Assembly (NCBI GenBank): GCA_020445745.1
Contig: JAGRGB010000029.1
Location: 62,001-126,000, forward strand
DNA length: 64,000 nt
Direction of reading: 5' to 3'
Origin: Rhodocyclaceae bacterium
GTDB taxonomy: Bacteria; Pseudomonadota; Gammaproteobacteria; Burkholderiales; Rhodocyclaceae
Shown here: positions 1-64,000 of the stretch, in pieces
Layout: each line of letters starts with the position of its first letter
Position numbering within the stretch: the first letter of the stretch is position 1
Made by a program: the position numbers and the translations under genes
The notes under the pieces: model-generated
The model's input: the letters and a program-made list of their open reading frames with translations, nothing else
The model's database searches: none
What the model was told of the DNA's origin: nothing

Positions 1-2557
1 CACGCAGCATGTCGAGCACTGGGTCGGCGATGTCGTGCTGCAGGCACAGCACCCTCAGCGCCGAGCAGCGCTGGCCGGCCGAATCGAAGCCCGACGCCAG
101 GACGTCGGCCACCACCTGCTCGGGCAGGGCCGTCGAGTCGACGATCATCGCATTCTGCCCGCCGGTCTCGGCGATCAGCGGCACCTCTCCGCCGCGCGCG
201 GCGAGGCTTCGGTTGATCAGCCGCGCGACCTCGGTGGAGCCGGTGAACATCACGCCTCGCACCCGGGCGTCGGCCGCTAGCGAGGCGCCGACGGTCTCGC
301 CGCGGCCCGGCAGCAGCTGCAGCACCTCGCCGGGCACGCCGGCGCGATGCAGCAGGCGCACCGCCGCGGCGGCGATCAGCGGCGTCTGCTCGGCCGGCTT
401 GGCCAGCACCGGGTTGCCGGCCGCCAGCGCAGCCGTCACCTGGCCGGTGAAGATCGCCAGCGGGAAGTTCCACGGGCTGATGCACGCCACCGGCCCCAGC
501 GGCGGGTGGGTGGCGGCGTCGAAGCCGCGCGCGCGGGCGGCGTAGTAGCGGCAGAAATCCACCGCCTCGCGTACCTCCGCGACGGCATTTGCCCAGCTCT
601 TGCCCGCCTCTCGCACCGCCAACGCGATCAGCGCGTGGCTCTCGCCCTCGAACAGATCGGCAGCCCGCGCGAGGCAGGCACAGCGCTCGCCGGCGGGGCT
701 CGCCGCCCATGCCGCGGCGGCGCCGGCGGCACGTTCCAGCGCCGCCGCGATCGCCGCCGCATCGGCCTCGACCACATGGCCGACCAGATCGCCACGGTCG
801 GCCGGGTTGATCACCGCCAGTCGCGTCCCGCGGACGGCCTGCGGCGCGCCGGCGCACGCGACAGGATGCGACGCGCGGCTGACCGCCAGGGCCGCGGCGA
901 CGGCCAGGCGTTCGCGCTCGCTGGCGAGGTCGTGCCCCGCGGCGTTGGCGCGCTCGCTGCCGTAGAGATCCCCCGGCAGCGCAATGCGCGGGTGCGGCGA
1001 ACCGCCCAGCACGGCGGCCCGGCCCACCGGGTCGGCGACCAGTTCGGCGACCGGCACGCGGCTGTCGACGATGCGGTTGACGAAGCTCGAGTTGGCACCG
1101 TTTTCGAGCAGCCGGCGCACCAGGTAGGCGAGCAGCGTCCGGTAACCGCCGACGGGGGCGTAGATGCGCACCAGCCGGTGGCGCTGGGGGTGACCCACGA
1201 TCTGGTCGTAGAGACCCTCGCCCATGCCGTGCAGGCACTGGAACTCGTAGTCGCCGGCCTGCCAGCCGCTGCCGGCGATGGCCATCACCGCGGCCAGCGT
1301 GTGGGCATTGTGGGTGGCGAACTGCGGATAGGCCGCATCACGCGCGGCGAGCAGGCGGCGCGCGCAAGCGAGGTAGGCGACGTCGGTATAGACCTTGCGC
1401 GTGTAGACCGGGTAGCCGGCGAGGCCGTCCTGCTGGGCGCGCTTGATCTCGGCGTCCCAGTAGGCGCCCTTGACCAGCCGGACCATCAGCCGCCGCCGGC
1501 AGGCACGTGCCACGCCGACGACATGATCGATCACCGCCGGCGCACGCTTCTGGTAGGCCTGGACGACGAACCCGAGGCCGGCCCAGTCCGCCAGCGCCGG
1601 GTCCTCGGCGAGGGCCTCGAGCAGGTCGAGGGACAGATCGAGCCGCTCGGCCTCCTCGGCGTCGATGTTGAGCCCGATGTCGTGGCGGCGCGCCTGCAGG
1701 CACAGCCCGCGCAGCACCGGCAGCAGTTCGTCGAACACGCGGTCGCGCTGGCTCCAGGTGTAGCGCGGGTGCAGCGCCGAGAGCTTGACCGAGATACCGT
1801 TGCGGTCGATCACGCCGTGGCCCGTCGCGGCGCCACCGATCGCCGCGATGGCCCGCTGGTAGGCTGCCAGATAGCGGGCCGCGTCGTCGGCGGTCATCGC
1901 GGCCTCGCCGAGCATGTCGAAGGAGTAGCGGTAGCCGCGAACCGCGCGCGGCTTGCCGCGGGCGAGCGCCTCGTCGATGTCGCGTCCGGTGACGAACTGC
2001 TCGCCGAGCAGGCGCATCGCCAGGTCCAGGCCCTTGCGGATCAGCGGCTCGCCGCCGCGCGCGATCAGCCGGGCCAGCGCCCTCGACAGCCCCGCCGCGC
2101 TGCTGGTGGCGGTCAGCCGGCCGGTGATCAACAGGCCCCAGGTGGCGGCGTTGACGAACAGCGATGGGCTGTGGCCGACATGGGCCTCCCAGTCGCCGCC
2201 CGACAGCTTGTCGCGGATCAGGCGGTCGGTCGTGGCCCGGTCCGGCACCCGCAGCAGCGCCTCGGCGAGACACATCAGCGCCACGCCCTCCTGGGACGAC
2301 AGCGAGAATTCCTGCATCAGCGCGTCGACACCGCTCGAGCGCGTGCGGGTTGCGCGCAATTCGCGCACCAGCTCGCTGGCAAGCGCTTCGGCCTGTGCCC
2401 GCTCGCTGTCGGACAGACGGGCCTCGGCGAGCAGCGGCGGCACGCATTTCGGCTCTGGCGTGCGCCATGCCGCTTCGATCGCCAGACGGGTTTCCGGACG
2501 CGGCGCCGCGGGCAGGGCGGCCTGGCGTGCTGCTGTGGGGTCGGTGGTGGTGGTCAC
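1..2557 (-). CDS. putA: Bifunctional proline dehydrogenase / L-glutamate gamma-semialdehyde dehydrogenase PutA, C-terminus outside the window
   Basis: Oxidises proline to glutamate in two coupled steps, an FAD-dependent proline dehydrogenase followed by an NAD-dependent P5C dehydrogenase. About 852 codons are present; the gene runs off the left edge. The GTG start at 2557 follows a GGAG motif. The protein enters the PutA core almost at once: QEFSLSSQEGVALMCLAEAL lies near residue 80, LVKGAYWDAEIKRAQ in the PRODH barrel, and SAGQRCSALRVL carries the P5CDH catalytic Cys (codon 65-67, residue about 831). E. coli PutA has a ribbon-helix-helix DNA-binding segment of about 50 residues before this core. 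It is absent here, so this PutA should be enzymatic only and not self-repressing. A damaged Lrp/AsnC gene is divergent to it, and a glutamate/aspartate transporter operon lies beyond that. Confidence 0.96.
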   Translation of the reverse strand, partial: MTTTTDPTAARQAALPAAPRPETRLAIEAAWRTPEPKCVPPLLAEARLSDSERAQAEALASELVRELRATRTRSSGVDALMQEFSLSSQEGVALMCLAEALLRVPDRATTDRLIRDKLSGGDWEAHVGHSPSLFVNAATWGLLITGRLTATSSAAGLSRALARLIARGGEPLIRKGLDLAMRLLGEQFVTGRDIDEALARGKPRAVRGYRYSFDMLGEAAMTADDAARYLAAYQRAIAAIGGAATGHGVIDRNGISVKLSALHPRYTWSQRDRVFDELLPVLRGLCLQARRHDIGLNIDAEEAERLDLSLDLLEALAEDPALADWAGLGFVVQAYQKRAPAVIDHVVGVARACRRRLMVRLVKGAYWDAEIKRAQQDGLAGYPVYTRKVYTDVAYLACARRLLAARDAAYPQFATHNAHTLAAVMAIAGSGWQAGDYEFQCLHGMGEGLYDQIVGHPQRHRLVRIYAPVGGYRTLLAYLVRRLLENGANSSFVNRIVDSRVPVAELVADPVGRAAVLGGSPHPRIALPGDLYGSERANAAGHDLASERERLAVAAALAVSRASHPVACAGAPQAVRGTRLAVINPADRGDLVGHVVEADAAAIAAALERAAGAAAAWAASPAGERCACLARAADLFEGESHALIALAVREAGKSWANAVAEVREAVDFCRYYAARARGFDAATHPPLGPVACISPWNFPLAIFTGQVTAALAAGNPVLAKPAEQTPLIAAAAVRLLHRAGVPGEVLQLLPGRGETVGASLAADARVRGVMFTGSTEVARLINRSLAARGGEVPLIAETGGQNAMIVDSTALPEQVVADVLASGFDSAGQRCSALRVLCLQHDIADPVLDMLR

Positions 2558-2610
2558 GCGGGCGAACTCCGGAAGTCGATCGGCAGGCCTGGGCGCAGCC
2601 GGATCAATGA

Positions 2611-2640
2611 CCTATATTCTTCGTCATTTGCATCAGTCAA
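2611..2640 (-). promoter_or_regulatory. Probable sigma70 promoter of putA
   Basis: On the minus strand a -35-like TTGACT (2635-2640) is followed after 18 bases by TATAGG (2611-2616); a 17-base spacing to ATATAG is also possible. It lies about 55 bases upstream of the putA GTG, in the AT-richer gap between putA and the divergent regulator. Inferred from consensus match only. Confidence 0.5.
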
Positions 2641-2684
2641 TGGATTCATAGTTCGGCCTCAAACGGCCAGTTGATCTGAATTGA

Positions 2685-3254
2685 ATCTCAGTTTCAGACG
2701 AATCGACTACTCGAACGGATCGCATCGACCTCAAGATTCTCGCGGATCTGCAAGCCGACGCGCGACTGTCGACGGTCGAGCTTTCGCGCCGCGTGGGGCT
2801 TACCAAGACGCCGTGCGCCGAGCATGTGCGGCGGCTTGAGCGCAGCGGCGTGATCCGTGGCAGCCGCGCCGAACTCGCTCCCGAGGCAATGGGCGTCGAC
2901 CACATCGTGATGGTGCAGGTGCTGCTGAACAGCGCCACCGCCCTCGACCTGCGACTGGTCAACGAGGCGGTACGGAGGATCCCGGAGATCGAGTCCTGCC
3001 ACATGATCGCCGGCGACTTCGATTACCTGCCGAAGGTGCGCACCAAAGACATTAAGGAGTACCGCAGGATCATGGCCGGGGGCGTGGAGCGGGGCCTCCG
3101 GCCCCTACGGCGGGTCGTCCAGTGTCGATATCGCGGGCCTGGTGGTCTATCTCAGCGTTCTGACGATCAGCACGCTGCTGGAGCTGTTCGCCTTTCTTGC
3201 GCATCCGGCGACACGCCGGTTCTCGGGCCGCATGAAGCCAGCCGCGCGTCGTGA
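2685..3254 (+). pseudogene. Lrp/AsnC-family regulator (PutR-like), apparently degraded at both ends
   Basis: The frame encodes a clear Lrp/AsnC N-terminus: RIDLKILADLQADARLSTVE, then VGLTKTPCAEHVRRLERSGV (helix-turn-helix), then the RAM domain up to GDFDYLPKVRTKDIKEYRRI. In betaproteobacteria such a gene divergent from putA usually encodes its proline-responsive activator. Two defects are visible. The frame opens after a TGA at 2682-2684 with no ATG, GTG or TTG until the GTG at 2793, which lies inside the helix-turn-helix. After about position 3095 the frame continues into sequence unlike the last RAM strand and helix. Another frame there reads as a hydrophobic tail (VVYLSVLTISTLLELFAF) of something else. 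A rare start codon such as ATC, or a sequencing error, could rescue the 5' end but would not explain the 3' divergence. Confidence 0.65.
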
Positions 3255-3323
3255 GGGGAATTGGCGCGTGGAGAGAGGCAGATCGACCCATTCGAACGGG
3301 CGATGGGGTCGGGCGCCCTCGGG

Positions 3324-3342
3324 GCAGGCATCGAATGCCTGC
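3324..3342 (-). terminator. Inverted repeat downstream of gltL, possible weak terminator
   Basis: A perfect 8-bp stem with a 3-base loop (GCAGGCAT-CGA-ATGCCTGC) lies about 35 bases past the gltL stop. There is no clear T-tract, so an intrinsic terminator is only a possibility. Confidence 0.3.
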
Positions 3343-3376
3343 AAAGCCGGGAAAACTGCGACCTGCCCCGCAGGCG

Positions 3377-4105
3377 TCAATGATCCAGGATCTTCGCTAG
3401 GAACTGCTGGGCGCGCTCGGAGCGCGGGTTGCCGAAGAAGGCATCCTTGCCGTCGTCCTCGACGATGCGGCCGGCGTCCATGAAGATGACGCGATTGGCG
3501 ACCTTGCGGGCGAAACCCATTTCGTGTGTCACGCACATCATGGTCATGCCCTCATTGGCGAGTTCGACCATTACGTCCAGGACTTCGTTGATCATCTCAG
3601 GGTCGAGTGCCGAAGTCGGTTCGTCGAACAGCATGCAGATGGGGTCCATGGAGAGGGCCCGGGCGATTGCCACCCGCTGCTGCTGGCCGCCGGAGAGCTG
3701 ACCGGGAAACTTGGCCGCATGGGCCTTGAGTCCGACACGGTCGAGCATCTTGAGGCCACGCTCGACGGCTTCTTCCCGCCTGCGGCCGAGCACCTTGATC
3801 TGGGCGATCGACAGGTTGTCGGTGATGCTCATGTGCGGGAACAGCTCGAAGTGCTGGAACACCATGCCGACGCGCGAGCGCAGCTTGGGCAGGTTGGTGC
3901 CGGGGCTGGCCACCGAGGTGCCGTCCACCAGGATGTCGCCCTTCTGGAACGGCTCCAGCGCGTTGACGCACTTGATCAGCGTTGACTTGCCGGAGCCGGA
4001 GGGGCCGCACACCACCACCACCTCGCCCTTGGCCACCTTGGTGGTGCAGTCGGTGAGCACCTGGAACTGGCCGTAACACTTGGAAATGTTGTTGATCTCG
4101 ATCAT
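3377..4105 (-). CDS. gltL: Glutamate/aspartate ABC transporter, ATP-binding protein
   Basis: Cytoplasmic ATPase of a polar amino acid importer. The 242 residues match the family length. Visible motifs are Walker A GPSGSGKST (about 34-42), the Q-loop, the signature LSGGQQQRVAIARAL, Walker B CMLFDEPTSALDPE and the switch His in CVTHEMGFA. The ATG at 4105 is preceded by GGAG. It is the last gene of a four-gene operon (binding protein, two permeases, ATPase). Substrate is assigned from overall similarity to GltL/AatP-type ATPases and the neighbouring GltI-like binding protein; general polar amino acid transport remains possible. Confidence 0.93.
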   Translation of the reverse strand: MIEINNISKCYGQFQVLTDCTTKVAKGEVVVVCGPSGSGKSTLIKCVNALEPFQKGDILVDGTSVASPGTNLPKLRSRVGMVFQHFELFPHMSITDNLSIAQIKVLGRRREEAVERGLKMLDRVGLKAHAAKFPGQLSGGQQQRVAIARALSMDPICMLFDEPTSALDPEMINEVLDVMVELANEGMTMMCVTHEMGFARKVANRVIFMDAGRIVEDDGKDAFFGNPRSERAQQFLAKILDH

Positions 4106-4123
4106 GTCGGCAGCTCCGGGCGG

Positions 4124-4804
4124 TCAGCGGATGATGGCAACTTTCGCCTGGAGTCGCTTGACCAGGCGGGAGAGCAGGAAGCAGATGACGAAATAGACCA
4201 CGGCCACGGTGGTGTACATCTCCACCGGCCGCAGATCGCGCTGGGTGATCTTGTCGGCCGCGCCGAAAAAGTCGGTGGCGCCGATGGCGTACACCAGCGA
4301 AATGTCCTGGAACAGCACGATGGTCTGCGTCAACAGCACCGGCAGCATGTTGCGGAAAGCCTGCGGCAGCACCACGTAGCGCATGGTCTGGGCGTAGGTG
4401 AAGCCCAGCGCGTAGCCGGCCCCGACCTGGCCGCGGGGTACCGACTGGATGCCCGAACGCATGATCTCCGAGTAATAGGCGGCCTCGAAGATGGCGAAAG
4501 TGAAATACGCCGACTTCTCCGCACCGATCGGGGTGAGTTCGCCGGTGATGAGTTGAAGCACCAGCGGGATGATCAGGAAGAAGGCCAGGATCACCTGCAC
4601 CAGCGGGATGCTGCGGAAGAAGTTCACATAGGCGGCCGCGACCAATTGCAGGGCCTTCTTCGAGGACAGCCGCATCAGCGCCAGCAGCGTGCCGAGCACG
4701 ATCCCGCCGACCATCGCCACCACCGTGACCTGTACCGTGTATTGCAGGCCTTCCGCGAGAAAGCGCCAGTTTTCGCTGATGACGGAAAAGTCGAACGCTT
4801 CCAT
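4124..4804 (-). CDS. gltK: Glutamate/aspartate ABC transporter, permease GltK
   Basis: Inner-membrane permease of the HisMQ/polar amino acid type, 226 residues. Several hydrophobic segments are visible, e.g. VTVVAMVGGIVLGTLLALMR and LVQVILAFFLIIPLVLQLI. The EAA-type loop, which contacts the ATPase, reads QVGAGYALGFTYAQTMRYVV with PQAFRNMLPVLLTQ after it. A strong AAGGAGG lies 9 bases before the ATG at 4804, and only one base separates it from the stop of the preceding permease gene, so the two are translationally coupled. It should pair with GltJ to form the channel. Confidence 0.93.
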   Translation of the reverse strand: MEAFDFSVISENWRFLAEGLQYTVQVTVVAMVGGIVLGTLLALMRLSSKKALQLVAAAYVNFFRSIPLVQVILAFFLIIPLVLQLITGELTPIGAEKSAYFTFAIFEAAYYSEIMRSGIQSVPRGQVGAGYALGFTYAQTMRYVVLPQAFRNMLPVLLTQTIVLFQDISLVYAIGATDFFGAADKITQRDLRPVEMYTTVAVVYFVICFLLSRLVKRLQAKVAIIR

Positions 4805-4805
4805 C

Positions 4806-5543
4806 TCAGTGACCTCCTTGGCCGCCCGAGATGTAGCCGGGGACCCGGGTGCGCTTTTCCACCACCGCCAGGATGCGGTTCATGGTGAATGCCAGGGTGA
4901 AGTAGATCAGGGTCACGACGATGGTGATCTCCAGCACCTGCGAGGTCTTCTCGATGATCTGCTTGTACTGGAAGTAGAGTTCAAGAATGCCCACCGCGTA
5001 GGTCACCGAGGAATTCTTGAAGATGTTCATGGATTCCGAGGTGAGGGCCGGCAGGACGATGCGGTAGGCCATCGGCAGGCGTACGTAGCGGTAGGTCTGC
5101 CACTCCGTGAAGCCCAGCGCGAGTCCGGCGTTGCGCTGGCCCCGCGGCAGGGAGTTGATGCCGGACTTGACCTGTTCGGCAATCCGGGCCGCGGTGTAGA
5201 GGCCCAGCCCGACGATCGCGGTGACGTAGTAGGGAAGCTCCTGCTTGACCCACATGCCCGCCTTTTCGGGCAGGAACTCGGGAAACACGAAGAACCACAT
5301 GAAGAGCTGCACGATCAGCGGTACGTTGCGAAATATGTCGACGTAGATGTCGCCGATGGCCACCAGGCGACGGTCCGGCGTGGTGCGCATGATGCCGAGT
5401 ACCGAACCGAGAGCCATCGCCAGTGCCAGCCCGCCCAGCGACACGACCGTGGTCCACGTCATGCCGCTCAGGATCCATTCGTAATAGCGCAGGCCGTCGT
5501 CGCCTTCCTGGAAGAAGAACATCCAGTTCCAGTGGTAGTTCAT
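4806..5543 (-). CDS. gltJ: Glutamate/aspartate ABC transporter, permease GltJ
   Basis: First of the two permeases, 245 residues, starting MNYHWNWMFFFQEG as is common in GltJ. It carries membrane segments and the EAA loop NAGLALGFTEWQTYRYVRLP. The ATG at 5543 follows AGGAGAACCCC, a good ribosome binding site. It lies 63 bases after the binding-protein stop and immediately before gltK. It forms the transmembrane channel with GltK and takes substrate from GltI. Confidence 0.93.
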   Translation of the reverse strand: MNYHWNWMFFFQEGDDGLRYYEWILSGMTWTTVVSLGGLALAMALGSVLGIMRTTPDRRLVAIGDIYVDIFRNVPLIVQLFMWFFVFPEFLPEKAGMWVKQELPYYVTAIVGLGLYTAARIAEQVKSGINSLPRGQRNAGLALGFTEWQTYRYVRLPMAYRIVLPALTSESMNIFKNSSVTYAVGILELYFQYKQIIEKTSQVLEITIVVTLIYFTLAFTMNRILAVVEKRTRVPGYISGGQGGH

Positions 5544-5606
5544 GGGGTTCTCCTGCCGCGGGGGGGCTGGCGGGAACGCGGCATGCGCTGCGACCCGCCC
5601 CGGAAA

Positions 5607-6503
5607 TTACTCGACGCCCTTGTCCGTCGGGTGTGCTATGGCTTCTTTCAGCGCTGCGCTCATGGGGAAGTTGAGGTTCACATTGCGCGGCGGTATCGGG
5701 CTCATGAACCACTTGTTGTAGAGCTTTTCGACTTCGCCCGAGGCCATTATCGCGGTGACGGCCTTGTCCACCAGCGCCTTGAAGCTCGGATCGTCCTTGC
5801 GAAGCATGACGCCATAGGGCTCGTCGCGCAGCGACGGGCCGACGATGGCGAAGTCGGCAGGGTTCTTCGAGCTGGCGATCAGCCCGGCGAGCAGGATGTC
5901 GTCCATGACAAATGCGGCGGCCCGACCGCTGGCGACCATCAGGAAGGAGTCGGCGTGGTCCTTGCCGTAGAGGTTGCGGACATCGATCGATTTGCCCCGT
6001 TCGTTCTTCTTGATCAGTCCGTCGGAGGTGGTGCCGGTGGTGGTGGCGACCGGCTTGCCGTCGAGATCGCCAAGGTCCTTGACGCCGGAATCCTTGCGCA
6101 CGGCCATCCGCACGCTGGTAATGAACGGAGTGACGCTGAACGCCACCTGCTGTTGCCGGGCCACGCTGTTGGTGGTGGACCCGCACTCCAGGTCAATGGT
6201 GCCGTTCTGCATCAGCGGGATTCGGTTCTGCGAGGTGACGGGCTGGTATTTCACTTGCAGCGAAGGCAGCTTGAGCTCGCCCTTGACCGCATCGACGATC
6301 TCGGCGCAGATGTCCATCATGTAGCCGATCGGCTTCTGGTCCGCGTCCAGATAGGAGAAGGGCACGGAAGACTCCCGGTGCCCGACCACGATGGCACCCG
6401 ATGCCTTGATTTTCTCCAGCGTCGTTTCGGCAAGAGCGCTTTGCGACAGGGTGCACAGGGCCGCGACGGCGGTGGAGGCAATGAGAAGGGAGCGGGTTTT
6501 CAT
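5607..6503 (-). CDS. gltI: Glutamate/aspartate ABC transporter, periplasmic binding protein
   Basis: Class II periplasmic solute-binding protein of 298 residues. A signal peptide of about 25 residues ends at SQSALA. The SBP_bac_3 fold follows: GAIVVGHRESSVPFSYLD opens lobe 1, IDLECGSTTNS and FVMDDILLAGL are family landmarks, and EKLYNKWFMSPIPP is near the end. GAGGAGAACACCG precedes the ATG at 6503, the strongest start in the operon, as expected for the most abundant component. It heads the operon gltI-J-K-L. Placement next to putA suggests coordinated handling of glutamate and proline; the regulatory link is inference. Confidence 0.94.
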   Translation of the reverse strand: MKTRSLLIASTAVAALCTLSQSALAETTLEKIKASGAIVVGHRESSVPFSYLDADQKPIGYMMDICAEIVDAVKGELKLPSLQVKYQPVTSQNRIPLMQNGTIDLECGSTTNSVARQQQVAFSVTPFITSVRMAVRKDSGVKDLGDLDGKPVATTTGTTSDGLIKKNERGKSIDVRNLYGKDHADSFLMVASGRAAAFVMDDILLAGLIASSKNPADFAIVGPSLRDEPYGVMLRKDDPSFKALVDKAVTAIMASGEVEKLYNKWFMSPIPPRNVNLNFPMSAALKEAIAHPTDKGVE

Positions 6504-7543
6504 TCGGTGTTCTCCTCGATCGGGACGGGCGGCGTTGGCCGCTGGGCGGTGCCGCTGCGCCGGAGTCAGGCGGCCGGCACAGGCAACGAATTAAATATAG
6601 AAAATGACCGACCGGGCTGCTTGGTGAGATGACCCAGCGACGCGGGTTTCCGGCCGCTGCCCGAATGCCGTTTGGGTTGCCGTCGCACGCGTTGGATGGA
6701 CCGGCGCCACCCGAAGCCTGGCAGCAACCGCAGGGCGTCCGGGCATGCAGCTTGGCGGTTGCGCGCTACGCGCGGCGAGCAGCGGGCCGCGGACGGCGAT
6801 GCGCGGGCACTTCGCATGCGTCATCCCGCGTGTGGCCGAAATTGCCCGGCAGATATCGGCGGGGCGGGCGCGATGGGTCGAACGCGTCCAGGAACCAAGG
6901 GGTTCGGTCTAGCAAAGAAGGTACCAAGGGGTTCGGTCTAGCAAAGTAGCATCCAGCAGACTGCTGAACGATTTGCGGCAGCCGTCGACAGCGCAGCCGG
7001 CGGCCAAACGACCCCTCCTGGCCGGTGCCATTGGACGGGCCGATCCCGCAGGCCATCGGCAGCTTCAAGAGTGGAGCGGTCTCGTGGATGTCACCTTCCG
7101 AACGAGCGTGATCGGCCGGTCGTGGCCGTCATGGACAGATGTTCATAACGGCCATCATCTGCCCATTACATCAGGAATTGGAGAGACCTGTTACTGGATT
7201 GGCTTCTCCACTCCGGAAACTGCCGGACTGCCTATGGAAGCGACTCGGCCATGGCGGCCACTCGACCCTTTCCAGACCGGACATTCGTCGGTAGAGCCAT
7301 CGGCGAAGAAGCTGCCGTTGGGTACATTCGAAACAAGTTGTCGATTGAGCGGCAGGTTCTATGGCGGACCGGTCGGCCAACCCTGTGTCGTGTCGGACAG
7401 CCCCCCGGCCACAACCCGCCGGTGACGGCATTTCCGAGTAGACGACGCTCAAGCGGAAATTGAACCCGTAAGCGGCCATTCGGCATGAGAAGCCGATTTT
7501 CACCAACGACGGAGTCGGCAGCGAGCCGCCGGACACCTACGGC
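6504..7543. other. Gene-free stretch of about 1 kb
   Basis: No reading frame here has convincing protein character on either strand, although several open frames exist because GC is high. It contains the 29-bp tandem repeat described separately. Around 7267-7481 the minus strand has several short GAATG-N-CC-type blocks (near 7287, 7330 and 7481) resembling decayed intergenic repeats. An AT-rich patch at 6588-6605 (minus TATATTTAATT) could belong to the gltI promoter, but no clear -35 is visible. Confidence 0.6.
6894..6946. repeat. Tandem direct repeat, 24-bp core with 29-bp period
   Basis: The 24-base core ACCAAGGGGTTCGGTCTAGC plus AAAG occurs exactly at 6894-6917 and 6923-6946. The 5' part contains a short inverted repeat (GAACC-AAGG-GGTTC) in the first copy. 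It lies in a gene-free region and no function is evident. Confidence 0.85.
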
Positions 7544-8140
7544 TCAAGGCATGTAGAGCGATTCGTAGAAACCGCTGGTCTTGAGACGAATTGTCACCGG
7601 CGTGTCCCCCCGGTTCTCCCAGTACCAGCCATGCACACCCTTGAATGGCGCTTCAAAGCTTCCGCCGGCGCTTGCCTGAGACTCGCCGATCCAGAAACTG
7701 GTGAAGACGTCCTTGGGGGCGTTGGGCGGTTCGCCGTGCATATCGAAATAGACCGGACCGCCTTCGGCTTCCCACTGGAAGACGAAGCTCTGGCCCTGCT
7801 CCATCACCGCCTTGATCTCGGCGCCCTGGTGTGGCGCGAGCGGCAGCTCGATGGCGTCGCTGCGATAGGAAGTTGTGCTCTTCAGCACTGGGCCGCGCGC
7901 AGCCGGCGCGCCGAAGGTGGCGCCGGCATCGGCCGCATGCAAGGCGGTCAGGCCCAGCGCCCTGCCGACTCCGGTCGGATCGATGCCGTATTCGGCCGGC
8001 AGGATGGCGCCCACCAGCAGCGCGCCGGCAATCGCCAGCGCGACGAGGCTGGCCTTCACGAGGCTCTTGTTCGACGGCAGTCCGTCGGGATCCAGGTCGG
8101 CGATGTCGTGCAGTTCGTGATGGGGGTGTGGTTCGTTCAT
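7544..8140 (-). CDS. Membrane-anchored periplasmic protein next to HupE/UreJ (transmembrane anchor protein)
   Basis: 198 residues. A His/Asp-rich cytoplasmic start (MNEPHPHHELHDIADLD) is followed by one membrane helix (about 30-48, LVALAIAGALLVGAIL). The periplasmic domain includes ELPLAPHQGAEIKAVMEQGQ and ends with GVHGWYWENRGDTPVTIRLK. The ATG at 8140 has a GAGAGG site and lies 10 bases after the HupE stop, so the two should be co-translated. From memory, proteins of this kind recur beside HupE/UreJ genes; their biochemical role is not established. The N-terminal histidines and the metal-regulated context suggest a part in metal (nickel, cobalt or copper) handling. Confidence 0.8.
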   Translation of the reverse strand: MNEPHPHHELHDIADLDPDGLPSNKSLVKASLVALAIAGALLVGAILPAEYGIDPTGVGRALGLTALHAADAGATFGAPAARGPVLKSTTSYRSDAIELPLAPHQGAEIKAVMEQGQSFVFQWEAEGGPVYFDMHGEPPNAPKDVFTSFWIGESQASAGGSFEAPFKGVHGWYWENRGDTPVTIRLKTSGFYESLYMP

Positions 8141-8150
8141 TTCCGGCCTC

Positions 8151-8876
8151 TCAAGAATTGATGGCGTATCCGGTGAATTGGTAGCCGACCAGCGTGAAGC
8201 CCGCGGCCATCAGCAGCACGTTCGACGCGAAGGCCTGGCGCGCGAAGGCGTGGTGCAAGCGCCAGAAGTCCATCAGGATCAGGATCGCGCTCAGGGCCAG
8301 GATCTGGCCGATCTCGACGCCCACGTTGAAGGCCAGGATGTTGGCCACCAGGCCGTCCGCGGGCAGTTCGAAATCCTGCAGCTTGGTGGCCAGCCCGAAA
8401 CCGTGGAACAGGCCGAAGATCAGCACGGCGGCCCTGGTGTCGGGCTGGAAGCCGAACCAGACCTTGTAGGCCCCCAGGTTGTCGAGTGCCTTGTAGACCA
8501 CCGACAGTCCGATGATGGCATCGACGATGTACGGATTGACGTGGGTGCCACTCAGCACCCCGTAGAGCAGCGTCGAACTGTGGCCCACCGCGAACAGTGT
8601 GACGTAGATCGCCACGTCCTTGAGGCGGTAGAGGAAGAAGATCACCCCGACCAGGAACAGCAGGTGGTCGTATCCCGTGGCCATGTGCTTGGCACCCAGA
8701 TAGACGAAGGGCAGCAGCTGGGTGCCGGAGGATTGCTCGATGAAGCGGGCATCGCCCTCGGCGACGCCGTGGGCCAAGACGGTCACCGCGGCGACGAGGA
8801 GGAGCGCGGCGAGCACGACGCCACGCCAGCGGGTGCGGCGCGGGACGGAGGTCAGTTTGGAAATCGCCGGGGGCAC
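8151..8876 (-). CDS. HupE/UreJ-family membrane protein
   Basis: 241-residue polytopic inner-membrane protein of the HupE/UreJ_2 type. Landmarks are the N-terminal helix, FVYLGAKHMATGYDHLLFLV with the conserved HxxxGxDH motif, AVGHSSTLLYGV and GLFHGFGLATKLQDFELPAD. HupE and UreJ proteins are associated with nickel (or cobalt) transport for hydrogenase and urease, and the His/Asp motif is thought to bind metal. No hydrogenase or urease gene is in this window, so the use here is unknown. The start is GTG at 8876 after GGAAGG. It lies in the same direction as the repressor and the His-rich exporter upstream. Confidence 0.88.
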   Translation of the reverse strand: MPPAISKLTSVPRRTRWRGVVLAALLLVAAVTVLAHGVAEGDARFIEQSSGTQLLPFVYLGAKHMATGYDHLLFLVGVIFFLYRLKDVAIYVTLFAVGHSSTLLYGVLSGTHVNPYIVDAIIGLSVVYKALDNLGAYKVWFGFQPDTRAAVLIFGLFHGFGLATKLQDFELPADGLVANILAFNVGVEIGQILALSAILILMDFWRLHHAFARQAFASNVLLMAAGFTLVGYQFTGYAINS

Positions 8877-8918
8877 GGTCCTTCCAGTGCAGTTGATCGG
8901 TGGGCCGGCTTTCGGTTT

Positions 8919-9995
8919 TCAGTGTCGATGCCGGTGGTGGAGGTCCGGAAAGTGCGGGTGGGCATGATGCAGGGCTTGGTGCGTATGGACGTGGCGATGG
9001 GGCTCCCGCCCGTCCCAGGGAAAATCGTGCTCGTGCCGGTGATGCGCGTCATGGACGTGCATGTGCTCGTGGGTGAGTGGTTCGTGCAGATGCTCATGGT
9101 CGTGCCGCTCGGTCAGATGCAGCCAGACCCCGACGCCCATCAGGACAGTCGCCACCCAGAACTGCGGTGGCGTCGGTTCGCCGAGCATCACGATGCTGAG
9201 CGCGGCGCCCATGAAGGGTGCGGTGGAGAAATAGGCACCGGTCCGGGCGGCCCCCAGTTCTCGCAATGCCCGCACGAAGAGGACGAGGCTGACGCCGTAG
9301 CCGAGCAGGCCGACCGCCATCACCGCGCCGGCAAGCGACCCGCCAGGCAGCGGTTCGCCCAGCGCCCGCGCCAGCCCGAGGTTCGCCAGCCCGGCCACCA
9401 GCCCCTTGACGCCGGCGATGAACAGCGCATCCGAGGCGGAGACCCTGCGGGTGAGGTTGTTGTCGATGGCCCAGCATAGGCAGGCGCCGGCCACCGCCAG
9501 CGGTCCGGCCCAGCCACTGCCGGCGGCGCCGGGCGATGGCCAGGTCAGGGCGAGTCCGCCGGCGACGATCAGGCCCATGCCGAGGACGATGCGCCGGTCG
9601 GTGTGTTCCTTGAAGACGACCCAGGCCAGCACCGCGGTCAATACCGCTTCCAGGTTCAGCAGCAGCGAGGCGGTCCCCGCGCCGGTACGGGACAGGCCGA
9701 GCACCAGCAGCACCGGGCCGATGATGCCGCCGAAGACGATGGCGCCACCGAACCACAGCCAATCCGGGCCTGCAAGACCGCTCGGTTGCCAGCCCCGGTC
9801 GCGCACCCCACGGGCCGCGGTGAGTCCGAGACCGCTGCCGAGATAAAGCAGCCCGGCCAGCCCGACGGCCGGCAACTCGCCGACCAGCAATTTGACGAAC
9901 GGCGTGCTGGCGCCGAACAGCAGCGCGGCGCCCAGGGCCATGCCCGCCGCGCCCGGCATGGCTAGGCGACGCATCCGGGATTCCACGGCGGGCAT
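8919..9995 (-). CDS. EamA/DMT-family transporter with histidine-rich C-terminal tail
   Basis: 358 residues. The first 290 form two EamA repeats with about ten membrane helices (FGASTPFVKLLVGELPAVGL, GAGTASLLLNLEAVLTAVLA, GVKGLVAGLANLGLARAL, YFSTAPFMGAALSIVMLGEP). The last 70 residues are dominated by His, Asp and Glu (e.g. DHEHLHEPLTHEHMHVHDAH) and end HPHFPDLHHRHRH. Such tails bind Ni(II), Co(II) or Zn(II) in known exporters. Together with the CsoR/InrS-type repressor 20 bases upstream, this argues for metal export rather than metabolite export. The metal is not determined. The ATG at 9995 is adopted; a downstream ATG (MRRLAMPG) is an alternative. Confidence 0.88.
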   Translation of the reverse strand: MPAVESRMRRLAMPGAAGMALGAALLFGASTPFVKLLVGELPAVGLAGLLYLGSGLGLTAARGVRDRGWQPSGLAGPDWLWFGGAIVFGGIIGPVLLVLGLSRTGAGTASLLLNLEAVLTAVLAWVVFKEHTDRRIVLGMGLIVAGGLALTWPSPGAAGSGWAGPLAVAGACLCWAIDNNLTRRVSASDALFIAGVKGLVAGLANLGLARALGEPLPGGSLAGAVMAVGLLGYGVSLVLFVRALRELGAARTGAYFSTAPFMGAALSIVMLGEPTPPQFWVATVLMGVGVWLHLTERHDHEHLHEPLTHEHMHVHDAHHRHEHDFPWDGREPHRHVHTHQALHHAHPHFPDLHHRHRH

Positions 9996-10015
9996 TCCTC
10001 GCGAACGCTCATCGC

Positions 10016-10285
10016 CTAGAGGTACTTGGTGATCGCCTTGAATTCACGGACCGACTCGTCGGCGCCCTGCGCGACCTGGCGCACCACATGTTCGAGACAG
10101 TGGTCGATGTGATCGTGCACAAGGGTCTTCTTGGCGTTACAGATGGCGCTCTCGACCGCCTGGAGTTGCTGCGCGATGTCCACGCAAGAGCGGCCGTCTT
10201 CCAGCATCGCCACGATGCTGCGCAGATGGCCCTCGGCGCGCTTGAGGCGCTTGATGATTTCGGGGTGGGAAGCGTGGACCGTCAT
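10016..10285 (-). CDS. Metal-sensing repressor of the CsoR/RcnR/InrS family
   Basis: 89-residue all-helical DUF156 repressor. Counting from the ATG at 10285 and aligning to the family, the ligands fall on C (GRSCVDIAQQ), H and C (VHDHIDHCLEH): the Cys-His-Cys fingerprint shared by Cu(I)-sensing CsoR and Ni(II)-sensing InrS. RcnR has Cys-His-His. Extra histidines near the N-terminus (MTVHASHPE) fit the additional ligand of InrS and RcnR. A longer reading from 10390 is possible, but the internal ATG fits the family length. Neighbours are a His-rich exporter and HupE in the same direction, so nickel or cobalt is favoured over copper by context. An operator-like site lies directly upstream. Confidence 0.9.
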   Translation of the reverse strand: MTVHASHPEIIKRLKRAEGHLRSIVAMLEDGRSCVDIAQQLQAVESAICNAKKTLVHDHIDHCLEHVVRQVAQGADESVREFKAITKYL

Positions 10286-10295
10286 GTCGTTTGTC

Positions 10296-10311
10296 CTATC
10301 CAGGGGGATAG
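10296..10311 (-). promoter_or_regulatory. Operator-like palindrome for the CsoR/InrS-type repressor
   Basis: CTATCC-AGGG-GGATAG is a perfect 6-bp inverted repeat around a G tract; on the minus strand it reads CTATCCCCCTGGATAG. Operators of this family are G/C tracts flanked by AT-rich inverted repeats. It sits 11 bases upstream of the repressor ATG, where binding would block transcription of the whole metal cluster. Confidence 0.7.
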
Positions 10312-11003
10312 CATAGAAAACTCGATGACCGCCCGACTCGGGAAAGCTGGAGTTGCGATCGCTGGTCGGCCTAGGTTTCCGTGCGCCCACCTACTGCCGT
10401 AACGACCTTGTCCTTTCGCCGCCCCGTGACTAAACCCGGCCCACTTCCAGCGGCCGATTTGCTCTGAATCCAGGCGCCAATGGCGCAAACCATGCTTTGG
10501 CACTGCAAACGGCCTCTCTCTTCGCTTAGACCAATGTCCCCAATGGCCGCTTCGAAATGACTCGGCCGACAGCAACGGGTCGCTATGGAGAGATTTGCAT
10601 AGCGAACCTCAGCGGCCGGTCGGATGACCAGACGTTCGACGGTAGGACTCGGAGTTTAGCCGCAGCTGCTGGTGCCGTATCCGCCTGCTCGTCCACAACC
10701 GCCTTCAGGCTGTTGGCCAGTGTGATGTTCATCGTGGCCACGGTTCCAGACGATGGGGCTTGGCAAGATTGGAAAGGTCGCCACTCATCAGCATGTAGTC
10801 TGTTCGGCGCTTGCTGTCGGGCGGGCAAGCATGGTGGGCTGGCGGCAAGCGACACCGGTTGCGCGACTCGGGTGGCCTCCGGGCGGGTGGATCGGGGCTT
10901 GCTCCGGCGGCCCATGCTGCGCAAGCTGACCGTCGGCAACGGCCGCAACCGCCGCTGGTCATCCGTACTGATCGACTCCGCCGCACGAATTCCTTCCTTT
11001 CGC
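10312..11003. other. Gene-free stretch with a toxin-antitoxin remnant
   Basis: About 690 bases between the metal repressor and the channel gene. Apart from the parDE-like remnant (10592-10732), no frame looks coding. The open frame 10557-11024 (+) has no recognisable motif and lies antisense to the remnant. Confidence 0.55.
10592..10732 (-). pseudogene. Decayed parDE-type toxin-antitoxin remnant
   Basis: From an ATG at 10732 the minus strand reads MNITLANSLKAVVDEQ, almost the canonical start of ParD antitoxins (MNITLPDSLKAFVDEQ). The next family motif, GYGTSS, follows directly but in another frame, and a stop comes two codons later (TAA at 10656-10658). The deletion removes about four codons. 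About 25 bases further, a third frame reads LVIRPAAEVRYANL (10592-10630), like the start of ParE/RelE toxins. The rest of both genes is missing. Antitoxin identity is fairly secure; the toxin part is suggestive. Confidence 0.55.
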
Positions 11004-11435
11004 TCACTCCTGCCCCGGCCGTGACCAGAATCGCTCCATCGCGATATAGGTGTACGAGGCCGACCAGCCGATCAGCAGCAGGCCGTTCAGGGTCTCGGTG
11101 CTGGCCAGCAAGCGCAGCGCGCCGCCGGGCACCAGGTCGCCGTAGCCGAGCGAGGTGAAGGTCTCGCCGGAGAAGTAGAGCGCGTTGTCGAAGGCCAGCG
11201 TCGGCTCGCCGGCCAGCGACCCGGCGCCGAGGTGGACGAGCAGCAGGAAGGCGAGGGCGTACAGGGCGATCTCGACGACGTGGGCGACGAAGGCGCCGCC
11301 GAGGACGACCACCACCTTGAAGCGCGAACGCAGGGGCAGGGCGGGCAAGCGGCGGGCGAGCCAGGACAGGGCCTCGTAGTGGATCAGCGTGGTCAGGGCG
11401 AGCATCAGCACGCACACGGGTACGACGGTCAGCAT
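11004..11435 (-). CDS. Small potassium-channel-like membrane protein
   Basis: 143 residues with the two-helix ion-channel (Ion_trans_2) layout. Hydrophobic helices (VVPVCVLMLALTTLIHYEAL, FVAHVVEIALYALAFLLLVH) precede a pore helix and the selectivity-filter sequence TSLGYGDLVPGG, then a last membrane helix (LLLIGWSASYTYIAMERFW). There is no obvious regulatory domain. The ATG at 11435 follows GGGAGAG and overlaps the stop of the unknown ORF upstream by 7 bases, so it is probably the distal gene of the 13584-11004 operon. Confidence 0.87.
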   Translation of the reverse strand: MLTVVPVCVLMLALTTLIHYEALSWLARRLPALPLRSRFKVVVVLGGAFVAHVVEIALYALAFLLLVHLGAGSLAGEPTLAFDNALYFSGETFTSLGYGDLVPGGALRLLASTETLNGLLLIGWSASYTYIAMERFWSRPGQE

Positions 11436-11995
11436 TGATCTCTCCCAGGTTCGGCGCGGCCAGCGCGGCGGGTTCTGCGGGCGGGCGCGGGGCGCAGGTC
11501 CTTGTCCACGGCCCGCATCGCAGCCGGTTCGCCGGCGCGGACGGCAGCGCCGATGCGGTGCGTCTGGATGCCGTCGCCGGCCATCCCGGCGGCGAGCCTG
11601 CCTTCGCCGTCGAACTCCTGTCCGGCGCAGCATGCGATGGTGCCGACCGCCGCCACCGCCCCGCCGTCGGTTCGCCGCAAGTGCATCCCTTCCCTGATGA
11701 TGCGCAGGTTGTCGACACCGTCGAACTGGACCACGACGGCGTCGACGAGTTCGCAGCGCGGCACCCGGCCGGTGCGCCGGGCCAGGCCACTGCCGCACGG
11801 TTCCGCGCCGCCCTTCTGCACCCACTGCGGGTGCTGGTGAGGGTGGCGCTGCCGGCCAGGTGCGAGGCCGTGGCCGATGGCGGAGTTGCGCCCGGCGCGC
11901 AGAAACGGCCTGCCGGCCCGTGCCTGCGGCTCGAACGGCACCACCGCGTGGCCGCGCCCGGCTGCGGCCACCGCGTTTGCCGCGGCTGCCGTCAA
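11429..11995 (-). CDS. Unknown protein between the TPR regulator and the channel gene
   Basis: No recognised domain. The frame gives 188 residues and is locally protein-like in its second half: CELVDAVVVQFDGVDNLRII, then EGMHLRRTDGGAVAAV and GQEFDGEGRLAAGMAGDGIQ. Codon third positions are strongly G/C. The case for a real gene is the coupling: TTG at 11995 overlaps the upstream stop as TTGA, and its own TGA overlaps the channel gene ATG (ATGCTGA). GTG codons about 10-20 codons downstream are alternative starts. The N-terminal 70 residues are Arg/Ala-rich and could be untranslated. Function unknown. Confidence 0.45.
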   Translation of the reverse strand: MTAAAANAVAAAGRGHAVVPFEPQARAGRPFLRAGRNSAIGHGLAPGRQRHPHQHPQWVQKGGAEPCGSGLARRTGRVPRCELVDAVVVQFDGVDNLRIIREGMHLRRTDGGAVAAVGTIACCAGQEFDGEGRLAAGMAGDGIQTHRIGAAVRAGEPAAMRAVDKDLRPAPARRTRRAGRAEPGRDQC

Positions 11996-13584
11996 CCTGC
12001 CGGCACGCCGGCCAGCCGCAGGCCTTCGAGATAGCGATCGATGTGTTCGGCCTCGCGCAGGTAGAACAGCTTCTGGCGCGCGAACTCGATCGTGAAGCCG
12101 GGCATCTGCTGCAGCAGGTGTTCCCTGGCGCGTGCCGCGGCGGCGAGGTGGCCGGCGAGCGCCATCGCCACGCTGCGGTGCGCCCAGGCCCAGTACTGGC
12201 AGTTGGGAATGCCGGCGGCACGGTCGGTCCACGCCACCGCGGTGTCGTAGTCGCCCTTGAAGATCAGCGCCAGCGCGCCATAGGAGTAGAAGGCCCACAG
12301 CTGGGGGTCGTTGGGCGACAGCGCGATCGCCCGGTCGAAGCATTCGACGGCCTCGTCGTAGCGCTTCTCGTAGGCCAGCGAATCGCCGAGGCCGCAGTGG
12401 GCGGCGGCGAACGACGGATTCAGTTCGATCGCGGCCTGGTTCTCGGCGATGGCGTGGCGGTATTCGCGGCGCGCCAGCAGCACCCGGGCCCTGAGGGCAT
12501 GGAAGGTGGCATTCTGGCGGTCGATCTCCAGCGCCCGGTCGCAGGCCGCCAGTGCCTCGTCGAGCAGTTCGCGGGTCGGCGGGGTCTCCCAATACACCAT
12601 GCCGAGGATCAGCGCGTAGGCCCACCACGCGAAGGCCTCGCCGAACTGGGGGTCCAGCTCCTGGGCGCGGCGCAGCAGACGCTGCGCCTCGGTGTTGTCC
12701 GCTCCGGTGAACTTGAAGAAGTGGAAGATCCCGAGGTGGAAGCAGTCCCAGGCGTGCAGGTCGGGCGGGCGCGAGTGGATCAGCTTGCTGCGCTCGGAAA
12801 GGCCGATCTCGGGCTCCAGCCGCGCCGCGATCATCTCGGTGATCTCGTCCTGCAGCGCGAAGATGTCGGACATTTCGCGGTCGTAGCGCTCGGTCCAGCG
12901 ACTGTGGCCGCTGGCCGCGTCCACCAGTTGCACGGCGACGCGGATGCGGTTGCCGGCCCGCTGCACGCTACCCTCGACGAGGTAGGCCACCGACAGGATG
13001 CGACCGACCTCGCGCACGTCCACCGCTCGGCCCTTGAAGCCGAAGCTGGTGTTGCGGGCGACCACGTCGATCCAGCGGTGCTTGCACAGGCGGGCGATGA
13101 CGTCGGAGGTGATGCCGTCCGACAGGTATTCCTGCTCGGCATCGGAGGACAGGTTCACGAACGGCAGCACCGCCACTGCGGGCCGGCCGGCGGATGGGGC
13201 ACCCGGCGCCGGCTCGGCGGGCAGCGGTGCCGGATCCGCCGCCTCGGCGTCGGTGCGAATGTCTCCGTCGGCCTGGTCGCGCCGGACCTCGCCGGCGAAG
13301 CGAAAGCCCTTCTTGTGCACCGTGCGGATGTAGCGCTGGGCCTGGCCGTCGTCGCCGAGGGCCTGCCGTGCCGACTTGATGCGGCTGCTGACGGCGGCTT
13401 CGGACACCACCCGGCCGCGCCACACGACGTCGATGATCTCGTCCTTGGAGACCATCCGTCCGGCGTTTTCGATCAGCAGCAGCAGCAGCTCGATGACCTG
13501 CGGCTCGACGCGCAGCGGCTCGCCGTCGCGGGTCAGTTCGAAGCGGTCGGCGTCGAGCGAGAACTCGTCGAACAGATAGCGCAT
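11992..13584 (-). CDS. Winged-helix / FlgO-TolB-like / TPR transcriptional regulator (CadC-type DNA binding)
   Basis: 530 residues from the ATG at 13584 (MRYLFDEFSLDADRFEL). Residues 1-105 are an OmpR/CadC-type winged helix (PQVIELLLLLIENAGRMVSK, VVSEAAVSSRIKSARQALGD, YIRTVHKKGFRF). After a Pro/Ala linker, AVLPFVNLSSDAEQEYLSDG begins a periplasmic-TolB/FlgO-like module (about 150-280). The C-terminal 200 residues are TPR-like helical repeats (NPSFAAAHCGLGDSLAYEKR, DEAVECFDRAIALSPNDPQ). No membrane helix is evident, so it probably acts as a soluble one-component regulator. It is divergent from the DsrE gene, which may be a target, and leads the operon with the unknown ORF and the channel. Confidence 0.85.
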   Translation of the reverse strand: MRYLFDEFSLDADRFELTRDGEPLRVEPQVIELLLLLIENAGRMVSKDEIIDVVWRGRVVSEAAVSSRIKSARQALGDDGQAQRYIRTVHKKGFRFAGEVRRDQADGDIRTDAEAADPAPLPAEPAPGAPSAGRPAVAVLPFVNLSSDAEQEYLSDGITSDVIARLCKHRWIDVVARNTSFGFKGRAVDVREVGRILSVAYLVEGSVQRAGNRIRVAVQLVDAASGHSRWTERYDREMSDIFALQDEITEMIAARLEPEIGLSERSKLIHSRPPDLHAWDCFHLGIFHFFKFTGADNTEAQRLLRRAQELDPQFGEAFAWWAYALILGMVYWETPPTRELLDEALAACDRALEIDRQNATFHALRARVLLARREYRHAIAENQAAIELNPSFAAAHCGLGDSLAYEKRYDEAVECFDRAIALSPNDPQLWAFYSYGALALIFKGDYDTAVAWTDRAAGIPNCQYWAWAHRSVAMALAGHLAAAARAREHLLQQMPGFTIEFARQKLFYLREAEHIDRYLEGLRLAGVPAG

Positions 13585-13791
13585 CGGCACGGATCGGCAG
13601 TTCGGAAAACGGCGGGCGGGGCCCGCAAAGCCCCGGCGCAGGCGGGCTTTCGGCCAGATGTTAGGCCAATCTCCAGGAATTCTCCACAACAACACCGCTT
13701 CGGCTGCAAGTCCGGAGAGGCGGCTGTCCGTAGCATGAAGGTGCTCCCAGGAGCTTCATACGACAACCGACATCCACCCAGGAGAACAGTC

Positions 13792-14163
13792 ATGGAAACC
13801 ACCCCCCGCAGCCAGAAATTCCTCGTCAATTGTACCCACGGCGCCAACGACGTCGAACGCGCGACGATCGCCTTCATCCTCGCGGCGACATCCTCGAAGA
13901 CCGCCGAGACCGCCGTCTTCGCCACCGCCGATGCCGCCGACCTGTGCATCAAGGGGGGCGCCGACAGGCTCGCCGCCCACGGCTACGAGCCCCTCGACCA
14001 GCTGATGCGGCAATACCACGACAACGGCGGCATGATCTGGCTGTGCCCGGCCTGCGCCAAGGCGCGCGGCATCACCGCAGACGACCTGCGCGAAGGCGTC
14101 GAGATCGCCGGTGCGCCGCGCACGATGGCATTCCTCGACAGCGGTGCGCGAGTGCTCGCGTAA
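13792..14163 (+). CDS. DsrE/DsrF-family protein
   Basis: 123 residues from the ATG at 13792, preceded by AGGAGAACAGTC. It has the DsrE-like alpha/beta pattern: FLVNCTHGANDVERATIAFI at the start, ETAVFATADAADLCIKGGAD, then MIWLCPACAKARGITADDL with two cysteines (CPAC) where DsrE-fold sulfur carriers often hold their active Cys. It may carry or sense persulfide; no dsr partners are nearby. A stable hairpin (14179-14200) follows the stop. It is divergent from the winged-helix/TPR regulator and upstream of a decarboxylase and a cysteine synthase fusion, so a sulfur-related role is plausible but unproven. Confidence 0.85.
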   Translation: METTPRSQKFLVNCTHGANDVERATIAFILAATSSKTAETAVFATADAADLCIKGGADRLAAHGYEPLDQLMRQYHDNGGMIWLCPACAKARGITADDLREGVEIAGAPRTMAFLDSGARVLA

Positions 14164-14178
14164 GCCTCGACGGAATCG

Positions 14179-14200
14179 CCCCGGCCGAGCGCGGCCGGGG
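14179..14200 (+). terminator. GC-rich hairpin after the DsrE-like gene
   Basis: A perfect 8-bp stem CCCCGGCC-GAGCGC-GGCCGGGG lies 16 bases past the stop. No T-tract follows, so it may stabilise or attenuate rather than terminate before the decarboxylase gene. Confidence 0.4.
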
Positions 14201-14229
14201 CTGGCGACAAAGCGGAAGAGGGCGACATC

Positions 14230-15705
14230 ATGGAACAAGATCGGGCTGCATGCGGCGACCTGGGCCACTGGCTGGGGCGGATCGGCCGCGATCTCGACGA
14301 TTTCCTGAAGTTCGAGCACGGCGATGCGATGGCGCGGGCCGGCGACTGGCAGGCCGCGCTGGCGTGCCCGCTGCCGGAACGCGGCGTCGGCATCGAGGCG
14401 GTGACCGCGGAGATCGGGCGCTGGCTGATCGCCAACGGCTCGCAGATCCCCAATCCGGCGTCGAGCGCCTTCATCACCACCGGCGCCACCACGGTCGGCG
14501 CCCTGGCGACCGCGGCGGGGGCGATTGCCGCGCCGCAGCGCATCGGCCTGACCGCGTTCAACTTCCTCGAGGAGCTCTCGCTCGACTGGCTGGCCGAATT
14601 GTTCGAGCTGCCGGCCGGCATGAAGGGGCTCTACAGCAGTGGTGGCTCGGTGGCCAACCTGGTCGCCCTCGGCACGGCCCGTCAGGCCGCGTTCGAGGTG
14701 GTCGGCCGCGATCCGGCCCGCGACGGCATCGACCGCCCGGGCCGCGTGTTCGCCACCGCCGCCAGCCACCACACCATCCGCCGTGCCGCCGCGGTGCTCG
14801 GTCTCGGGCGCGACGCGGTGCGCCTGGTGGACGCCGACGAGTGCGGGCGGATGCGGGCCGAAGCCCTGCGCCGGGCGCTCGCGGCCTGCGATGACGCGCT
14901 GCCGGTGGCGGTGGTCGCCAACGCCGGCACCACCAACGCCGGTGCGATCGACGATCTCGCCGCGCTCGGCGACATCGCCCGCGAGCATCGGGTGTGGTTC
15001 CACGTCGATGGTGCCTACGGGCTGCCCGGCATTCTCGATCCCGAGGTCCGGCCGCTGTACCGCGGGCTCGAGCTCGCCGACTCGGTGATCGTCGATCCCC
15101 ACAAGTGGCTCGGCGCGCCGGTCGGCATCGGTGCCACCTTCGTGCGCGACCGCTCGCTGATGGCGCGGGCCTTCACCCAGACCGCCGCCGATTACCTCGA
15201 GGGTGCCTGTGAAGACGGCCGGGCGACCCATTCGATGGACAGCCTGGGCATTCCCTACGCCGATTTCGGTGTCGAGCTGTCGGCGCCGTGTCGCGGCGCG
15301 GTGGTTTGGGCGCTGCTGCGCGAGATCGGACGTGAGGGCCTGCGTGAGCGCATCTGCCGTCACAACGCGATGGCCCGCCATGTCGCGTGCCGCGCCGACG
15401 CCCACCCGGAACTCGAAGTGCTGCAGCGGCCGACCCTGTCGATCTGCTGTTTCCGTTATCGTGGCGACGGCACGGGTGATCTCGACGCGCTGAACCAGCG
15501 CCTGTACCGCGAGATGGTGCGGCGTGGCCGCGCGATGCCGAGCACCACGGTGATCAACGGCCGGCTGGCGATCCGGCCGTGCTTCGTCGGCGCCCGCGCG
15601 ACGATGATCCACGCCGACGAGCTGGTGGACGAGGTGATCGCGATCGGGCGCGAGCTGTGCGCCGGCGACGCCGCACTTGCGGCATCCGGACCAGTCAACG
15701 AATAG
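14230..15705 (+). CDS. PLP-dependent amino acid decarboxylase (group II)
   Basis: 491-residue cytoplasmic enzyme of the glutamate/aromatic-L-amino-acid decarboxylase family. Landmarks are the substrate-side segment NPASSAFITTGATTVG (variant of the usual HPxF), GLYSSGGSVANLVALGTARQ, ASHHTIRRAAAVLGLG with the PLP-stacking His, VANAGTTNAGAIDDL, WFHVDGAYGLPG with the PLP-binding Asp, and the Schiff-base Lys in SVIVDPHKWLGAP (about residue 290). The substrate cannot be read from sequence; aromatic amino acids, glutamate, aspartate and cysteine sulfinate are all used in this family. The next gene, a cysteine synthase fusion 53 bases downstream, makes a sulfur amino acid substrate worth testing. Confidence 0.92.
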   Translation: MEQDRAACGDLGHWLGRIGRDLDDFLKFEHGDAMARAGDWQAALACPLPERGVGIEAVTAEIGRWLIANGSQIPNPASSAFITTGATTVGALATAAGAIAAPQRIGLTAFNFLEELSLDWLAELFELPAGMKGLYSSGGSVANLVALGTARQAAFEVVGRDPARDGIDRPGRVFATAASHHTIRRAAAVLGLGRDAVRLVDADECGRMRAEALRRALAACDDALPVAVVANAGTTNAGAIDDLAALGDIAREHRVWFHVDGAYGLPGILDPEVRPLYRGLELADSVIVDPHKWLGAPVGIGATFVRDRSLMARAFTQTAADYLEGACEDGRATHSMDSLGIPYADFGVELSAPCRGAVVWALLREIGREGLRERICRHNAMARHVACRADAHPELEVLQRPTLSICCFRYRGDGTGDLDALNQRLYREMVRRGRAMPSTTVINGRLAIRPCFVGARATMIHADELVDEVIAIGRELCAGDAALAASGPVNE

Positions 15706-15758
15706 ACAGCCGACAGCGCGTGCTGCGGCGGCGCGGGACAGCCAACAGGAGAGCAGTG

Positions 15759-17243
15759 ATGAACAAGCGTTTCGACAGCATCCTCGACACCATCGGCCGC
15801 ACGCCGGTGGTGCGCATCAACAATCTCGCGCCCGGCCACGTCAACCTCTACGTCAAGGTCGAGTCCTTCAACCCGATGGGCTCGGTCAAGGACCGGCTCG
15901 CCCTCGGCGTGATCGAGGATGCCGAGCGGCGCGGCGAGCTCAGACCGGGCCAGACCGTCGTCGAGGCCACCAGTGGCAACACCGGCATCGGCCTGGCGAT
16001 GGTGTGCGCCCAGAAGGGTTATCCGCTGGTGGTCACGATGGCCGAGAACTTCAGCGTCGAGCGGCGCCGCCTGATGCGCTTCCTGGGGGCGAAGGTGGTG
16101 CTGACACCGGCCTCGCTGAAGGGCTCGGGGATGGTCGCCAAGGCGGAGGAGCTGGCCCGCGAGCACGGCTGGTGGCAGTCGCGCCAGTTCGAGAATCCGG
16201 CCAATGCCGAGATGCACGAACGCACCACCGCGGTCGAGATCCTCGAGGCCTTCGCCGATATCGGGCTCGATTACTGGGTGACCGGCTTCGGCACCGGCGG
16301 CACCTTGAACGGCGTCTCGCGGGCACTGCGCCGGCAGAGTCCGGATACCCGGATCGTCGTCTGCGAGCCGGACAACTCGGCGATCCTCGCCAGCGGCATT
16401 CCCCAGGACCGCAACGACGACGGCAGCCACAGCCAGAGCCATCCGGTGTTCCGGCCGCACCTGATGCAGGGCTGGTCGCCCGACTTCATCCCGAAGCTGG
16501 CCGAGGAGGTCACCGGCGGCGGGCGCATCGACGACTTCCTGGCGATCAATGGCGCGCGCGCCCTCGAGTGCGCCCGCGACCTGGCCCGCAAGGAGGGCAT
16601 CTTCGTCGGCATCTCGTCCGGTGCCACCTTCGCCGGCGCGCTGGCGATCGCCGAGCAGGCGCCCGACGGCGCGAACATCCTGTGTATGCTGCCGGACACC
16701 GGCGAGCGCTACCTGTCGACGCCGCTGTTCGAGGACGTTCCGGCGGAGATGACCGAGGAGGAGATGGCGATCTCGCGCTCGACCGCGAACTATCGCTTCG
16801 ACGTCACGGCGCCGGCCACGGCGCCGGCCGCGGCAGCGGCCGATCCCGAGCCGGAGGCGGTGGCCGAGGTCGAGGAACTGACCACCGACGGCAGCCAGCC
16901 GGTGGTGATGTTCGCGCTCGAATGGTGCGAATTCTGCTGGTCGGTGCGCAAGGTGCTGGCCAGGTACGGCATCGAGTACCGTTCGGTGGATCTCGACTCG
17001 GTCGCCTACCAGCCCGACAACCGTGGCGGCAAGGTGCGCGAGGCGCTGCGTGCGAAGACCGGCTGGAACACCTTCCCCCAGATCTTCATCGGCGGCGAGT
17101 TCGTCGGTGGTTGCACCGACCTGTTCGACGCGTTGAAGGACGGCAGCCTCGGCGAGCGCCTGGACCGCCACGACATCCACTTCGACCGCTCGGTCAAGGA
17201 GGATCCCTACAGCTACCTGCCGAAATGGCTGCATCCGCGGTGA
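15759..17243 (+). CDS. Cysteine synthase-like enzyme fused to a C-terminal glutaredoxin
   Basis: 494 residues. Residues 1 to about 340 are a fold-type II PLP enzyme of the O-acetylserine sulfhydrylase/cystathionine beta-synthase group: NPMGSVKDRLALGVIEDAE has the Schiff-base Lys, EATSGNTGIGLAMVCAQKG the asparagine loop, GFGTGGTLNGVSRALR the phosphate-binding glycines. An Ala/Pro/Glu linker (about 345-375) leads to a glutaredoxin domain with the redox motif EWCEFCWS (about 386-393), then TGWNTFPQIFIGGEFVGGCT. Fusion to glutaredoxin would allow reduction of, or sulfur transfer from, a persulfide or mixed disulfide at the PLP active site. AACAGGAGAGCAGTG precedes the ATG at 15759. It is probably co-transcribed with the decarboxylase. 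Confidence 0.93.
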   Translation: MNKRFDSILDTIGRTPVVRINNLAPGHVNLYVKVESFNPMGSVKDRLALGVIEDAERRGELRPGQTVVEATSGNTGIGLAMVCAQKGYPLVVTMAENFSVERRRLMRFLGAKVVLTPASLKGSGMVAKAEELAREHGWWQSRQFENPANAEMHERTTAVEILEAFADIGLDYWVTGFGTGGTLNGVSRALRRQSPDTRIVVCEPDNSAILASGIPQDRNDDGSHSQSHPVFRPHLMQGWSPDFIPKLAEEVTGGGRIDDFLAINGARALECARDLARKEGIFVGISSGATFAGALAIAEQAPDGANILCMLPDTGERYLSTPLFEDVPAEMTEEEMAISRSTANYRFDVTAPATAPAAAAADPEPEAVAEVEELTTDGSQPVVMFALEWCEFCWSVRKVLARYGIEYRSVDLDSVAYQPDNRGGKVREALRAKTGWNTFPQIFIGGEFVGGCTDLFDALKDGSLGERLDRHDIHFDRSVKEDPYSYLPKWLHPR

Positions 17244-17278
17244 GCGGCCGGCGCGAGCGGTAGCGGGATCGACGAAGA

Positions 17279-17298
17279 GGCCGGGCGAAGGCCCGGCC
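17279..17298. terminator. Hairpin between convergent genes, probable bidirectional terminator
   Basis: A perfect 8-bp GC stem (GGCCGGGC-GAAG-GCCCGGCC) lies between the cysK-grx stop at 17243 and the yfdX stop at 17323. The position suits termination of both; no T-tract is present. Confidence 0.5.
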
Positions 17299-17322
17299 CC
17301 ACGGCTGCAAGCGGGTCGCTGG

Positions 17323-18036
17323 TCAATCGACCCGGGTGGCCGGCGGCGTCGGCGTTGAGGTCGAGGCCGTGTCGGACGCCGCTGCCGTCTTGGCCGGCTT
17401 CGGCACGTCCACCAGCATCGTGGTGTCGACGGTGAGGCCGTCCTCGGCCGCTTTCAGCGCTAGGTTGGCGTCGAAGTAGTTCTTGTCGCGGATCATGCCG
17501 GCAGCCTCGTCGACATGGGCCCGGGTCTCCTTCAAGGGCATCAGCAGCTGGGTATAGCCGATGTCCTCCTCGGCGAGCCTGAACTGCTCGATCGCCTCGT
17601 CGGTCTTGCCCGCCTTCAGGTGCTGTCCTCCCTTGTCGAGATGGGCGGCCTTCTCCGGCGTGCCGACATAGTCCTGGCCGACGACCAGCTGGCCATCGAT
17701 CGGCACCAGGTTGGCGTCCTGGCTCTTGCCGATCCCCATCGCGTGCTCGTCGCTGGCCGCCTTCACCAGCGCCTGTCGAGCCTGTCGGACCAGTTCGCGG
17801 GCGCGATCGGTGTCGCCGTTGAACAGGGCGAGCCGGGCCGAGCGCACATTGCGCATCGCCTCGAAGCCGTCGTGGGAGACCTGCAGGTTCATCTCCTTCT
17901 GCTTCTCGGCCTGGCGTGCCTTGACGGGTGCCGAGTCGGGCACCCCCGCAGCTGCGCCGAGCGGGGCGAGGCCGGCGCTGACCAGGGCGGTGGCGGCAAA
18001 CGCGCCGATGACGGTGTTGCGAAGAACGTCTTTCAT
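17323..18036 (-). CDS. yfdX: YfdX-family periplasmic stress protein
   Basis: 237 residues with a signal peptide (MKDVLRNTVIGAFAATALVS to about residue 30, cleavage near GAAAG). The YfdX domain follows: helical sequence with SARLALFNGDTDRARELVRQ, LVPIDGQLVVGQDYVGTPEK and DIGYTQLLMPLKETRAHVDE. The tail after about residue 210 is Thr/Ala/Pro-rich. In enterobacteria YfdX is induced by the EvgA acid/stress regulator and is linked to acid and antibiotic tolerance, probably as a chaperone-like periplasmic protein. A -24/-12 element about 105 bases upstream and the adjacent sigma54 two-component system point to sigma54 control. Confidence 0.9.
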   Translation of the reverse strand: MKDVLRNTVIGAFAATALVSAGLAPLGAAAGVPDSAPVKARQAEKQKEMNLQVSHDGFEAMRNVRSARLALFNGDTDRARELVRQARQALVKAASDEHAMGIGKSQDANLVPIDGQLVVGQDYVGTPEKAAHLDKGGQHLKAGKTDEAIEQFRLAEEDIGYTQLLMPLKETRAHVDEAAGMIRDKNYFDANLALKAAEDGLTVDTTMLVDVPKPAKTAAASDTASTSTPTPPATRVD

Positions 18037-18140
18037 GATCTGGCTCCATGCACCCGGGTTCGGATATCAGGGTGGTCGCGACGGGGTGTCGGGTCGCCTG
18101 GCCATCCCGCGGCACTTCGTGCCTGGCCACACCAGCTTTC

Positions 18141-18155
18141 GCATCGCCCGTGCCA
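18141..18155 (-). promoter_or_regulatory. Sigma54 (-24/-12) promoter of yfdX
   Basis: The minus strand reads TGGCACGGGCGATGC. The GG and GC elements are separated by exactly 10 bases, and it matches the consensus TGGCACG-N4-TTGC except ATGC for TTGC. The predicted start site lies about 95 bases before the yfdX ATG. A sigma54-dependent response regulator is encoded next door. Confidence 0.75.
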
Positions 18156-18402
18156 TGTTGGTAAGTGCATGAATAAACGTTAGGAACTTGTCTTTTCGGG
18201 GTGGCAGCGGAGGGGTGATGGCGGAAATAACCACCATCGCCGCCAGATCCACCGGCGCCATGCCGAACGACGATCGGAAACGGTCGCGCGATCGGCTGCG
18301 ATGCAGCCGGGGCGGGCCGCCCATGTTCGCGGGGCATCGCCGCCTGCGGGGCCGCGGCGGCGCCGCGGTTGCTCTTGTCGTCTGCCGGCGGTTGGCGGCC
18401 GC

Positions 18403-19797
18403 TCAGCCGCGACTGTCGGCTGCGAGGCCGTATTTCTGGATCCGATAGCGCAATGTCTCGCGCGTCGTGCCGAGGGCGCGCGCAGTGGCCATGACGTTGA
18501 AGTCGTTGCGCTCGAGCGCGCTGCGGATGATGAATCGGTCCATTTCCTCGAGCGCCATCGAGCCGTCCAGCGGCAGGCGGATCCAGTCGCTGGCTTCGTC
18601 CCCGCCGCCGTCGCGGCTGCCGGCGGATCGTGGCAGGCCGAGCCATTCGCCGGCCAGTTCGCGACCCGTCGACAGCAGCACGCTGCGCTCGATCACATTG
18701 CGCAGTTCCCGCACGTTTCCCGGCCAGTCGTAGGCGGCAAGCGCCGCCCACACGGCATCCGGCACGGACGCGACGTGCTTGCCGGCCTGGGTGTTGAATT
18801 CATGGACCATCGTGTCGACCAGGGCGGGGATGTCCTCCTTGCGCTCGCGCAGGCTGGGCAGGCGCACTTCGAACACCGAGATGCGGTGGTAGAGGTCGCT
18901 GCGGAAGCTGCCGTCGGCCGTCGATCGCCGCAGGTCGCGGTTCGAGGCCGCGACCAGCCGCACATCCACCGCGATCTCGTGCTCGCCGCCGACCCGGCGA
19001 AAGCGCTGCTCCTCGAGCGCCTTCAGCAACTTCGCCTGCAGGCCCGGATCGAGTTCGCCGATCTCGTCGAGGAACAGGGTGCCCCCGTCGGCCTGCTCCA
19101 GGAGGCCCCGGTGGCGTCCCTTGGCGCCGGTGAACGCGCCGGGCTCGTGGCCGAACAGCTGGGATTCGAGCAGATCCTTCGGAAACGCCGCGCAATTGAC
19201 GTCCACGAACGGGCCTTCGCTGCGCCCGCCGGAGTAGTGCAGGATCTTGGCGGTGAGGCCCTTGCCGGTGCCGGTCTCGCCGGACAGCAGCACGCTCGAG
19301 ATCGGTACGCCGGTGAGCTGGGCGAGCATCGCGCGGACGCGGCCTGCCGCAGGGCTCGTCCCGACGAAGGCCTGCGGCGAAAATCGTCGGGCCTCGTGCT
19401 CGGTGCTGTCGGCGATGCGCTGGCGGTCGCGTGCTCCGCGGGTTGCGGCGGCGATGGTGAGGTCGAGCTTGTGGGTGTCCAGCGGCTTGGCGAGGAAATC
19501 CAGCGCCCCCAGCTCGGCGGCACGCTCGATGTCGCGACGGGTCCCGTAGCCGGACAGAAAGATCCATTCGCCGTGTCCGCCGGCCGCCCGCACCTCTTCG
19601 AGGAAGTCGAGTCCGTTGCCGTCGGGAAGGTTCATGTCGGACAGCACGATGGTCGGCGACAGTCCGAGTTCGACGATCAGGTGGCGGGCATCGGCGATGG
19701 TTTCGGAAACCGTCACCTGCCAGCCGCCCCGCTCGAAGCGCCGTTTCAGTTCCGCGCCGAGCAGTCGCTCGTCCTCGATGATGCTCATCGTTCGCAT
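18403..19797 (-). CDS. Sigma54-dependent response regulator (NtrC family)
   Basis: 464 residues from the ATG at 19797; another ATG lies three codons later. The receiver domain carries the phospho-acceptor Asp in VLSDMNLPDGNG (about 52) and the conserved Lys in FLAKPLDTHK. The AAA+ domain has Walker A GETGTGKG, the sigma54-contacting GAFTGA loop (about 219-224), Walker B GGTLFLDEIGEL and the WPGNVRELRNVIERSVLLS sensor region. A Fis-type helix-turn-helix ends the protein (NVMATARALGTTRETLRYRI). It follows the kinase gene with overlapping ends. Candidate targets are yfdX and the DUF1269 gene, which have good -24/-12 elements and flank the pair. Confidence 0.95.
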   Translation of the reverse strand: MRTMSIIEDERLLGAELKRRFERGGWQVTVSETIADARHLIVELGLSPTIVLSDMNLPDGNGLDFLEEVRAAGGHGEWIFLSGYGTRRDIERAAELGALDFLAKPLDTHKLDLTIAAATRGARDRQRIADSTEHEARRFSPQAFVGTSPAAGRVRAMLAQLTGVPISSVLLSGETGTGKGLTAKILHYSGGRSEGPFVDVNCAAFPKDLLESQLFGHEPGAFTGAKGRHRGLLEQADGGTLFLDEIGELDPGLQAKLLKALEEQRFRRVGGEHEIAVDVRLVAASNRDLRRSTADGSFRSDLYHRISVFEVRLPSLRERKEDIPALVDTMVHEFNTQAGKHVASVPDAVWAALAAYDWPGNVRELRNVIERSVLLSTGRELAGEWLGLPRSAGSRDGGGDEASDWIRLPLDGSMALEEMDRFIIRSALERNDFNVMATARALGTTRETLRYRIQKYGLAADSRG

Positions 19798-19802
19798 GGT
19801 GC

Positions 19803-21275
19803 TCAGTCTCCGCACGGCAGCGTGACGACGGTCCTTGCGCCGCCCTCCACGCTGCTTCCGAGGTGGATCTCGCCGCCGGCGGATCGCACCAGGCGCTGGA
19901 TGATCGACATCCCGAGCCCGGTGCCGTCGGCCTTGCTCGTCTGGAACGGTCTGATGCCGCGCGTCAGCAGCGCTTCCGGATAGCCGGGGCCGTTGTCGGC
20001 AACCGTCAGGGTCAGCAGGCCGCCGTCGCGCGTCATCTCGATGGTGATCGTCCCGGGGGCGTCGCCGATCGCTTCGGAGGCGTTGCGCAGCAGGTTGATC
20101 AGCACCTGCCGCAGCGTGTCGCGCGGCAGCAGGCAGGTGGTGTCGTCGACGCTCGCACGAATTTCGATCGGTGCCGGCACCTGGTAGCGGAGCAGGCGAA
20201 CGATGTCGTCCACCAGCCGTCGCGCGGCGACCTGGACCGGCGTTTCCAGATGGGCGCGACCCTGCTCGAGCATGCGGTTGAGCAGTCCGGTGACCCGTTG
20301 CATCTCGTCGGCAATGAGGCGCACGCGGTCCTGTTCCTCGCCGGCCGGCAACTCCTCCTCCATGTTGTGCAGGGCGGCCGAGATGCCCGAGATCGGATTG
20401 CGCAGCTCGTGGGCAAGGCGGGCGGCGAACTCGCCGACCGCGGCCAGGCGCGCGCCGTTCTCCAGTTCGGCCTGCTGGCGGAGCAAGGTCTCCGAGGCCG
20501 CGCGAACCTGGGCTTCGAGCGCGCTGGCGTGCGCTTCCGCCTCCCTGCTGGCGGTCCGCAGGCGCGCGGCCATGTCGTTGTAGCGGGCATAGACGTCGGC
20601 CAGGGGATCGTCCGATGGCACCGGCGCGGCGGCCGAGAAGTCGAGATTGCCGACGTTCTCCAGCAGGCGCGACAGGCGATCGATCGAACGAAAGCCGCGA
20701 CGCTGCATGCCGGCCATCAGCGCGAGGGCGAGCAAGGGAGTCAGCAGCATCGCGCCGAGGGCCACTGCCGTTTCCAGCTTCGCCGCGCGGCGGCTGTCGA
20801 TCACCACCTCGCGCTGCAGGCGATTCTCGTGGTCGAGGGTGCGGCGGATGATCGACAGCGCCGCCAGCAGTCCGGTCTTCGCGTCGACGGTCGAATCGTC
20901 CAGGAAGCTGCGTGCCTGGCGCAGGCTGGGCGGCGTTTCCGGGTGGAGATGGGCGCCACGTCGTTCCAGGGTGTCCAGCGCGGCGCTGATCCGGCGCACC
21001 TGGGCAGGGTCGGGGGCGGTGGCCGATCGGACATGGTGGATCAGCAGTTCCTGGATGTCGATGTTGATCTGCTGCAGGTCCTGGAGGTGCGCCATGTGGC
21101 GCTCCAGTGGATCGAGCCGCTGTGACGATTGCGCGGCTGTGTAGGCCAGAAAGCCCAGCGACAGGACGACGGCCCCGACCGCCAGCAACGCTGCAAAGCG
21201 CGATGGCTGCAGCAGGGCCTTCTGGATCGCGCCTGCGCGCGGCTGGGCTGGCGTGCTCACTGTCTTCTCCACCAT
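19803..21275 (-). CDS. Membrane sensor histidine kinase, partner of the sigma54 regulator
   Basis: 490 residues. A first membrane helix (about 28-49, FAALLAVGAVVLSLGFLAYT) is followed by an all-helical periplasmic sensor (about 50-170). A second helix (LETAVALGAMLLTPLLALAL), a HAMP-like linker and a coiled coil come next. The HisKA box has phospho-acceptor His in RLAHELRNPISGISAALHNM, and the ATPase domain shows N (LINLLRNASEAIGD), G1 (VADNGPGYP) and G2 (GTGLGMSIIQRLV) boxes. It is the first gene of the kinase-regulator operon, with only 5 bases between its stop and the regulator ATG. The sensed signal is unknown. Confidence 0.93.
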   Translation of the reverse strand: MVEKTVSTPAQPRAGAIQKALLQPSRFAALLAVGAVVLSLGFLAYTAAQSSQRLDPLERHMAHLQDLQQINIDIQELLIHHVRSATAPDPAQVRRISAALDTLERRGAHLHPETPPSLRQARSFLDDSTVDAKTGLLAALSIIRRTLDHENRLQREVVIDSRRAAKLETAVALGAMLLTPLLALALMAGMQRRGFRSIDRLSRLLENVGNLDFSAAAPVPSDDPLADVYARYNDMAARLRTASREAEAHASALEAQVRAASETLLRQQAELENGARLAAVGEFAARLAHELRNPISGISAALHNMEEELPAGEEQDRVRLIADEMQRVTGLLNRMLEQGRAHLETPVQVAARRLVDDIVRLLRYQVPAPIEIRASVDDTTCLLPRDTLRQVLINLLRNASEAIGDAPGTITIEMTRDGGLLTLTVADNGPGYPEALLTRGIRPFQTSKADGTGLGMSIIQRLVRSAGGEIHLGSSVEGGARTVVTLPCGD

Positions 21276-21460
21276 TGCCTGCCTCGAACGAGGCCGCCTT
21301 TCACTGCGATTGCAACGCTCGTGCCAGCCGCCGTGGCCCGCGAATCAGCGCAAGTCGGGTCCCCTCGCGAGAAATCCGGCCGCCAGTATGGTGCATTTGA
21401 ACCGCTCGCATGGTGGATATCAACCGTTCACCCCGCCTGTGTTTCTCGACTCCATGAAAA

Positions 21461-21473
21461 GAATCCGGGATTC
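21461..21473. promoter_or_regulatory. Perfect inverted repeat just upstream of the -24 element
   Basis: GAATCC-G-GGATTC lies 14 bases upstream of the -24 box of the DUF1269 gene. Enhancer-binding proteins usually sit further away, so it might serve an accessory factor or be chance. Confidence 0.35.
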
Positions 21474-21487
21474 AGTGGCTTGCGAAC

Positions 21488-21502
21488 TGGCATGTCGATT
21501 GC
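21488..21502 (+). promoter_or_regulatory. Sigma54 (-24/-12) promoter of the DUF1269 gene
   Basis: TGGCATGTCGATTGC matches TGGCACG-N4-TTGC at every core position except one (T for C at the sixth base) and has the required 10 bases between GG and GC. The -12 box ends 53 bases before the ATG at 21556, giving a leader of about 40 bases. Confidence 0.8.
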
Positions 21503-21555
21503 GCCGGCGTTCGGCGGATTTGCACGGAAACCTCTCGGATCGACTGGAGAACACC

Positions 21556-22050
21556 ATGTACGAACTGCTCGTGATCCCCTTCGACAGCGTCGCCGCCGCC
21601 GAAGCCGCCCGCGAACAACTGGTTGCGCTGGCCAGCCGCTATCTCGTCTATGTGGCGGATGCGGTGGTGGCGACCGGTGACGGTCGGCATCACATCCGTC
21701 TCCAGCATCTCGTGGACCAGTGGCCACCGGATCCCGCCGGCACCCCGGTGTGGGGCACGCTGGCGGGAATGTTTCAACGGCATTCGCTGGTAGCGGCGTC
21801 GGCGCGTTCGAGTGCCGGCGGCCTCGACAACTTCGGCCTCGACGACGCGTTCATGGAAGGGATGGCGAGCCTGCTCGATCGACGCGCCGCGTGCTTGTGC
21901 GTGCTGGCGAGAGCCAGCAATGCCGACCACGTCGTCGAGCGGGTCGGGGGCGGCGCCGACGAAGTGCTGCGGGCGCGGCTGCGCCGGTCGCCGGCGACCT
22001 GCGCGGAATCATCCAGCGGCAGCGACGTCGGGCCGAAAGCCCCGGCCTGA
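21556..22050 (+). CDS. DUF1269-family protein
   Basis: 164 residues from the ATG at 21556 after GGAGAACACC. It starts MYELLVIPFDSVAAAEAARE, a short alpha/beta ferredoxin-like segment typical of DUF1269. The central part PVWGTLAGMFQRHSLVAAS is less hydrophobic than the glycine-rich membrane-associated helix of many DUF1269 proteins. FGLDDAFMEGMASLLDRRAA and ACLCVLARASNADHVVERVG follow. Biochemical function is unknown; homologues appear in stress regulons. It has a strong sigma54-type promoter and is divergent from the kinase-regulator operon, which makes it the best candidate direct target together with yfdX. Confidence 0.85.
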   Translation: MYELLVIPFDSVAAAEAAREQLVALASRYLVYVADAVVATGDGRHHIRLQHLVDQWPPDPAGTPVWGTLAGMFQRHSLVAASARSSAGGLDNFGLDDAFMEGMASLLDRRAACLCVLARASNADHVVERVGGGADEVLRARLRRSPATCAESSSGSDVGPKAPA

Positions 22051-22119
22051 GGGCGCGCACGACGACGTCGCCGGACGGACCGGCGCGCGCTTGTCGACCG
22101 GGTACGGCGTTCGCTGCTG

Positions 22120-22719
22120 CTAGATCACGCCGGCATCGGGCGTGTCGACGATGGCGCTGAATTCCTTCAGGATCTCGGGGTCGCGACGGCTTCCCGCCTC
22201 GCTGCCGAGGATCGCCATGATTTCATCGTGGCCGCGACGGCAGTGATAGGGGCGTGCTTCGTCCATCGCGTCGTAGGCGTCGACGATGCTGACGATCCGC
22301 GCACCGAGTGGAATGGCCTCGCCCCGCAGTCGTTCGGGATAGCCCGAGCCGTCGATGTTCTCGTGATGGTAGCGGACGATTTCGGCGACTTCCCGCGCGC
22401 CGTCGAAACCGCCCGCCAACAGCATCTCGGCCCCCATCGTCGGATGGTTGCGGATCGCTTCCCAGTCGTCATGGGTCAGCCGTGTCCGTTTCGCCAGGAT
22501 GTTGTCGGGAATGCCGATCTTGCCGATGTCGTGGACCCCGGCGGCGACATGCAGGATCGCCAGTTCGCGTGGCGTCATGCCGCAGCGTTCGCCGAGCGCC
22601 ACCGCGCGTTGCGCGACCCTCGTCGAGTGCAGTTGCGTCTGGTGGTCACGATATCCCAGGGCCATCGACAGGGCGCTGGTCTGCCGTTGCAGGAAGTGAA
22701 AATACGATTTGTCGAGCAT
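22120..22719 (-). CDS. HD-GYP domain protein, probable c-di-GMP phosphodiesterase
   Basis: 199 residues from the ATG at 22719 (MLDKSYFHFLQRQTSALSMA); a longer reading to 22803 is possible. It is essentially a bare HD-GYP domain with the HD pair in VAAGVHDIGKIGIPDNIL, the metal-binding RNHPTMGAEML and the full signature YHHENIDGSGYPERLRG. All catalytic positions appear intact, so it should hydrolyse c-di-GMP, with partners or signals supplied in trans. A consensus-like promoter lies 90-115 bases upstream. It is divergent from a GAF-GGDEF diguanylate cyclase, forming a make-and-break pair. Confidence 0.9.
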   Translation of the reverse strand: MLDKSYFHFLQRQTSALSMALGYRDHQTQLHSTRVAQRAVALGERCGMTPRELAILHVAAGVHDIGKIGIPDNILAKRTRLTHDDWEAIRNHPTMGAEMLLAGGFDGAREVAEIVRYHHENIDGSGYPERLRGEAIPLGARIVSIVDAYDAMDEARPYHCRRGHDEIMAILGSEAGSRRDPEILKEFSAIVDTPDAGVI

Positions 22720-22804
22720 AGGGCTTGCTGCGGTCGTGGCCGGGCACGCGTCGTGGGGTGCGAATGGTTGTCCCGGGAAGCCTAACGGCGCAAACGAGCA
22801 CAAG

Positions 22805-22835
22805 TTTATAGTCGAGAACTATTGATCCATGTCAA
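22805..22835 (-). promoter_or_regulatory. Probable sigma70 promoter of the HD-GYP gene
   Basis: Minus strand TTGACA (22830-22835) and TATAAA (22805-22810) are near-perfect -35 and -10 boxes, but the spacer is 19 bases, longer than the optimum of 17. A shifted -10 would shorten it. Confidence 0.55.
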
Positions 22836-22983
22836 CAGCTTCGGGGCGCAGATGCGCTGCAATGCAGCATAATCGCAGGTCCTGTCCGGGAGGGATTTCG
22901 CTGCGCCACCCGTAGGGGGAGATGGACGTGTTCCATGTGACCCGGCGACAGGTCCGCCAACGGTCTCATTGGAGTATGCCCAA

Positions 22984-24237
22984 GTGAAATCCGCCAGACA
23001 GGCGATCGCCGAAGATCCCCGCATCGATGCCTATTGCGACGCCGTTCGCGCCATGCGGGAAGGACGCTTCGTATTCGATCTGGACACCGGCGTGGGCGAC
23101 GCGCTCGGCGTGCTCGGCGAAGAACTCAAGGCGCTCGCCGACCATCTCGACTGGCATCTCTCCCACGCCGGCAAGCTACACGAGATCACCGAGAACGTCG
23201 TCGGCGGGCTGCTGCTCGACGATGTCCTGAATCGCATCTTCGAGTCGTTCCAGACGGTCATCCCGTACAACCGCATCGGTTTTGCCCTGTTGTCGGAGGA
23301 CGGCCGGTCGGCACGCGCGTGCTGGGCCCGTGCCGACTTCGAGCACACCCGCCTCGGCAACGGTTTCTCCGCACCGATCGAGGGGAGCAGCCTCGGCGAC
23401 ATCATCCGCACCGGCCACCCGAGGATCATCAACGATCTGGAGCGCTATCTCGACAGCCACCCACTGTCGCATTCGACCCGGCTCATCGTCGCCGAAGGCA
23501 TCCGGTCGAGTCTGACCTGCCCGCTCCTGAGCGATGGCAAGGCGATCGGATTCCTGTTCTTCTCGAGCGTCGAGCGCAACGCCTACGAGGCGGTCCACCA
23601 GGGTATCTTCCTGCGTATCGCGGCACAGTTGTCGGCGCTGATCGAGAAGGGCCGCCTGTGCTCGCAGATCGTCGAGCTGAATCATCGTCTGACCATCGAG
23701 CAGCAGGAACTGCAGCAACTGGCGACGCGCGACGCCCTCACCGGCGTGCTCAACCGCCGTGGCATCCTCGAGCAACTGGACGCCCAGTATGCGCGTGCCT
23801 GCCGCAACAAGGGGCCGATGGCCCTGATCCTGATCGACGTGGACCATTTCAAGGCCGTCAACGACCGCCACGGCCATGCGGTCGGCGATGCGGTGCTGAA
23901 GGAAATGGCCCGACGCATCCATCGCGATCTGCGCCCGTACAACCATCTGGGCCGGCTGGGCGGCGAGGAATTCCTCGTCGTGCTGAGCGACGAGGACAGT
24001 GCCCACGGCACGGCGATCGCCGAAAGGCTTCGCCGGCTGGTGGCGGCCAGCGCGGTTCCGTTCGAAGGCGCGCAGATCCCGGTCACCATCAGCGCCGGTG
24101 TCGTGCAGGCGATCGACCCGGGCGTCGCCGGCAGCATCGAAATGTTGATCGCCGTCGCCGACAAGGCGCTCTACGAGGCCAAGAACGCGGGCAGGAACCG
24201 GGTCTCCCAACGCATCATCATGGCGCCGTCGGACTGA
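22984..24237 (+). CDS. GAF-GGDEF diguanylate cyclase
   Basis: 417 residues from a GTG at 22984 with GGAG nine bases before it; a TTG at 22969 is a weaker alternative. Residues about 65-225 form a GAF domain (LLLDDVLNRIFESFQTVIPY, GIRSSLTCPLLSDGKAIGFL). The GGDEF domain begins at TRDALTGVLNRRGILEQL and carries the active-site motif LGRLGGEEFLVVLS (about residue 325). No RxxD product-inhibition site precedes it (RPYN occupies that place), so feedback inhibition at the classic I-site is not expected. No membrane helix; cytoplasmic. It is divergent from the HD-GYP gene. Confidence 0.93.
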   Translation: MKSARQAIAEDPRIDAYCDAVRAMREGRFVFDLDTGVGDALGVLGEELKALADHLDWHLSHAGKLHEITENVVGGLLLDDVLNRIFESFQTVIPYNRIGFALLSEDGRSARACWARADFEHTRLGNGFSAPIEGSSLGDIIRTGHPRIINDLERYLDSHPLSHSTRLIVAEGIRSSLTCPLLSDGKAIGFLFFSSVERNAYEAVHQGIFLRIAAQLSALIEKGRLCSQIVELNHRLTIEQQELQQLATRDALTGVLNRRGILEQLDAQYARACRNKGPMALILIDVDHFKAVNDRHGHAVGDAVLKEMARRIHRDLRPYNHLGRLGGEEFLVVLSDEDSAHGTAIAERLRRLVAASAVPFEGAQIPVTISAGVVQAIDPGVAGSIEMLIAVADKALYEAKNAGRNRVSQRIIMAPSD

Positions 24238-24357
24238 TTCGCCGCGCCCGCAAGGTCGGCGTCGCGGGCGGCCCGCGATGATCGGACGGGCGGCACGCGA
24301 CCGTTGCCCGATCGCCACCGCGTGGCCGCGCCGTGCCGTGACGACGCGGCAGCGGGC

Positions 24358-24666
24358 TCAGCCCGGGGGCCGGCCGGCTTCGCGCAGGCGGGCGAGCGCT
24401 TCGTCGGCGCCGATCAGCACACCCAATCCGTCCGCCGAGGGTGGCGCGCAGGGGCGTGCATCGAGGCGACACGCGAGGGCGGCCAGCTCCGGCGGGAAGT
24501 AGAGCTTGAGCTCGCAGTGCAGGCGGCCGTCGGATTCGTGGCGCATCAGCACGGCGGATACGCTGCCGTGCTCGGCGAAGCAGGCGCGCACTGCGTCGAT
24601 TGCCGTTCCGGCAAGCATCGCGTCCCCCAGGTTGGCGACAAACCAGCGGTGTTCGTGTGGATCCAT
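24358..24666 (-). CDS. Small conserved-looking protein of unknown function
   Basis: 102 residues with good protein character: HRWFVANLGDAMLAGTAIDA, CFAEHGSVSAVLMRHESDGR, LHCELKLYFPPELAALACRL and GVLIGADEALARLREAG. No domain recognised; no signal peptide or membrane helix. It lies alone between the cyclase gene and the MerT-like gene. Confidence 0.65.
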   Translation of the reverse strand: MDPHEHRWFVANLGDAMLAGTAIDAVRACFAEHGSVSAVLMRHESDGRLHCELKLYFPPELAALACRLDARPCAPPSADGLGVLIGADEALARLREAGRPPG

Positions 24667-24952
24667 CGCTTCTGGCGGCGTGTCGATGGCCGGGCCGATG
24701 CCCTGATCGGTTCAGCTTAGCAGGCATCGCGCAATGCCGGCGGTCCCGCCGGGCGGCGAACGGCACCGCCGGCGGACCGTCCCCGGTGATCAGTGCCACG
24801 TCGTCGGGATTCTCCAGGATTTCTCCAGCACTACGACAGGCGCAGTACAAGCGCGGATTCGGGCCGCAGCGGACACTCGAACCATGCCGGACGGGCCGCG
24901 GCGAGCGGTGCCGACGACGGCATGCCCCGACCGTGACGCCAAGGAGACGAGC

Positions 24953-25300
24953 ATGATGAAGCAACGAGAAATTACCGTGGATGCGAACCGCGCCGGCGCC
25001 GTCGCCGCGCTGGCCGGCATGGCCGCCGCGGCGGTCACCGGCGCGGCCTGCATCGGCCCGATGATCGGCATCGCCCTCGGCGTCGGCGGTCTCGGCTGGC
25101 TGGCGCGCTACGCCCCGCTGCAGCTGCCGGCGAGCGTGACGACGGCGGCCCTGCTGGCGCTCGGCTTCCACCTGCTGTACCGGCGCCGCGACCGCGGCGG
25201 TGCAGCGCGGCGGCGGGCCCGTGCGCTGCTGTGGATCGCGGTGGCCTTCGCGGCGGCGATCAACGCCTTCGAATATCTGATCCTGCCCACGCTGGGCTGA
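24953..25300 (+). CDS. MerT-like small membrane protein
   Basis: 115 residues with three or four hydrophobic segments. The first (GAVAALAGMAAAAVTGAACI) runs into GPMIGIALGVGGLGWLARYA; the last is LLWIAVAFAAAINAFEYLIL. Size, topology and its place directly before a MerP-like gene match the MerT mercury-uptake family. MerT normally has a Cys-Cys pair in the first helix; only one Cys (TGAACIGP) is present here. AAGGAGACGAGC precedes tandem ATGs at 24953 and 24956. Metal specificity is uncertain, and no merA or merR is in the window. Confidence 0.72.
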   Translation: MMKQREITVDANRAGAVAALAGMAAAAVTGAACIGPMIGIALGVGGLGWLARYAPLQLPASVTTAALLALGFHLLYRRRDRGGAARRRARALLWIAVAFAAAINAFEYLILPTLG

Positions 25301-25317
25301 ACCTTCGGGAGCGAGCC

Positions 25318-25638
25318 ATGAACACCGCAAGATTCCGGGTCGCAGCGACGATCCTCTCCCTCGCCCAGCTGTTTGCCGCGCCGGGCGCCGCCATCGCCGA
25401 AGCGCCCGCGCCGGCCACGGTGGTCCGCCACACCCTGCATGTCGAGGGCATGGTCGGCGACAGCTGCCCGGTGCTGATCACCGCGGCGCTGAGGCACGTC
25501 GATGGCATCCACCATGTCGAGGCCAGCTACGCCACCCGCTCGGCCACCGTCGAGTACGATCCGGGGAGGATCGGCCTGCAACGGATCCGCCGTACGATCC
25601 TCCGCCAGGCGGGTTTCGAGACGACCGTCGCCCAGTGA
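25318..25638 (+). CDS. MerP-like periplasmic heavy-metal-associated domain protein with altered metal motif
   Basis: 106 residues. The signal peptide ends near AAIAEA (about 28). The ferredoxin-like HMA fold follows: VVRHTLHVEGMVGDSCPVLI, then ALRHVDGIHHVEASYATRSA and VEYDPGRIGLQRIRRTILRQ. In MerP the loop is GMTCxxC; here it is GMVGDSCP, so the first Cys is lost and the second kept. It lies 17 bases after the MerT-like gene with a GGGAGCGAGCC site, so the two form an operon. One remaining Cys suggests changed or lost metal binding. Confidence 0.85.
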   Translation: MNTARFRVAATILSLAQLFAAPGAAIAEAPAPATVVRHTLHVEGMVGDSCPVLITAALRHVDGIHHVEASYATRSATVEYDPGRIGLQRIRRTILRQAGFETTVAQ

Positions 25639-25711
25639 GGTCGCGGGCCGGCCGCCACCGGGTAAACGTATCGGCTGCGAACTCGCCCGCGGTCGGGTTG
25701 TCGGAAGCGCG

Positions 25712-28204
25712 ATGCAGACCTTGAAACTCGCCTGCCGGATGCTGGGCCGCGACCTGCGCGCCGGCGAACTCAATCTGCTGGTGCTCGCCCTCGCGATAGC
25801 GGTGGCGAGCCTCACCAGCGTCGGTTTTCTGACCGATCGCGTCGCCCAGGCGCTGAAACGCGAGGCCAACCAGCTTCTCGGCGGCGATCTGCTGCTGAAG
25901 GCCGATCACCCGTGGTCGGCGGCGATCGTCGACGCGGCCGGCCGCCAGGGACTGCGGGTCGTCACCACGACCCAGTTCACCAGCATGGCCAGCACCGACT
26001 CGTCGGCCCAGTTGGCCGGCGTCAAGGCGGTCGAGGCGGGCTATCCGCTGCGCGGCAGCCTGCGCATCGCGCCCGCGCCGAACCGGGCGGATGCGCCGGC
26101 GCCGGGCGTGCCGCCGCGCGGCGAGGCGTGGCTCGACGAGCGCCTGTTCGCGGCGCTGGGGGTCGCGCCGGGCGGGCGCATCGGCCTCGGCCACGCCTCG
26201 CTGGTGGCATCCGCGATGGTGAGTTTCGAATCCGACCGTGGCGCCAACTTCTTCAGCCTGCTGCCGCGGATCATGATCAACGCAGGCGACCTGCCGGCCA
26301 CCGGCCTGATCCAGGTCGGCAGCCGGGTCAGCTACCAGCTGCAGGTGGCGGGCGAGGCTGCCGCGGTCGAGCGCTTCCGCGAATGGGTCGAGCCACGGCT
26401 GGGGCGTGGCGAGCGCCTCGAGTCGGTGGACAACGCACGGCCCGAAGTGCGTAACGCGCTCGATCAGGCCCAGCGCTTCCTGCGCCTGGCGGCCCTGCTG
26501 GCGGTGATCCTCGCGGCAGTGGCGGTGGGCCTGTCGGCGCGGCGCTTCATGCAGCGCCACGTCGATGGCTGTGCGGTGATGCGCTGCCTCGGTGCGCCGG
26601 CAGGGCGCGTCATGCGCCTGATCGTGCTCGAGTTCCTGGTGCTGGCGCTGGCGGTGTCGCTGGGCGGGGCGGCGCTGGGCTGGGGGGTGCAGTGGGGCCT
26701 CGGGCGGATGCTCGCGGATCTGCTCGGTGCGCTGCTGCCGGCGCCGTCGGCGCTGCCGCTGGTGCATGGCCTGCTGATCGGGCTGGCGCTGCTGCTGGGC
26801 TTCGCGCTGCCGCAATTGATCCGGCTCGGCAGCGTGCCGATGCTGCGGGTATTGCGGCGCGAGTGGGGCGGGGTGGCGCCGGTCACCGGCATCGCCTGGG
26901 CGATCGGCGCCGCGGTGCTGGTGGCGCTGCTGGTGTGGATTGCCGGCGAGCTGCGCCTCGGCCTGCTGGTGGCCGGCGGCTTCGTCGTCGCCCTCGGGCT
27001 GTTCGCGCTGGCCGCCTGGGGGGTGTTGCAGGCCCTGTCCCGGCTGCGCGGCGGGCCGATGCGTGGTGGTTGGCGCTACGGCGTCGCCGCGCTGACCCGC
27101 CGCATGGGCGGCAGCGTGGTGCAGGTGGTGGCGCTGGGCTCGGGACTGACCGCGCTGCTGCTGCTGACCGTGATCCGCGCCGACCTGCTCGACAGCTGGC
27201 GCCGCGCCACGCCCGCGGACGCGCCGAACCGCTTCGTGATCAACCTGCAGCCGGATCAGGCGACGGCCTTCGAGGCATTCTTCGTCGACAATGGCATCGC
27301 CCGGCCGGAGCTGATGCCGATGATCCGGGGCCGCCTGACCGCGATCGACGGCGAGCCGGTCCGCCTCGAGGACTACCCGGAGGGGCGGCCGCGGCGGCTC
27401 GCCGAGCGCGAGTTCAACCTGTCGTTCATGGCCGCGCTGCCGGCCGGCAATCGCATCATCGACGGCCGCTGGCACGGTGCCGGCGCAGCCCGCGAGTGGT
27501 CGGTGGAGAAGGGCATCGCCGAACTGTTCGATCTCGAGGTCGGCGACCGCCTCGAATTCGACGTCGCCGGTGAGCGCATCGAGGCCGCGATCAGCAGCAT
27601 CCGCGCCCTCGACTGGGACTCGATGCGGGTCAATTTCTTCGTCATTGCCTCACCCGGGGTGCTCGAGGGGCGGCCGGCGAGCATGATCACCGCCTTCCAT
27701 CTGCAGCCCGCGGAGCACGACTTCACGACCCGGCTGGTGGCGGCCTTTCCGAACATCTCGATCATCGACGTGACCGCGGTGCTGAACCAGATCCGGATGC
27801 TGATCGACCGGCTGATCGCGATCGTGCAGTTCGTGTTCGGCTTCGCGTTGCTGGCCGGGCTGGTGGTGCTGTGGGCGGCGTTGCAGTCCACCCACGACGA
27901 ACGCGAGTACGAGCTGGCGGTGCTGCGCACGCTGGGCGCGCGCCACCGCCAACTGCGCCATGCCCTGCTGGCCGAGTTCGCGGTGCTCGGCGTGGTTGCC
28001 GGCGTGCTGGCGGGCCTGGGCGCCAGCGCCATCGGCTGGGCGCTGGGCAACCATGCGTTTCGCCTCGACGACTACCTGCCGGGTGGCGCGGCGATCATGG
28101 TCGGTGTGCTCGCCGGCGGTGCGGGGGTGATGCTGGCCGGCTGGCTCGGTACCCGCGGCCTGTTGGCGCGGGCGCCGTTGACAAGTCTGCGCGCGCTGTC
28201 CTGA
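25712..28204 (+). CDS. FtsX/MacB-type ABC transporter permease (YbbP-like), no ATPase gene adjacent
   Basis: 830-residue inner-membrane protein from the ATG at 25712 (MQTLKLACRMLGRDLRAGEL). Layout matches E. coli YbbP: an N-terminal helix (LVLALAIAVASLTSVGFL), a large periplasmic domain, several central helices, a second periplasmic domain and a C-terminal FtsX helix bundle (FVFGFALLAGLVVLWAALQS, AEFAVLGVVAGVLAGLGASA). YbbP works with the YbbA ATPase; no such gene is next to it here. The substrate is unknown in this subfamily; lipid or lipoprotein export is often proposed. It lies 73 bases after the MerP-like gene, probably unrelated to it. Confidence 0.9.
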   Translation: MQTLKLACRMLGRDLRAGELNLLVLALAIAVASLTSVGFLTDRVAQALKREANQLLGGDLLLKADHPWSAAIVDAAGRQGLRVVTTTQFTSMASTDSSAQLAGVKAVEAGYPLRGSLRIAPAPNRADAPAPGVPPRGEAWLDERLFAALGVAPGGRIGLGHASLVASAMVSFESDRGANFFSLLPRIMINAGDLPATGLIQVGSRVSYQLQVAGEAAAVERFREWVEPRLGRGERLESVDNARPEVRNALDQAQRFLRLAALLAVILAAVAVGLSARRFMQRHVDGCAVMRCLGAPAGRVMRLIVLEFLVLALAVSLGGAALGWGVQWGLGRMLADLLGALLPAPSALPLVHGLLIGLALLLGFALPQLIRLGSVPMLRVLRREWGGVAPVTGIAWAIGAAVLVALLVWIAGELRLGLLVAGGFVVALGLFALAAWGVLQALSRLRGGPMRGGWRYGVAALTRRMGGSVVQVVALGSGLTALLLLTVIRADLLDSWRRATPADAPNRFVINLQPDQATAFEAFFVDNGIARPELMPMIRGRLTAIDGEPVRLEDYPEGRPRRLAEREFNLSFMAALPAGNRIIDGRWHGAGAAREWSVEKGIAELFDLEVGDRLEFDVAGERIEAAISSIRALDWDSMRVNFFVIASPGVLEGRPASMITAFHLQPAEHDFTTRLVAAFPNISIIDVTAVLNQIRMLIDRLIAIVQFVFGFALLAGLVVLWAALQSTHDEREYELAVLRTLGARHRQLRHALLAEFAVLGVVAGVLAGLGASAIGWALGNHAFRLDDYLPGGAAIMVGVLAGGAGVMLAGWLGTRGLLARAPLTSLRALS

Positions 28205-28257
28205 GCCACGACGGGGCCGTCGGCCGGGCCGGCATGACGGGTATACTCGCCGCCATC

Positions 28258-29676
28258 ATGGATCCAGCCGCCGTGGTCACCGACATCCCGAACTTCCAGC
28301 TGTGGTTGCTCGGCGCCGTCGCGGTGCTGGTGGCGGCCACGCTGTGGCAGGCGATCCGCCTCGACCGCCTGCAGCGCCGCCAGGAGATGCTGCCGGACGA
28401 GATCGCCGAGGTGCTGGTGCTCGAGCTCGGCGAGCGTCAGCGCGAGATGCTGGCCGAGGTGCACCGCGGGCTGGCGCGCCAGAGCGATCGCCTCGACCTG
28501 CGCGCCGGTGAGCATGCCGAGCGCCTGGGGCGGCGCATGCAGGAGGAGCTGGGTGCCACCCGCGAAGCGATGCAGGCGCTGCAGCTGGCGCTGCACAAGG
28601 CCATGGACGGGCAGCGGGAGGACGTCGCGACCCGGCTCGCCGGGCTGGCGGCAAGCCTCACCGAGGGCCTCGCGAAGATGCGCAGCGAGGTGCTGGAGAG
28701 CACGCTGCAAACGCTGTCCGACCACGGCCGCAAGGACCGCGAGTTGCTCGCCGCCAGCATCGAGGCCCTGAGCCGCAGCATCAACGAACGCATCGACGCG
28801 ATCGGCGGGCGCGTGGACGAGCGCCTCGACGAGGGATTCCGCAAGACCAACGAGACCTTCGCCAGCGTGATGGCCCGGCTCGCGACGATCGACGAGGCGC
28901 AGAAGAAGATCGACGGCCTGACCACCAACGTGGTCGGCCTGCAGGAGCTGCTCGGTGACCGTCAGGCCCGAGGCGCCTTCGGCGAGGTCCAGCTCGAGGC
29001 CCTGGTGAGGAACGCGCTGCCGCCGGATGCCTACCAGTTCCAGGCGCCGCTGCCCAACGGCACCCGCGTCGACTGCCTGCTGTGCCTGCCCGAACCCACC
29101 GGGCGGGTGGCGGTCGATTCGAAGTTCCCGCTCGAGAACTTCCGCCGCATGGTGGACCCGGGAGCCGGCGACTTCGAGCGCCGCGCCGCGCGCAGCGCGT
29201 TCCGCGCCGACCTGAGGCGCCACGCCGACGCCATCGCCGACAAGTACATCGTGCCGGACGTGACCTCCGACGGCGCGGTGATGTTCGTGCCGGCGGAGGC
29301 GGTGTTCGCGGAGATCCACGCCGCGCACCCGGAGTTCGTCGCCCATGCCCAGGCCCGGCGCGTCTGGGTGGTGTCGCCGACGACGCTGATGGCGGTGCTG
29401 AACACCGCCCGGGCAGTGCTGAAGGATGTCGAGACCCGCAAGCAGATCCACGTCATACGGGATGCGCTGGGCAAGCTGTCGAAGGACTTCACGCGCTTCG
29501 ACGAGCGCATGCAGAAGCTCGCCGCGCACATCGCCCAGGCCAACCATGACGTGCGCGAGGTGCAGGTGTCGAGCCGCAAGATCAGCGCGCATTTCCAGCG
29601 CATCGAGTCGGCGCGGCTCGACCAGCCGGTGGACGATGTCGAGCCATCGCCGCGGCTGGTGGACGGTGGCAGCTGA
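28258..29676 (+). CDS. rmuC: RmuC-family DNA recombination protein
   Basis: 472 residues from the ATG at 28258; an ATG at 28234 would add eight residues. An N-terminal membrane helix (about 14-33, LWLLGAVAVLVAATLWQAIR) is followed by about 200 residues of coiled coil. The RmuC nuclease-like domain then shows QARGAFGEVQLEALVRNALP, VAVDSKFPLENFRRMVD with the DxK-type motif, and FVPAEAVFAEIHAAHPEFV. RmuC limits inversion at short repeats in E. coli and is predicted to be a membrane-tethered nuclease. A TATACT motif lies just upstream of the second ATG, leaving the exact start uncertain. Confidence 0.93.
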   Translation: MDPAAVVTDIPNFQLWLLGAVAVLVAATLWQAIRLDRLQRRQEMLPDEIAEVLVLELGERQREMLAEVHRGLARQSDRLDLRAGEHAERLGRRMQEELGATREAMQALQLALHKAMDGQREDVATRLAGLAASLTEGLAKMRSEVLESTLQTLSDHGRKDRELLAASIEALSRSINERIDAIGGRVDERLDEGFRKTNETFASVMARLATIDEAQKKIDGLTTNVVGLQELLGDRQARGAFGEVQLEALVRNALPPDAYQFQAPLPNGTRVDCLLCLPEPTGRVAVDSKFPLENFRRMVDPGAGDFERRAARSAFRADLRRHADAIADKYIVPDVTSDGAVMFVPAEAVFAEIHAAHPEFVAHAQARRVWVVSPTTLMAVLNTARAVLKDVETRKQIHVIRDALGKLSKDFTRFDERMQKLAAHIAQANHDVREVQVSSRKISAHFQRIESARLDQPVDDVEPSPRLVDGGS

Positions 29677-29687
29677 GGCGTGGGGGT

Positions 29688-30767
29688 TCAGCCGCCGATG
29701 TAGGACATCTCGATCTTGCGCGCCGCGGCGGTCGCGGCGGTACGGATCTCCGAGTAGCGGTCTTCGCGCTGCTGCCACACCGCGGCGATCGCGGCACGCA
29801 GGCGCCCGTCGTCGGCGCCGCCGCGCAGCAGACCTCGCAGGTCGTGGCCGTGCTGGGCGAACAGGCAGGTGTAGAGCTTGCCTTCGGTGGACAGGCGCAA
29901 GCGGGTGCAGCTAGCGCAGAACGCCTGGGTCACCGACGAAATCACGCCGATCTCGCCATCGCCGTCGGCGTAGCGCCAGCGCTCGGCGACCTCGCCGGCG
30001 TAGTTGGACTCGGCCGGTTCGAGGGGGAATTCGGCCGAGATGCGATCGATCACCTCGCGCGACGGCAGCACTTCGTCCATGCGCCAGCCGTTGGAACTGC
30101 CGACGTCCATATACTCGATGAAGCGCACGATATGGCCGCTGCCGCGGAAATGGCGTGCCAGGTCGACGACGGCGTGGTCATTGACACCGCGCTTGACCAC
30201 CATGTTCACCTTGACCTGACGAAAGCCGGCCCGCTCGGCCGCGGCGATGCCGGCGAGCACGTCGGCCACCGGAAAATCGACGTCGTTCATGCGGCGGAAG
30301 GTCGCGTCGTCGAGGGCGTCGAGGCTCACGGTGATGCGGTCGAGACCGGCATCCCGCAAGCGCTCGGCCATCCTCGGCAGCAGCACGCCGTTGGTGGTCA
30401 GCGTCAGCTCGAGCCCGCCGAGGCGCGCCAGCGCGGCGACCAGGTGTTCGACCCCGCGGCGCAGCAGCGGCTCGCCGCCGGTGATGCGGATCTTGCGCAC
30501 GCCATGCTCGGAGAAGATCCGCGCGAGTCGGGTGATCTCGTCGAAGCTCAGCAACTCCTGGCGCTTGAGGAAGGGGTAGTCCTTGCCGAACACGCCCTTC
30601 GGCATGCAATAGATGCAGCGGAAATTGCAGCGGTCGGTGACCGACACGCGCAGGTCCCGCAACACCCGCCCGCGGCGGTCGGCCAGGTCGTGGCCCGGAT
30701 CGACCGGGCTGGCACCCGGCAGCCGGGAGCGTTCGTCGATGATCGGGATGGTCGGGCGACTGGGCAT
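29688..30767 (-). CDS. moaA: GTP 3',8-cyclase MoaA (molybdenum cofactor biosynthesis)
   Basis: 359 residues. A radical-SAM enzyme that rearranges GTP in the first step of molybdopterin synthesis. The N-terminal cluster motif CNFRCIYC (CX3CX2C) and the C-terminal cluster Cys set [20 protein letters not shown] are both complete. [20 protein letters not shown] and [20 protein letters not shown] are family landmarks, and the chain ends in the functionally important Gly-Gly (SYIGG). The ATG at 30767 gives the family's usual length plus a short N-terminal extension. It is convergent with rmuC. The partner moaC is not in the window. Confidence 0.96.
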
Positions 30768-31092
30768 GGAGATGGTGTCGGGGTGTCGGACAAGCGGGCT
30801 TCGGCAGATTATCGGTCGGCCGTCGCCGGCCAACAAGCGTGGGACCCGCCGCCATCGCGGTGGTTCGCCCATCGGCCGGTCGGGAGCGGCGCGATCCGGG
30901 GGTCCGCTTCGCCAATGCCGGAACACGCTAGCGCGCCTCGCGCCCCGTGGCGGCCTTGCTCGTCCGCGCGGTAGACCCAGCCATCGCTGCGGCTCGCGCC
31001 TTGCCACGGGGCCCGATCCATCACCTTCCTCATGCTCCCTGATTGACGAAGCAGTCCATCAGGGCGTGGGCCGCTCCGGCTGGCCGTTGGCG
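30768..31092. other. Intergenic region carrying repeat copy A
   Basis: Between the moaA start and the OmpA-like stop. Apart from the 128-bp repeat at 30907-31034, nothing coding is seen. Confidence 0.6.
30907..31034 (+). repeat. Dispersed 128-bp repeat, copy A
   Basis: Aligns without gaps to 33961-34088, with about 110 of 128 positions identical by eye. Both copies have the same orientation and sit just beyond the 3' end of a minus-strand gene. A long-range stem is visible: CCCCGTGGC near the middle pairs with GCCACGGGG downstream, enclosing a small CAGC-CATC-GCTG hairpin whose arms are conserved in copy B. Read on the minus strand each copy could encode a short peptide, but most differences change amino acids, which argues against a conserved protein. 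Confidence 0.85.
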
Positions 31093-31662
31093 TCAGTGGC
31101 CCTGCACGCGGACCTCGACCCGGTGGGCCCCGGCACCGCCGCCATCGCCGAGCGTCGATGCCGGCTCGCGCAGCAGCAATCGGTGCGGCGGCACGCCGCG
31201 GGCGGCCAGTGCCGTCGCCACCGCCTGGACCCGTCGTCGCGACATCGCGGCATTCGCCACGGCGCTGCCCGAGCCGTCGTAGAAGCCGGAGATCACGGCG
31301 ATCGCTCCCGGGCGGGCGCGCAGCGCGTCGATGGTCGTGGCGAACCAGCGCTCGGCGTCGGCAGGCAGGGCGCTGCTGCCGGGCTCGAAGGGGAGCCCCA
31401 CGAGCGCCTCGCCGCGGCGCGGGATGTCGGCCTCGGCGACTTTCGTGGCCGCCACCAGCGGCACGCCGCTCGCGCCCTGGTCGGCATACAGGGCCTCCAC
31501 GCCCGACATCGTGCTCAGGCCCGACAAGCTGCCCGCGGCCATGCCTCGGGAAGCGCCGTCAAGTGCGTCGCCGGAGTACACGATCGCCAACGCGACCAGT
31601 GCGATGCTTGCCAGGGCGCTGATCACGATGCCTGCGCCAGCTTCGTCTTCGCGCTCCGTCAT
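31093..31662 (-). CDS. OmpA-like-domain membrane-anchored protein
   Basis: 189 residues. A single membrane helix near the N-terminus (GIVISALASIALVALAIVYS) is followed by a periplasmic domain ending in an OmpA/MotB-type peptidoglycan-binding fold: LPFEPGSSALPADAERWFAT, IAVISGFYDGSGSAVANAAM, SRRRVQAVATALAARGVPPH. The usual NxGHTD motif is replaced by ISGFYDGSG, so peptidoglycan binding may be altered. The ATG at 31662 follows GGAGGTGGTGTCAGC. It is the first gene inside the block bounded by the two 128-bp repeats. Confidence 0.85.
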   Translation of the reverse strand: MTEREDEAGAGIVISALASIALVALAIVYSGDALDGASRGMAAGSLSGLSTMSGVEALYADQGASGVPLVAATKVAEADIPRRGEALVGLPFEPGSSALPADAERWFATTIDALRARPGAIAVISGFYDGSGSAVANAAMSRRRVQAVATALAARGVPPHRLLLREPASTLGDGGGAGAHRVEVRVQGH

Positions 31663-32066
31663 GCTGACACCACCTCCGAATCCATGCGCTGCCGGGCAGC
31701 GGCTGCCCGGCTAAGACCCGTTCATCATAGTCTCCGCAATGGCGCGGGCGCCGTGCGAAATTGCGACCGATTGCAAGCGGGCGTCATGCATTCCGCCCTG
31801 GTCCCCCACCTGTCGCCGGTCGCCCGCATGTCGGTCCCGGGGGCTCGCGACCGACCATGGCGGCGAGCGCGGGCCGACGCCCGTTCCTGTCCGCGGCAGG
31901 TGAGGGTCGGGCCGCGCTCGGCATCTGCCGCGCCGGTTCGAGCTGGCTGTTCGGACCAGTACCTCGGCCCGGGTCAATGTCACGCCCGCCGGCTTGTTCT
32001 AAGATAGGATTCGATGCGGGCCGGCCCGGGTCAGGCGAGCGCGGGGGCGGCGTCGGGAGGGGAGCC
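31663..32066. other. Divergent intergenic region, 404 bases
   Basis: No coding frame is credible. It holds a perfect 10-bp inverted repeat (31691-31711) close to the OmpA-like start. A TAAGAT-type box about 60 bases before the lipoprotein ATG is a possible -10. Confidence 0.5.
31691..31711. repeat. Perfect 10-bp inverted repeat upstream of the OmpA-like gene
   Basis: GCCGGGCAGC-G-GCTGCCCGGC lies 28 bases upstream of the ATG at 31662, in the expected 5' leader. As RNA it would form a tight hairpin near the ribosome binding site and could affect expression. Confidence 0.6.
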
Positions 32067-32462
32067 ATGACACGATTGCGAATCCTCTGTGCCACGACGG
32101 TGACGTTGCTGGCGCTGGGTGCCTGTTCCACGACCGGGCAAGGTCCGTCGGCCGAAGGCCGGCAGCCGATGACTGCCCCGGAATTGCTCAAGTTGCTGAC
32201 CTCGGGTCAGGATTTCGATCTGCGCAGCGCCGATGGTGGTGCCGAGACCCTACACTTCGCGCGCGATGGCACCGTCACCGTCGTTCGCGACGCCGGCGAG
32301 GCCAGTGGCCGCTGGCGCATCTCGGCCGACCGCTACTGCGTCACCTGGCAGGAGGGCACCGCCGGCGAGCGTTGCTTCCACGCCTATCGCGAGGGCGAAT
32401 CCGTCTATGCGCTGGCGGGGCCGGACGGCGTGGCCGCCGGCACCCTGAGCGCCCATCGCTGA
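32067..32462 (+). CDS. Small lipoprotein of unknown function
   Basis: 131 residues from the ATG at 32067 after GGGAGGGGAGCC. A lipoprotein signal with lipobox LALGAC (lipidated Cys about residue 20) is followed by CSTTGQGPS. The mature part (MTAPELLKLLTSGQDFDLRS, FARDGTVTVVRDAGEASGRW, YCVTWQEGTAGERCFHAYRE) resembles small lipocalin-like beta folds with two central cysteines. No definite family assignment. Confidence 0.83.
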   Translation: MTRLRILCATTVTLLALGACSTTGQGPSAEGRQPMTAPELLKLLTSGQDFDLRSADGGAETLHFARDGTVTVVRDAGEASGRWRISADRYCVTWQEGTAGERCFHAYREGESVYALAGPDGVAAGTLSAHR

Positions 32463-32615
32463 AGGTGCGCCCGCCGCAATGCGGGCGGGACGGCAGGACG
32501 ACGACGCGGCCGGCGGCGGGCGGGGCCGCTGCGTGCGGCCATGCGCGAGCGCGGCGTTTCGCCGCCGGGCGGCCGAAGTGGCGCGAGGTTTCGTCCCATT
32601 TCTCGCGGCGATCCG

Positions 32616-33224
32616 TCAGCCCGGGACGTCGAGTGCCGGATTCAGCGCCTGGATCATTCCGCTTGCTGCCGCCAGCAGCTCGTCGCGGCTCTTGCCCTTG
32701 GCCAGTGGCCCGTCCACCAGGAGACTGGCCAGACCATGCACGGAAGACCAGGCCAGCAGTTCCTGCGCACTGAACGCCTCGGGGTCTTCGTCTTCGAGGG
32801 TCTGCACGAATCCGCCCTGGATGCAGCGGGCCAGCTTGCGCGTTGCGGCGAGGTAGCCGGCGTCCTGGGAATAGATGGTTTCCTCGCGCCACATCGCGCG
32901 GAAGAAGGCCGGCTTGGCGAGCGCGAAGGCGATGTAGGCCAGACCGACGGCGTGGAACGCACTGCCGTCGTGCCGATGGGCCTGATCTTTTGCGCCTTCC
33001 ATCGCGTCCACCAGTTGATTCAGCGCCCGCGTCGCAAAAGCGGTCAGCAATGCCCGCTTGTCCACGTAGTGGCGGAAAGCCGAGGAGGGCGAAACGCCGA
33101 CCTTCTTGGCGCACGCGCGCAGGGTCACGGCCTCGATGCCGAACTGGGAAGCAATCTCGTCCACGGCCTCGAGCAGCGACTCGGCGAGGTGGCCGTGGTG
33201 GTAGCGCGTCTTTTCTGTCGTCAT
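32616..33224 (-). CDS. TetR-family transcriptional regulator
   Basis: 202 residues from the ATG at 33224. The N-terminal helix-turn-helix is FGIEAVTLRACAKKVGVSPS followed by SAFRHYVDKRALLTAF. The all-helical ligand domain (VGLAYIAFALAKPAFFRAMW, LLAWSSVHGLASLLVDGPLA) resembles the WHG/TetR_C_33 group. The gap to the DUF2852 gene carries two copies of the same palindrome, GTGAACGGCGTTAAC, probable operators, suggesting autoregulation and control of the divergent gene. The ligand is unknown. Confidence 0.93.
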   Translation of the reverse strand: MTTEKTRYHHGHLAESLLEAVDEIASQFGIEAVTLRACAKKVGVSPSSAFRHYVDKRALLTAFATRALNQLVDAMEGAKDQAHRHDGSAFHAVGLAYIAFALAKPAFFRAMWREETIYSQDAGYLAATRKLARCIQGGFVQTLEDEDPEAFSAQELLAWSSVHGLASLLVDGPLAKGKSRDELLAAASGMIQALNPALDVPG

Positions 33225-33246
33225 GGGCCTAGTGATAGCACGGAAT

Positions 33247-33261
33247 GTGAACGGCGTTAAC
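33247..33261. promoter_or_regulatory. TetR operator-like palindrome, copy 1
   Basis: GTGAACGGCGTTAAC, a near-perfect palindrome, 22 bases upstream of the TetR start codon. The same 15 bases recur at 33312-33326, 65 bases away. Confidence 0.75.
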
Positions 33262-33311
33262 TTTTTTTGTCGATGCCCTTGAAATCTTCGGCGACTTCCC
33301 TTAGATTGCAT

Positions 33312-33326
33312 GTGAACGGCGTTAAC
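33312..33326. promoter_or_regulatory. TetR operator-like palindrome, copy 2
   Basis: An exact second copy of GTGAACGGCGTTAAC, with the identity extending one base further 5' (TGTGAACGGC...). It lies 58 bases before the DUF2852 ATG. Confidence 0.75.
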
Positions 33327-33384
33327 ATTGCCTCGGCAGACAAGTTGGCCCGTGCGTTCCGCTAACCGTTGGAGACCAGAGACC

Positions 33385-33828
33385 ATGTCATCGACCCACC
33401 ATTCACAGTCGTCGCAGTCCGCCTCGAGCTGTTCGCATCGCGGCTCGTCGTGCCGCTGGGGCGGAAACTGGAGCGCTGCCAACATCGGCGCGATCGTGCT
33501 GGGCTTCATCGTCTGGGTGCCGCTCGGCTTCGCGACCCTGCTGTGGGCCGCCACCGGGCATGCCATCGACGACCTGCCGCGCTGGCTGCGCGACAGGTGG
33601 CGGCAGATCAGGGCATTCGGCGCGCAAGCCAGGGAGGGCAGCGACAACGCCGTCTTCGACGAGTACCAGCAGACCCAGCACGAACGGATTCACGAGATCA
33701 AGGAAGAGATCCGGCGCCGCGCCGAGGCGTTTCGCAATTTCCGCCACGATGCCAGGCGCCGTCAGGATCAACGCGAATTCGACGAGTTCATGTCCACCAA
33801 CCCCGGCCACGACGGCCCCCGCGATTGA
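33385..33828 (+). CDS. DUF2852-like membrane protein
   Basis: 147 residues from the ATG at 33385. A Ser/His-rich start (MSSTHHSQSSQSASSCSH) is followed by one membrane helix (about 33-55, ANIGAIVLGFIVWVPLGFAT) and a charged, probably coiled-coil tail (EYQQTQHERIHEIKEEIRRR) ending EFDEFMSTNP, the pattern of DUF2852 proteins. Function unknown. The divergent TetR gene and the two operators between them suggest it is that regulator's target. Confidence 0.85.
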   Translation: MSSTHHSQSSQSASSCSHRGSSCRWGGNWSAANIGAIVLGFIVWVPLGFATLLWAATGHAIDDLPRWLRDRWRQIRAFGAQAREGSDNAVFDEYQQTQHERIHEIKEEIRRRAEAFRNFRHDARRRQDQREFDEFMSTNPGHDGPRD

Positions 33829-33860
33829 CCGTTCGGGGGGCGCAGCGCGGCAGCGGTCGC

Positions 33861-33879
33861 CGATGCGCGCTGCGCATCG
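33861..33879 (+). terminator. Hairpin downstream of the DUF2852 gene
   Basis: A perfect 8-bp stem with a 3-base loop, 32 bases past the stop at 33828. No T-tract. Confidence 0.4.
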
Positions 33880-33895
33880 GGCCGTCGGAGCCCCC

Positions 33896-33934
33896 GCCAG
33901 CACCTCGGCGCAGCCGCCCGAACGAGGTGCTGGC
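33896..33934. repeat. Perfect 12-bp inverted repeat next to repeat copy B
   Basis: GCCAGCACCTCG (33896-33907) and CGAGGTGCTGGC (33923-33934) are exact reverse complements separated by 15 bases, ending 26 bases before repeat copy B. Confidence 0.8.
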
Positions 33935-33960
33935 CGTCCCTCGGGGGCAGGTCTGGTCGT

Positions 33961-34088
33961 CTTCGCGAATGCCGGAACTCGAAAGCGCCCGTCGCGTCCC
34001 GTGGCGGCGTTGCTGGTCCGCGCGATAGGCCCAGCTATCGCTGCAGCTCGCGCCTTGCCACGAGGCCCGATGCATCACCTTCGTCATG
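33961..34088 (+). repeat. Dispersed 128-bp repeat, copy B
   Basis: Direct copy of 30907-31034, same length and orientation, no gaps, roughly 87 % identical by eye. It begins CTTCGCGAATGCCGG and ends near TTCGTCATG, 36 bases before the stop of the minus-strand gene at 34124. The two copies bracket a 2.9-kb block of four genes. Confidence 0.85.
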
Positions 34089-34123
34089 TCCCTTGACGGA
34101 CAACACAGACCACTGGCTGGTCG

Positions 34124-35359
34124 TCAAGCGTTCCAACCGGAAGTCCGCCGATGAGGTGTTCGCGCTTCATCGCAGGCCTGCGACGCCTCGCCGGGAGTAC
34201 CTGGTGGTTGGAAAGTGTCCGAACGGCGGCGTGAGCAGCATTCCTCCCAGGCCTTGTGCGCGCGCCTCGAATCGCGTCGGGCGGGGTTCCGGACGGCCGG
34301 ACACCGTGCCGAGCGTGGGCCACGGAAACGCCGCGCGAGACGCCAGACGATCAGGATCGTGGAAATCAGCGAGGCCGAGCCAGCGAGAATCAGCAGGACC
34401 AGTTGCCAACTCAGTCTCAGGGTGCGTGCCGCGATCTTCAGCGCACGGCGGCCGAGGGTTTCCATGACCGCTGCCGTGTCATTGCCGAAATGGCGGGCGA
34501 TCGTCCGCCCGGCGGCGAGGTCGTCCAGGGTGTCGGCGTGGCGCAGCACGTGAAGGGCGCCCGCGAGCGACGCCCGATCCTCGATCTCCGAAAGCCTGTG
34601 GCCGGCTTCGATCAACGGTTTCGCATTGTCCAGCAAGACCTCGCCCTGGTATCCGGGCGAGGCGGTGTCGTCGGCCCGCGCCGGCCTCTTGCGCCAACGG
34701 GAGGGATCGACCGCTCGCGTCACCACTGCCGTGACCTCGTCGAGCAGGTGGCGGGAGGCGAGCTGCGACTTTGCGGATGCCTTGAGTATCGAGGTCCCCA
34801 GCTTGGCGCCCGCCGCCGTGCCCGCCGACGACAGGGTGGCAACTTCCAGGGCCAGGCCAATTGCCGCCAGGCCGAACACGAGCTTGTCCATCTCGCCGCC
34901 GGCCATCGGTTTCCCGCCTTCGATCAGGACGTCCCGCAGGTCGCCCACTACGGTGAAATCGGCGCCGACGGAGCAGGCCAGGCCGGCTGCGTCGTCGAAT
35001 CGGCCGGTGACGAAGCCGCGGGCGCAACTGGCGGCGTGGCGCGCTGCCGAGGCGAACCGGCCGTGTTCCGATTCGAATCGGGCAGCCAGGTCCTCCGGCA
35101 CCGGCTGCGCCACCATCCGGGCAGCCCGGATCAGATTGGCGGCGCGCTCGATCCGGCCGTCGTCGAGGGCGAGGGCGATGCGCAGGCGCAGCGCCTCCGC
35201 GCTCAACTCGCGACGCATTTCGGAGACGATGGCTGCACGTATCGCCGGATCGGCGTCGGTGCCGGTCTGCGGAAAGGAGGCGACCGTCGTGGCGGCCAGG
35301 GCGGCGCCGGCGATGGCCACCGAAACGAGCCGGGCAACGCGGATGTCGGGCGGCTTCAA
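34124..35359 (-). CDS. Unknown protein with N- and C-terminal membrane helices
   Basis: Up to 411 residues. An N-terminal hydrophobic segment (LVSVAIAGAALAATTVASF) precedes an Ala-rich helical domain (SEMRRELSAEALRLRIALAL, AASCARGFVTGRFDDAAGLA) and a glycine-containing hydrophobic stretch (LVFGLAAIGLALEVATLSSA). A C-terminal helix (WQLVLLILAGSASLISTILI) follows. The last 70 residues are Arg/Ser/Pro-rich and unlike the rest, so the true end may be near residue 340 with a frameshift or readthrough beyond it. The 35359 codon is TTG without a clear ribosome binding site; an in-frame GTG about 11 codons later is an alternative. No family recognised. Confidence 0.7.
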   Translation of the reverse strand: MKPPDIRVARLVSVAIAGAALAATTVASFPQTGTDADPAIRAAIVSEMRRELSAEALRLRIALALDDGRIERAANLIRAARMVAQPVPEDLAARFESEHGRFASAARHAASCARGFVTGRFDDAAGLACSVGADFTVVGDLRDVLIEGGKPMAGGEMDKLVFGLAAIGLALEVATLSSAGTAAGAKLGTSILKASAKSQLASRHLLDEVTAVVTRAVDPSRWRKRPARADDTASPGYQGEVLLDNAKPLIEAGHRLSEIEDRASLAGALHVLRHADTLDDLAAGRTIARHFGNDTAAVMETLGRRALKIAARTLRLSWQLVLLILAGSASLISTILIVWRLARRFRGPRSARCPAVRNPARRDSRRAHKAWEECCSRRRSDTFQPPGTPGEASQACDEARTPHRRTSGWNA

Positions 35360-35623
35360 GGGGCCGCACCGTGTCGGACGGGCTGCGGGACGGCGACTGG
35401 GCGAAATCGCTTGATCGGCCGGGGCGCCGCCCGGCCATCGGGCGCCCCGGCCCGGCTCGGGCAGGCCATCCGTCGAGGTGGTCGTGCCCGGAGCTTTGCT
35501 ACCGACAGCGACATCGCAGCTGTGCCGGCGGCGGCGAGGCCTGGTTGATCAGACCGAACATCACAGCCGCCGCGGTCCCGCCTTGGATATGATGAAGGCA
35601 TTTCGAAAAAGACTCCCCGAATC

Positions 35624-36193
35624 ATGTCTGTCTCCCCAGCGCTTGCCGCAGGCCTCGCGGCAGCCACCGCATTGCTGCTCGGCGGCTATCTCTGGTACGA
35701 CTACCAACGCCATGGCGGACGCGTCGATGTGGACTCGGGCGCCCGATCGGTCCGGCATCCGATCCCCGCGCCGTCGCAGGCGCCACCGACGCGGACCGAT
35801 TCGCCCGCCCGACGATCGGACCCCAAGCCTGCACTGTACCGATGTGACGGTCCCGACGGCGTCAGCTATCAAGATTCGCCCTGCACCGGGCGGCAGGTTT
35901 CCATGAAGCTCGATGGCGGAACCGTCAGCGTGGTGCAGCCGCAGCCTGGCGCCCGGATCGTGCCAAGGAAGACACCCATGGGCAGGGCGCCTGCGACAGT
36001 GGTCGCCGGTTCTTCGAGGCGGCGAGCGCAACCCGCGGCCAGGCCGGCGAAGGAGAATACCTGCGACGCTCTGAAGGCCCAGATCAGGAACATCGAAGCG
36101 CAGGAGCGAGCCGGCGGGACGGCCCAATGGATGGATCATCTGCGCGCGAGCAAGCGGTCGGTGCAGGAAAGAATGTGGCGGATCGGGTGTTGA
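35624..36193 (+). CDS. Membrane-anchored DUF4124-like protein
   Basis: 189 residues. N-terminal helix (LAAGLAAATALLLGGYLWYD), a Pro/Arg-rich linker, then ALYRCDGPDGVSYQDSPCTG, the short DUF4124-type motif with paired cysteines. A C-terminal helical part includes CDALKAQIRNIEAQERAGGT. DUF4124 proteins are exported or membrane-anchored and of unknown function. It overlaps the next gene by 19 bases. Confidence 0.8.
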   Translation: MSVSPALAAGLAAATALLLGGYLWYDYQRHGGRVDVDSGARSVRHPIPAPSQAPPTRTDSPARRSDPKPALYRCDGPDGVSYQDSPCTGRQVSMKLDGGTVSVVQPQPGARIVPRKTPMGRAPATVVAGSSRRRAQPAARPAKENTCDALKAQIRNIEAQERAGGTAQWMDHLRASKRSVQERMWRIGC

Positions 36194-36693
36194 CGCTGAT
36201 GGAGGAAGGCACCGGCGCCCAAATTCATGCCATTGCGCGCGAACTCGAACTGCGCGCGGCAGAGCTGATCGGAAGGATGCTGTTTGATTTTTCCCGGGTC
36301 GAAGTCAACCTCGCACTGGCGATCGCCTGGCTTGACAGTGGTCGTCGCCGGGAAGAAGTCATCGACCAGGTCGAACGAATGTCCTTTTCGAAGAAACTCG
36401 CCTGCCTGAGCAAGGCTGCAGCGGTGTCGTTTCCTGCCAGGTCCGGACCGCTCGTGGCCTACCGCCGCTGGATCGATCGGGCCCACGCCGCACGAATGCT
36501 TCGCAATCGATTCGTTCACGGGCGGTGGGGGATTTCTGTGGCCAATCGACGGGTCGTCAACGTGCTTGGCCTGCCAGGCTCGAACGAACAGACGGTCATG
36601 GAATTCTCGATCGAGGACCTCGAGGCTGCGGCCGCGCAGTTGCAGCATCTGCTGAAGGATCTCGTCGAGCTTCGCGGACAATGGCCGCTGTGA
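36175..36693 (+). CDS. Unknown mostly helical cytoplasmic protein
   Basis: 172 residues from a GTG at 36175 preceded by AGGAAAGAAT; an upstream ATG at 36127 is less likely. It is helical and charged: RELELRAAELIGRMLFDFSR, VEVNLALAIAWLDSGRRREE, RAHAARMLRNRFVHGRWGIS and EDLEAAAAQLQHLLKDLVEL. The RNRFVHGRW segment resembles the HEPN-like RxxxxH arrangement, but the match is too short to name a family. The start lies within the preceding gene, so the two are probably co-expressed. Confidence 0.72.
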   Translation: MADRVLTLMEEGTGAQIHAIARELELRAAELIGRMLFDFSRVEVNLALAIAWLDSGRRREEVIDQVERMSFSKKLACLSKAAAVSFPARSGPLVAYRRWIDRAHAARMLRNRFVHGRWGISVANRRVVNVLGLPGSNEQTVMEFSIEDLEAAAAQLQHLLKDLVELRGQWPL

Positions 36694-36874
36694 GCATTGC
36701 GGGCGTCGGCCGAGTCTTCCGACGCCTTCCCGATGCCGACCGCCGGCCCGTAGCTCGTGCCGGCATGCGCCGCAGGCAGCGGTAGTGCTCGCCGGACCGG
36801 ACCGATGACGGCAGCGGAGACGCGGGTGCGGCATCGAAGGTCGCTTTGTTGCGAGTGACCAGTCCCGAAGAGGT

Positions 36875-36911
36875 GGCGCCCCGGGATGCCGATTGAGCAT
36901 CCAGGGGCGCC
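36875..36911. terminator. Strong 14-bp hairpin downstream of the unknown gene pair
   Basis: GGCGCCCC-G-GGATGC, a 7-base loop, then GCATCC-A-GGGGCGCC: 14 pairs interrupted by one G-A mismatch. Position 182 bases after the stop and lack of a T-tract leave its role open; its 3' arm merges with the G-run cluster. Confidence 0.5.
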
Positions 36912-36943
36912 TGGGGGGTATAGCCGGGGGGCTACCTGGGGGG
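36904..36943 (+). other. G-quadruplex-forming sequence
   Basis: Runs of 4, 6, 6 and 6 G at 36904, 36913, 36926 and 36938, with loops of 5, 7 and 6 bases. This satisfies the usual rule of four runs of at least three G and loops of at most seven. Confidence 0.75.
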
Positions 36944-37457
36944 AATTCAGTCGTTCAGGTGTCGCGATACATCCTGCCGCCAAGGTGTCGTGCCGAGTTG
37001 ATGGGTGATGTAACGGAGTCGCCGGCAGAACACTTTATGGAATTCATGGGTTGTTTTTGGCGATCCTCATAAAAATCCCGGAAAAGCAATGATTTAGTGA
37101 TGTTTGGCGGTGCTATTTTAGGGCTTAGGATATAGGTGGTAAGGAGTAGATGAAGGTCGTCGGCAGGGGAGGATTCGGGCGCTGGCTGGCGTCACCTCTT
37201 ATCAACGGTCCAGAAATGGTTCCTGTCGCGACGAGGAATCGGTGAGGAGGTCAATAAGCATATTATTGAAATATAATAATAACTCGAGCCGGATGGATGG
37301 CGGCCCTCCCGCGTCGAACCTTCGGGCGTGGTTGCGCAAATGACAATTGGCTCGCACGCGCCTTAGGTTGGCATGCGATGTGCCGATAGAACTACTCTGT
37401 CGGCAAGGTGACTCCGGTGGGATCAACAGCGATGTTCAAGCTGATTGCGACGAGCCC

Positions 37458-40400
37458 ATGAAGCGAAAATCTGTCGCGTTGCGACTCGCAATGCTTCTCG
37501 TGCCGACCGCGCTGGCGATCGGGCTGGCGTTGACCGGCGTCTACCTCACCGAGCTCAAGTCCCTCGACGAATCGACTGCCGCCCATGGCCGCAACGCAGT
37601 GGAAATCGCCGCCGCGCACCTGGGAAGGGATATCGACCGGGCGACCCGCGAGGTCATCTATCTGGCCAACAGCCGCGGCCTGAAGGCGGCGCTGGATGCG
37701 GCGGTCGGGAGTCCCGGGCAGGCGCAGGCCATTGCGCAACTGGCGAGTGACTGGCAGTCGCTGTCCCGGGCAAAGCAGATCTACGACCAGATTCGATGGC
37801 TCGACGAAAGTGGTCGCGAGCGGGTCCGGATCGACCACGTGTCCGGTTCGCCGCACATCGCGCCTGCAGGAGCGCTGCAGGACAAATCCCGGCGCTACTA
37901 TTTTTCCGATGCGTTCAAGCTCAATCGGGGCGAAATCTTCATCTCGCCGCTCGATCTGAACGTCGAGCACGGGCAGATCGAGAAACCCTACCGGCCGATG
38001 ATCCGGATCGGTACGCCGGTGTTCGACGAGGCCGGCAGGAAGCGCGGCATCGTCCTGGTCAACAATCTGGCCACCGATTTGATCGACAGGGTCCGCATTT
38101 CTTCGGGGCCCGACGTCTGGCTCCTCAATTCGGAGGGCTATTGGCTCGCCGGTCCGTCTCCCGAGGTCGAATGGGGCTTCATGCTTGGCGATCGATCGCG
38201 CCGCATGGGCGTACGCCACCCCGAGGCATGGGCGCGCATCAGCAACGCGGAGCAGGGCAACTTCGAGACCGCCGAAGGCCTATGGTCGTTCCTGACCGTG
38301 AAGCCCCTCAGTCTGGGGCAGGCCACCAGCACGGGCAGCGGCGAACCGTACCAGCCATCGCGCACGCTGATGGAGAGCGACGCCTACCAATGGAAGGTCG
38401 TGCACCACCTGTCCAGCGCCAGCCATTTTCGATCGATCGGCGCGATTCGGCAGCGTGTTGCGTGGATCGGTGTGGCCGCCCTCGCCTTGCTCGCGCTCGG
38501 AGCGTGGCGACTGGGGCGATCGATGCGGGCTGAACAGGCCGCGGCCAAGGCGATCGCGGAACTGAACGTCGAGCTGGAAGACAAGGTGGCGGATCGAACG
38601 AGCGAACTCGCCGAGGAGAACGTCCGGCGTCGCCGCGTCGAGGAGGAGGCCACTGCCCTGGCCACTCGCTATCACAGTGTTCTCGAGGCCAGCGCGGACG
38701 GCTTCTGGCTGGTCGACCAGGATGGCGTGATCATGGATACCAACGCCGCCTACTGCAACATGGTGTGCCGGCCGCGCGAGGCAGTCATCGGCCGGAGCAT
38801 TCCGGACTTCGACAGTTGTGTGCCGCCGGCGTCGGTTCCAGCACGGATTGCCGAGATTACGGCGCTCGGCAGTGATCGTTTCGAGTCTGCCCACCGTTCC
38901 GCCGACGGCGTCGACATACCTGTCGAAGTGAGCGTCGCGGCCATACCTGGTACGACGAGGCAGTGCGCCTTCATCCGGGACATTCGAACCCGCGTAGCCG
39001 CCGAGGAAAAGCTCCGGCTTGCCGCGCAGGTATTCGAACAGGCGCGCGAAGGGATCATGATCACCGATACCGAAGGGACGATCATCGAAGCCAACGACTC
39101 GTTCACGCGCATCACCGGTTACGCCGCAGACGAAGCCATCGGAAAGAATCCGCGGATCCTCCGGTCCGGCCGCCAGGGCCCGCAGTTCTATGGCGAAATG
39201 TGGCACGAACTGAAGAAGAAGGGCCACTGGTATGGCGAGCTGTGGAATCGCCGCAAGTCCGGTGGCGAATACCTGCAATCGCTCGCCGTGACCGCGATTC
39301 GTGACAAGGCCGGCCGTGCCACGAACTACGTCGCGCTGTTCACGGACATCACGCTGCAACGTGAACACGAACGACAGCTCGATCACGCGGCACACTACGA
39401 CAGTCTGACGTCCCTTCCGAACCGCCTGCTGTTGAGCGACCGACTCCACCAGTCGATGATGCTCGCGCAAAGACACGGCCAGAGACTCGCGATCGCCTAC
39501 GTCGATCTTGACGGATTTCGCGAGATCAATGAGCGATTGGGCCGTGAAGCGGGGGACCTGTTGCTCGCCGAGGCCGCCGTCCGCATCCGAAGCTGCCTGC
39601 GGGAGGGTGACACCATCGCGCGCGTGGGCGGCGACGAGTTCGCCCTCGTGATCGGCGATTTCACGAGCGACGAGACCTGCGCGTTGCTCCTCGCACGAGT
39701 GCTCAAGGTCGTTGCCGAGCCCTTCACGATCGAGGGCGCACCGGTTTCGATCACGGCGAGCATGGGCGTCTCCACCTATCCCCAGGAGGACGACGTCGAT
39801 GCCGATCAGCTGTTCCGCCAGGCCGATCAGGCGATGTACCAGGCGAAGCTGTCGGGCCGCAGCCATTGTCATTTTTTCGATACTGCCAAGGACCGCAGCG
39901 AGCGTGGCACTCACGAGAGCATCGAAGCCGTCCGCGTCGGGCTCGAACAGGGGCAGTTCCAACTCCACTACCAGCCGAAGGTGCACATGCGCAGCGGCGA
40001 GGTGATCGGGGCGGAGGCGCTGTTGCGCTGGAACCACCCGGAACGCGGCGTGCTGTCGCCGGCCGGATTCCTGCCCGTCACGGAAAACCATCCGATCTCG
40101 GAGGACATCGGCGAGTGGGTCATCGATGCGGCACTCGGCCAGATCGGGCGATGGCGAGCGGAAGGAAGCGACATCGCCGTCAGCGTCAATATCAGCGCGC
40201 GGCACCTTCAACGGCCGGACTTCTTCGACAGGCTCGAGAACTTGCTGGCGGGGCATCCGGACGTGCCGCCGCGCTTGCTGGAACTCGAGGTGCTCGAGAC
40301 CAGCGCCCTCGAAGACATGGCCCGGATCTCGAAACTCATCGCCAGTTGCTCCCGACTGGGCATCCGCTTCTCGCTGGACGACTTCGGCACCGGTTACTCG

Positions 40401-41069
40401 TCACTGTCCTATCTGAAGCGTCTGCCGGTGGCAACCGTCAAGATCGACCAGAGTTTCGTCAGGGACATGCTCCGCGACCCGGATGACCTGGCGATACTGG
40501 AGGGCGTGATCGCGCTCGCCTCCGCGTTCAAGCGCGAAGTCGTTGCCGAGGGCGTCGAGACGGTCGAACACGGCACGATGCTGCTGCGGCTGGGCTGCGA
40601 ATATGGGCAAGGCTACGGCATCGCGCGCCCGATGCCTGCCCGACAGTTGTCGGCCTGGATCAAGGCCTGGCAGCCTCACGAAGGCTGGCGGGACAAGCGT
40701 CGGCTGGGCCGCGCCAACGTGGCCCTGATCGCGGCTCAGATCGAACTGCGAACCTGGGTCGAGCGCATGGTGGGACGCCTCTCCCGCCGGGAACCGCCGG
40801 GCGAAGAGATCAGCCCCTATTGCTGCCGTCTTGGGCGCTGGCTGGCCACCGAAGGCGAAGCGAACTACGGCAGCAAGGCGACATTTGCCGACGTCGCGAC
40901 ACAGCATCATGAACTCCACCGCCTGGTGCGGACATCGTTCGAATGGGACGCCGAAGACGCTGGGCCCGATCGAACCCATGAAGACATCGAGGCGTGCCGG
41001 GACCGACTGCTCGACCGCATCGAGCGCCTGATCGACGATTGCGAGCGCCTTCCCGCGCCGGTCGCGTAG
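37458..41069 (+). CDS. Membrane Cache-PAS-PAS-GGDEF-EAL protein with C-terminal CZB zinc-binding domain
   Basis: 1203 residues from the ATG at 37458. Membrane helices at about 12-30 and 335-352 enclose a large Cache-like periplasmic sensor (LSRAKQIYDQIRWLDESGRE, YYFSDAFKLNRGEIFISPLD). A coiled coil and two PAS domains (about 404-515, 522-640) follow. GGDEF carries the intact motif (ARVGGDEFALVI, about 723) with an RxxD inhibitory site (REGD) five residues before it. The EAL domain has EALLRW (about 852), DDFGTGYSSLSYLKRLP and EGVETVEH. The C-terminus is a CZB domain with CRLGRWL and QHHELH, but the first His ligand expected near ELRTWVERM seems replaced. Both catalytic domains look active. 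Zinc, a small molecule and a redox or ligand signal at PAS could all tune c-di-GMP. Confidence 0.94.
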   Translation: MKRKSVALRLAMLLVPTALAIGLALTGVYLTELKSLDESTAAHGRNAVEIAAAHLGRDIDRATREVIYLANSRGLKAALDAAVGSPGQAQAIAQLASDWQSLSRAKQIYDQIRWLDESGRERVRIDHVSGSPHIAPAGALQDKSRRYYFSDAFKLNRGEIFISPLDLNVEHGQIEKPYRPMIRIGTPVFDEAGRKRGIVLVNNLATDLIDRVRISSGPDVWLLNSEGYWLAGPSPEVEWGFMLGDRSRRMGVRHPEAWARISNAEQGNFETAEGLWSFLTVKPLSLGQATSTGSGEPYQPSRTLMESDAYQWKVVHHLSSASHFRSIGAIRQRVAWIGVAALALLALGAWRLGRSMRAEQAAAKAIAELNVELEDKVADRTSELAEENVRRRRVEEEATALATRYHSVLEASADGFWLVDQDGVIMDTNAAYCNMVCRPREAVIGRSIPDFDSCVPPASVPARIAEITALGSDRFESAHRSADGVDIPVEVSVAAIPGTTRQCAFIRDIRTRVAAEEKLRLAAQVFEQAREGIMITDTEGTIIEANDSFTRITGYAADEAIGKNPRILRSGRQGPQFYGEMWHELKKKGHWYGELWNRRKSGGEYLQSLAVTAIRDKAGRATNYVALFTDITLQREHERQLDHAAHYDSLTSLPNRLLLSDRLHQSMMLAQRHGQRLAIAYVDLDGFREINERLGREAGDLLLAEAAVRIRSCLREGDTIARVGGDEFALVIGDFTSDETCALLLARVLKVVAEPFTIEGAPVSITASMGVSTYPQEDDVDADQLFRQADQAMYQAKLSGRSHCHFFDTAKDRSERGTHESIEAVRVGLEQGQFQLHYQPKVHMRSGEVIGAEALLRWNHPERGVLSPAGFLPVTENHPISEDIGEWVIDAALGQIGRWRAEGSDIAVSVNISARHLQRPDFFDRLENLLAGHPDVPPRLLELEVLETSALEDMARISKLIASCSRLGIRFSLDDFGTGYSSLSYLKRLPVATVKIDQSFVRDMLRDPDDLAILEGVIALASAFKREVVAEGVETVEHGTMLLRLGCEYGQGYGIARPMPARQLSAWIKAWQPHEGWRDKRRLGRANVALIAAQIELRTWVERMVGRLSRREPPGEEISPYCCRLGRWLATEGEANYGSKATFADVATQHHELHRLVRTSFEWDAEDAGPDRTHEDIEACRDRLLDRIERLIDDCERLPAPVA

Positions 41070-41431
41070 AAAGGGCGCGACGCAGGGCAGTCCGGCAGCG
41101 TAGGCACGAATCGTCATCGTGAGTTCCTGGATCTGCGCCAAGAGCTTCGCCGATCTCGCACACCGGGTTTCCGGCACCTGGGGCATTTGCGACCGCGGGG
41201 GCGATTCGAGCCGCCGATCGGTCCGGGGCCGGCCATCGCCCCGGATCCGACGCCGGGATGCGCCCGCCTTGATCTTTCCGAATCGCGGCCGTAGACAAGC
41301 CGATAGCATGACCGGAACGACCCTGGCTGGAGCCGGGCAGGCCGGTCGGCGGTTGACGATGGCGGTTGCTGCTGCAGGAGAAGACCGGGAGTGCCCGGAC
41401 GAGGGAAGTCGGGATTGCGTCGACGGGTGAA
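41070..41431. other. Gene-free stretch between the GGDEF-EAL gene and tRNA-Asn
   Basis: About 360 bases; no convincing frame, repeat or promoter was seen before the tRNA terminator. Confidence 0.5.
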
Positions 41432-41433
41432 CG

Positions 41434-41462
41434 CAAAAAGGCCCAACCATCCGGCTGGGCCT
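41434..41462 (-). terminator. Intrinsic terminator of tRNA-Asn
   Basis: On the minus strand AGGCCCA-GCCGGATGGT-TGGGCCT is followed by TTTT, a classic stem plus U-tract, about 13 bases past the tRNA 3' end. Confidence 0.88.
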
Positions 41463-41474
41463 CGTGCTGTGTCT

Positions 41475-41550
41475 TGGCTCCCCGACCTGGGCTCGAACCA
41501 GGGACCTGCGGATTAACAGTCCGTCGCTCTACCAACTGAGCTATCGGGGA
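41475..41550 (-). tRNA. tRNA-Asn (GTT)
   Basis: 76 nt with encoded CCA. The acceptor stem TCCCCGA pairs with TCGGGGA. The D-arm is GCTCAGTTGGTAGAGC, the anticodon loop CTGTTAA holds GTT, and the T-arm GGTTCGAGCC sits in a CCTGG/CCAGG stem. Own promoter and terminator flank it. Confidence 0.98.
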
Positions 41551-41564
41551 TCGAAAGAGCGCGC

Positions 41565-41593
41565 AGTATAGTCAGCGCGTTGGAGGCGGTCAA
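41565..41593 (-). promoter_or_regulatory. Sigma70 promoter of tRNA-Asn
   Basis: Minus strand TTGACC (41588-41593), 17-base spacer, TATACT (41565-41570), about 14 bases upstream of the tRNA 5' end. Near-ideal consensus; the GCGCGCTC between -10 and start resembles a GC-rich stringent discriminator. Confidence 0.88.
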
Positions 41594-41666
41594 CACGGCG
41601 CGACTCGAGGCGCCATCTAGGATTTCGGGGACAATGTCGACGACGACGAACGAGTGGTGATGGCCG

Positions 41667-43481
41667 ATGGCACTGTTTACCAATGATTCCGTGCTGGTGC
41701 GCACCGACGAGGGCGAGGCCGCCGCGCGCCAGCCCCGGCGGGTGGCGTCCAACCGGGCGAGGGCAGCGCTGTTGTTGCTCGACGGGCAGCTCTCGGTCGG
41801 GGAAATGAAGCGGCGCTTCGGCGAGTCGCTGGACGTCGAGGACGCCTTGATGGAGCTGCTGCGCGATGGCCTGGCGGTCGATCGTGACGATGCGGTGTCC
41901 GATCTCGAGGAGGAGATCGAGATCGAGGATCGGCTGGAGCCCCAGCAGGAGCCGCCGACCGAGCCGCCGCCGGACCCCGAGGTGTCGATTCCGCCGGGAT
42001 TCTCGCTGGCCGGTCGAACGCCGACCGAGACGCCGATGGACCCGGTGATCGACGACATGGCGCCGATCGAACTGCCGCCGGACCGGCTCACCGAGGGCCG
42101 GCTCGAGCCGGAACTGGACGTCGATGCGTCGATCAGCGCGGCTTACGCAGACGACCGGCCGACGAAGAAAAAGAAAGCGCCCAAGCCTGTGAAGGAGCGC
42201 GATCCCGACGAGCCCCCGCTTTTGGTGCTGCTGCTGGATCGACTGCGCTTCCAGCTGGCGCGGCTGTTCCATGGCGCCGTGATGCTGGGCATCGCTTCGG
42301 TGATCGGCGTGCTGCTGGTCATCCTGTGGCAGGCGCCGGAGTGGTTCCGCGGCGAGATCGAGGCCAGTGCCCGGGCCGTGGCGGGCACAGACATCAAGAT
42401 CGAGGATCTGCGGCCGGGCTGGGACGACGGGCCGGTGCTGCGGCTCGGCGGCCTGCTGGTGGGAGACGGCGAGCAGGCGATGCCGATCTCCCGGGTGGAC
42501 GTGAAGCCCGACTGGAACGCGTTGGGGCGCGTCGGCAACGTCGCGCTGAGCGTCCATGTGTCGGGCATCGAGGGCACGCCGACGCAGCTCGCGGCGCTCG
42601 TCAACCGGGCCGATTTCAGCACCGTCGATGTCCTGCGAATCTCCGTGGACGATCTGCGGATACTGCTCGCGAACGATCTGTCGATGACCTTGAGCGGTGA
42701 CGGCGAGGTCGAATACGGCGCCCTGCAGCGCCTCGACCTGAGCTCGGAGGGCGGCGACGGCATCCGCTACCGTGTGCCGCTGCCGCTGTCCTCTCCGATC
42801 GAGGTGTCGGGTACCGCCGAGAAGTGGAAGCCGCCCTTCCTCGCCGGCGTGACCATCGAGTCGCTCCAGTTCGACGGCCTGCTCCATGACAATGGCATCC
42901 AGGTCGTCTCTGCCGGTGGCGCGTTGTACGGGGGGCGCTACGGCGGCAGGCTGGAGATCGCCTGGCAGGCGCCGGTGGCACTGCAGGGCGAGATCCTGCT
43001 CGAGGGCCTGCGGCTGGAGCGCATGATGCCGGCGCTGCGCAAGAGCGGCGATCTCGAGGGTGGCATGACCGGCACGCTGCAGCTGGCATCCGAGGCCGGG
43101 AACTTCGGCGGTCTCGGCGAGGCGATGGCGCTCACCGGCCGCGTCGAGATCGAGAACGGACGCTTCGGCGGGCTCGACGTCGGCGCGATCATGCGCGAGC
43201 GTGGCAACGGCGTCGTGCGCGGCGGTGCGACGCGCTTCGAATCGATGAAGCTCGAGGTCAGCATGAACATGTCCGATCGCCGGCTGAAGGCGTCGATCCG
43301 CCAATTCGATGCCGGCAACCTGCACGTCGGCGGTGGGCTGTCGATTGCGCCGGACGACGAGCTGTCGGGCCGGTTGACCAGCACGCTGGCCACCGGCGAG
43401 CGCCGCGTGTCGCTGCCGGTGGTGGTGTCGGGCACGCTGGGCTCGCCATCCCTGCAGCTGGCGCCGGAAGCGCGCAACTGA
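41667..43481 (+). CDS. AsmA-like C-terminal-domain membrane protein with an N-terminal cytoplasmic module
   Basis: 604 residues. Residues 1-70 form a small helical module (NRARAALLLLDGQLSVGEMK, RRFGESLDVEDALMELLRDG). An acidic, Pro-rich linker to about residue 185 (EIEIEDRLEPQQEPPTEPPP) and a Lys-rich stretch precede one membrane helix (about 208-226, VMLGIASVIGVLLVILWQAP). The periplasmic part ends in AsmA-like beta segments (GALYGGRYGGRLEIAWQAPV, LEGGMTGTLQLASEAGNFGG, SGTLGSPSLQLAP). AsmA-like proteins act in lipid transport and outer-membrane assembly; here the cytoplasmic N-terminal module is an unusual addition. The start at 41667 has only a weak GTGATGG context. Confidence 0.85.
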   Translation: MALFTNDSVLVRTDEGEAAARQPRRVASNRARAALLLLDGQLSVGEMKRRFGESLDVEDALMELLRDGLAVDRDDAVSDLEEEIEIEDRLEPQQEPPTEPPPDPEVSIPPGFSLAGRTPTETPMDPVIDDMAPIELPPDRLTEGRLEPELDVDASISAAYADDRPTKKKKAPKPVKERDPDEPPLLVLLLDRLRFQLARLFHGAVMLGIASVIGVLLVILWQAPEWFRGEIEASARAVAGTDIKIEDLRPGWDDGPVLRLGGLLVGDGEQAMPISRVDVKPDWNALGRVGNVALSVHVSGIEGTPTQLAALVNRADFSTVDVLRISVDDLRILLANDLSMTLSGDGEVEYGALQRLDLSSEGGDGIRYRVPLPLSSPIEVSGTAEKWKPPFLAGVTIESLQFDGLLHDNGIQVVSAGGALYGGRYGGRLEIAWQAPVALQGEILLEGLRLERMMPALRKSGDLEGGMTGTLQLASEAGNFGGLGEAMALTGRVEIENGRFGGLDVGAIMRERGNGVVRGGATRFESMKLEVSMNMSDRRLKASIRQFDAGNLHVGGGLSIAPDDELSGRLTSTLATGERRVSLPVVVSGTLGSPSLQLAPEARN

Positions 43482-43536
43482 GCCGGCGTGCCGGCCGACC
43501 GCTGCCGGCCGGTGTGCCACCCGGGCCGGCTCGTGC

Positions 43537-45228
43537 TCAGGCCGGTTCGAAGTAGTCGATCATCAACTGCACGCTGCTGCGCCCGTTGAACTCGTTTACC
43601 GCCAGCCGGTAGGCGGCGCGGATCCGCCCGGGCGCGGCCTCGGCATGGTTGAAGCGGATCGCGTCGAAGCGCGTGCGCCCCTTGCGCAGCGCGAGTTTCA
43701 GGTGCCGGTCCTTGAGCAGGCGCTGGCCTTCCACCTCGAAGACGTCGTCGAACACCGGCCCGGGAAAGCCCTGGCCCCAGATCTCCTGCTCCAGCCGGCG
43801 GGCCGAGACGAGGGTCATGTAGCCGGGGTCGAGGGGGCCGTCGCTGTCGATCGTGTGCTCGGGGGGCTGTTCGCCGACGAAGGCGCGCACGGCGGCTTCG
43901 AAGGCTTCGCAGAAGCGCGGGTAAGCGCTCTCCGCGATGCTCAGGCCGGCGGCCATCGCGTGGCCGCCGAAACGCAGCAGCAGGTCGGGCTCGCGCTTGC
44001 TGACCAGATCCAGCACGTCGCGCAGATGGACGCCGTCGATCGAGCGACCGGAGCCCTTCAGTTCGCCATCGTTGCTGCGGGCGAAGGCGATCGTCGGTCG
44101 ATGTACGCGCTCGCGGATGCGACCGGCGAGAATGCCGATCACGCCCTGGTGCCAGCTCGGTTCGAACAGTGCCACGCTGGCCCGCCCGCCGAGGTCGACG
44201 CCCTCGAGCACCAGCAGCGCGTCGGCCTGCATGTCGGCCTCGATCGCGCGGCGCTCGCGGTTCAGGCCGTCGAGTTCGCGGGCGATGTTGAGAGCGCGGC
44301 CGAAATCGTCGGTGGCCAGGCATTCGATGCCGAGCGACATGTCGGCAAGCCGGCCGGCGGCGTTGAGCCGCGGCCCGAGCGCGAAGCCGAGGTCGAACGT
44401 GGCGGCCCGCTCGGCCTCGCGGCCGGCCACCGCGAACAACGCTCGCACGCCCGGCTGGACACGGCCGCTGCGCATGCGCTGCAGGCCCTGGGCCACCAGG
44501 ATGCGGTTGTTGCGATCGAGACGCACGACGTCGGCGACGGTGCCGAGGGCCACCAGGTCGAGCAGGGTGCCGAGATTCGGCTCGGGTCGCGCAGCGAAGG
44601 CGCCGCGCGCCCGCAGCTCGGCGCGCAGCGCCAGCATCACGTAGAACATCACTCCGACGCCTGCGATCGACTTGCTGGCGAAGCCGCAGCCCGGCTGGTT
44701 GGGGTTGACGATCACCTCCGCGTCAGGCAGCGCCTCGCCCGGCAGATGGTGGTCGGTGATCAGGGTGGCGATGCCGGCGTCGCGTGCGGCCGCCACGCCG
44801 TCGACGCTGGCGATGCCGTTGTCGACGGTGATCAGCAGGTCGGGCTGCAGCGGCGCGGCCAGCTCGACGATGGCCGGGGTCAGCCCATACCCGTATTCGA
44901 AGCGGTTCGGCACCAGGTAGCCGACCTCTGCGCCGAAGGCACGCAGCGCGCGCAGGCCGACCGCGCAGGCGGTGGCGCCGTCGCAGTCGTAGTCGGCAAC
45001 GATCAGCAGGCGGGCGCCGGCCTCGATCGCGTCGGCGAGCAGGGTCGCGGCCTCGCCGGCGCCCTTCAGGCTGCCCGGTGGCAGCAGGCCTTCGGCGCCG
45101 TACTCGAGCTCGGCGCGGGCGGTCACGCCGCGGGCGCCGTAGATACGGGCCAGCAGCGGGTCGAGGCCACTGTCGATCAGGGCCTGGACCTGACTGGGAT
45201 CGGCGCCGCGGCGCTGGATCAGGGTCAT
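43537..45228 (-). CDS. recJ: Single-stranded-DNA-specific exonuclease RecJ
   Basis: 563 residues from the ATG at 45228. 5'-3' exonuclease of recombinational and mismatch repair. The DHH-superfamily motifs are complete: VADYDCDGATACAVGL, TVDNGIASVDG, LITDHHLPGEALPDA and VALGTVADVV. The DHHA1 part shows GSGRSIDGVHLRDVLDLV and LLRFGGHAMAAGLSI. Its ATG overlaps the stop of the upstream gene as ATGA, so the two are translationally coupled. Confidence 0.96.
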   Translation of the reverse strand: MTLIQRRGADPSQVQALIDSGLDPLLARIYGARGVTARAELEYGAEGLLPPGSLKGAGEAATLLADAIEAGARLLIVADYDCDGATACAVGLRALRAFGAEVGYLVPNRFEYGYGLTPAIVELAAPLQPDLLITVDNGIASVDGVAAARDAGIATLITDHHLPGEALPDAEVIVNPNQPGCGFASKSIAGVGVMFYVMLALRAELRARGAFAARPEPNLGTLLDLVALGTVADVVRLDRNNRILVAQGLQRMRSGRVQPGVRALFAVAGREAERAATFDLGFALGPRLNAAGRLADMSLGIECLATDDFGRALNIARELDGLNRERRAIEADMQADALLVLEGVDLGGRASVALFEPSWHQGVIGILAGRIRERVHRPTIAFARSNDGELKGSGRSIDGVHLRDVLDLVSKREPDLLLRFGGHAMAAGLSIAESAYPRFCEAFEAAVRAFVGEQPPEHTIDSDGPLDPGYMTLVSARRLEQEIWGQGFPGPVFDDVFEVEGQRLLKDRHLKLALRKGRTRFDAIRFNHAEAAPGRIRAAYRLAVNEFNGRSSVQLMIDYFEPA

Positions 45229-46244
45229 CGCTGTCGGCCGATGAAGGCCTGCAGCGGCGTTGGCCGCTTCCACACCGGCCACAGGCGGGGCCGCTCGAGG
45301 CGGGCGACGAGGCTTGCGCGGTCACCCGGCGCGAGCAGCGTGATGCCCTGCAGGCGGCGCCTGCGCAGCGCATCCATCGCCGGTGCCAGCCAGCCTTCGT
45401 CGAACTGCGCCAGTGCCCGCTGCCAGGCACCGAGGTCGAGATGGCGGGCGGCTTCGGCGGCGCCGTCGAAGCACGCCAGCACGTCGGCACCCGCGTCGAG
45501 CACGGCGCCGATCGAGCTGTCCCGGCTCGTCGTGCCGGCGCTGCGGCACAAGCCGCCCAGCAGCGTGCCGTCGCCCACCACGGTGGCGGCCGGCGCCGTG
45601 GCCGGGGGCAATGCCTCGCCACCGCCCCACGGCCACAGGCTGTTGATGGTCTGGCGGCCGGCTGCCTCCCGCGCCTGGTTGACCGGGTGATTGTGCAGCC
45701 ACACCTGGGTCTCGTTGATCAACCGGTGCCATCCGGCGGCGCCTTCGCCGCTTGGCATGAAATGGGCCACCGGGCGTCCGACGACGTCGGCGAGCGGCGC
45801 GAATTCGGTCGGCGTCGGGTGCGTCAGACGCAGGTACCAGCGGCTCGGGCCGGCCATCTCGAAGCGCCCGATGTCGCCGAACTCGCGATTCAGGCCTTCG
45901 ACCAGGGCGGTCGCCTCGTCGGCGGCGATGTCGAGTTCGGCGCCCTCGATCAGCAACAGGTGTTCCCGGGCGAAGCGCAGGCCCACCGGATCGGCGCACA
46001 GCCAGCTGGCGGTTTCGGCGACCGGCATCGCCGCTTCGCCGAGCCGGCGCAGGGCGGCCAGCGAACTGCGCGGCGGCAGGCCGAACAGGCCCAGCAGCGC
46101 GGCTTCGCTTCCCCGGCCCGGAGTCAATTCGCAGGCGGCGATGCCGAGCAGGCGTTCGAGTGCCGGCGTCGACAGGCCCCGGGTGGGGGCTTCGGTCTGC
46201 AGGCCGGGCCATAGCAGGCCGGGGACGAAAAACTGAATGTGCAT
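45225..46244 (-). CDS. Phosphoglycerate-mutase-like protein (COG4255 type)
   Basis: 339 residues starting MHIQFFVPGLLWPGLQTEAP. It resembles the uncharacterised group annotated as cofactor-independent phosphoglycerate-mutase-like regulators: LRRLGEAAMPVAETASWLCA, DPVGLRFAREHLLLIEGAEL, INETQVWLHNHPVNQAREAA, INSLWPWGGGEAL. The metal-binding motifs of true iPGM enzymes are not evident, so catalysis is doubtful. Overlap with recJ (ATGA) is noteworthy; the pairing looks operonic. Confidence 0.85.
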   Translation of the reverse strand: MHIQFFVPGLLWPGLQTEAPTRGLSTPALERLLGIAACELTPGRGSEAALLGLFGLPPRSSLAALRRLGEAAMPVAETASWLCADPVGLRFAREHLLLIEGAELDIAADEATALVEGLNREFGDIGRFEMAGPSRWYLRLTHPTPTEFAPLADVVGRPVAHFMPSGEGAAGWHRLINETQVWLHNHPVNQAREAAGRQTINSLWPWGGGEALPPATAPAATVVGDGTLLGGLCRSAGTTSRDSSIGAVLDAGADVLACFDGAAEAARHLDLGAWQRALAQFDEGWLAPAMDALRRRRLQGITLLAPGDRASLVARLERPRLWPVWKRPTPLQAFIGRQR

Positions 46245-46357
46245 CGTGGTTGGCTCGGGCGGCCCCGGATGCTACCACGGGCGGCGGCGGCATCCGCGTC
46301 CACCGGCCGCCGCGCCGGCTTCAGGCACAATGGCGGCTTTCGATCGGTTCCGCCCGG

Positions 46358-47603
46358 ATGCGCTACGAATGGCTGGTCGGTCTGCGCTACACCCGCTCGC
46401 GCAAGCGGGCGCAGGGCCGCAACCGCTTCATCTCCTTCATCTCGCTGGTGTCGATGCTCGGCATCGCGCTCGGCGTGGCCGCCCTGATCACCGTGTTGTC
46501 GGTGATGAACGGCTTCCAGGACGAGCTGCGCAGCCGCATCCTCGGCGTCGCCTCCCACGCCGAGGTGATGGGATTCGATGGCCGGCTGACGAACTGGCAG
46601 CAGGTGGCCGAACGAGTGCGCCGGCACCCGGAGGTGCTCGCCGCGGCGCCCTACGTGCAGGCGCAGGGCATGCTTTCCCTCGACGACGCGGTGCGCGGCA
46701 CGCTGGTGCGTGGGGTGCTGCCGTCCGACGAGGAGACCGTCGCCGATTTCGCCCGATACATGCGGGTGGGCAGCCTCGATGCGCTGGCGCCGGGCTCGTT
46801 CGGCATCGTCCTCGGGCTCGAACTGGCCCACGCCCTGCGCGCCCAGGTCGGCGACAAGGTGACCTTGATCGCGCCCCAGGGGCTGGTGACGCCGGCCGCG
46901 GTGCTGCCGCGCCTGAAGCGGTTCACCGTGGTCGGCATCTTCGAGGCGGGGATGTACGAGTTCGACTCCGGCCTGGCGCTGATCCACATGGCCGATGCCC
47001 AGGTGCTCTACCGCATGGGCGACGAGGTGTCGGGCCTGCGCATCAAGGTCGGCGACCTGTTCGAGGCGCCGCGGGTGGCACGGGAGCTGGCCGGCGAGAT
47101 GGGGGGGCGGCTGGCGATCCGCGACTGGACGATGAGCCACGCCAACTTCTTCCGGGCGGTCGCGCTCGAGAAGAAGATGATGGCGATCATCCTGTTTCTG
47201 ATCGTCGCGGTGGCGGCCTTCAACATCGTTTCGACCCTGGTGATGGCGGTTCAAGAGAAGTACGCCGACATCGCGATCCTGCGTACCCTCGGGGCCTCGC
47301 CGTCGTCGGTGATGGCGATCTTCGTGCTGCAGGGGACGGTGATCGGCGTGGTCGGACTGCTGATCGGCACGGCCGGCGGCATCGCCCTGGCGAGCAACCT
47401 CGATGTCGTCATCCCTTTTCTGGAGCGGATGCTCGGCACGACGCTGTGGAACAAGGAGGTCTACTACATCACCGACATGCCGTCGACGGTGCTGGCCAGC
47501 GACGTGTCGACGATCGTCACGGTGTCCTTCGTGCTCACCCTGCTGGCGGCGATCTATCCGAGCTGGCGGGCGTCGCGGGTCAATCCGGCGGAAGCGCTGC
47601 GCT

Positions 47604-47611
<8 letters not shown>
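46358..47611 (+). CDS. lolC: Lipoprotein-releasing system permease, LolC/LolE type
   Basis: 417 residues from the ATG at 46358 ([20 protein letters not shown]). It has the MacB-FtsX layout: helix 1 ([20 protein letters not shown]) followed by [20 protein letters not shown], a periplasmic domain, then three helices ([40 protein letters not shown], near-terminal [12 protein letters not shown] region). With the LolD ATPase it extracts lipoproteins from the inner membrane for LolA. Only one permease gene is present, so the complex may be a homodimer (LolF-type) unless a lolE lies elsewhere. Confidence 0.93.
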
Positions 47612-48299
<688 letters not shown>

Positions 48300-48389
48300 T
48301 ATAACTAAAGATATACATCGCCGAGATCCATCCGGCAGGGCCTAAAGTTCCCGGAACGCCGACCGTAGGCTGGTTAAGGCCTGACGGCC

Positions 48390-50438
48390 ATGCCCACCAT
48401 TCCGGAGATACTCGTGAAGGCTCTGTTCGCCCCCGTCGTTGGATTTCTCAACAGACTGAATTACAAGGCGAAATTTCTCGCCGTTCTGTCCATCGCGGCA
48501 GCCACCGGGGTGATCATGGCCGGGCAGCTATATGTCCAGCTCGATCGCGACATCGAAGCCGCCCGCCTGGAACAGCGTGGCCTCGCGAGCTACCCGGCCG
48601 CGGTCGGCGTCCTCACGCAGATGCAGCAGCATCGCGGCCTGAGCGCCGGACTGCTCGGCGGCAACCGCGAACTGGAAGCGAAGGTCGATGCCAAGGCACG
48701 GGCCGTCGACGACGCGGTAGACGAATTCGACGCGGTGCTTGCGGGGCCGGCGGCGGATCTCGGGCTCGAATCCGGATGGCGTGCGCTGAAGCAGCAATGG
48801 ACCGCGCTGCGCGACGGCGGGCGTGGCCTTGGCCAGGCGGAGAACTTTTCCCGTCATACCGCAATGGTCGAGGGCATGCTGACGCTGATCACCGACCTCG
48901 GCGAGCGCTCGAGTCTGGGGCTCGATCCGGAAGGCGCGTCGATGAACCTGATCACGCCGATGCTGCATTCGATTCCCGAAATCACCGAGCGCCTCGGCAG
49001 GCTGCGGGGCAAGGGCACCGGGATCCTGGCCAGCGGCTCCACCCTCGTCAGCGATCGCGACGCGGTGGTCGCCCAGCTGGCCGAGCTGTCCGTGACGGCC
49101 CGTGCCCTGGACGAAAACCTGCGGCGCGCTGCAGAAATGGACGCCGCCGACACCGGGCGGCTCCAGGGCGCGAGACGGGAGATGAAGGGGGCCGTCGACA
49201 AGCTGCGCCGGATCGCGACCGAAGAAATCGTCGAAGGCCGGATGAGCCTGCCGTCGGGCCAGTTCTTCGCCGAAGGCACGGCCGTCATCGACGTCGTCCT
49301 CCGCCACCTCGACGAGAGCCTGCGTCCGACCGTCGCCGAGCTGCTGGCGCAACGACTCCAGCGACTCGAAGGACGGCTGGCGCTGGAACTCGGCATCGCC
49401 GCGGGTGCCCTCGGTCTGCTCACCTACATCCTGTTCGGCATGTACTTCGCGATCCTCGGCTCGGTTCGGGAACTGACCGAGGGCGCGCGGCAACTCGCGG
49501 ACGGTGACTACACCGTGCGCGTGCGCTTCAGCGCGCGTGACGAGCTTGCCGAGGTCGCCAGGCAGTTCAACGAGATGACCGAAAACCTGGGTGGCCTGGT
49601 GCGACAGGTCAAGGCCCGGGCCGGTGAACTCGCTTCCGCCGCCGCCAGCCTGAGCGGCGCGGCCCAGAACATCACCGGCAGTTCCGAGCGCCAGAGCGAG
49701 GCGGCAACCAGCATGGCCGCCGCGATCGAGGAGATGACCGTCAGCATCGGCGAGATCGCACGCCATGCCGAGGATGCGGCCGAGAAGTCCGAGGTCTCCG
49801 GCAAGCTCTCGAACGAAGGCAGCGATCTGACCGCGCGTGCCGTCAGCGGCATGGAACAACTGGCCGAAGTGGTCGAGCGCTCGGCGCGCGTGATCGAGAA
49901 GCTGGGAACCCAGTCGAGCCAGATCAGCAACATCGTCAGCACGATCCGGGAGATCGCCGACCAGACCAACCTGCTCGCCCTGAACGCGGCGATCGAGGCG
50001 GCGCGTGCCGGCGAGAGCGGCCGCGGCTTTGCGGTCGTCGCCGACGAGGTGCGCAAGCTGGCCGAGCGGACCGCGCTGGCGACCGGCGAGATCACCGGCA
50101 TGGTGGATGCGATCCAGTCCGGAACGTCGGAAGCCGTCGATACCATGTCGCAGGGCGTCGAGCAGGTGCGCGAAGGCGTCGAGCTGAGCGGCCGCTCGGG
50201 CGAGGCGATGCAGCAGATAAGCTCGGCGGCGACCCGGGTGATGGCGTCGGTGCGCGACATCAACCATGCACTCGGCGAGCAGGGCTCGGCGAGCACCGAG
50301 ATTGCCCGCAACGTCGAGGCGATCGCCCGCATGGCCGAGGAGAACAACGAATCGGTCAAGCGCACCTCCCAGACCGCCGTCCGGCTCGAGGGCGTCGCCG
50401 GCGAGCTGCTCGATCAGGTGTCGCGCTTCCGTGTCTGA
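48390..50438 (+). CDS. Methyl-accepting chemotaxis protein
   Basis: 682 residues. A first membrane helix (about 28-47, [20 protein letters not shown]) precedes a periplasmic helical sensor to about residue 330, with [20 protein letters not shown] resembling nitrate/nitrite (NIT)-type bundles. The second helix ([20 protein letters not shown]) leads to a HAMP ([20 protein letters not shown]) and the signalling domain with hairpin tip [20 protein letters not shown] followed by [20 protein letters not shown]. There is no C-terminal NWETF-type CheR tether. An isolated receptor; no che genes are nearby. Ligand unknown. Confidence 0.93.
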
Positions 50439-50968
50439 GGCCTCGCCTGGCGGCGTGCCACGGCGCGCAGCAGGTGGATGCGCCAGGCAAACTTGACGCC
50501 GAAATAGCCGAGCACGGCGAGGCCGCTGGCGAGCATCAGCAGGCCCAGCGCCAGCGGCTCGCCGAGGCCGAGCAGCCAGTCCAGCCCTGCCGACAGCCAC
50601 TCCCCCAGGCTGGCGTCGCCCTTCGGCGGTGGCGGCGTGAATGTTCCGCCGCTGGCCAGCAGCCAGTCGCCCAGGGTGAATGCCGCGAGGTACAGCGGGA
50701 CGATCGTGAACGGGTTGCTGTAGAGGGTCGTCACCAGCGCGAGTGGCAGATTGACCCGGAAGACGACGCACGCGAGCGCCGCCCCGGGCATCTGGAACGG
50801 GCCGGGGATCAGGCCGCAGAACAGGCCGACGGCGATCGCGCCGGCTGCCGAATGACGGTTCAGGTGCCACAGCCGCGGATGGAGCAGGGTGCCGGCAAAG
50901 GGGCGCATCCAGCGGTTGTGCCGCACGGCGGACGGATCCGGCAGATGCCTTCTTATCAGTCGGCGCAC
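50414..50968 (-). CDS. DUF2062 membrane protein
   Basis: 184 residues from a GTG at 50968 ([20 protein letters not shown]). DUF2062 pattern: [60 protein letters not shown] and three or four membrane segments. Function unknown; common in proteobacteria. Convergent with the chemoreceptor, overlapping its 3' end by 25 bases. Confidence 0.88.
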
Positions 50969-51218
50969 GGCGCGCCCCCCGGGAGATGACGGCGGTGGCC
51001 GGAAACGAGGCTGGCTTGCATGGTGGCCCTGCGGTTGATCCGGGCTCGATGGTGACGGATGGCGGATTCTATCCCGTGTCCGCCGCCCGGCCGCCAGACG
51101 TGCTGGAACCCGCCCCGTCGCGTCGGGCCGGCAGCCGCGACCGCCGCCATGGGGTGCGGCGACGGATTGCTCGGTGGCGGGCTTGGTGCGGGCACGCGAG
51201 CTGCGTTCTAATGGCGGG

Positions 51219-53546
51219 ATGTATGCCATTGTCTTGGCAGTGGTCGTTGCCTGCCAGATGCTGCAGTCGCTGCCGGTGCTGCCGTCGGCGACCTCGCTGG
51301 CGGCGATCTCCGCGGTCGGCGTGCTGCTGGCCGTGCCTGCCCGGCTGTGCCGGTGCCGCCGCTGGGCACCGGCGGTGGCGTTCCCGGCGGCATTCGCGCT
51401 GGCATTCGCCTGGGCCGGCTGGCGCGCCGAGTGGCGGCTCGCCGACGAACTCGCGACCACGCTGGAGGGGCGCGATCTGTCGGTCGCTGGCGCGATCGTC
51501 AGCCTGCCGACGCACCTGTCCGGATCGGTAGGATTCGATTTCGCGCTCGACGACGCGATCGTCGGCGTGCCTCGCCTGCTGCGCCTGCGCTGGTATGCAT
51601 CGGGCGAGCGCCTGCCGCCGCCGCCCGAGCTGGTGCCGGGCCAGCGCTGGCGCCTGACGGTGCGGCTGAAGCGTCCCCATGGCCGCCTCAATCCCCATGG
51701 CAGCGACAGGAGCGGGCGGCTGCTGCAGGAAGGCATCCGCGCGGTCGGCTACGTGCGCACCCCGCAGACCAGCGAACGATTGCCGGGCCGGGGTGGGGGC
51801 ATCAAGGCGTGGATCGCGGCGCGGCGTCTGGAAGTGCGCGAGCGCTTCGGGACCGTGCTCGCCGGACGGCCCTGGGGCGGGATCGCGGTGGCGGTCGCGC
51901 TGGGCGACCAGTCGGCGATCGATGCCGGGCAATGGCAGGTGCTGCGCGACCTGGGCATCGTCCACCTGGCGGTGGTATCCGGTCTGCACGTCACCATGGC
52001 GGCCGCCTGTGGCGGCCTCGCGGTGGCCTGGTTGTGGCGGCGCAGCCGGCTATGCCTGAGGCTGCCGACACCGGTGGCCGGGGCACTTGCCGGGCTGGTT
52101 CTGGCCTGGTGCTACGCGGCACTGGCCGGATTCGGCCTGCCGGTGCAGCGCAGCGTGCTGATGCTGAGCGTGGTCGCGCTGGGCTGGTTGGCCGGCCACC
52201 GGATGCGGCCGGGGCGGGTGCTTGCCGCCGCGCTGCTGGCGGTGCTGGTGTTCGACCCGTGGGCGGTGCTTTCGCCGGGCCTGTGGCTGTCGTTCGTCGC
52301 CGTCGGGATCCTGCTGGTGGTCGGACGGCGCGCTGTCGACGAGGGGGGCTGGCGGCGGCTGCCGGTGGCACTGCTGCGTTGCCAGCTGGCGATCAATCTG
52401 GCGATGATTCCGGCGCTGCTGGTCTTCTTCCAGCAGTTCTCGCTGGTCGCGCCGATCGCCAATCTGATCGCGGTCCCGGTGTTCAGCCTGGTGGCGCTGC
52501 CGCTTTGCCTGGCCTACGTGGTGCTTCCGTTCGATATCCTGCTGCTGACTGCCGATGCCGTCATCGAGTGGTCGATGGTCCTGCTGAGTCGGCTGCTGGC
52601 AGGCGACGTCGCGAACTGGCAGCAGGCCGCGCCGCCCCTGGCGCTGGCATTGCCGGCCATGCTCGGCTGCGCGTGGGCGGTGCTGCCACGGGCGACGCCG
52701 GGCAGGGCGGCGGCCCTGACCCTTCTGGTGCCGCTGCTGCTGTACCGCCCGCAGCGTCCCGGCGACGGCGAGTTCGAGCTGGTGGTGCTGGACGTCGGCC
52801 AGGGCCTGGCGGTACATGTCGCCACGGCCGCACACGACATGCTGTTCGACACCGGGCCGGCATGGCTGGGCGGCGACGCCGGCCGCTCGGCAGTCGTGCC
52901 GTACCTGCGTGCCGGTGGCGTCGCGAGACTCGATCTGCTGGTACTGAGCCATGCCGACCGGGACCACGCCGGTGGCGCGCGCAGCATCGCCGCGGCGCTG
53001 CCGGTGGCGCACGGCGCGACCATCGCCGGGGTCGACACGGCGCAGCTCGGCGGTGACTGGCGCCGGTGCCGAGCCGGCGAGGGCTGGAGCTGGGATGGCG
53101 TGCATTTCGAGTGGCTCAATCCGCTGAGCGGGCTGCCGGCTGCTGCGGCCAGCCGGAACGACCGGTCCTGCGTGCTGAGGGTCAGCGGCGCCGCCGGGGC
53201 GGCGCTGATTGCCGCCGACATCGGTGCCGCTGCAGAGGCGAGATTGCTGGCCGATGCCGCGAGCGAGCTGCGTGCCGACCTGGTGCTGGTGCCGCATCAC
53301 GGCAGCGCGTCGTCGTCGTCGCCGGCGTTCGTGGCGGCGGTCGCTCCTGCCGCGGCGGTGTATTCGGTGGGACACCGATCGCAGTTCGGCCATCCCAGGC
53401 CGGATGTCTGGTCGCGCTGGACCGCGATCGGAGCCCGGGGGCTGCGCACCGACAGCCAGGGTGCGGTTCGCGCGAGCTTCACCCGTGCGGGGCTGGCACT
53501 GACGGCCGAGCGCGAGCTTCGCGAACGGTATTGGCACGGTCGCTGA
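51219..53546 (+). CDS. comEC: ComEC/Rec2 DNA-uptake channel
   Basis: 775 residues from the ATG at 51219; in-frame upstream starts exist. It forms the inner-membrane channel for transforming DNA. An N-terminal membrane/OB-like region is followed by the competence domain (VAVALGDQSAIDAGQWQVLR, LGIVHLAVVSGLHVTMAAAC with the usual SGLH, GFGLPVQRSVLMLSVVALGW) and a C-terminal metallo-beta-lactamase domain (LDVGQGLAVHVATAAHDMLF, LSHADRDHAGGARSIAAALP, LVLVPHHGSASSSSPAFVAA). All three parts look complete, supporting potential natural competence, although no pilus genes are in this window. Confidence 0.95.
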   Translation: MYAIVLAVVVACQMLQSLPVLPSATSLAAISAVGVLLAVPARLCRCRRWAPAVAFPAAFALAFAWAGWRAEWRLADELATTLEGRDLSVAGAIVSLPTHLSGSVGFDFALDDAIVGVPRLLRLRWYASGERLPPPPELVPGQRWRLTVRLKRPHGRLNPHGSDRSGRLLQEGIRAVGYVRTPQTSERLPGRGGGIKAWIAARRLEVRERFGTVLAGRPWGGIAVAVALGDQSAIDAGQWQVLRDLGIVHLAVVSGLHVTMAAACGGLAVAWLWRRSRLCLRLPTPVAGALAGLVLAWCYAALAGFGLPVQRSVLMLSVVALGWLAGHRMRPGRVLAAALLAVLVFDPWAVLSPGLWLSFVAVGILLVVGRRAVDEGGWRRLPVALLRCQLAINLAMIPALLVFFQQFSLVAPIANLIAVPVFSLVALPLCLAYVVLPFDILLLTADAVIEWSMVLLSRLLAGDVANWQQAAPPLALALPAMLGCAWAVLPRATPGRAAALTLLVPLLLYRPQRPGDGEFELVVLDVGQGLAVHVATAAHDMLFDTGPAWLGGDAGRSAVVPYLRAGGVARLDLLVLSHADRDHAGGARSIAAALPVAHGATIAGVDTAQLGGDWRRCRAGEGWSWDGVHFEWLNPLSGLPAAAASRNDRSCVLRVSGAAGAALIAADIGAAAEARLLADAASELRADLVLVPHHGSASSSSPAFVAAVAPAAAVYSVGHRSQFGHPRPDVWSRWTAIGARGLRTDSQGAVRASFTRAGLALTAERELRERYWHGR

Positions 53547-53719
53547 CGTGCCGCCGGCGGATCCGGAGGTGGGCCGCGCCGGGCGCGACCGCCCGACGGC
53601 GGAGCGGCCTTCTTCCCGGCACCGGGCACCGCCACCTCCCGGATCGCTCCGACGGGCGCGTAGCGGCGGCAATCGGGCTAAACTGGCGGCAGCCGAAACC
53701 CCGCGGGGGAAGTCTGTTG

Positions 53720-54628
53720 ATGAACTTGTCGACCTTGTTGGACCGATTCCTCGGTGCCGAGAGTGCCGATCGGCCGCCGCAGATGCGCGAACGCACGGTG
53801 CAGTGCATCGGTGCCCACGGCCTGCACCGGATGGCCTATCGCGAATGGGGCGACCCGCTCAACCCGCGGGTGCTGATCTGCGCCCATGGCCTGACCCGCA
53901 ACGGGCGCGATTTCGACTCCCTGGCGGCCGTCATGAGCCGCGACTACCGGGTGGTGTGCCCGGATGTGGTCGGACGCGGGCGCAGCGAGTGGCTGAGGGT
54001 CAAGGACGGCTACGCCCTGCCGCAGTACGTGGCGGACATGATCACCCTGATCGCCCGACTCGACGTCGACACGGTCCAATGGGTCGGCACCTCGATGGGC
54101 GGCTTGATCGGCATGCTGATCGCAAGCCAGCCGGGCAACCCTATCCATCGCCTGGTATTGAACGATGTCGGCCCGGTGGTCACCGTGGCATCGATCGAGC
54201 GCATCGGCCAGTACGTCGGCAGCGCTCCCAGGTTCGACGACATCGAACAGGCGGAGGCCTATCTGCGAGTGGTGTGCGCTCCGTTCGGCGCGCTCAGCGA
54301 CGAGCAGTGGCGCCACCTCACCGAGAATGCGGTGATCGAGGTCGAAGGCGGGCTGGCGATGGCCTACGATCCGGGCATCGGCGAGCCGTTCCGCAAGAAT
54401 CCGCTCGTCGAGGACGTGGACCTGTGGCCGGTGTACGACGCGATCCGCTGCCCGACCATGGTGATGCGCGGCGCCGAATCCGACCTGCTCGAGCGCGAAA
54501 CGGCCGAGGAGATGTCCCGGCGCGGGCCCTGCGCGCGGGTTGTCGAAGTGGCCGACGTCGGCCATGCGCCGATGCTGCTCGACGAGGTCCAGATCGGCGA
54601 GGTACGGGACTTCCTGTTGGCCCAGTGA
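53720..54628 (+). CDS. Alpha/beta hydrolase
   Basis: 302 residues from the ATG at 53720. Catalytic elements: oxyanion region ICAHGLTRNGRDFDSLAAVM, nucleophile elbow WVGTSMGGLIGM (Ser), the acid near TMVMRGAESDLLERETAEEM, and the His in EVADVGHAPMLLDEVQ. Size and motifs match esterase/lactonase-type hydrolases; substrate unknown. Confidence 0.92.
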   Translation: MNLSTLLDRFLGAESADRPPQMRERTVQCIGAHGLHRMAYREWGDPLNPRVLICAHGLTRNGRDFDSLAAVMSRDYRVVCPDVVGRGRSEWLRVKDGYALPQYVADMITLIARLDVDTVQWVGTSMGGLIGMLIASQPGNPIHRLVLNDVGPVVTVASIERIGQYVGSAPRFDDIEQAEAYLRVVCAPFGALSDEQWRHLTENAVIEVEGGLAMAYDPGIGEPFRKNPLVEDVDLWPVYDAIRCPTMVMRGAESDLLERETAEEMSRRGPCARVVEVADVGHAPMLLDEVQIGEVRDFLLAQ

Positions 54629-54659
54629 GGTGATCGGCGGCAAGCCGCCGTCGCCGCGC

Positions 54660-55835
54660 TCAATGCAGGTGTCGCGGCATGTGTTCGGCGGGCTCCTCCG
54701 GCAACTCGGCGTGCACTGCCTCTCCGTCCGGTGACGGATAGTAGGGCGCGCCGCAGTCGTCGCAGTATTCGAGGGGGAACGGGTGGTCGAGCACCAGGAT
54801 CTCCTGCACGCCGCAATCGCGCAATGTGGCTTCGATCTGGGCGATCGACTCGGCCTCGTCGTCCTCGGCGCCAAGGAGTGGCCACACGACACCGTGCACG
54901 ACGTCGTTGCTCGGTTTCAGCGTGAAGCCGATGCGGAATTCTTCCAGTTGACGGTCGTGAAACGGCGCGACCACGGCCCGCAGGCCCGACGCCGGTGCTT
55001 CGAGGGTGGTGCCGAGGAAAGCCACCGAGGCGCGCACCGAGTATGGCCGGCTTTCCCGGTCGGCCTGGCGGCTGGCCGCGAAATAGGTTTCGGGCAGCAC
55101 CACCTCGACCGCGCAGCCCGGCAGCAGTGGTGCCAGGCAGGCACCGCCCTGGTTGCGCCATTGTTCGAGGCTGTGCTCGCGGTTGCCGCCTTGCTCCTGC
55201 CAGCGAAACACCGGCGCGCCACGCGGTACCGCGACCGCGGCCAGAAGGTAGCGGAGGTCGGACAGGAACTGGTTGGTCTCCGGCATGCCCTCGGCGTCGA
55301 CCCGCATGTCCCGGTTGTTCAGTGCCTCGGCGCCGAGTTCTTCGGCGAAGCCGGCGGTGGCGCAGTAGCCGACCGGCAACTGGTCCGGGCTGAACAGGTG
55401 ATCCGCCATCGCCATGCGCACCTCGTCGGCGAGCACATGGGCCTGCAGATGAACACGCAGGTTGGCGAGAACCGCGGGCGGAATCGTGCCCGCCGGGATG
55501 CGGAAGCGCGACCACGCCAGCACCGGGGCGGCGATCAGCAGCACGTCTTGCTCGCCGCGACGCCGGAACGCCGTCTCGGCCCGGGATTCGACGAAATCCG
55601 CCAGTTCGTCGTAGGCGCGCGAACTGACCGGATGCAGATGGTCGAAGGCCTCGTTGAAGATCTCGTCGTCGTTGGCATCGAGCAGGCTGTCGACGATGTC
55701 GACCAGCCGCTTTTCCCAGAAGCGGTCTTCCTGGCGGCTGCCGGATTCGGCCAGGCCGTTGGCCAGCCAGACCAGTTGCTCGGCGTCGGGGGAAAGGCCG
55801 CTGCGGCGGCCGAATCGGCTGCGTTTCATGTCCAT
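54660..55835 (-). CDS. DUF2863-family protein
   Basis: 391 residues. Matches the betaproteobacterial DUF2863 pattern: SGLSPDAEQLVWLANGLAES, LLIAAPVLAWSRFRIPAGTI, FLSDLRYLLAAVAVPRGAPV, RIGFTLKPSNDVVHGVVWPL. The C-terminus holds a CDDCGAPYYPSPDGE motif resembling a small zinc site. No signal peptide; cytoplasmic. Function unknown. Its presence is one reason for assigning the segment to Betaproteobacteria. Confidence 0.88.
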   Translation of the reverse strand: MDMKRSRFGRRSGLSPDAEQLVWLANGLAESGSRQEDRFWEKRLVDIVDSLLDANDDEIFNEAFDHLHPVSSRAYDELADFVESRAETAFRRRGEQDVLLIAAPVLAWSRFRIPAGTIPPAVLANLRVHLQAHVLADEVRMAMADHLFSPDQLPVGYCATAGFAEELGAEALNNRDMRVDAEGMPETNQFLSDLRYLLAAVAVPRGAPVFRWQEQGGNREHSLEQWRNQGGACLAPLLPGCAVEVVLPETYFAASRQADRESRPYSVRASVAFLGTTLEAPASGLRAVVAPFHDRQLEEFRIGFTLKPSNDVVHGVVWPLLGAEDDEAESIAQIEATLRDCGVQEILVLDHPFPLEYCDDCGAPYYPSPDGEAVHAELPEEPAEHMPRHLH

Positions 55836-55901
55836 ACCTGGGTCGGCTGCGAGCGCACTCGTGGCCCGGGAGCGGCATTGTAGCCGCCTGGCGGCCCGCC
55901 C

Positions 55902-56732
55902 TCAGTATACGTGCTTGTTGAGGCGGACCTCATGCAGAATCTTGGCCGAGATCTCCTCGATCGACTTGGCGGTGGAATCCATCCACTCGATGCCTTCCCG
56001 CCGCATCATGCGCTGGGCCTCCTCAATCTCGTAGCGGCAGTTCTCGACCGACGCGTAGCGCGAATTGGGGCGGCGCTCCTGGCGGATCTGGGACAGGCGC
56101 TCGGGCGAGATGGTCAGGCCGAACAGCTTCTTGCGGTGGCGCTGGAGATCCCCGGGCAGGCGGTTGCGCTCGAAATCCTCCGGGATCAGCGGGTAGTTTG
56201 CGGCCTTGACGCCGAACTGCATCGCCAGATAGAGGCTGGTCGGCGTCTTGCCGGAGCGTGACACGCCGACCAGGATCACGTCGGACTGCTCGAGGCCGGC
56301 GTCGACCACGCCGTCGTCGTGGGCGAGGGTGAAGTTGATGGCCTCGATCCGGCCCTTGTATTCGAGGCTTTCGGCGATGCCGCGGAAGCGGCCGACGGCG
56401 TGGGTCGAGCGCTGCCCGAGCTCGGTCTCCAGCGGGTCGATGAAGGATTCGAACAGGTCGATCAGCATCGCGCCGGTCTCGCGAAGCAGCTTGACCGATT
56501 CCGGACTGACCAGTGTGTTGAAGACGATCGGGCGCACGCCGTCGCGTTCGATAGCCTCGCGGATCGCGCGTACGCAGTCGATGACCTTGTCGAGGTTGTC
56601 GACGAAGGGGACCCGCACCTGACGGAAACGGATGTTCGGAAACTGCGCGAGCAGGCTGTGGCCGAAGGTCTCGGCGGTGATGCCGGTGCCATCGGAGATG
56701 AAGAATACGGTTCGCGTGTCGGTGGTGGTCAT
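55902..56732 (-). CDS. ppsR: PEP synthetase regulatory protein (bifunctional kinase/pyrophosphorylase)
   Basis: 276 residues. DUF299 family: an ADP-dependent kinase and Pi-dependent pyrophosphorylase that inactivates and reactivates PEP synthase on a Thr beside the catalytic His. Landmarks are [20 protein letters not shown], the P-loop-like [57 protein letters not shown] and the C-terminal EEISAKIL. It is divergent from ppsA with about 107 bases between them, the standard arrangement. Confidence 0.96.
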
Positions 56733-56839
56733 GGCCTGTGGTCGGTGCTTGCGGAGGGTTAACCTATGATGTGGCGGCGCACGCCAGCGGATAGAATTGC
56801 GATTTTGCTTTTACGACAACATTTACGGAAGGTTTTCCC

Positions 56840-59206
56840 ATGACCCGTTTTGTCATTCCGTTCGAAGAGCTCCGCATGACCGATGTCGAGCAGGTCGGCG
56901 GCAAGAATGCTTCGCTCGGCGAGATGATCAGCCAGTTGCCGGCGAGTGTCCGCGTGCCCGGCGGCTTCGCGACCACGGCCGCGGCCTACCGGGAGTTCCT
57001 CGAGCACGAGGGGCTGGCGGGGCGCATCCACGCAGCGCTCGAAACGCTGGATGTGGACGACGTCGATGCGCTCGCGCGCACTGGTGCGGAAATCCGCAGC
57101 TGGCTCGTGGACACGCCGTTTCCGGAGCGGCTCGAAGGCGAGATCAAGGCCGCCTACGAACGGCTGACGACAGAGGGCGAGGGCAGCTTCGCGGTGCGTT
57201 CGTCGGCCACTGCCGAGGATCTGCCGGACGCCTCGTTCGCGGGTCAGCAGGAATCCTTCCTGAACATCCACGGTTACGACAACATCCTGCACGCGATCAA
57301 GGAAGTGTTCGCGTCGCTGTATAACGACCGTGCCATCGCCTACCGCGTGCACAAGGGTTTCACCCACGCGGAAGTGGCGCTGTCGGCCGGCGTGCAGCGG
57401 ATGGTGCGGTCCGACATCGGCGGATCCGGCGTGATGTTCACGATGGATACCGAGTCGGGATTCGACGATGTCGTGTTCATCACCGCCTCCTATGGCCTCG
57501 GCGAGACGGTGGTGCAGGGGGCGGTCAACCCGGACGAGTTCTATGTGCACAAGCCGACGCTGGCCGAGGGCAAGCCCTCGGTGGTGCGCCGCAATCTCGG
57601 CTCCAAGCTGATCAAGATGGTGTTCTCGGAGGATCGCAAGGCGGGCCGCTCGACGATCACCGTGGACGTGCCGGAAGCCGACCGCAACCGCTTCTCGCTG
57701 AGCGACGCCGACGTGCTGGAACTGGCCCGCTACGCGGTGATCATCGAGCAGCACTACGGCCGGCCGATGGACATCGAGTGGGGCAAGTCCGGCGACGACG
57801 GCAAGATCTACATCCTGCAGGCGCGTCCGGAGACCGTGAAGAGCCGCCAGAGCGGCAACGTCATGGAGAAATACCGCCTGAAGCAGTACGGCAAGCGGCT
57901 GACCCACGGCCGCGCGATCGGTCAGAAGATCGGCGTCGGTCCGGTAAGGGTGATCCAGTCGGCCAGCGAGATGAACCGGGTCCAGGCCGGCGACGTACTG
58001 GTCACCGACATGACCGATCCGAACTGGGAGCCGGTGATGAAGCGGGCGAGCGCGATCGTCACCAACCGCGGCGGACGGACCTGCCACGCGGCGATCATCG
58101 CGCGCGAGCTGGGCATTCCGGCGATCGTCGGCTGCGGCAACGCCACCGAGGTGCTCGACGAAGGCGAGTCGGTGACGGTGTCCTGTGCCGAGGGTGATAC
58201 CGGCTACGTCTATCGCGGCCGCCTCGAGTTCGAAGTGACCACCACCGACATGGGCAACCTGCCCGAGCTGCCGGTCAAGATCATGATGAACGTGGGCAAT
58301 CCGGAACTGGCGTTCGAGTTCGCCCAGATCCCCAACGCCGGTGTCGGCCTGGCGCGGCTGGAGTTCGTCATCAACAACATGATCGGCATCCACCCGAAGG
58401 CGATCCTCGAACTCGACCAGGTGCCGGCCAGTCTGCGCAACGAGATCCAGCGCCGCTCGCGCGGCTACCTGACGCCGAAGCAGTTCTTCATCGAGAAGAT
58501 CGTCGAAGGCGTGGCGACGCTGGCAGCGGCGTTCTATCCGCGGCCGGTGATCGTTCGTCTGTCGGATTTCAAGTCCAACGAATATCGCAAGCTGCTCGGC
58601 GGCGAGATCTACGAGCCGGAAGAAGAGAATCCGATGCTCGGCTTCCGCGGCGCGTCACGCTACATCGCCCACTCGTTCCGCGACTGTTTCGAGATGGAAT
58701 GCATCGCGATGAAGAAGGTGCGCAACGAGCTGGGCCTGACCAACGTGCAGCTGATGGTGCCGTTCGTACGCAATCTGGAGGAGGCCGGCGCGGTCGTGGA
58801 GCTGCTGGCCGAGCACGGCCTGAAGCGCGGCGAAAGGGGGCTCAAGCTGATCATGATGTGCGAGATCCCGTCGAACGCGCTGCTCGCCGAGCGCTTCCTC
58901 GACCATTTCGACGGTTTCTCGATCGGCTCCAACGACCTGACCCAGCTCACCCTCGGCCTGGACCGCGATTCGGGCCTGGTGGCCCACGCCTTCGACGAGC
59001 GCGATCCCGCGGTCAAGCAGCTGCTGTCGATGGCGATCCAGGCGGCCAACCGCCTGGGCAAGTACGTCGGCATATGCGGACAGGGACCGTCGGATCACGC
59101 GGACTTTGCCGAATGGCTGATGGACGAAGGCATCCAGACCATATCGCTCAACCCCGATACCGTTGTCGATACCTGGTTGAGACTCGCCGCGCATGGCGTA
59201 AAGTGA
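56840..59206 (+). CDS. ppsA: Phosphoenolpyruvate synthase
   Basis: 788 residues. Converts pyruvate and ATP to PEP, AMP and phosphate for gluconeogenesis. The N-terminal ATP-grasp domain has [18 protein letters not shown] and [20 protein letters not shown]. The swivelling domain has the phospho-His loop [20 protein letters not shown], whose Thr is the usual PpsR target. The C-terminal PEP domain shows [20 protein letters not shown] and [20 protein letters not shown] with the catalytic Cys. The ATG at 56840 follows GGAAGGTTTTCCC. Confidence 0.98.
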
Positions 59207-59282
59207 TTCTTAATCATGCGTTTGCAGGATGTTTCGACGCTTCGATGGCTGCCTCGACGGCAGCCGATTCGGGGGGGCGAAG

Positions 59283-59291
59283 TGCTATACT
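59283..59291 (+). promoter_or_regulatory. Extended -10 promoter upstream of the M23 gene
   Basis: TGCTATACT matches the extended -10 (TG-N-TATACT); no good -35 is visible. It lies about 105 bases before the M23 ATG. Confidence 0.55.
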
Positions 59292-59394
59292 GCAAAACTT
59301 TCGCGAATTGCGACCGTAGATACACTCTACAACAACCGAGCACACGGGCGGCCATGACAGGCACGCCCGAAGATGAACCACGTCGGGAGGCTGG

Positions 59395-60369
59395 ATGGCG
59401 CTAGTCATTCTATCGGCGGATACGGCCGCGGAATCGAAGGTGAGGACCGTTTCGGCGCGGCGGCTTGTCGTCGGAGTCGCGGCGTTGGTTGCCGGCGCGC
59501 TCGCCGGCGGGTTCTGGCTGGGCTACGACCTCGCCCACGCTGATCGTGCGGTACAGGTCGTGCTCGACCAGCCCGCGGCGGAGGCCGAAGCGGATGCCAC
59601 GGACGAGACGGCGATCGTCGAGATGCCGTCGAGCGAGCCGGCAAGCCGTTTCCTGATCGGGCGCGTCGGAGAACTGTCGGGCCGGCTGCTCCGGCTCGAG
59701 GCGGAAGCGATCCTGCTGGCCAAGCGCCTGGGCCTGGAAAGCGACGAGGATGGCGAGGTCGAGGACGATCCGGAAGAGGATTCGAAGGCCACCGGCAAGC
59801 CCGCCGAGGGCGGCCCGATGATCCCGGCGATCGGCGAAGGTCTGAGCAGTTCCGACGAGGCGATGGCGGTGGTCGGCAGCAGCATCGAGATGCTCGAGGC
59901 CGACCTGCGCAGGCTGTCGGAGACGCTGTCCACGATCGACGAGATGGCCGCCCGGCAGGTCGTCGAGTCGATGATCTTTCCGAGCCGTGCGCCGGTGATC
60001 GGCTCGCACATAGGTTCGCGCTTCGGCAATCGCTCCGACCCGTTCACCAAGCGGCGTGCATTCCACAGCGGACTCGACTTCCCGGGGCGATCGGGTACAC
60101 CGATCCACGCCAGTGCCGGCGGTGTCGTGATATACGCCGGCTATCGCGGCGACTATGGTCGTCAGGTCGAGATCGACCATGGCAACGGTCTGACCACCCG
60201 CTACTCCCACGCCCGCCGACTGCGTGTCAAGCCCGGCGACGTGGTGACTCCCGGACAGCACATCGCGGACGTCGGTTCGAGCGGCCGTTCCACCGGTCCG
60301 CACCTGCACTTCGAGGTCCTCAAGAACGGCAGATTCGTCGATCCCGAGGACTATCTGCGCGCTGGCTGA
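59395..60369 (+). CDS. M23 (LytM) family peptidase, membrane-anchored
   Basis: 324 residues. One N-terminal membrane helix (about 22-44, RLVVGVAALVAGALAGGFWL), a helical and acidic linker (ESDEDGEVEDDPEEDSKATG), then a LytM domain. The catalytic zinc ligands are present: HSGLDFPGRSGTPIHASAGG (HxxxD), YSHARRLRVKPGDVV, and HLHFEVLKNGRFVDP (HxH). It should cleave peptide cross-links in peptidoglycan. Neighbours downstream are a coiled-coil membrane protein and a bactofilin, a combination known from cell-shape systems in other proteobacteria. Confidence 0.93.
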   Translation: MALVILSADTAAESKVRTVSARRLVVGVAALVAGALAGGFWLGYDLAHADRAVQVVLDQPAAEAEADATDETAIVEMPSSEPASRFLIGRVGELSGRLLRLEAEAILLAKRLGLESDEDGEVEDDPEEDSKATGKPAEGGPMIPAIGEGLSSSDEAMAVVGSSIEMLEADLRRLSETLSTIDEMAARQVVESMIFPSRAPVIGSHIGSRFGNRSDPFTKRRAFHSGLDFPGRSGTPIHASAGGVVIYAGYRGDYGRQVEIDHGNGLTTRYSHARRLRVKPGDVVTPGQHIADVGSSGRSTGPHLHFEVLKNGRFVDPEDYLRAG

Positions 60370-60377
60370 GAGCGCGC

Positions 60378-60776
60378 ATGCCGGGTCTGTTCGGCGCTGG
60401 TCGGAACACCAGGGAATTGACCGCAACGACCTATACGGTCGAGCGCGGCGGTGGCGGTTCCAGGGTCGTGTCGAGCGTGCTTGCCGTGTGCTGCCTGGTG
60501 CTCGCCGGCTACGCCACATTCCAGGTGTTCAGCGAGCAGTTCGCTCCAGCCTCGCGGGTGAGCCAGCTGGAGGCCGAGAACCGGCAGCTGCGCCAGCGGC
60601 TGGTCACCGAAACGGGGCGCCTGGGCGAGCAACTGACGGATGCACGCCTGCAGGCCGAAATGGACGCGGCGACCCGGGCCGAACTCGAGCGACAGCTCGA
60701 AGAGCTGAACACCCAGCTCAAGGAGGCGAACGAGGAACTGACCTTCTTCAGGCAGGCCAAGAAATCGAAGCCGTGA
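60378..60776 (+). CDS. Small membrane protein with periplasmic coiled coil
   Basis: 132 residues. One membrane helix (about 34-52, VLAVCCLVLAGYATFQVFSE), then a coiled coil (SQLEAENRQLRQRLVTETGR, LERQLEELNTQLKEANEELT). It starts 8 bases after the M23 stop and ends 32 bases before the bactofilin gene, so it is very likely in one operon with them and may link the bactofilin scaffold to the peptidase. No family recognised. Confidence 0.82.
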   Translation: MPGLFGAGRNTRELTATTYTVERGGGGSRVVSSVLAVCCLVLAGYATFQVFSEQFAPASRVSQLEAENRQLRQRLVTETGRLGEQLTDARLQAEMDAATRAELERQLEELNTQLKEANEELTFFRQAKKSKP

Positions 60777-60808
60777 CGAGCGCGGGCGAGAGACAACGGA
60801 GGAGAACT

Positions 60809-61255
60809 ATGCTGCGTCGCAAGAAAACCCAATCGATCGAGGTCACCAAGCTCTCCAGCCTGGTGGCCGACAACGTCGAGATCACCGGCGATCTCGCGTT
60901 TTCCGACGGGCTGCGGGTGGACGGCTCGGTACGCGGGAATCTGTCGAACAAGGCGGGGGAAAAGGGTTTGCTGGTGCTCAGCGAGCGTGGCCGCATCGAA
61001 GGCAACGTCCAGGTCCACGACGCGGTGATCAACGGCGTCATCGTCGGTGACGTCAGCGTCGAGCATTTTCTCGAGCTGCAGCCCAAGGCGCGGATCACCG
61101 GCGACATTCGCTATCGCCGGCTGCAGATGGATTGCGGCGCCTCGGTATCCGGAACCCTGACCTGCGAGTCGGAAGGTGAAGCTGTCACCAAGGCCGGGTC
61201 CAAGAGCGACGAGAAGGTCGTCGAACTGACCAATACCAACACCAGCCACGGTTAG
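60809..61255 (+). CDS. Bactofilin (polymer-forming cytoskeletal protein)
   Basis: 148 residues from the ATG at 60809 after GGAGGAGAACT. The central right-handed beta-helix repeats are clear: LVADNVEITGDLAFSDGLRV, DGSVRGNLSNKAGEKGLLVL, RIEGNVQVHDAVINGVIVGD and LELQPKARITGDIRYRRLQM. Bactofilins assemble into nucleotide-independent filaments that position cell-wall enzymes; an adjacent M23 peptidase gene is the typical companion. Confidence 0.95.
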   Translation: MLRRKKTQSIEVTKLSSLVADNVEITGDLAFSDGLRVDGSVRGNLSNKAGEKGLLVLSERGRIEGNVQVHDAVINGVIVGDVSVEHFLELQPKARITGDIRYRRLQMDCGASVSGTLTCESEGEAVTKAGSKSDEKVVELTNTNTSHG

Positions 61256-61289
61256 CCGCGCGGCCGCCGGGACTTTTCCTCTTCCAATC

Positions 61290-61754
61290 GTGGAATTCGA
61301 ACTGCAGTGGTGGCACTGGATCGTGCTCGCCGTCGGGCTGGCGGTGGCCGAACTGGCGATCCCTTCCTTCTTCGTGATCTGGTTCGGCGCCGGAGCTGCT
61401 CTGGTCGGGCTGGCGATGCTGGTCGTGCGCGACCTGTCGCTGGCCGAGCAACTGGCGATCTGGACTCTGGCGTCGCTGGCAATGGTCTTCGCGTGGTTCC
61501 GGGTGTTCCGCTCCGGGCGCCACAAGACGCGGATCGGCCTGGCGGAAGGCGAGGTTGTCGGCGAGGTCGGCCTGCTGGTCGGCGAGGTGGCGCCTTTCCA
61601 GCGTGGCAAGGTGCGTTTCCAGAAGCCGTTGCTCGGTGCCGACGAATGGGCGTGCATCGGTGACGAGCGAATCGCCGCCGGCGAGCGGGTCCGGGTAGTG
61701 GCGATCGAAGGCAGCATTCTCAAGGTGGCGCGCAGCGCGAAGGGGGGCACATGA
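61290..61754 (+). CDS. NfeD-like membrane protein
   Basis: 154 residues from a GTG at 61290. Helices in the first 75 residues (HWIVLAVGLAVAELAIPSFF, AAALVGLAMLVVRDLSLAEQ region, AIWTLASLAMVFAWFRVF) are followed by an OB-fold (LLVGEVAPFQRGKVRFQKPL, ERVRVVAIEGSILKV). NfeD proteins pair with SPFH proteins in membrane microdomains; the stop overlaps the next ATG as ATGA, matching that partnership. Confidence 0.92.
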   Translation: MEFELQWWHWIVLAVGLAVAELAIPSFFVIWFGAGAALVGLAMLVVRDLSLAEQLAIWTLASLAMVFAWFRVFRSGRHKTRIGLAEGEVVGEVGLLVGEVAPFQRGKVRFQKPLLGADEWACIGDERIAAGERVRVVAIEGSILKVARSAKGGT

Positions 61755-62605
61755 GCGAAGGTCTGATCGTCGTAATCGCGATCCTGGTGTTCGTGGTGGT
61801 CACGATTGCCAAGGGCGTGCGGATCATTCCGCAGGGCGAGGAGTGGATCGTCGAGCGGCTGGGCAAGTACCAGGACACCCTCAAGCCCGGCTTGAAGATC
61901 ATCGTGCCGTACATCGACCGGGTCGCCTACCGTCTGATCACCAAGGACATCATCCTCGACGTCCAGGAACAGGAGGTGATCACGCTCGACAACGCAGTGA
62001 TCCTGGCCAATGCGGTGGCCTTCGTGAAGGTCACCGATCCGGTCAAGGCGGTGTATGGCGTGACCGACTACGCCGAGGCGATCCGCAACCTGATCATGAC
62101 CACCCTGCGTTCGATCATCGGCGAGATGGAGCTCGACGAGGCGCTGTCTTCGCGCGACAAGATCAAGGCCCGGCTGCGCGAGAGCATCGCCGACGAGGCC
62201 GTGGATTGGGGCCTCACGGTCAAGTCGGTGGAGATCCAGGACATCAACCCGTCCCAGTCGATGCAGAAGGCGATGGAGATGCAGGCCGCCGCCGAGCGCG
62301 AACGCAAGGCGATGGTGACCAAGGCCGAAGGCGAAAAGCAGTCGGCGATCCTCGAAGCCGATGCCAGGCTCGAGGCGGCCAAGCGCGATGCCAGTGCCCA
62401 GGTGATGCTGGCCGAGGCCTCGGCCGAGGCGATCCGCCGGGTGACCAAGGCGATCGGCAGCGAGACCGCGCCCGTCTATTACATGCTCGGCGAGCGCTAC
62501 GTTCAGGCGCTGCGCGCCCTCGGCGAATCCGACAACTCGAAGCTGGTGGTGCTGCCGGGCGACATCCGCGAGGCCTTGAAAGGCCTCTTCAGCCAGGCGC
62601 GGTGA
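61751..62605 (+). CDS. SPFH/Band 7 (stomatin-like, QmcA type) protein
   Basis: 284 residues. N-terminal membrane hairpin (GLIVVIAILVFVVVTIAKGV), then the SPFH domain (VRIIPQGEEWIVERLGKYQD, VQEQEVITLDNAVILANAVA, AIRNLIMTTLRSIIGEMELD) and an Ala/Glu-rich coiled coil (AAAERERKAMVTKAEGEKQS). Such proteins scaffold membrane domains and influence proteases. Coupled to the NfeD gene by ATGA. Confidence 0.95.
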   Translation: MSEGLIVVIAILVFVVVTIAKGVRIIPQGEEWIVERLGKYQDTLKPGLKIIVPYIDRVAYRLITKDIILDVQEQEVITLDNAVILANAVAFVKVTDPVKAVYGVTDYAEAIRNLIMTTLRSIIGEMELDEALSSRDKIKARLRESIADEAVDWGLTVKSVEIQDINPSQSMQKAMEMQAAAERERKAMVTKAEGEKQSAILEADARLEAAKRDASAQVMLAEASAEAIRRVTKAIGSETAPVYYMLGERYVQALRALGESDNSKLVVLPGDIREALKGLFSQAR

Positions 62606-64000
62606 GCGGCGCCGCGGCGTAGCCGCGGAATCCGGCGAGCAGGTAAAGATGGACGCGCCGCTCGAAGTCGCGGTGCACGCGTACGACTCGCTCGCCGAGA
62701 TCGCTGGCCGAATCGAAGCGCGCGAGCACCGACTCGTCCAGCGGCTCGCGGCTGACGAACAGCAGGTCGCGACCGCGGGCGCCGGCCAGGCTGGTGGTCA
62801 GCTGGTAGTGGTCGATGACCCGGCCTTCGGGATTCCAGCTGGCGTACTCGCGGGGCCCGAGGAAGTAGATCAGGTGGGCCAGCAGGTCTCGGTCGCGGGC
62901 CACCAGAATCGCCTGCGGGTGCTCGTGCAGTGCCGGCGCCACTGCCTGCGCCAGCTCGTGCCAGCCCCGCGCGCGCTTGTATGGATCCTTGTTGCGGCTG
63001 ATCTCGACGCCGACGCCACGTGCGATGTCCGGCCAGTGATAGACCGCGCTGACCAGCAGCAGGTTGATCAGCACGGTGGCCGTCAGGGTGCGCCAGCGCC
63101 GCGTGTCGCCCAGCCAGCCGGCAGTGAGCACGACACCGGCGACGAAGGACGGCGCCGCCCAGTTGCCGTTGGCCCCCCCGCGCAGCGCCTGCGCGCTGAC
63201 CAGCGCCAGCAGCGGCAGGCTCATGCCGAGCAGCATCCGCCACACCGGGTCGCGCACGCCCAGGACGGTCCGCACGATCGCCCACAGCATGCCCAGGAAC
63301 AGCAGCGGGCCCATCGACAGCCATTGCCCGCCCAGGAACTCGCCGAGATTGCTTCGATCCCCGGGATTGTCGTCGAGCTGGGTGATGTCTGCGGTGTGGC
63401 GGAAGGTCGGGAAGTCATGGCTCCAGTTCCACCACAGGTTGGGCGCGAATACCAGCAGCGCGATCAGCAGCGCGACCCACGGCCGTGGCCCGGCGAGTGC
63501 GCGTCGGCCGGTGCCGCTGGCCAGCATCACGAGTAGAGCCGAAGGCAGGAAGGCCGCCATCGTGTACTTCGTCAGCAGGCCGAGCCCGACCCACACGCCG
63601 AGCAGCAGCCATTGGCGCCAGCCGCCGTCCTCGTAAAGCCCAGACCACAACGCGAGCATGGCCAAGGACCAGAACAGCAACAGCGGAGCGTCGGTGGACA
63701 CGAACAGGCCGAGGGCGCCAACCAGCGGCATGGTCAGGAAAGCGAGGCCGGCCCAGAAACCGACGCGCTCGTCGAACATCAACGAAGCGAGGCGGAAGAT
63801 CACCAGCGCGGCGATCGGATAGCACAGCAGCGACGGCAGCTTGATCGCCAGCAGGCCGTCGCCGAACAGCGCGCCACTGGCCGCGATCAGTGCCGCTATC
63901 ACCGGCGGTTTCGAGAAGTAGCCCCAGTCGAGGGCCTTCGACCAGCCCCAGTAGTAGGCTTCGTCGACGTAGAGATCGATGCCCAGGTGCTGGATCACCC
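62589..64000 (-). CDS. Glycosyltransferase family 39 (ArnT/PMT-like) membrane protein, N-terminus outside the window
   Basis: At least 470 residues, running off the right edge. Near the edge is the family motif LYVDEAYYWGWSKALDWGYF with its catalytic acidic pair, then FSKPPVIAALIAASGALFGD and many hydrophobic helices (TMPLVGALGLFVSTDAPLLL, WVALLIALLVFAPNLWWNW). The C-terminal 120 residues are soluble (VARDRDLLAHLIYFLGPREY). It transfers a sugar from a polyprenyl-phosphate donor; the acceptor is unknown (lipid A or glycan). Convergent with the SPFH gene, overlapping by 17 bases. An in-frame ATG at 63998 is probably internal. Confidence 0.9.
   Translation of the reverse strand, partial: VIQHLGIDLYVDEAYYWGWSKALDWGYFSKPPVIAALIAASGALFGDGLLAIKLPSLLCYPIAALVIFRLASLMFDERVGFWAGLAFLTMPLVGALGLFVSTDAPLLLFWSLAMLALWSGLYEDGGWRQWLLLGVWVGLGLLTKYTMAAFLPSALLVMLASGTGRRALAGPRPWVALLIALLVFAPNLWWNWSHDFPTFRHTADITQLDDNPGDRSNLGEFLGGQWLSMGPLLFLGMLWAIVRTVLGVRDPVWRMLLGMSLPLLALVSAQALRGGANGNWAAPSFVAGVVLTAGWLGDTRRWRTLTATVLINLLLVSAVYHWPDIARGVGVEISRNKDPYKRARGWHELAQAVAPALHEHPQAILVARDRDLLAHLIYFLGPREYASWNPEGRVIDHYQLTTSLAGARGRDLLFVSREPLDESVLARFDSASDLGERVVRVHRDFERRVHLYLLAGFRGYAAAPLTAPG

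Follow-up and report, generated by a model that had tools for sequence, protein, structure and literature searches.

The ZraPSR system combines a divergent gene layout with autoregulation and σ54 control, and in enterobacteria the yfdX gene is controlled by EvgA, a LuxR-type regulator. In those parts of the literature on yfdX control that were available to us, the regulator reported is EvgA or RcsB, and we found there no earlier link of σ54-class promoters to YfdX. YfdX-family proteins (renamed PscA/PscB) also occur among the effectors of the tLST, together with HdeD, DegP and small heat-shock proteins; a report on the tLST describes its YfdX-family members as periplasmic proteins with a part in resistance to heat and chlorine (PMC8407380).

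Here we describe a 4.7-kb locus from a Rhodocyclaceae bacterium, contained in a 64-kb stretch of DNA that was analysed as a whole (hereafter the window). Judged from its genes and predicted control sites, the locus very probably encodes a σ54-dependent envelope-stress two-component system that drives yfdX, the kinase–regulator operon and a DUF1269-family gene.

Genes of the locus

The locus comprises four genes:

17323..18036, minus strand: yfdX, encoding a secreted YfdX-family protein of 237 aa, of periplasmic stress chaperone type (PF10938, 117 bits; cut-off 26.6)
18403..19815, minus strand: NtrC-type response regulator (Response_reg, Sigma54_activat at 206 bits, HTH_8)
19803..21275, minus strand: membrane histidine kinase (HisKA and HATPase_c; HAMP below cut-off)
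21556..22050, plus strand: DUF1269-family gene, 164 aa (PF06897, only 32.2 bits; cut-off 26.9)

All four sit where the initial annotation had placed them, and domain matches confirmed its proposal that a GAFTGA-containing regulator and a membrane kinase lie between yfdX and the DUF1269 gene. (Note that the Pfam scan at the locus covered nine proteins, namely the four of the module and five neighbours.) The regulator has a receiver domain with the Asp, an AAA+ domain with GAFTGA at residue 226 and a Fis-type HTH, the combination that defines an NtrC-type protein, and rpoN is present in a single copy in the genome. The window YfdX has a signal-like N terminus and relatives in the PDB (6uxt, 3dza and 6a02), and at 131.5 bits does not reach the cut-off of 256 for PRK10316, the NCBIfam equivalog for enterobacterial YfdX. 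Hydropathy and a structure model indicate that two hydrophobic segments of the kinase flank a helical sensor, which is presumably periplasmic; the model of the whole kinase has low global confidence (pTM 0.36). The DUF1269 product is probably cytosolic, because a hydropathy scan found no 19-residue window above 1.6 and thus no hydrophobic segment. The earlier suggestion of a periplasmic module therefore stands for YfdX and for the kinase sensor, and does not extend to the DUF1269 product.

With EvgA-controlled yfdX of enterobacteria the locus shares the effector family; however, the yfdX-linked regulator here is an NtrC-type σ54 activator, whereas EvgA is of the LuxR type. The resemblance to ZraPSR lies in a kinase and an NtrC-family regulator accompanied by a periplasmic chaperone-type target, and the kinase core of the structure model is closest to the cytoplasmic domain of ZraS (9jfj, E 1.1e-15, 30% identity). 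However, the regulator and the kinase miss the cut-offs for ZraR (279 of 760 bits) and ZraS (112.6 of 479), the chaperone-type protein is YfdX and not ZraP (which had no match among the nine proteins scanned), and the divergent gene is of the DUF1269 family. The best reading is that the system works like ZraPSR and uses YfdX, and is not a ZraPSR orthologue. Identity with AtoSC was also considered and rejected, the NCBIfam cut-offs being missed by both proteins (AtoC 345.7 of 714, AtoS 138.7 of 646).

Candidate σ54 promoters and activator sites

Three −24/−12 boxes are found in the locus:

18140..18155, minus strand: yfdX box, TGGCACGGGCGATGCG (TGGCACGGGCGATGC at 18141-18155), 119 bp from the yfdX ATG
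21311..21326, minus strand: box of the kinase–regulator operon, TGGCACGAGCGTTGCA (TGGCACGAGCGTTGC at 21312-21326), starting 51 bp from the kinase ATG
21488..21503, plus strand: box of the DUF1269 gene, TGGCATGTCGATTGCG (TGGCATGTCGATTGC at 21488-21502), 68 bp from the ATG

The GG-N10-GC boxes upstream of yfdX and of the DUF1269 gene had been described before and are indeed there; the third, upstream of the kinase, had been overlooked and fits the σ54 consensus in full, so the kinase–regulator operon looks autoregulated. (Note that this consensus and the box weights are prior values, not derived from the present data.) The pattern TGGCAYGNNNRWTGC, which was written after two of the boxes had been seen, has three matches in the window, all within the locus, as compared with a mean of 0.17 in shuffled windows, where three matches were reached in 0 of 100 shuffles. 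The 4.88-Mb genome contains 14 matches to a stricter pattern, TGGCAYGNNNNTTGC, which the yfdX box itself does not fit (reversed control 0); two of these matches are in the locus, 176 bp apart.

Upstream of the boxes lie palindromes that are candidate activator sites:

18220..18235, minus strand: UAS16, GGTGGTTATTTCCGCC, 80 bp upstream of the start of the yfdX box
21390..21403, no strand assigned: UAS14 site 1, GGTGCATTTGAACC, between the divergent promoters of the kinase and DUF1269 genes
21412..21425, no strand assigned: UAS14 site 2, GGTGGATATCAACC, 22 bp from site 1

When 11 promoters from Rhodocyclaceae and Thalassospira were aligned (8 of YfdX genes and 3 of genes for short secreted proteins), the palindrome GGTGGNWATWNCCRCC was present 77-80 bp before the box in all 11, exactly in 10 and with two mismatches in one; it was likewise present in 6/6 yfdX-type promoters of two genomes fetched later (L293 and L294). 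Two 14-bp UAS14 palindromes, 22 bp apart, lie between the box of the kinase and that of the DUF1269 gene in each of the three Rhodocyclaceae loci (the present one, L002 and L003). In the genome that contains the window UAS14 occurs in only three places, two of them in this locus (reversed control 0), and a suitably spaced consensus-like box is missing at the places outside the locus in genomes G000, G005 and G002. With 26 strand matches in the GC-rich genome, and 1 for the reversed control, UAS16 alone is unspecific, and its use by itself to define the regulon was dropped as too common. Among 113 loci outside the matrix set, sites of at least 10 bits lay 60-112 bp upstream of 33 of 316 boxes; the counts for two displaced windows were 5 and 1. 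A GG-N10-GC box with an upstream palindromic site at a conserved distance is the arrangement of a σ54 promoter with an enhancer site. The recognition helix in the Fis-type HTH of the regulator, TTRETLRYR, is identical in 11 of 14 regulators and differs by one residue in the other three.

An IHF-like site 18-19 bp before the box matches the IHF consensus with 0-1 mismatches in 14/17 promoters; when each promoter was shuffled, only 3/17 fell below 0.05, and the site has 2-3 mismatches in three of the four Rhodocyclaceae promoters; it is suggestive only.

Conservation and co-occurrence with the regulator

Comparison with related genomes, the check suggested with the initial annotation, showed that the yfdX, kinase and DUF1269 boxes are conserved, together with the phased candidate site, in two orthologous loci of Rhodocyclaceae, L002 and L003, where kinase boxes lie at 4491 and 3511 and DUF1269 boxes at 4330 and 3348, respectively. 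Boxes 119-131 bp from the yfdX ATG were found in L002/L163 (two), L003/L164, L004, L005 (two) and L006, and the yfdX box and palindrome are conserved in Thalassospira too.

Among the YfdX genes scored, the site and box were found only where the same stretch or genome is known to contain an orthologue of the regulator: in 15/17 genes with the regulator in the same stretch (7/9 outside the training promoters), in 2/4 with the regulator elsewhere in the genome, and in 0/25 where the regulator was not found, as well as in 0/34 from genomes not searched for it. For 15/17 versus 0/25 the Fisher test gives 1.4e-9 with kinship ignored, and the class "not found" may miss some regulators, as in G268, where none was detected at E <= 1e-120, yet locus L141 from that genome holds one. 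The negatives include the long YfdX of L142, whose box, accompanied by a weaker site of 9.9 bits, lies inside the longest ORF, and a Methylobacter locus (L013) that has regulator and YfdX and no properly placed site. In a genome of the same genus (G003), YfdX is present and the regulator absent at E <= 1e-100; upstream of that YfdX are six unscored GG-N10-GC words, none beginning TGGCA.

Across the class, the co-occurrence of regulator and YfdX is only moderate (6/17 versus 30/352, p = 0.003; 0.009 with only over-cut-off YfdX). Of the 80 loci fetched first, together with those added later, only 14 carry a YfdX; many homologues of the regulator have none next to them, and 2 of 19 later-fetched regulator stretches (L303 and L311) have no site and box at all. 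A promoter profile, R1, run over 398 genomes of the phylum, revealed no new member, because its three strong hits (57.8-68 bits) were confined to G000 and G655, two genomes from which training promoters had been taken (G655 is apparently the genome of L005); matches at E <= 0.01 were obtained in 138 genomes, and among the matches listed all others were at or below 32.3 bits and were treated as background.

Widespread intragenic σ54 binding has been reported from a map of E. coli (PMC4591121), which raises the possibility that the boxes are fortuitous or non-productive and that yfdX is driven from another promoter. The phased palindromes, the co-occurrence with the regulator and the displaced-window control argue against this explanation and leave it highly improbable.

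A wider set of candidate targets

The four genes of the proposed module are confirmed; the regulon, however, looks wider than four. In a same-genus genome its apparent targets also include a patatin gene and a second yfdX. Between the two yfdX genes of L002 lies a patatin/DUF3734 gene, with GGTGGATATCCACC and a box 89 bp on. In other loci a site and box also precede genes for DegP, an HdeD-like DUF308 protein (L007), HSP20, cytochrome bd subunit I (L301 by Pfam; L306 and L309 by eye) and SulP-type transporters (L298 by Pfam; several Methylococcales loci by eye).

The patatin gene could mean that the main task of the system is to control membrane-lipid or storage metabolism, with YfdX and DUF1269 as accessories. 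It is followed in L002 by a 3-hydroxybutyrate dehydrogenase-like gene (identified by eye); in G003, without the regulator, a patatin-like gene adjoins YfdX and a glycine-rich DUF1269-like gene (by eye); and the best NCBIfam match of the window regulator is AtoC, below cut-off. However, the nine proteins covered by the scan at the locus include no patatin, and elsewhere it is YfdX, protease and heat-shock genes that have the site and box, with no patatin among the genes checked, so we regard this explanation as improbable. A regulator that responds to respiratory, pH or inorganic-carbon state instead of misfolding, with YfdX as one output of a pH/CO2/redox programme, would account for the SulP-type transporter, cytochrome bd and HdeD-like genes. 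We consider this unlikely, since the same arrangement at DegP, HSP20 and YfdX genes suggests a role in protein quality control, and targets may have been rewired between clades.

These effectors overlap with those of the tLST; unlike the tLST, an island that unites ClpK, small HSPs, HdeD and DegP, the window locus is a regulator-linked module, with ClpK, DegP and HdeD absent among the nine proteins scanned. Of 51 plasmid records with a YfdX match, six regions were read; YfdX lies near EvgA and an HdeD/DUF308 gene in two, and a box above 0.62 was found for none of the six genes. None of the plasmid YfdX genes examined was identified as a tLST YfdX.

Discussion

The genes, boxes and phased palindromes, and the fact that these sites occur where the regulator does, were observed directly, and the conservation of box and site and the co-occurrence with the regulator support the earlier proposal of σ54 control of yfdX by the neighbouring regulator. 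From these observations we infer a model that extends to phosphotransfer, DNA binding, σ54 transcription, a chaperone role at this locus, and the signal. The membrane kinase would sense a periplasmic or membrane condition through its helical sensor domain and phosphorylate the NtrC-type regulator, which would bind GGT-rich palindromes ~80-100 bp upstream of −24/−12 promoters, where its GAFTGA ATPase would open σ54-RNA polymerase. The regulator may drive its own kinase–regulator operon, in positive feedback, and the divergent DUF1269 gene from sites shared with that operon; it would also drive yfdX, whose exported product may protect periplasmic proteins.

Beyond this locus, we lean slightly towards the view that a previously unnamed σ54 envelope-stress response is common to Alpha-, Beta- and Gammaproteobacteria (in the NCBI sense), in which a single family of regulators, with a recognition helix that hardly varies and a GGT-palindrome, commands a quality-control set of the periplasm made up of YfdX, DegP, HdeD-like proteins and HSP20 and, in some lineages, respiratory and transport genes, a wiring alternative to, and perhaps older than, EvgA/tLST. 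σ54 control of a YfdX-type protein would be wired differently from the EvgA control of enterobacteria and, if true, enhancer-driven control of yfdX would add a branch to envelope-stress responses. The exact and testable DNA code described here would provide a motif with which to trace, in environmental bacteria, the signal and the regulon as well as how the control of these effectors has changed over time.

Genes and promoter elements of the yfdX locus

The initial annotation had described four neighboring genes, encoding a YfdX protein, a GAFTGA-containing response regulator, a membrane kinase and a DUF1269 protein, together with two -24/-12 (sigma54) promoter boxes of the form GG-N10-GC, and domain profiles and a pattern scan bore out all of these in their places. 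The regulator contains receiver, sigma54-interaction and Fis-type HTH domains, with a GAFTGA loop; the kinase contains HisKA and HATPase_c domains, and its sensor is helical in the predicted structure. YfdX scored 117 bits against its profile, and the DUF1269 match was weak, yet above cut-off. The box pattern was matched three times in the window, each time within the module locus (shuffled expectation 0.17); the third match, which the initial annotation had overlooked, is a full-consensus box whose start lies 51 bp from the ATG of the kinase gene. The genome itself (4.88 Mb) contains one rpoN gene and one YfdX gene. Also present in the window are:

15759-17243, plus strand: cysteine synthase-type PLP enzyme with a fused glutaredoxin domain (PF00291 + PF00462)
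22120-24237, adjoining the module: HD_5-domain gene (minus strand) next to a GAF-GGDEF diguanylate cyclase gene (plus strand), with look-alikes of both seen by eye in L002, a stretch of another Rhodocyclaceae genome
24953-25638: row of small MerT-like (under cut-off) and heavy-metal-associated domain proteins

Candidate activator sites

We aligned 11 promoters, eight of YfdX genes and three of L006 genes for short secreted proteins. They come from three genomes of the Rhodocyclaceae (window, L002, L003), the window being assigned to that family through its genus-mates, and from three of Thalassospira (L004-L006). In all 11 the palindrome GGTGGNWATWNCCRCC starts 77-80 bp before the start of the box; it is exact in 10, the remaining one, an L005 copy, having two mismatches. 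All six yfdX-type promoters of the later-fetched L293 and L294 also carry it, 77-78 bp before the box. The kinase gene and the DUF1269 gene point away from each other, and the DNA between their boxes contains two 14-bp palindromes (GGTKSAWWTSMACC). The spacing of the two is exactly 22 bp in all three Rhodocyclaceae loci (window, L002, L003), which would let both promoters use the same sites. This motif occurs in three places in the window's own genome (two in the locus), five in G005 (three) and three in G002 (two). In the Thalassospira-type genomes, tandem genes for short secreted proteins whose repeats resemble VPNNHAGPNGASKEHDIWL stand beside YfdX (L006 7645-12379, L293 5147-9275), each with a yfdX-type palindrome and box to itself upstream.

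Site-plus-box promoters and the presence of the regulator

We scored the non-redundant YfdX genes of 174 stretches, excluding seven whose upstream region was cut off, for a box (at least 0.86) and a site (at least 9 bits) with 60-112 bp between them. Site-plus-box was found in 15 of the 17 YfdX genes with a regulator orthologue on the same stretch, a count that overstates independence because the 15 positives stem from five lineages; eight of the 17 were the source of the site matrix, and outside these sources 7/9 were positive. The rule gave no site-plus-box for L013 or for the long YfdX of L142, although on separate inspection the latter does show a box and a weaker site. Where the regulator sits elsewhere in the genome the count was 2/4 (L157 being hand-assigned to this group, since L141 of that genome has the regulator), whereas it was 0/25 in class genomes in which the regulator was looked for and not found, and 0/34 in genomes outside the regulator search. 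The same-genus genome G003 has a YfdX gene with no consensus-like box upstream (box words unscored) and no regulator found; that YfdX gene adjoins a patatin-like gene and lies near a glycine-rich DUF1269-like gene, as judged by eye (L314 263-3286). Six plasmid YfdX genes, from 51 records, had no box above 0.62.

Of 14 aligned regulators, 11 share the recognition helix TTRETLRYR and three have it with one residue changed, which would explain a single DNA code. On a tree of 47 chosen regulators, one fully supported clade unites the window regulator with those of two genomes from its genus and of five Thalassospira-type rows; every member has YfdX, and L007 (HdeD-like) is the sister of the clade. 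On this tree the YfdX label requires six changes, at least three of them forced by well-supported branches; L302 is counted there as YfdX although its score of 23.7 bits, like the 25.6 bits of another YfdX-like gene (L142 4119-4772), is slightly below the Pfam cut-off. At E <= 1e-100, three of the genus's six genomes have the regulator and none of the other 55 relatives does. We consider it fair to infer a transfer between an alphaproteobacterium and the window's group.

Wider candidate targets

At 113 loci outside the matrix, 33 of 316 boxes had a site of at least 10 bits at the right distance; in displaced windows the corresponding numbers were 5 and 1. Another 19 stretches around regulator orthologues were scanned at a lenient threshold, and 17 of them (including L295, from the L005 genome) had at least one site-plus-box.

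Genes downstream of candidate site-plus-box promoters, some of them perhaps by chance
L142, L297: DegP/HtrA gene
L142: DUF202 gene, then YfdX-like gene
L007: DUF308/HdeD-like gene
L307: HSP20 protein gene
L298, others by eye: SulP transporter gene
L301 (Pfam), L306, L309 (both by eye): gene for cytochrome bd subunit I, after palindrome and -24/-12 box; regulator present in these genomes
L300 5480-6268, minus strand: encapsulated-ferritin and encapsulin domains in a single ORF, after palindrome and box

Relation to known systems

PMC8067161 cites EvgA as controlling core yfdX, and its own finding for yfdX1 of the tLST island was an expression that is EvgA-independent and higher without cpxR at pH 8; RcsB control of yfdX is described in PMC6394985, and PMC5493296 includes yfdX in tables for other sigma factors. 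Among titles and abstract openings of literature pairing YfdX with sigma54, RpoN or NtrC two-component systems, we found no report of sigma54 control of yfdX. The YfdX proteins of tLST are now named periplasmic stress chaperones, protective against heat and chlorine, in PMC8407380, and ZraPSR is treated as an envelope-stress system in PMC10848872. By the NCBIfam cut-offs the window system is no orthologue of ZraPSR, a sigma54 two-component system with a periplasmic chaperone. The Zra promoters are divergent and have activator sites in common; like ZraPSR, the window system, as predicted from its genes and DNA, would combine a kinase, an NtrC-type regulator and divergent promoters with common activator sites with a target of the periplasmic chaperone type.
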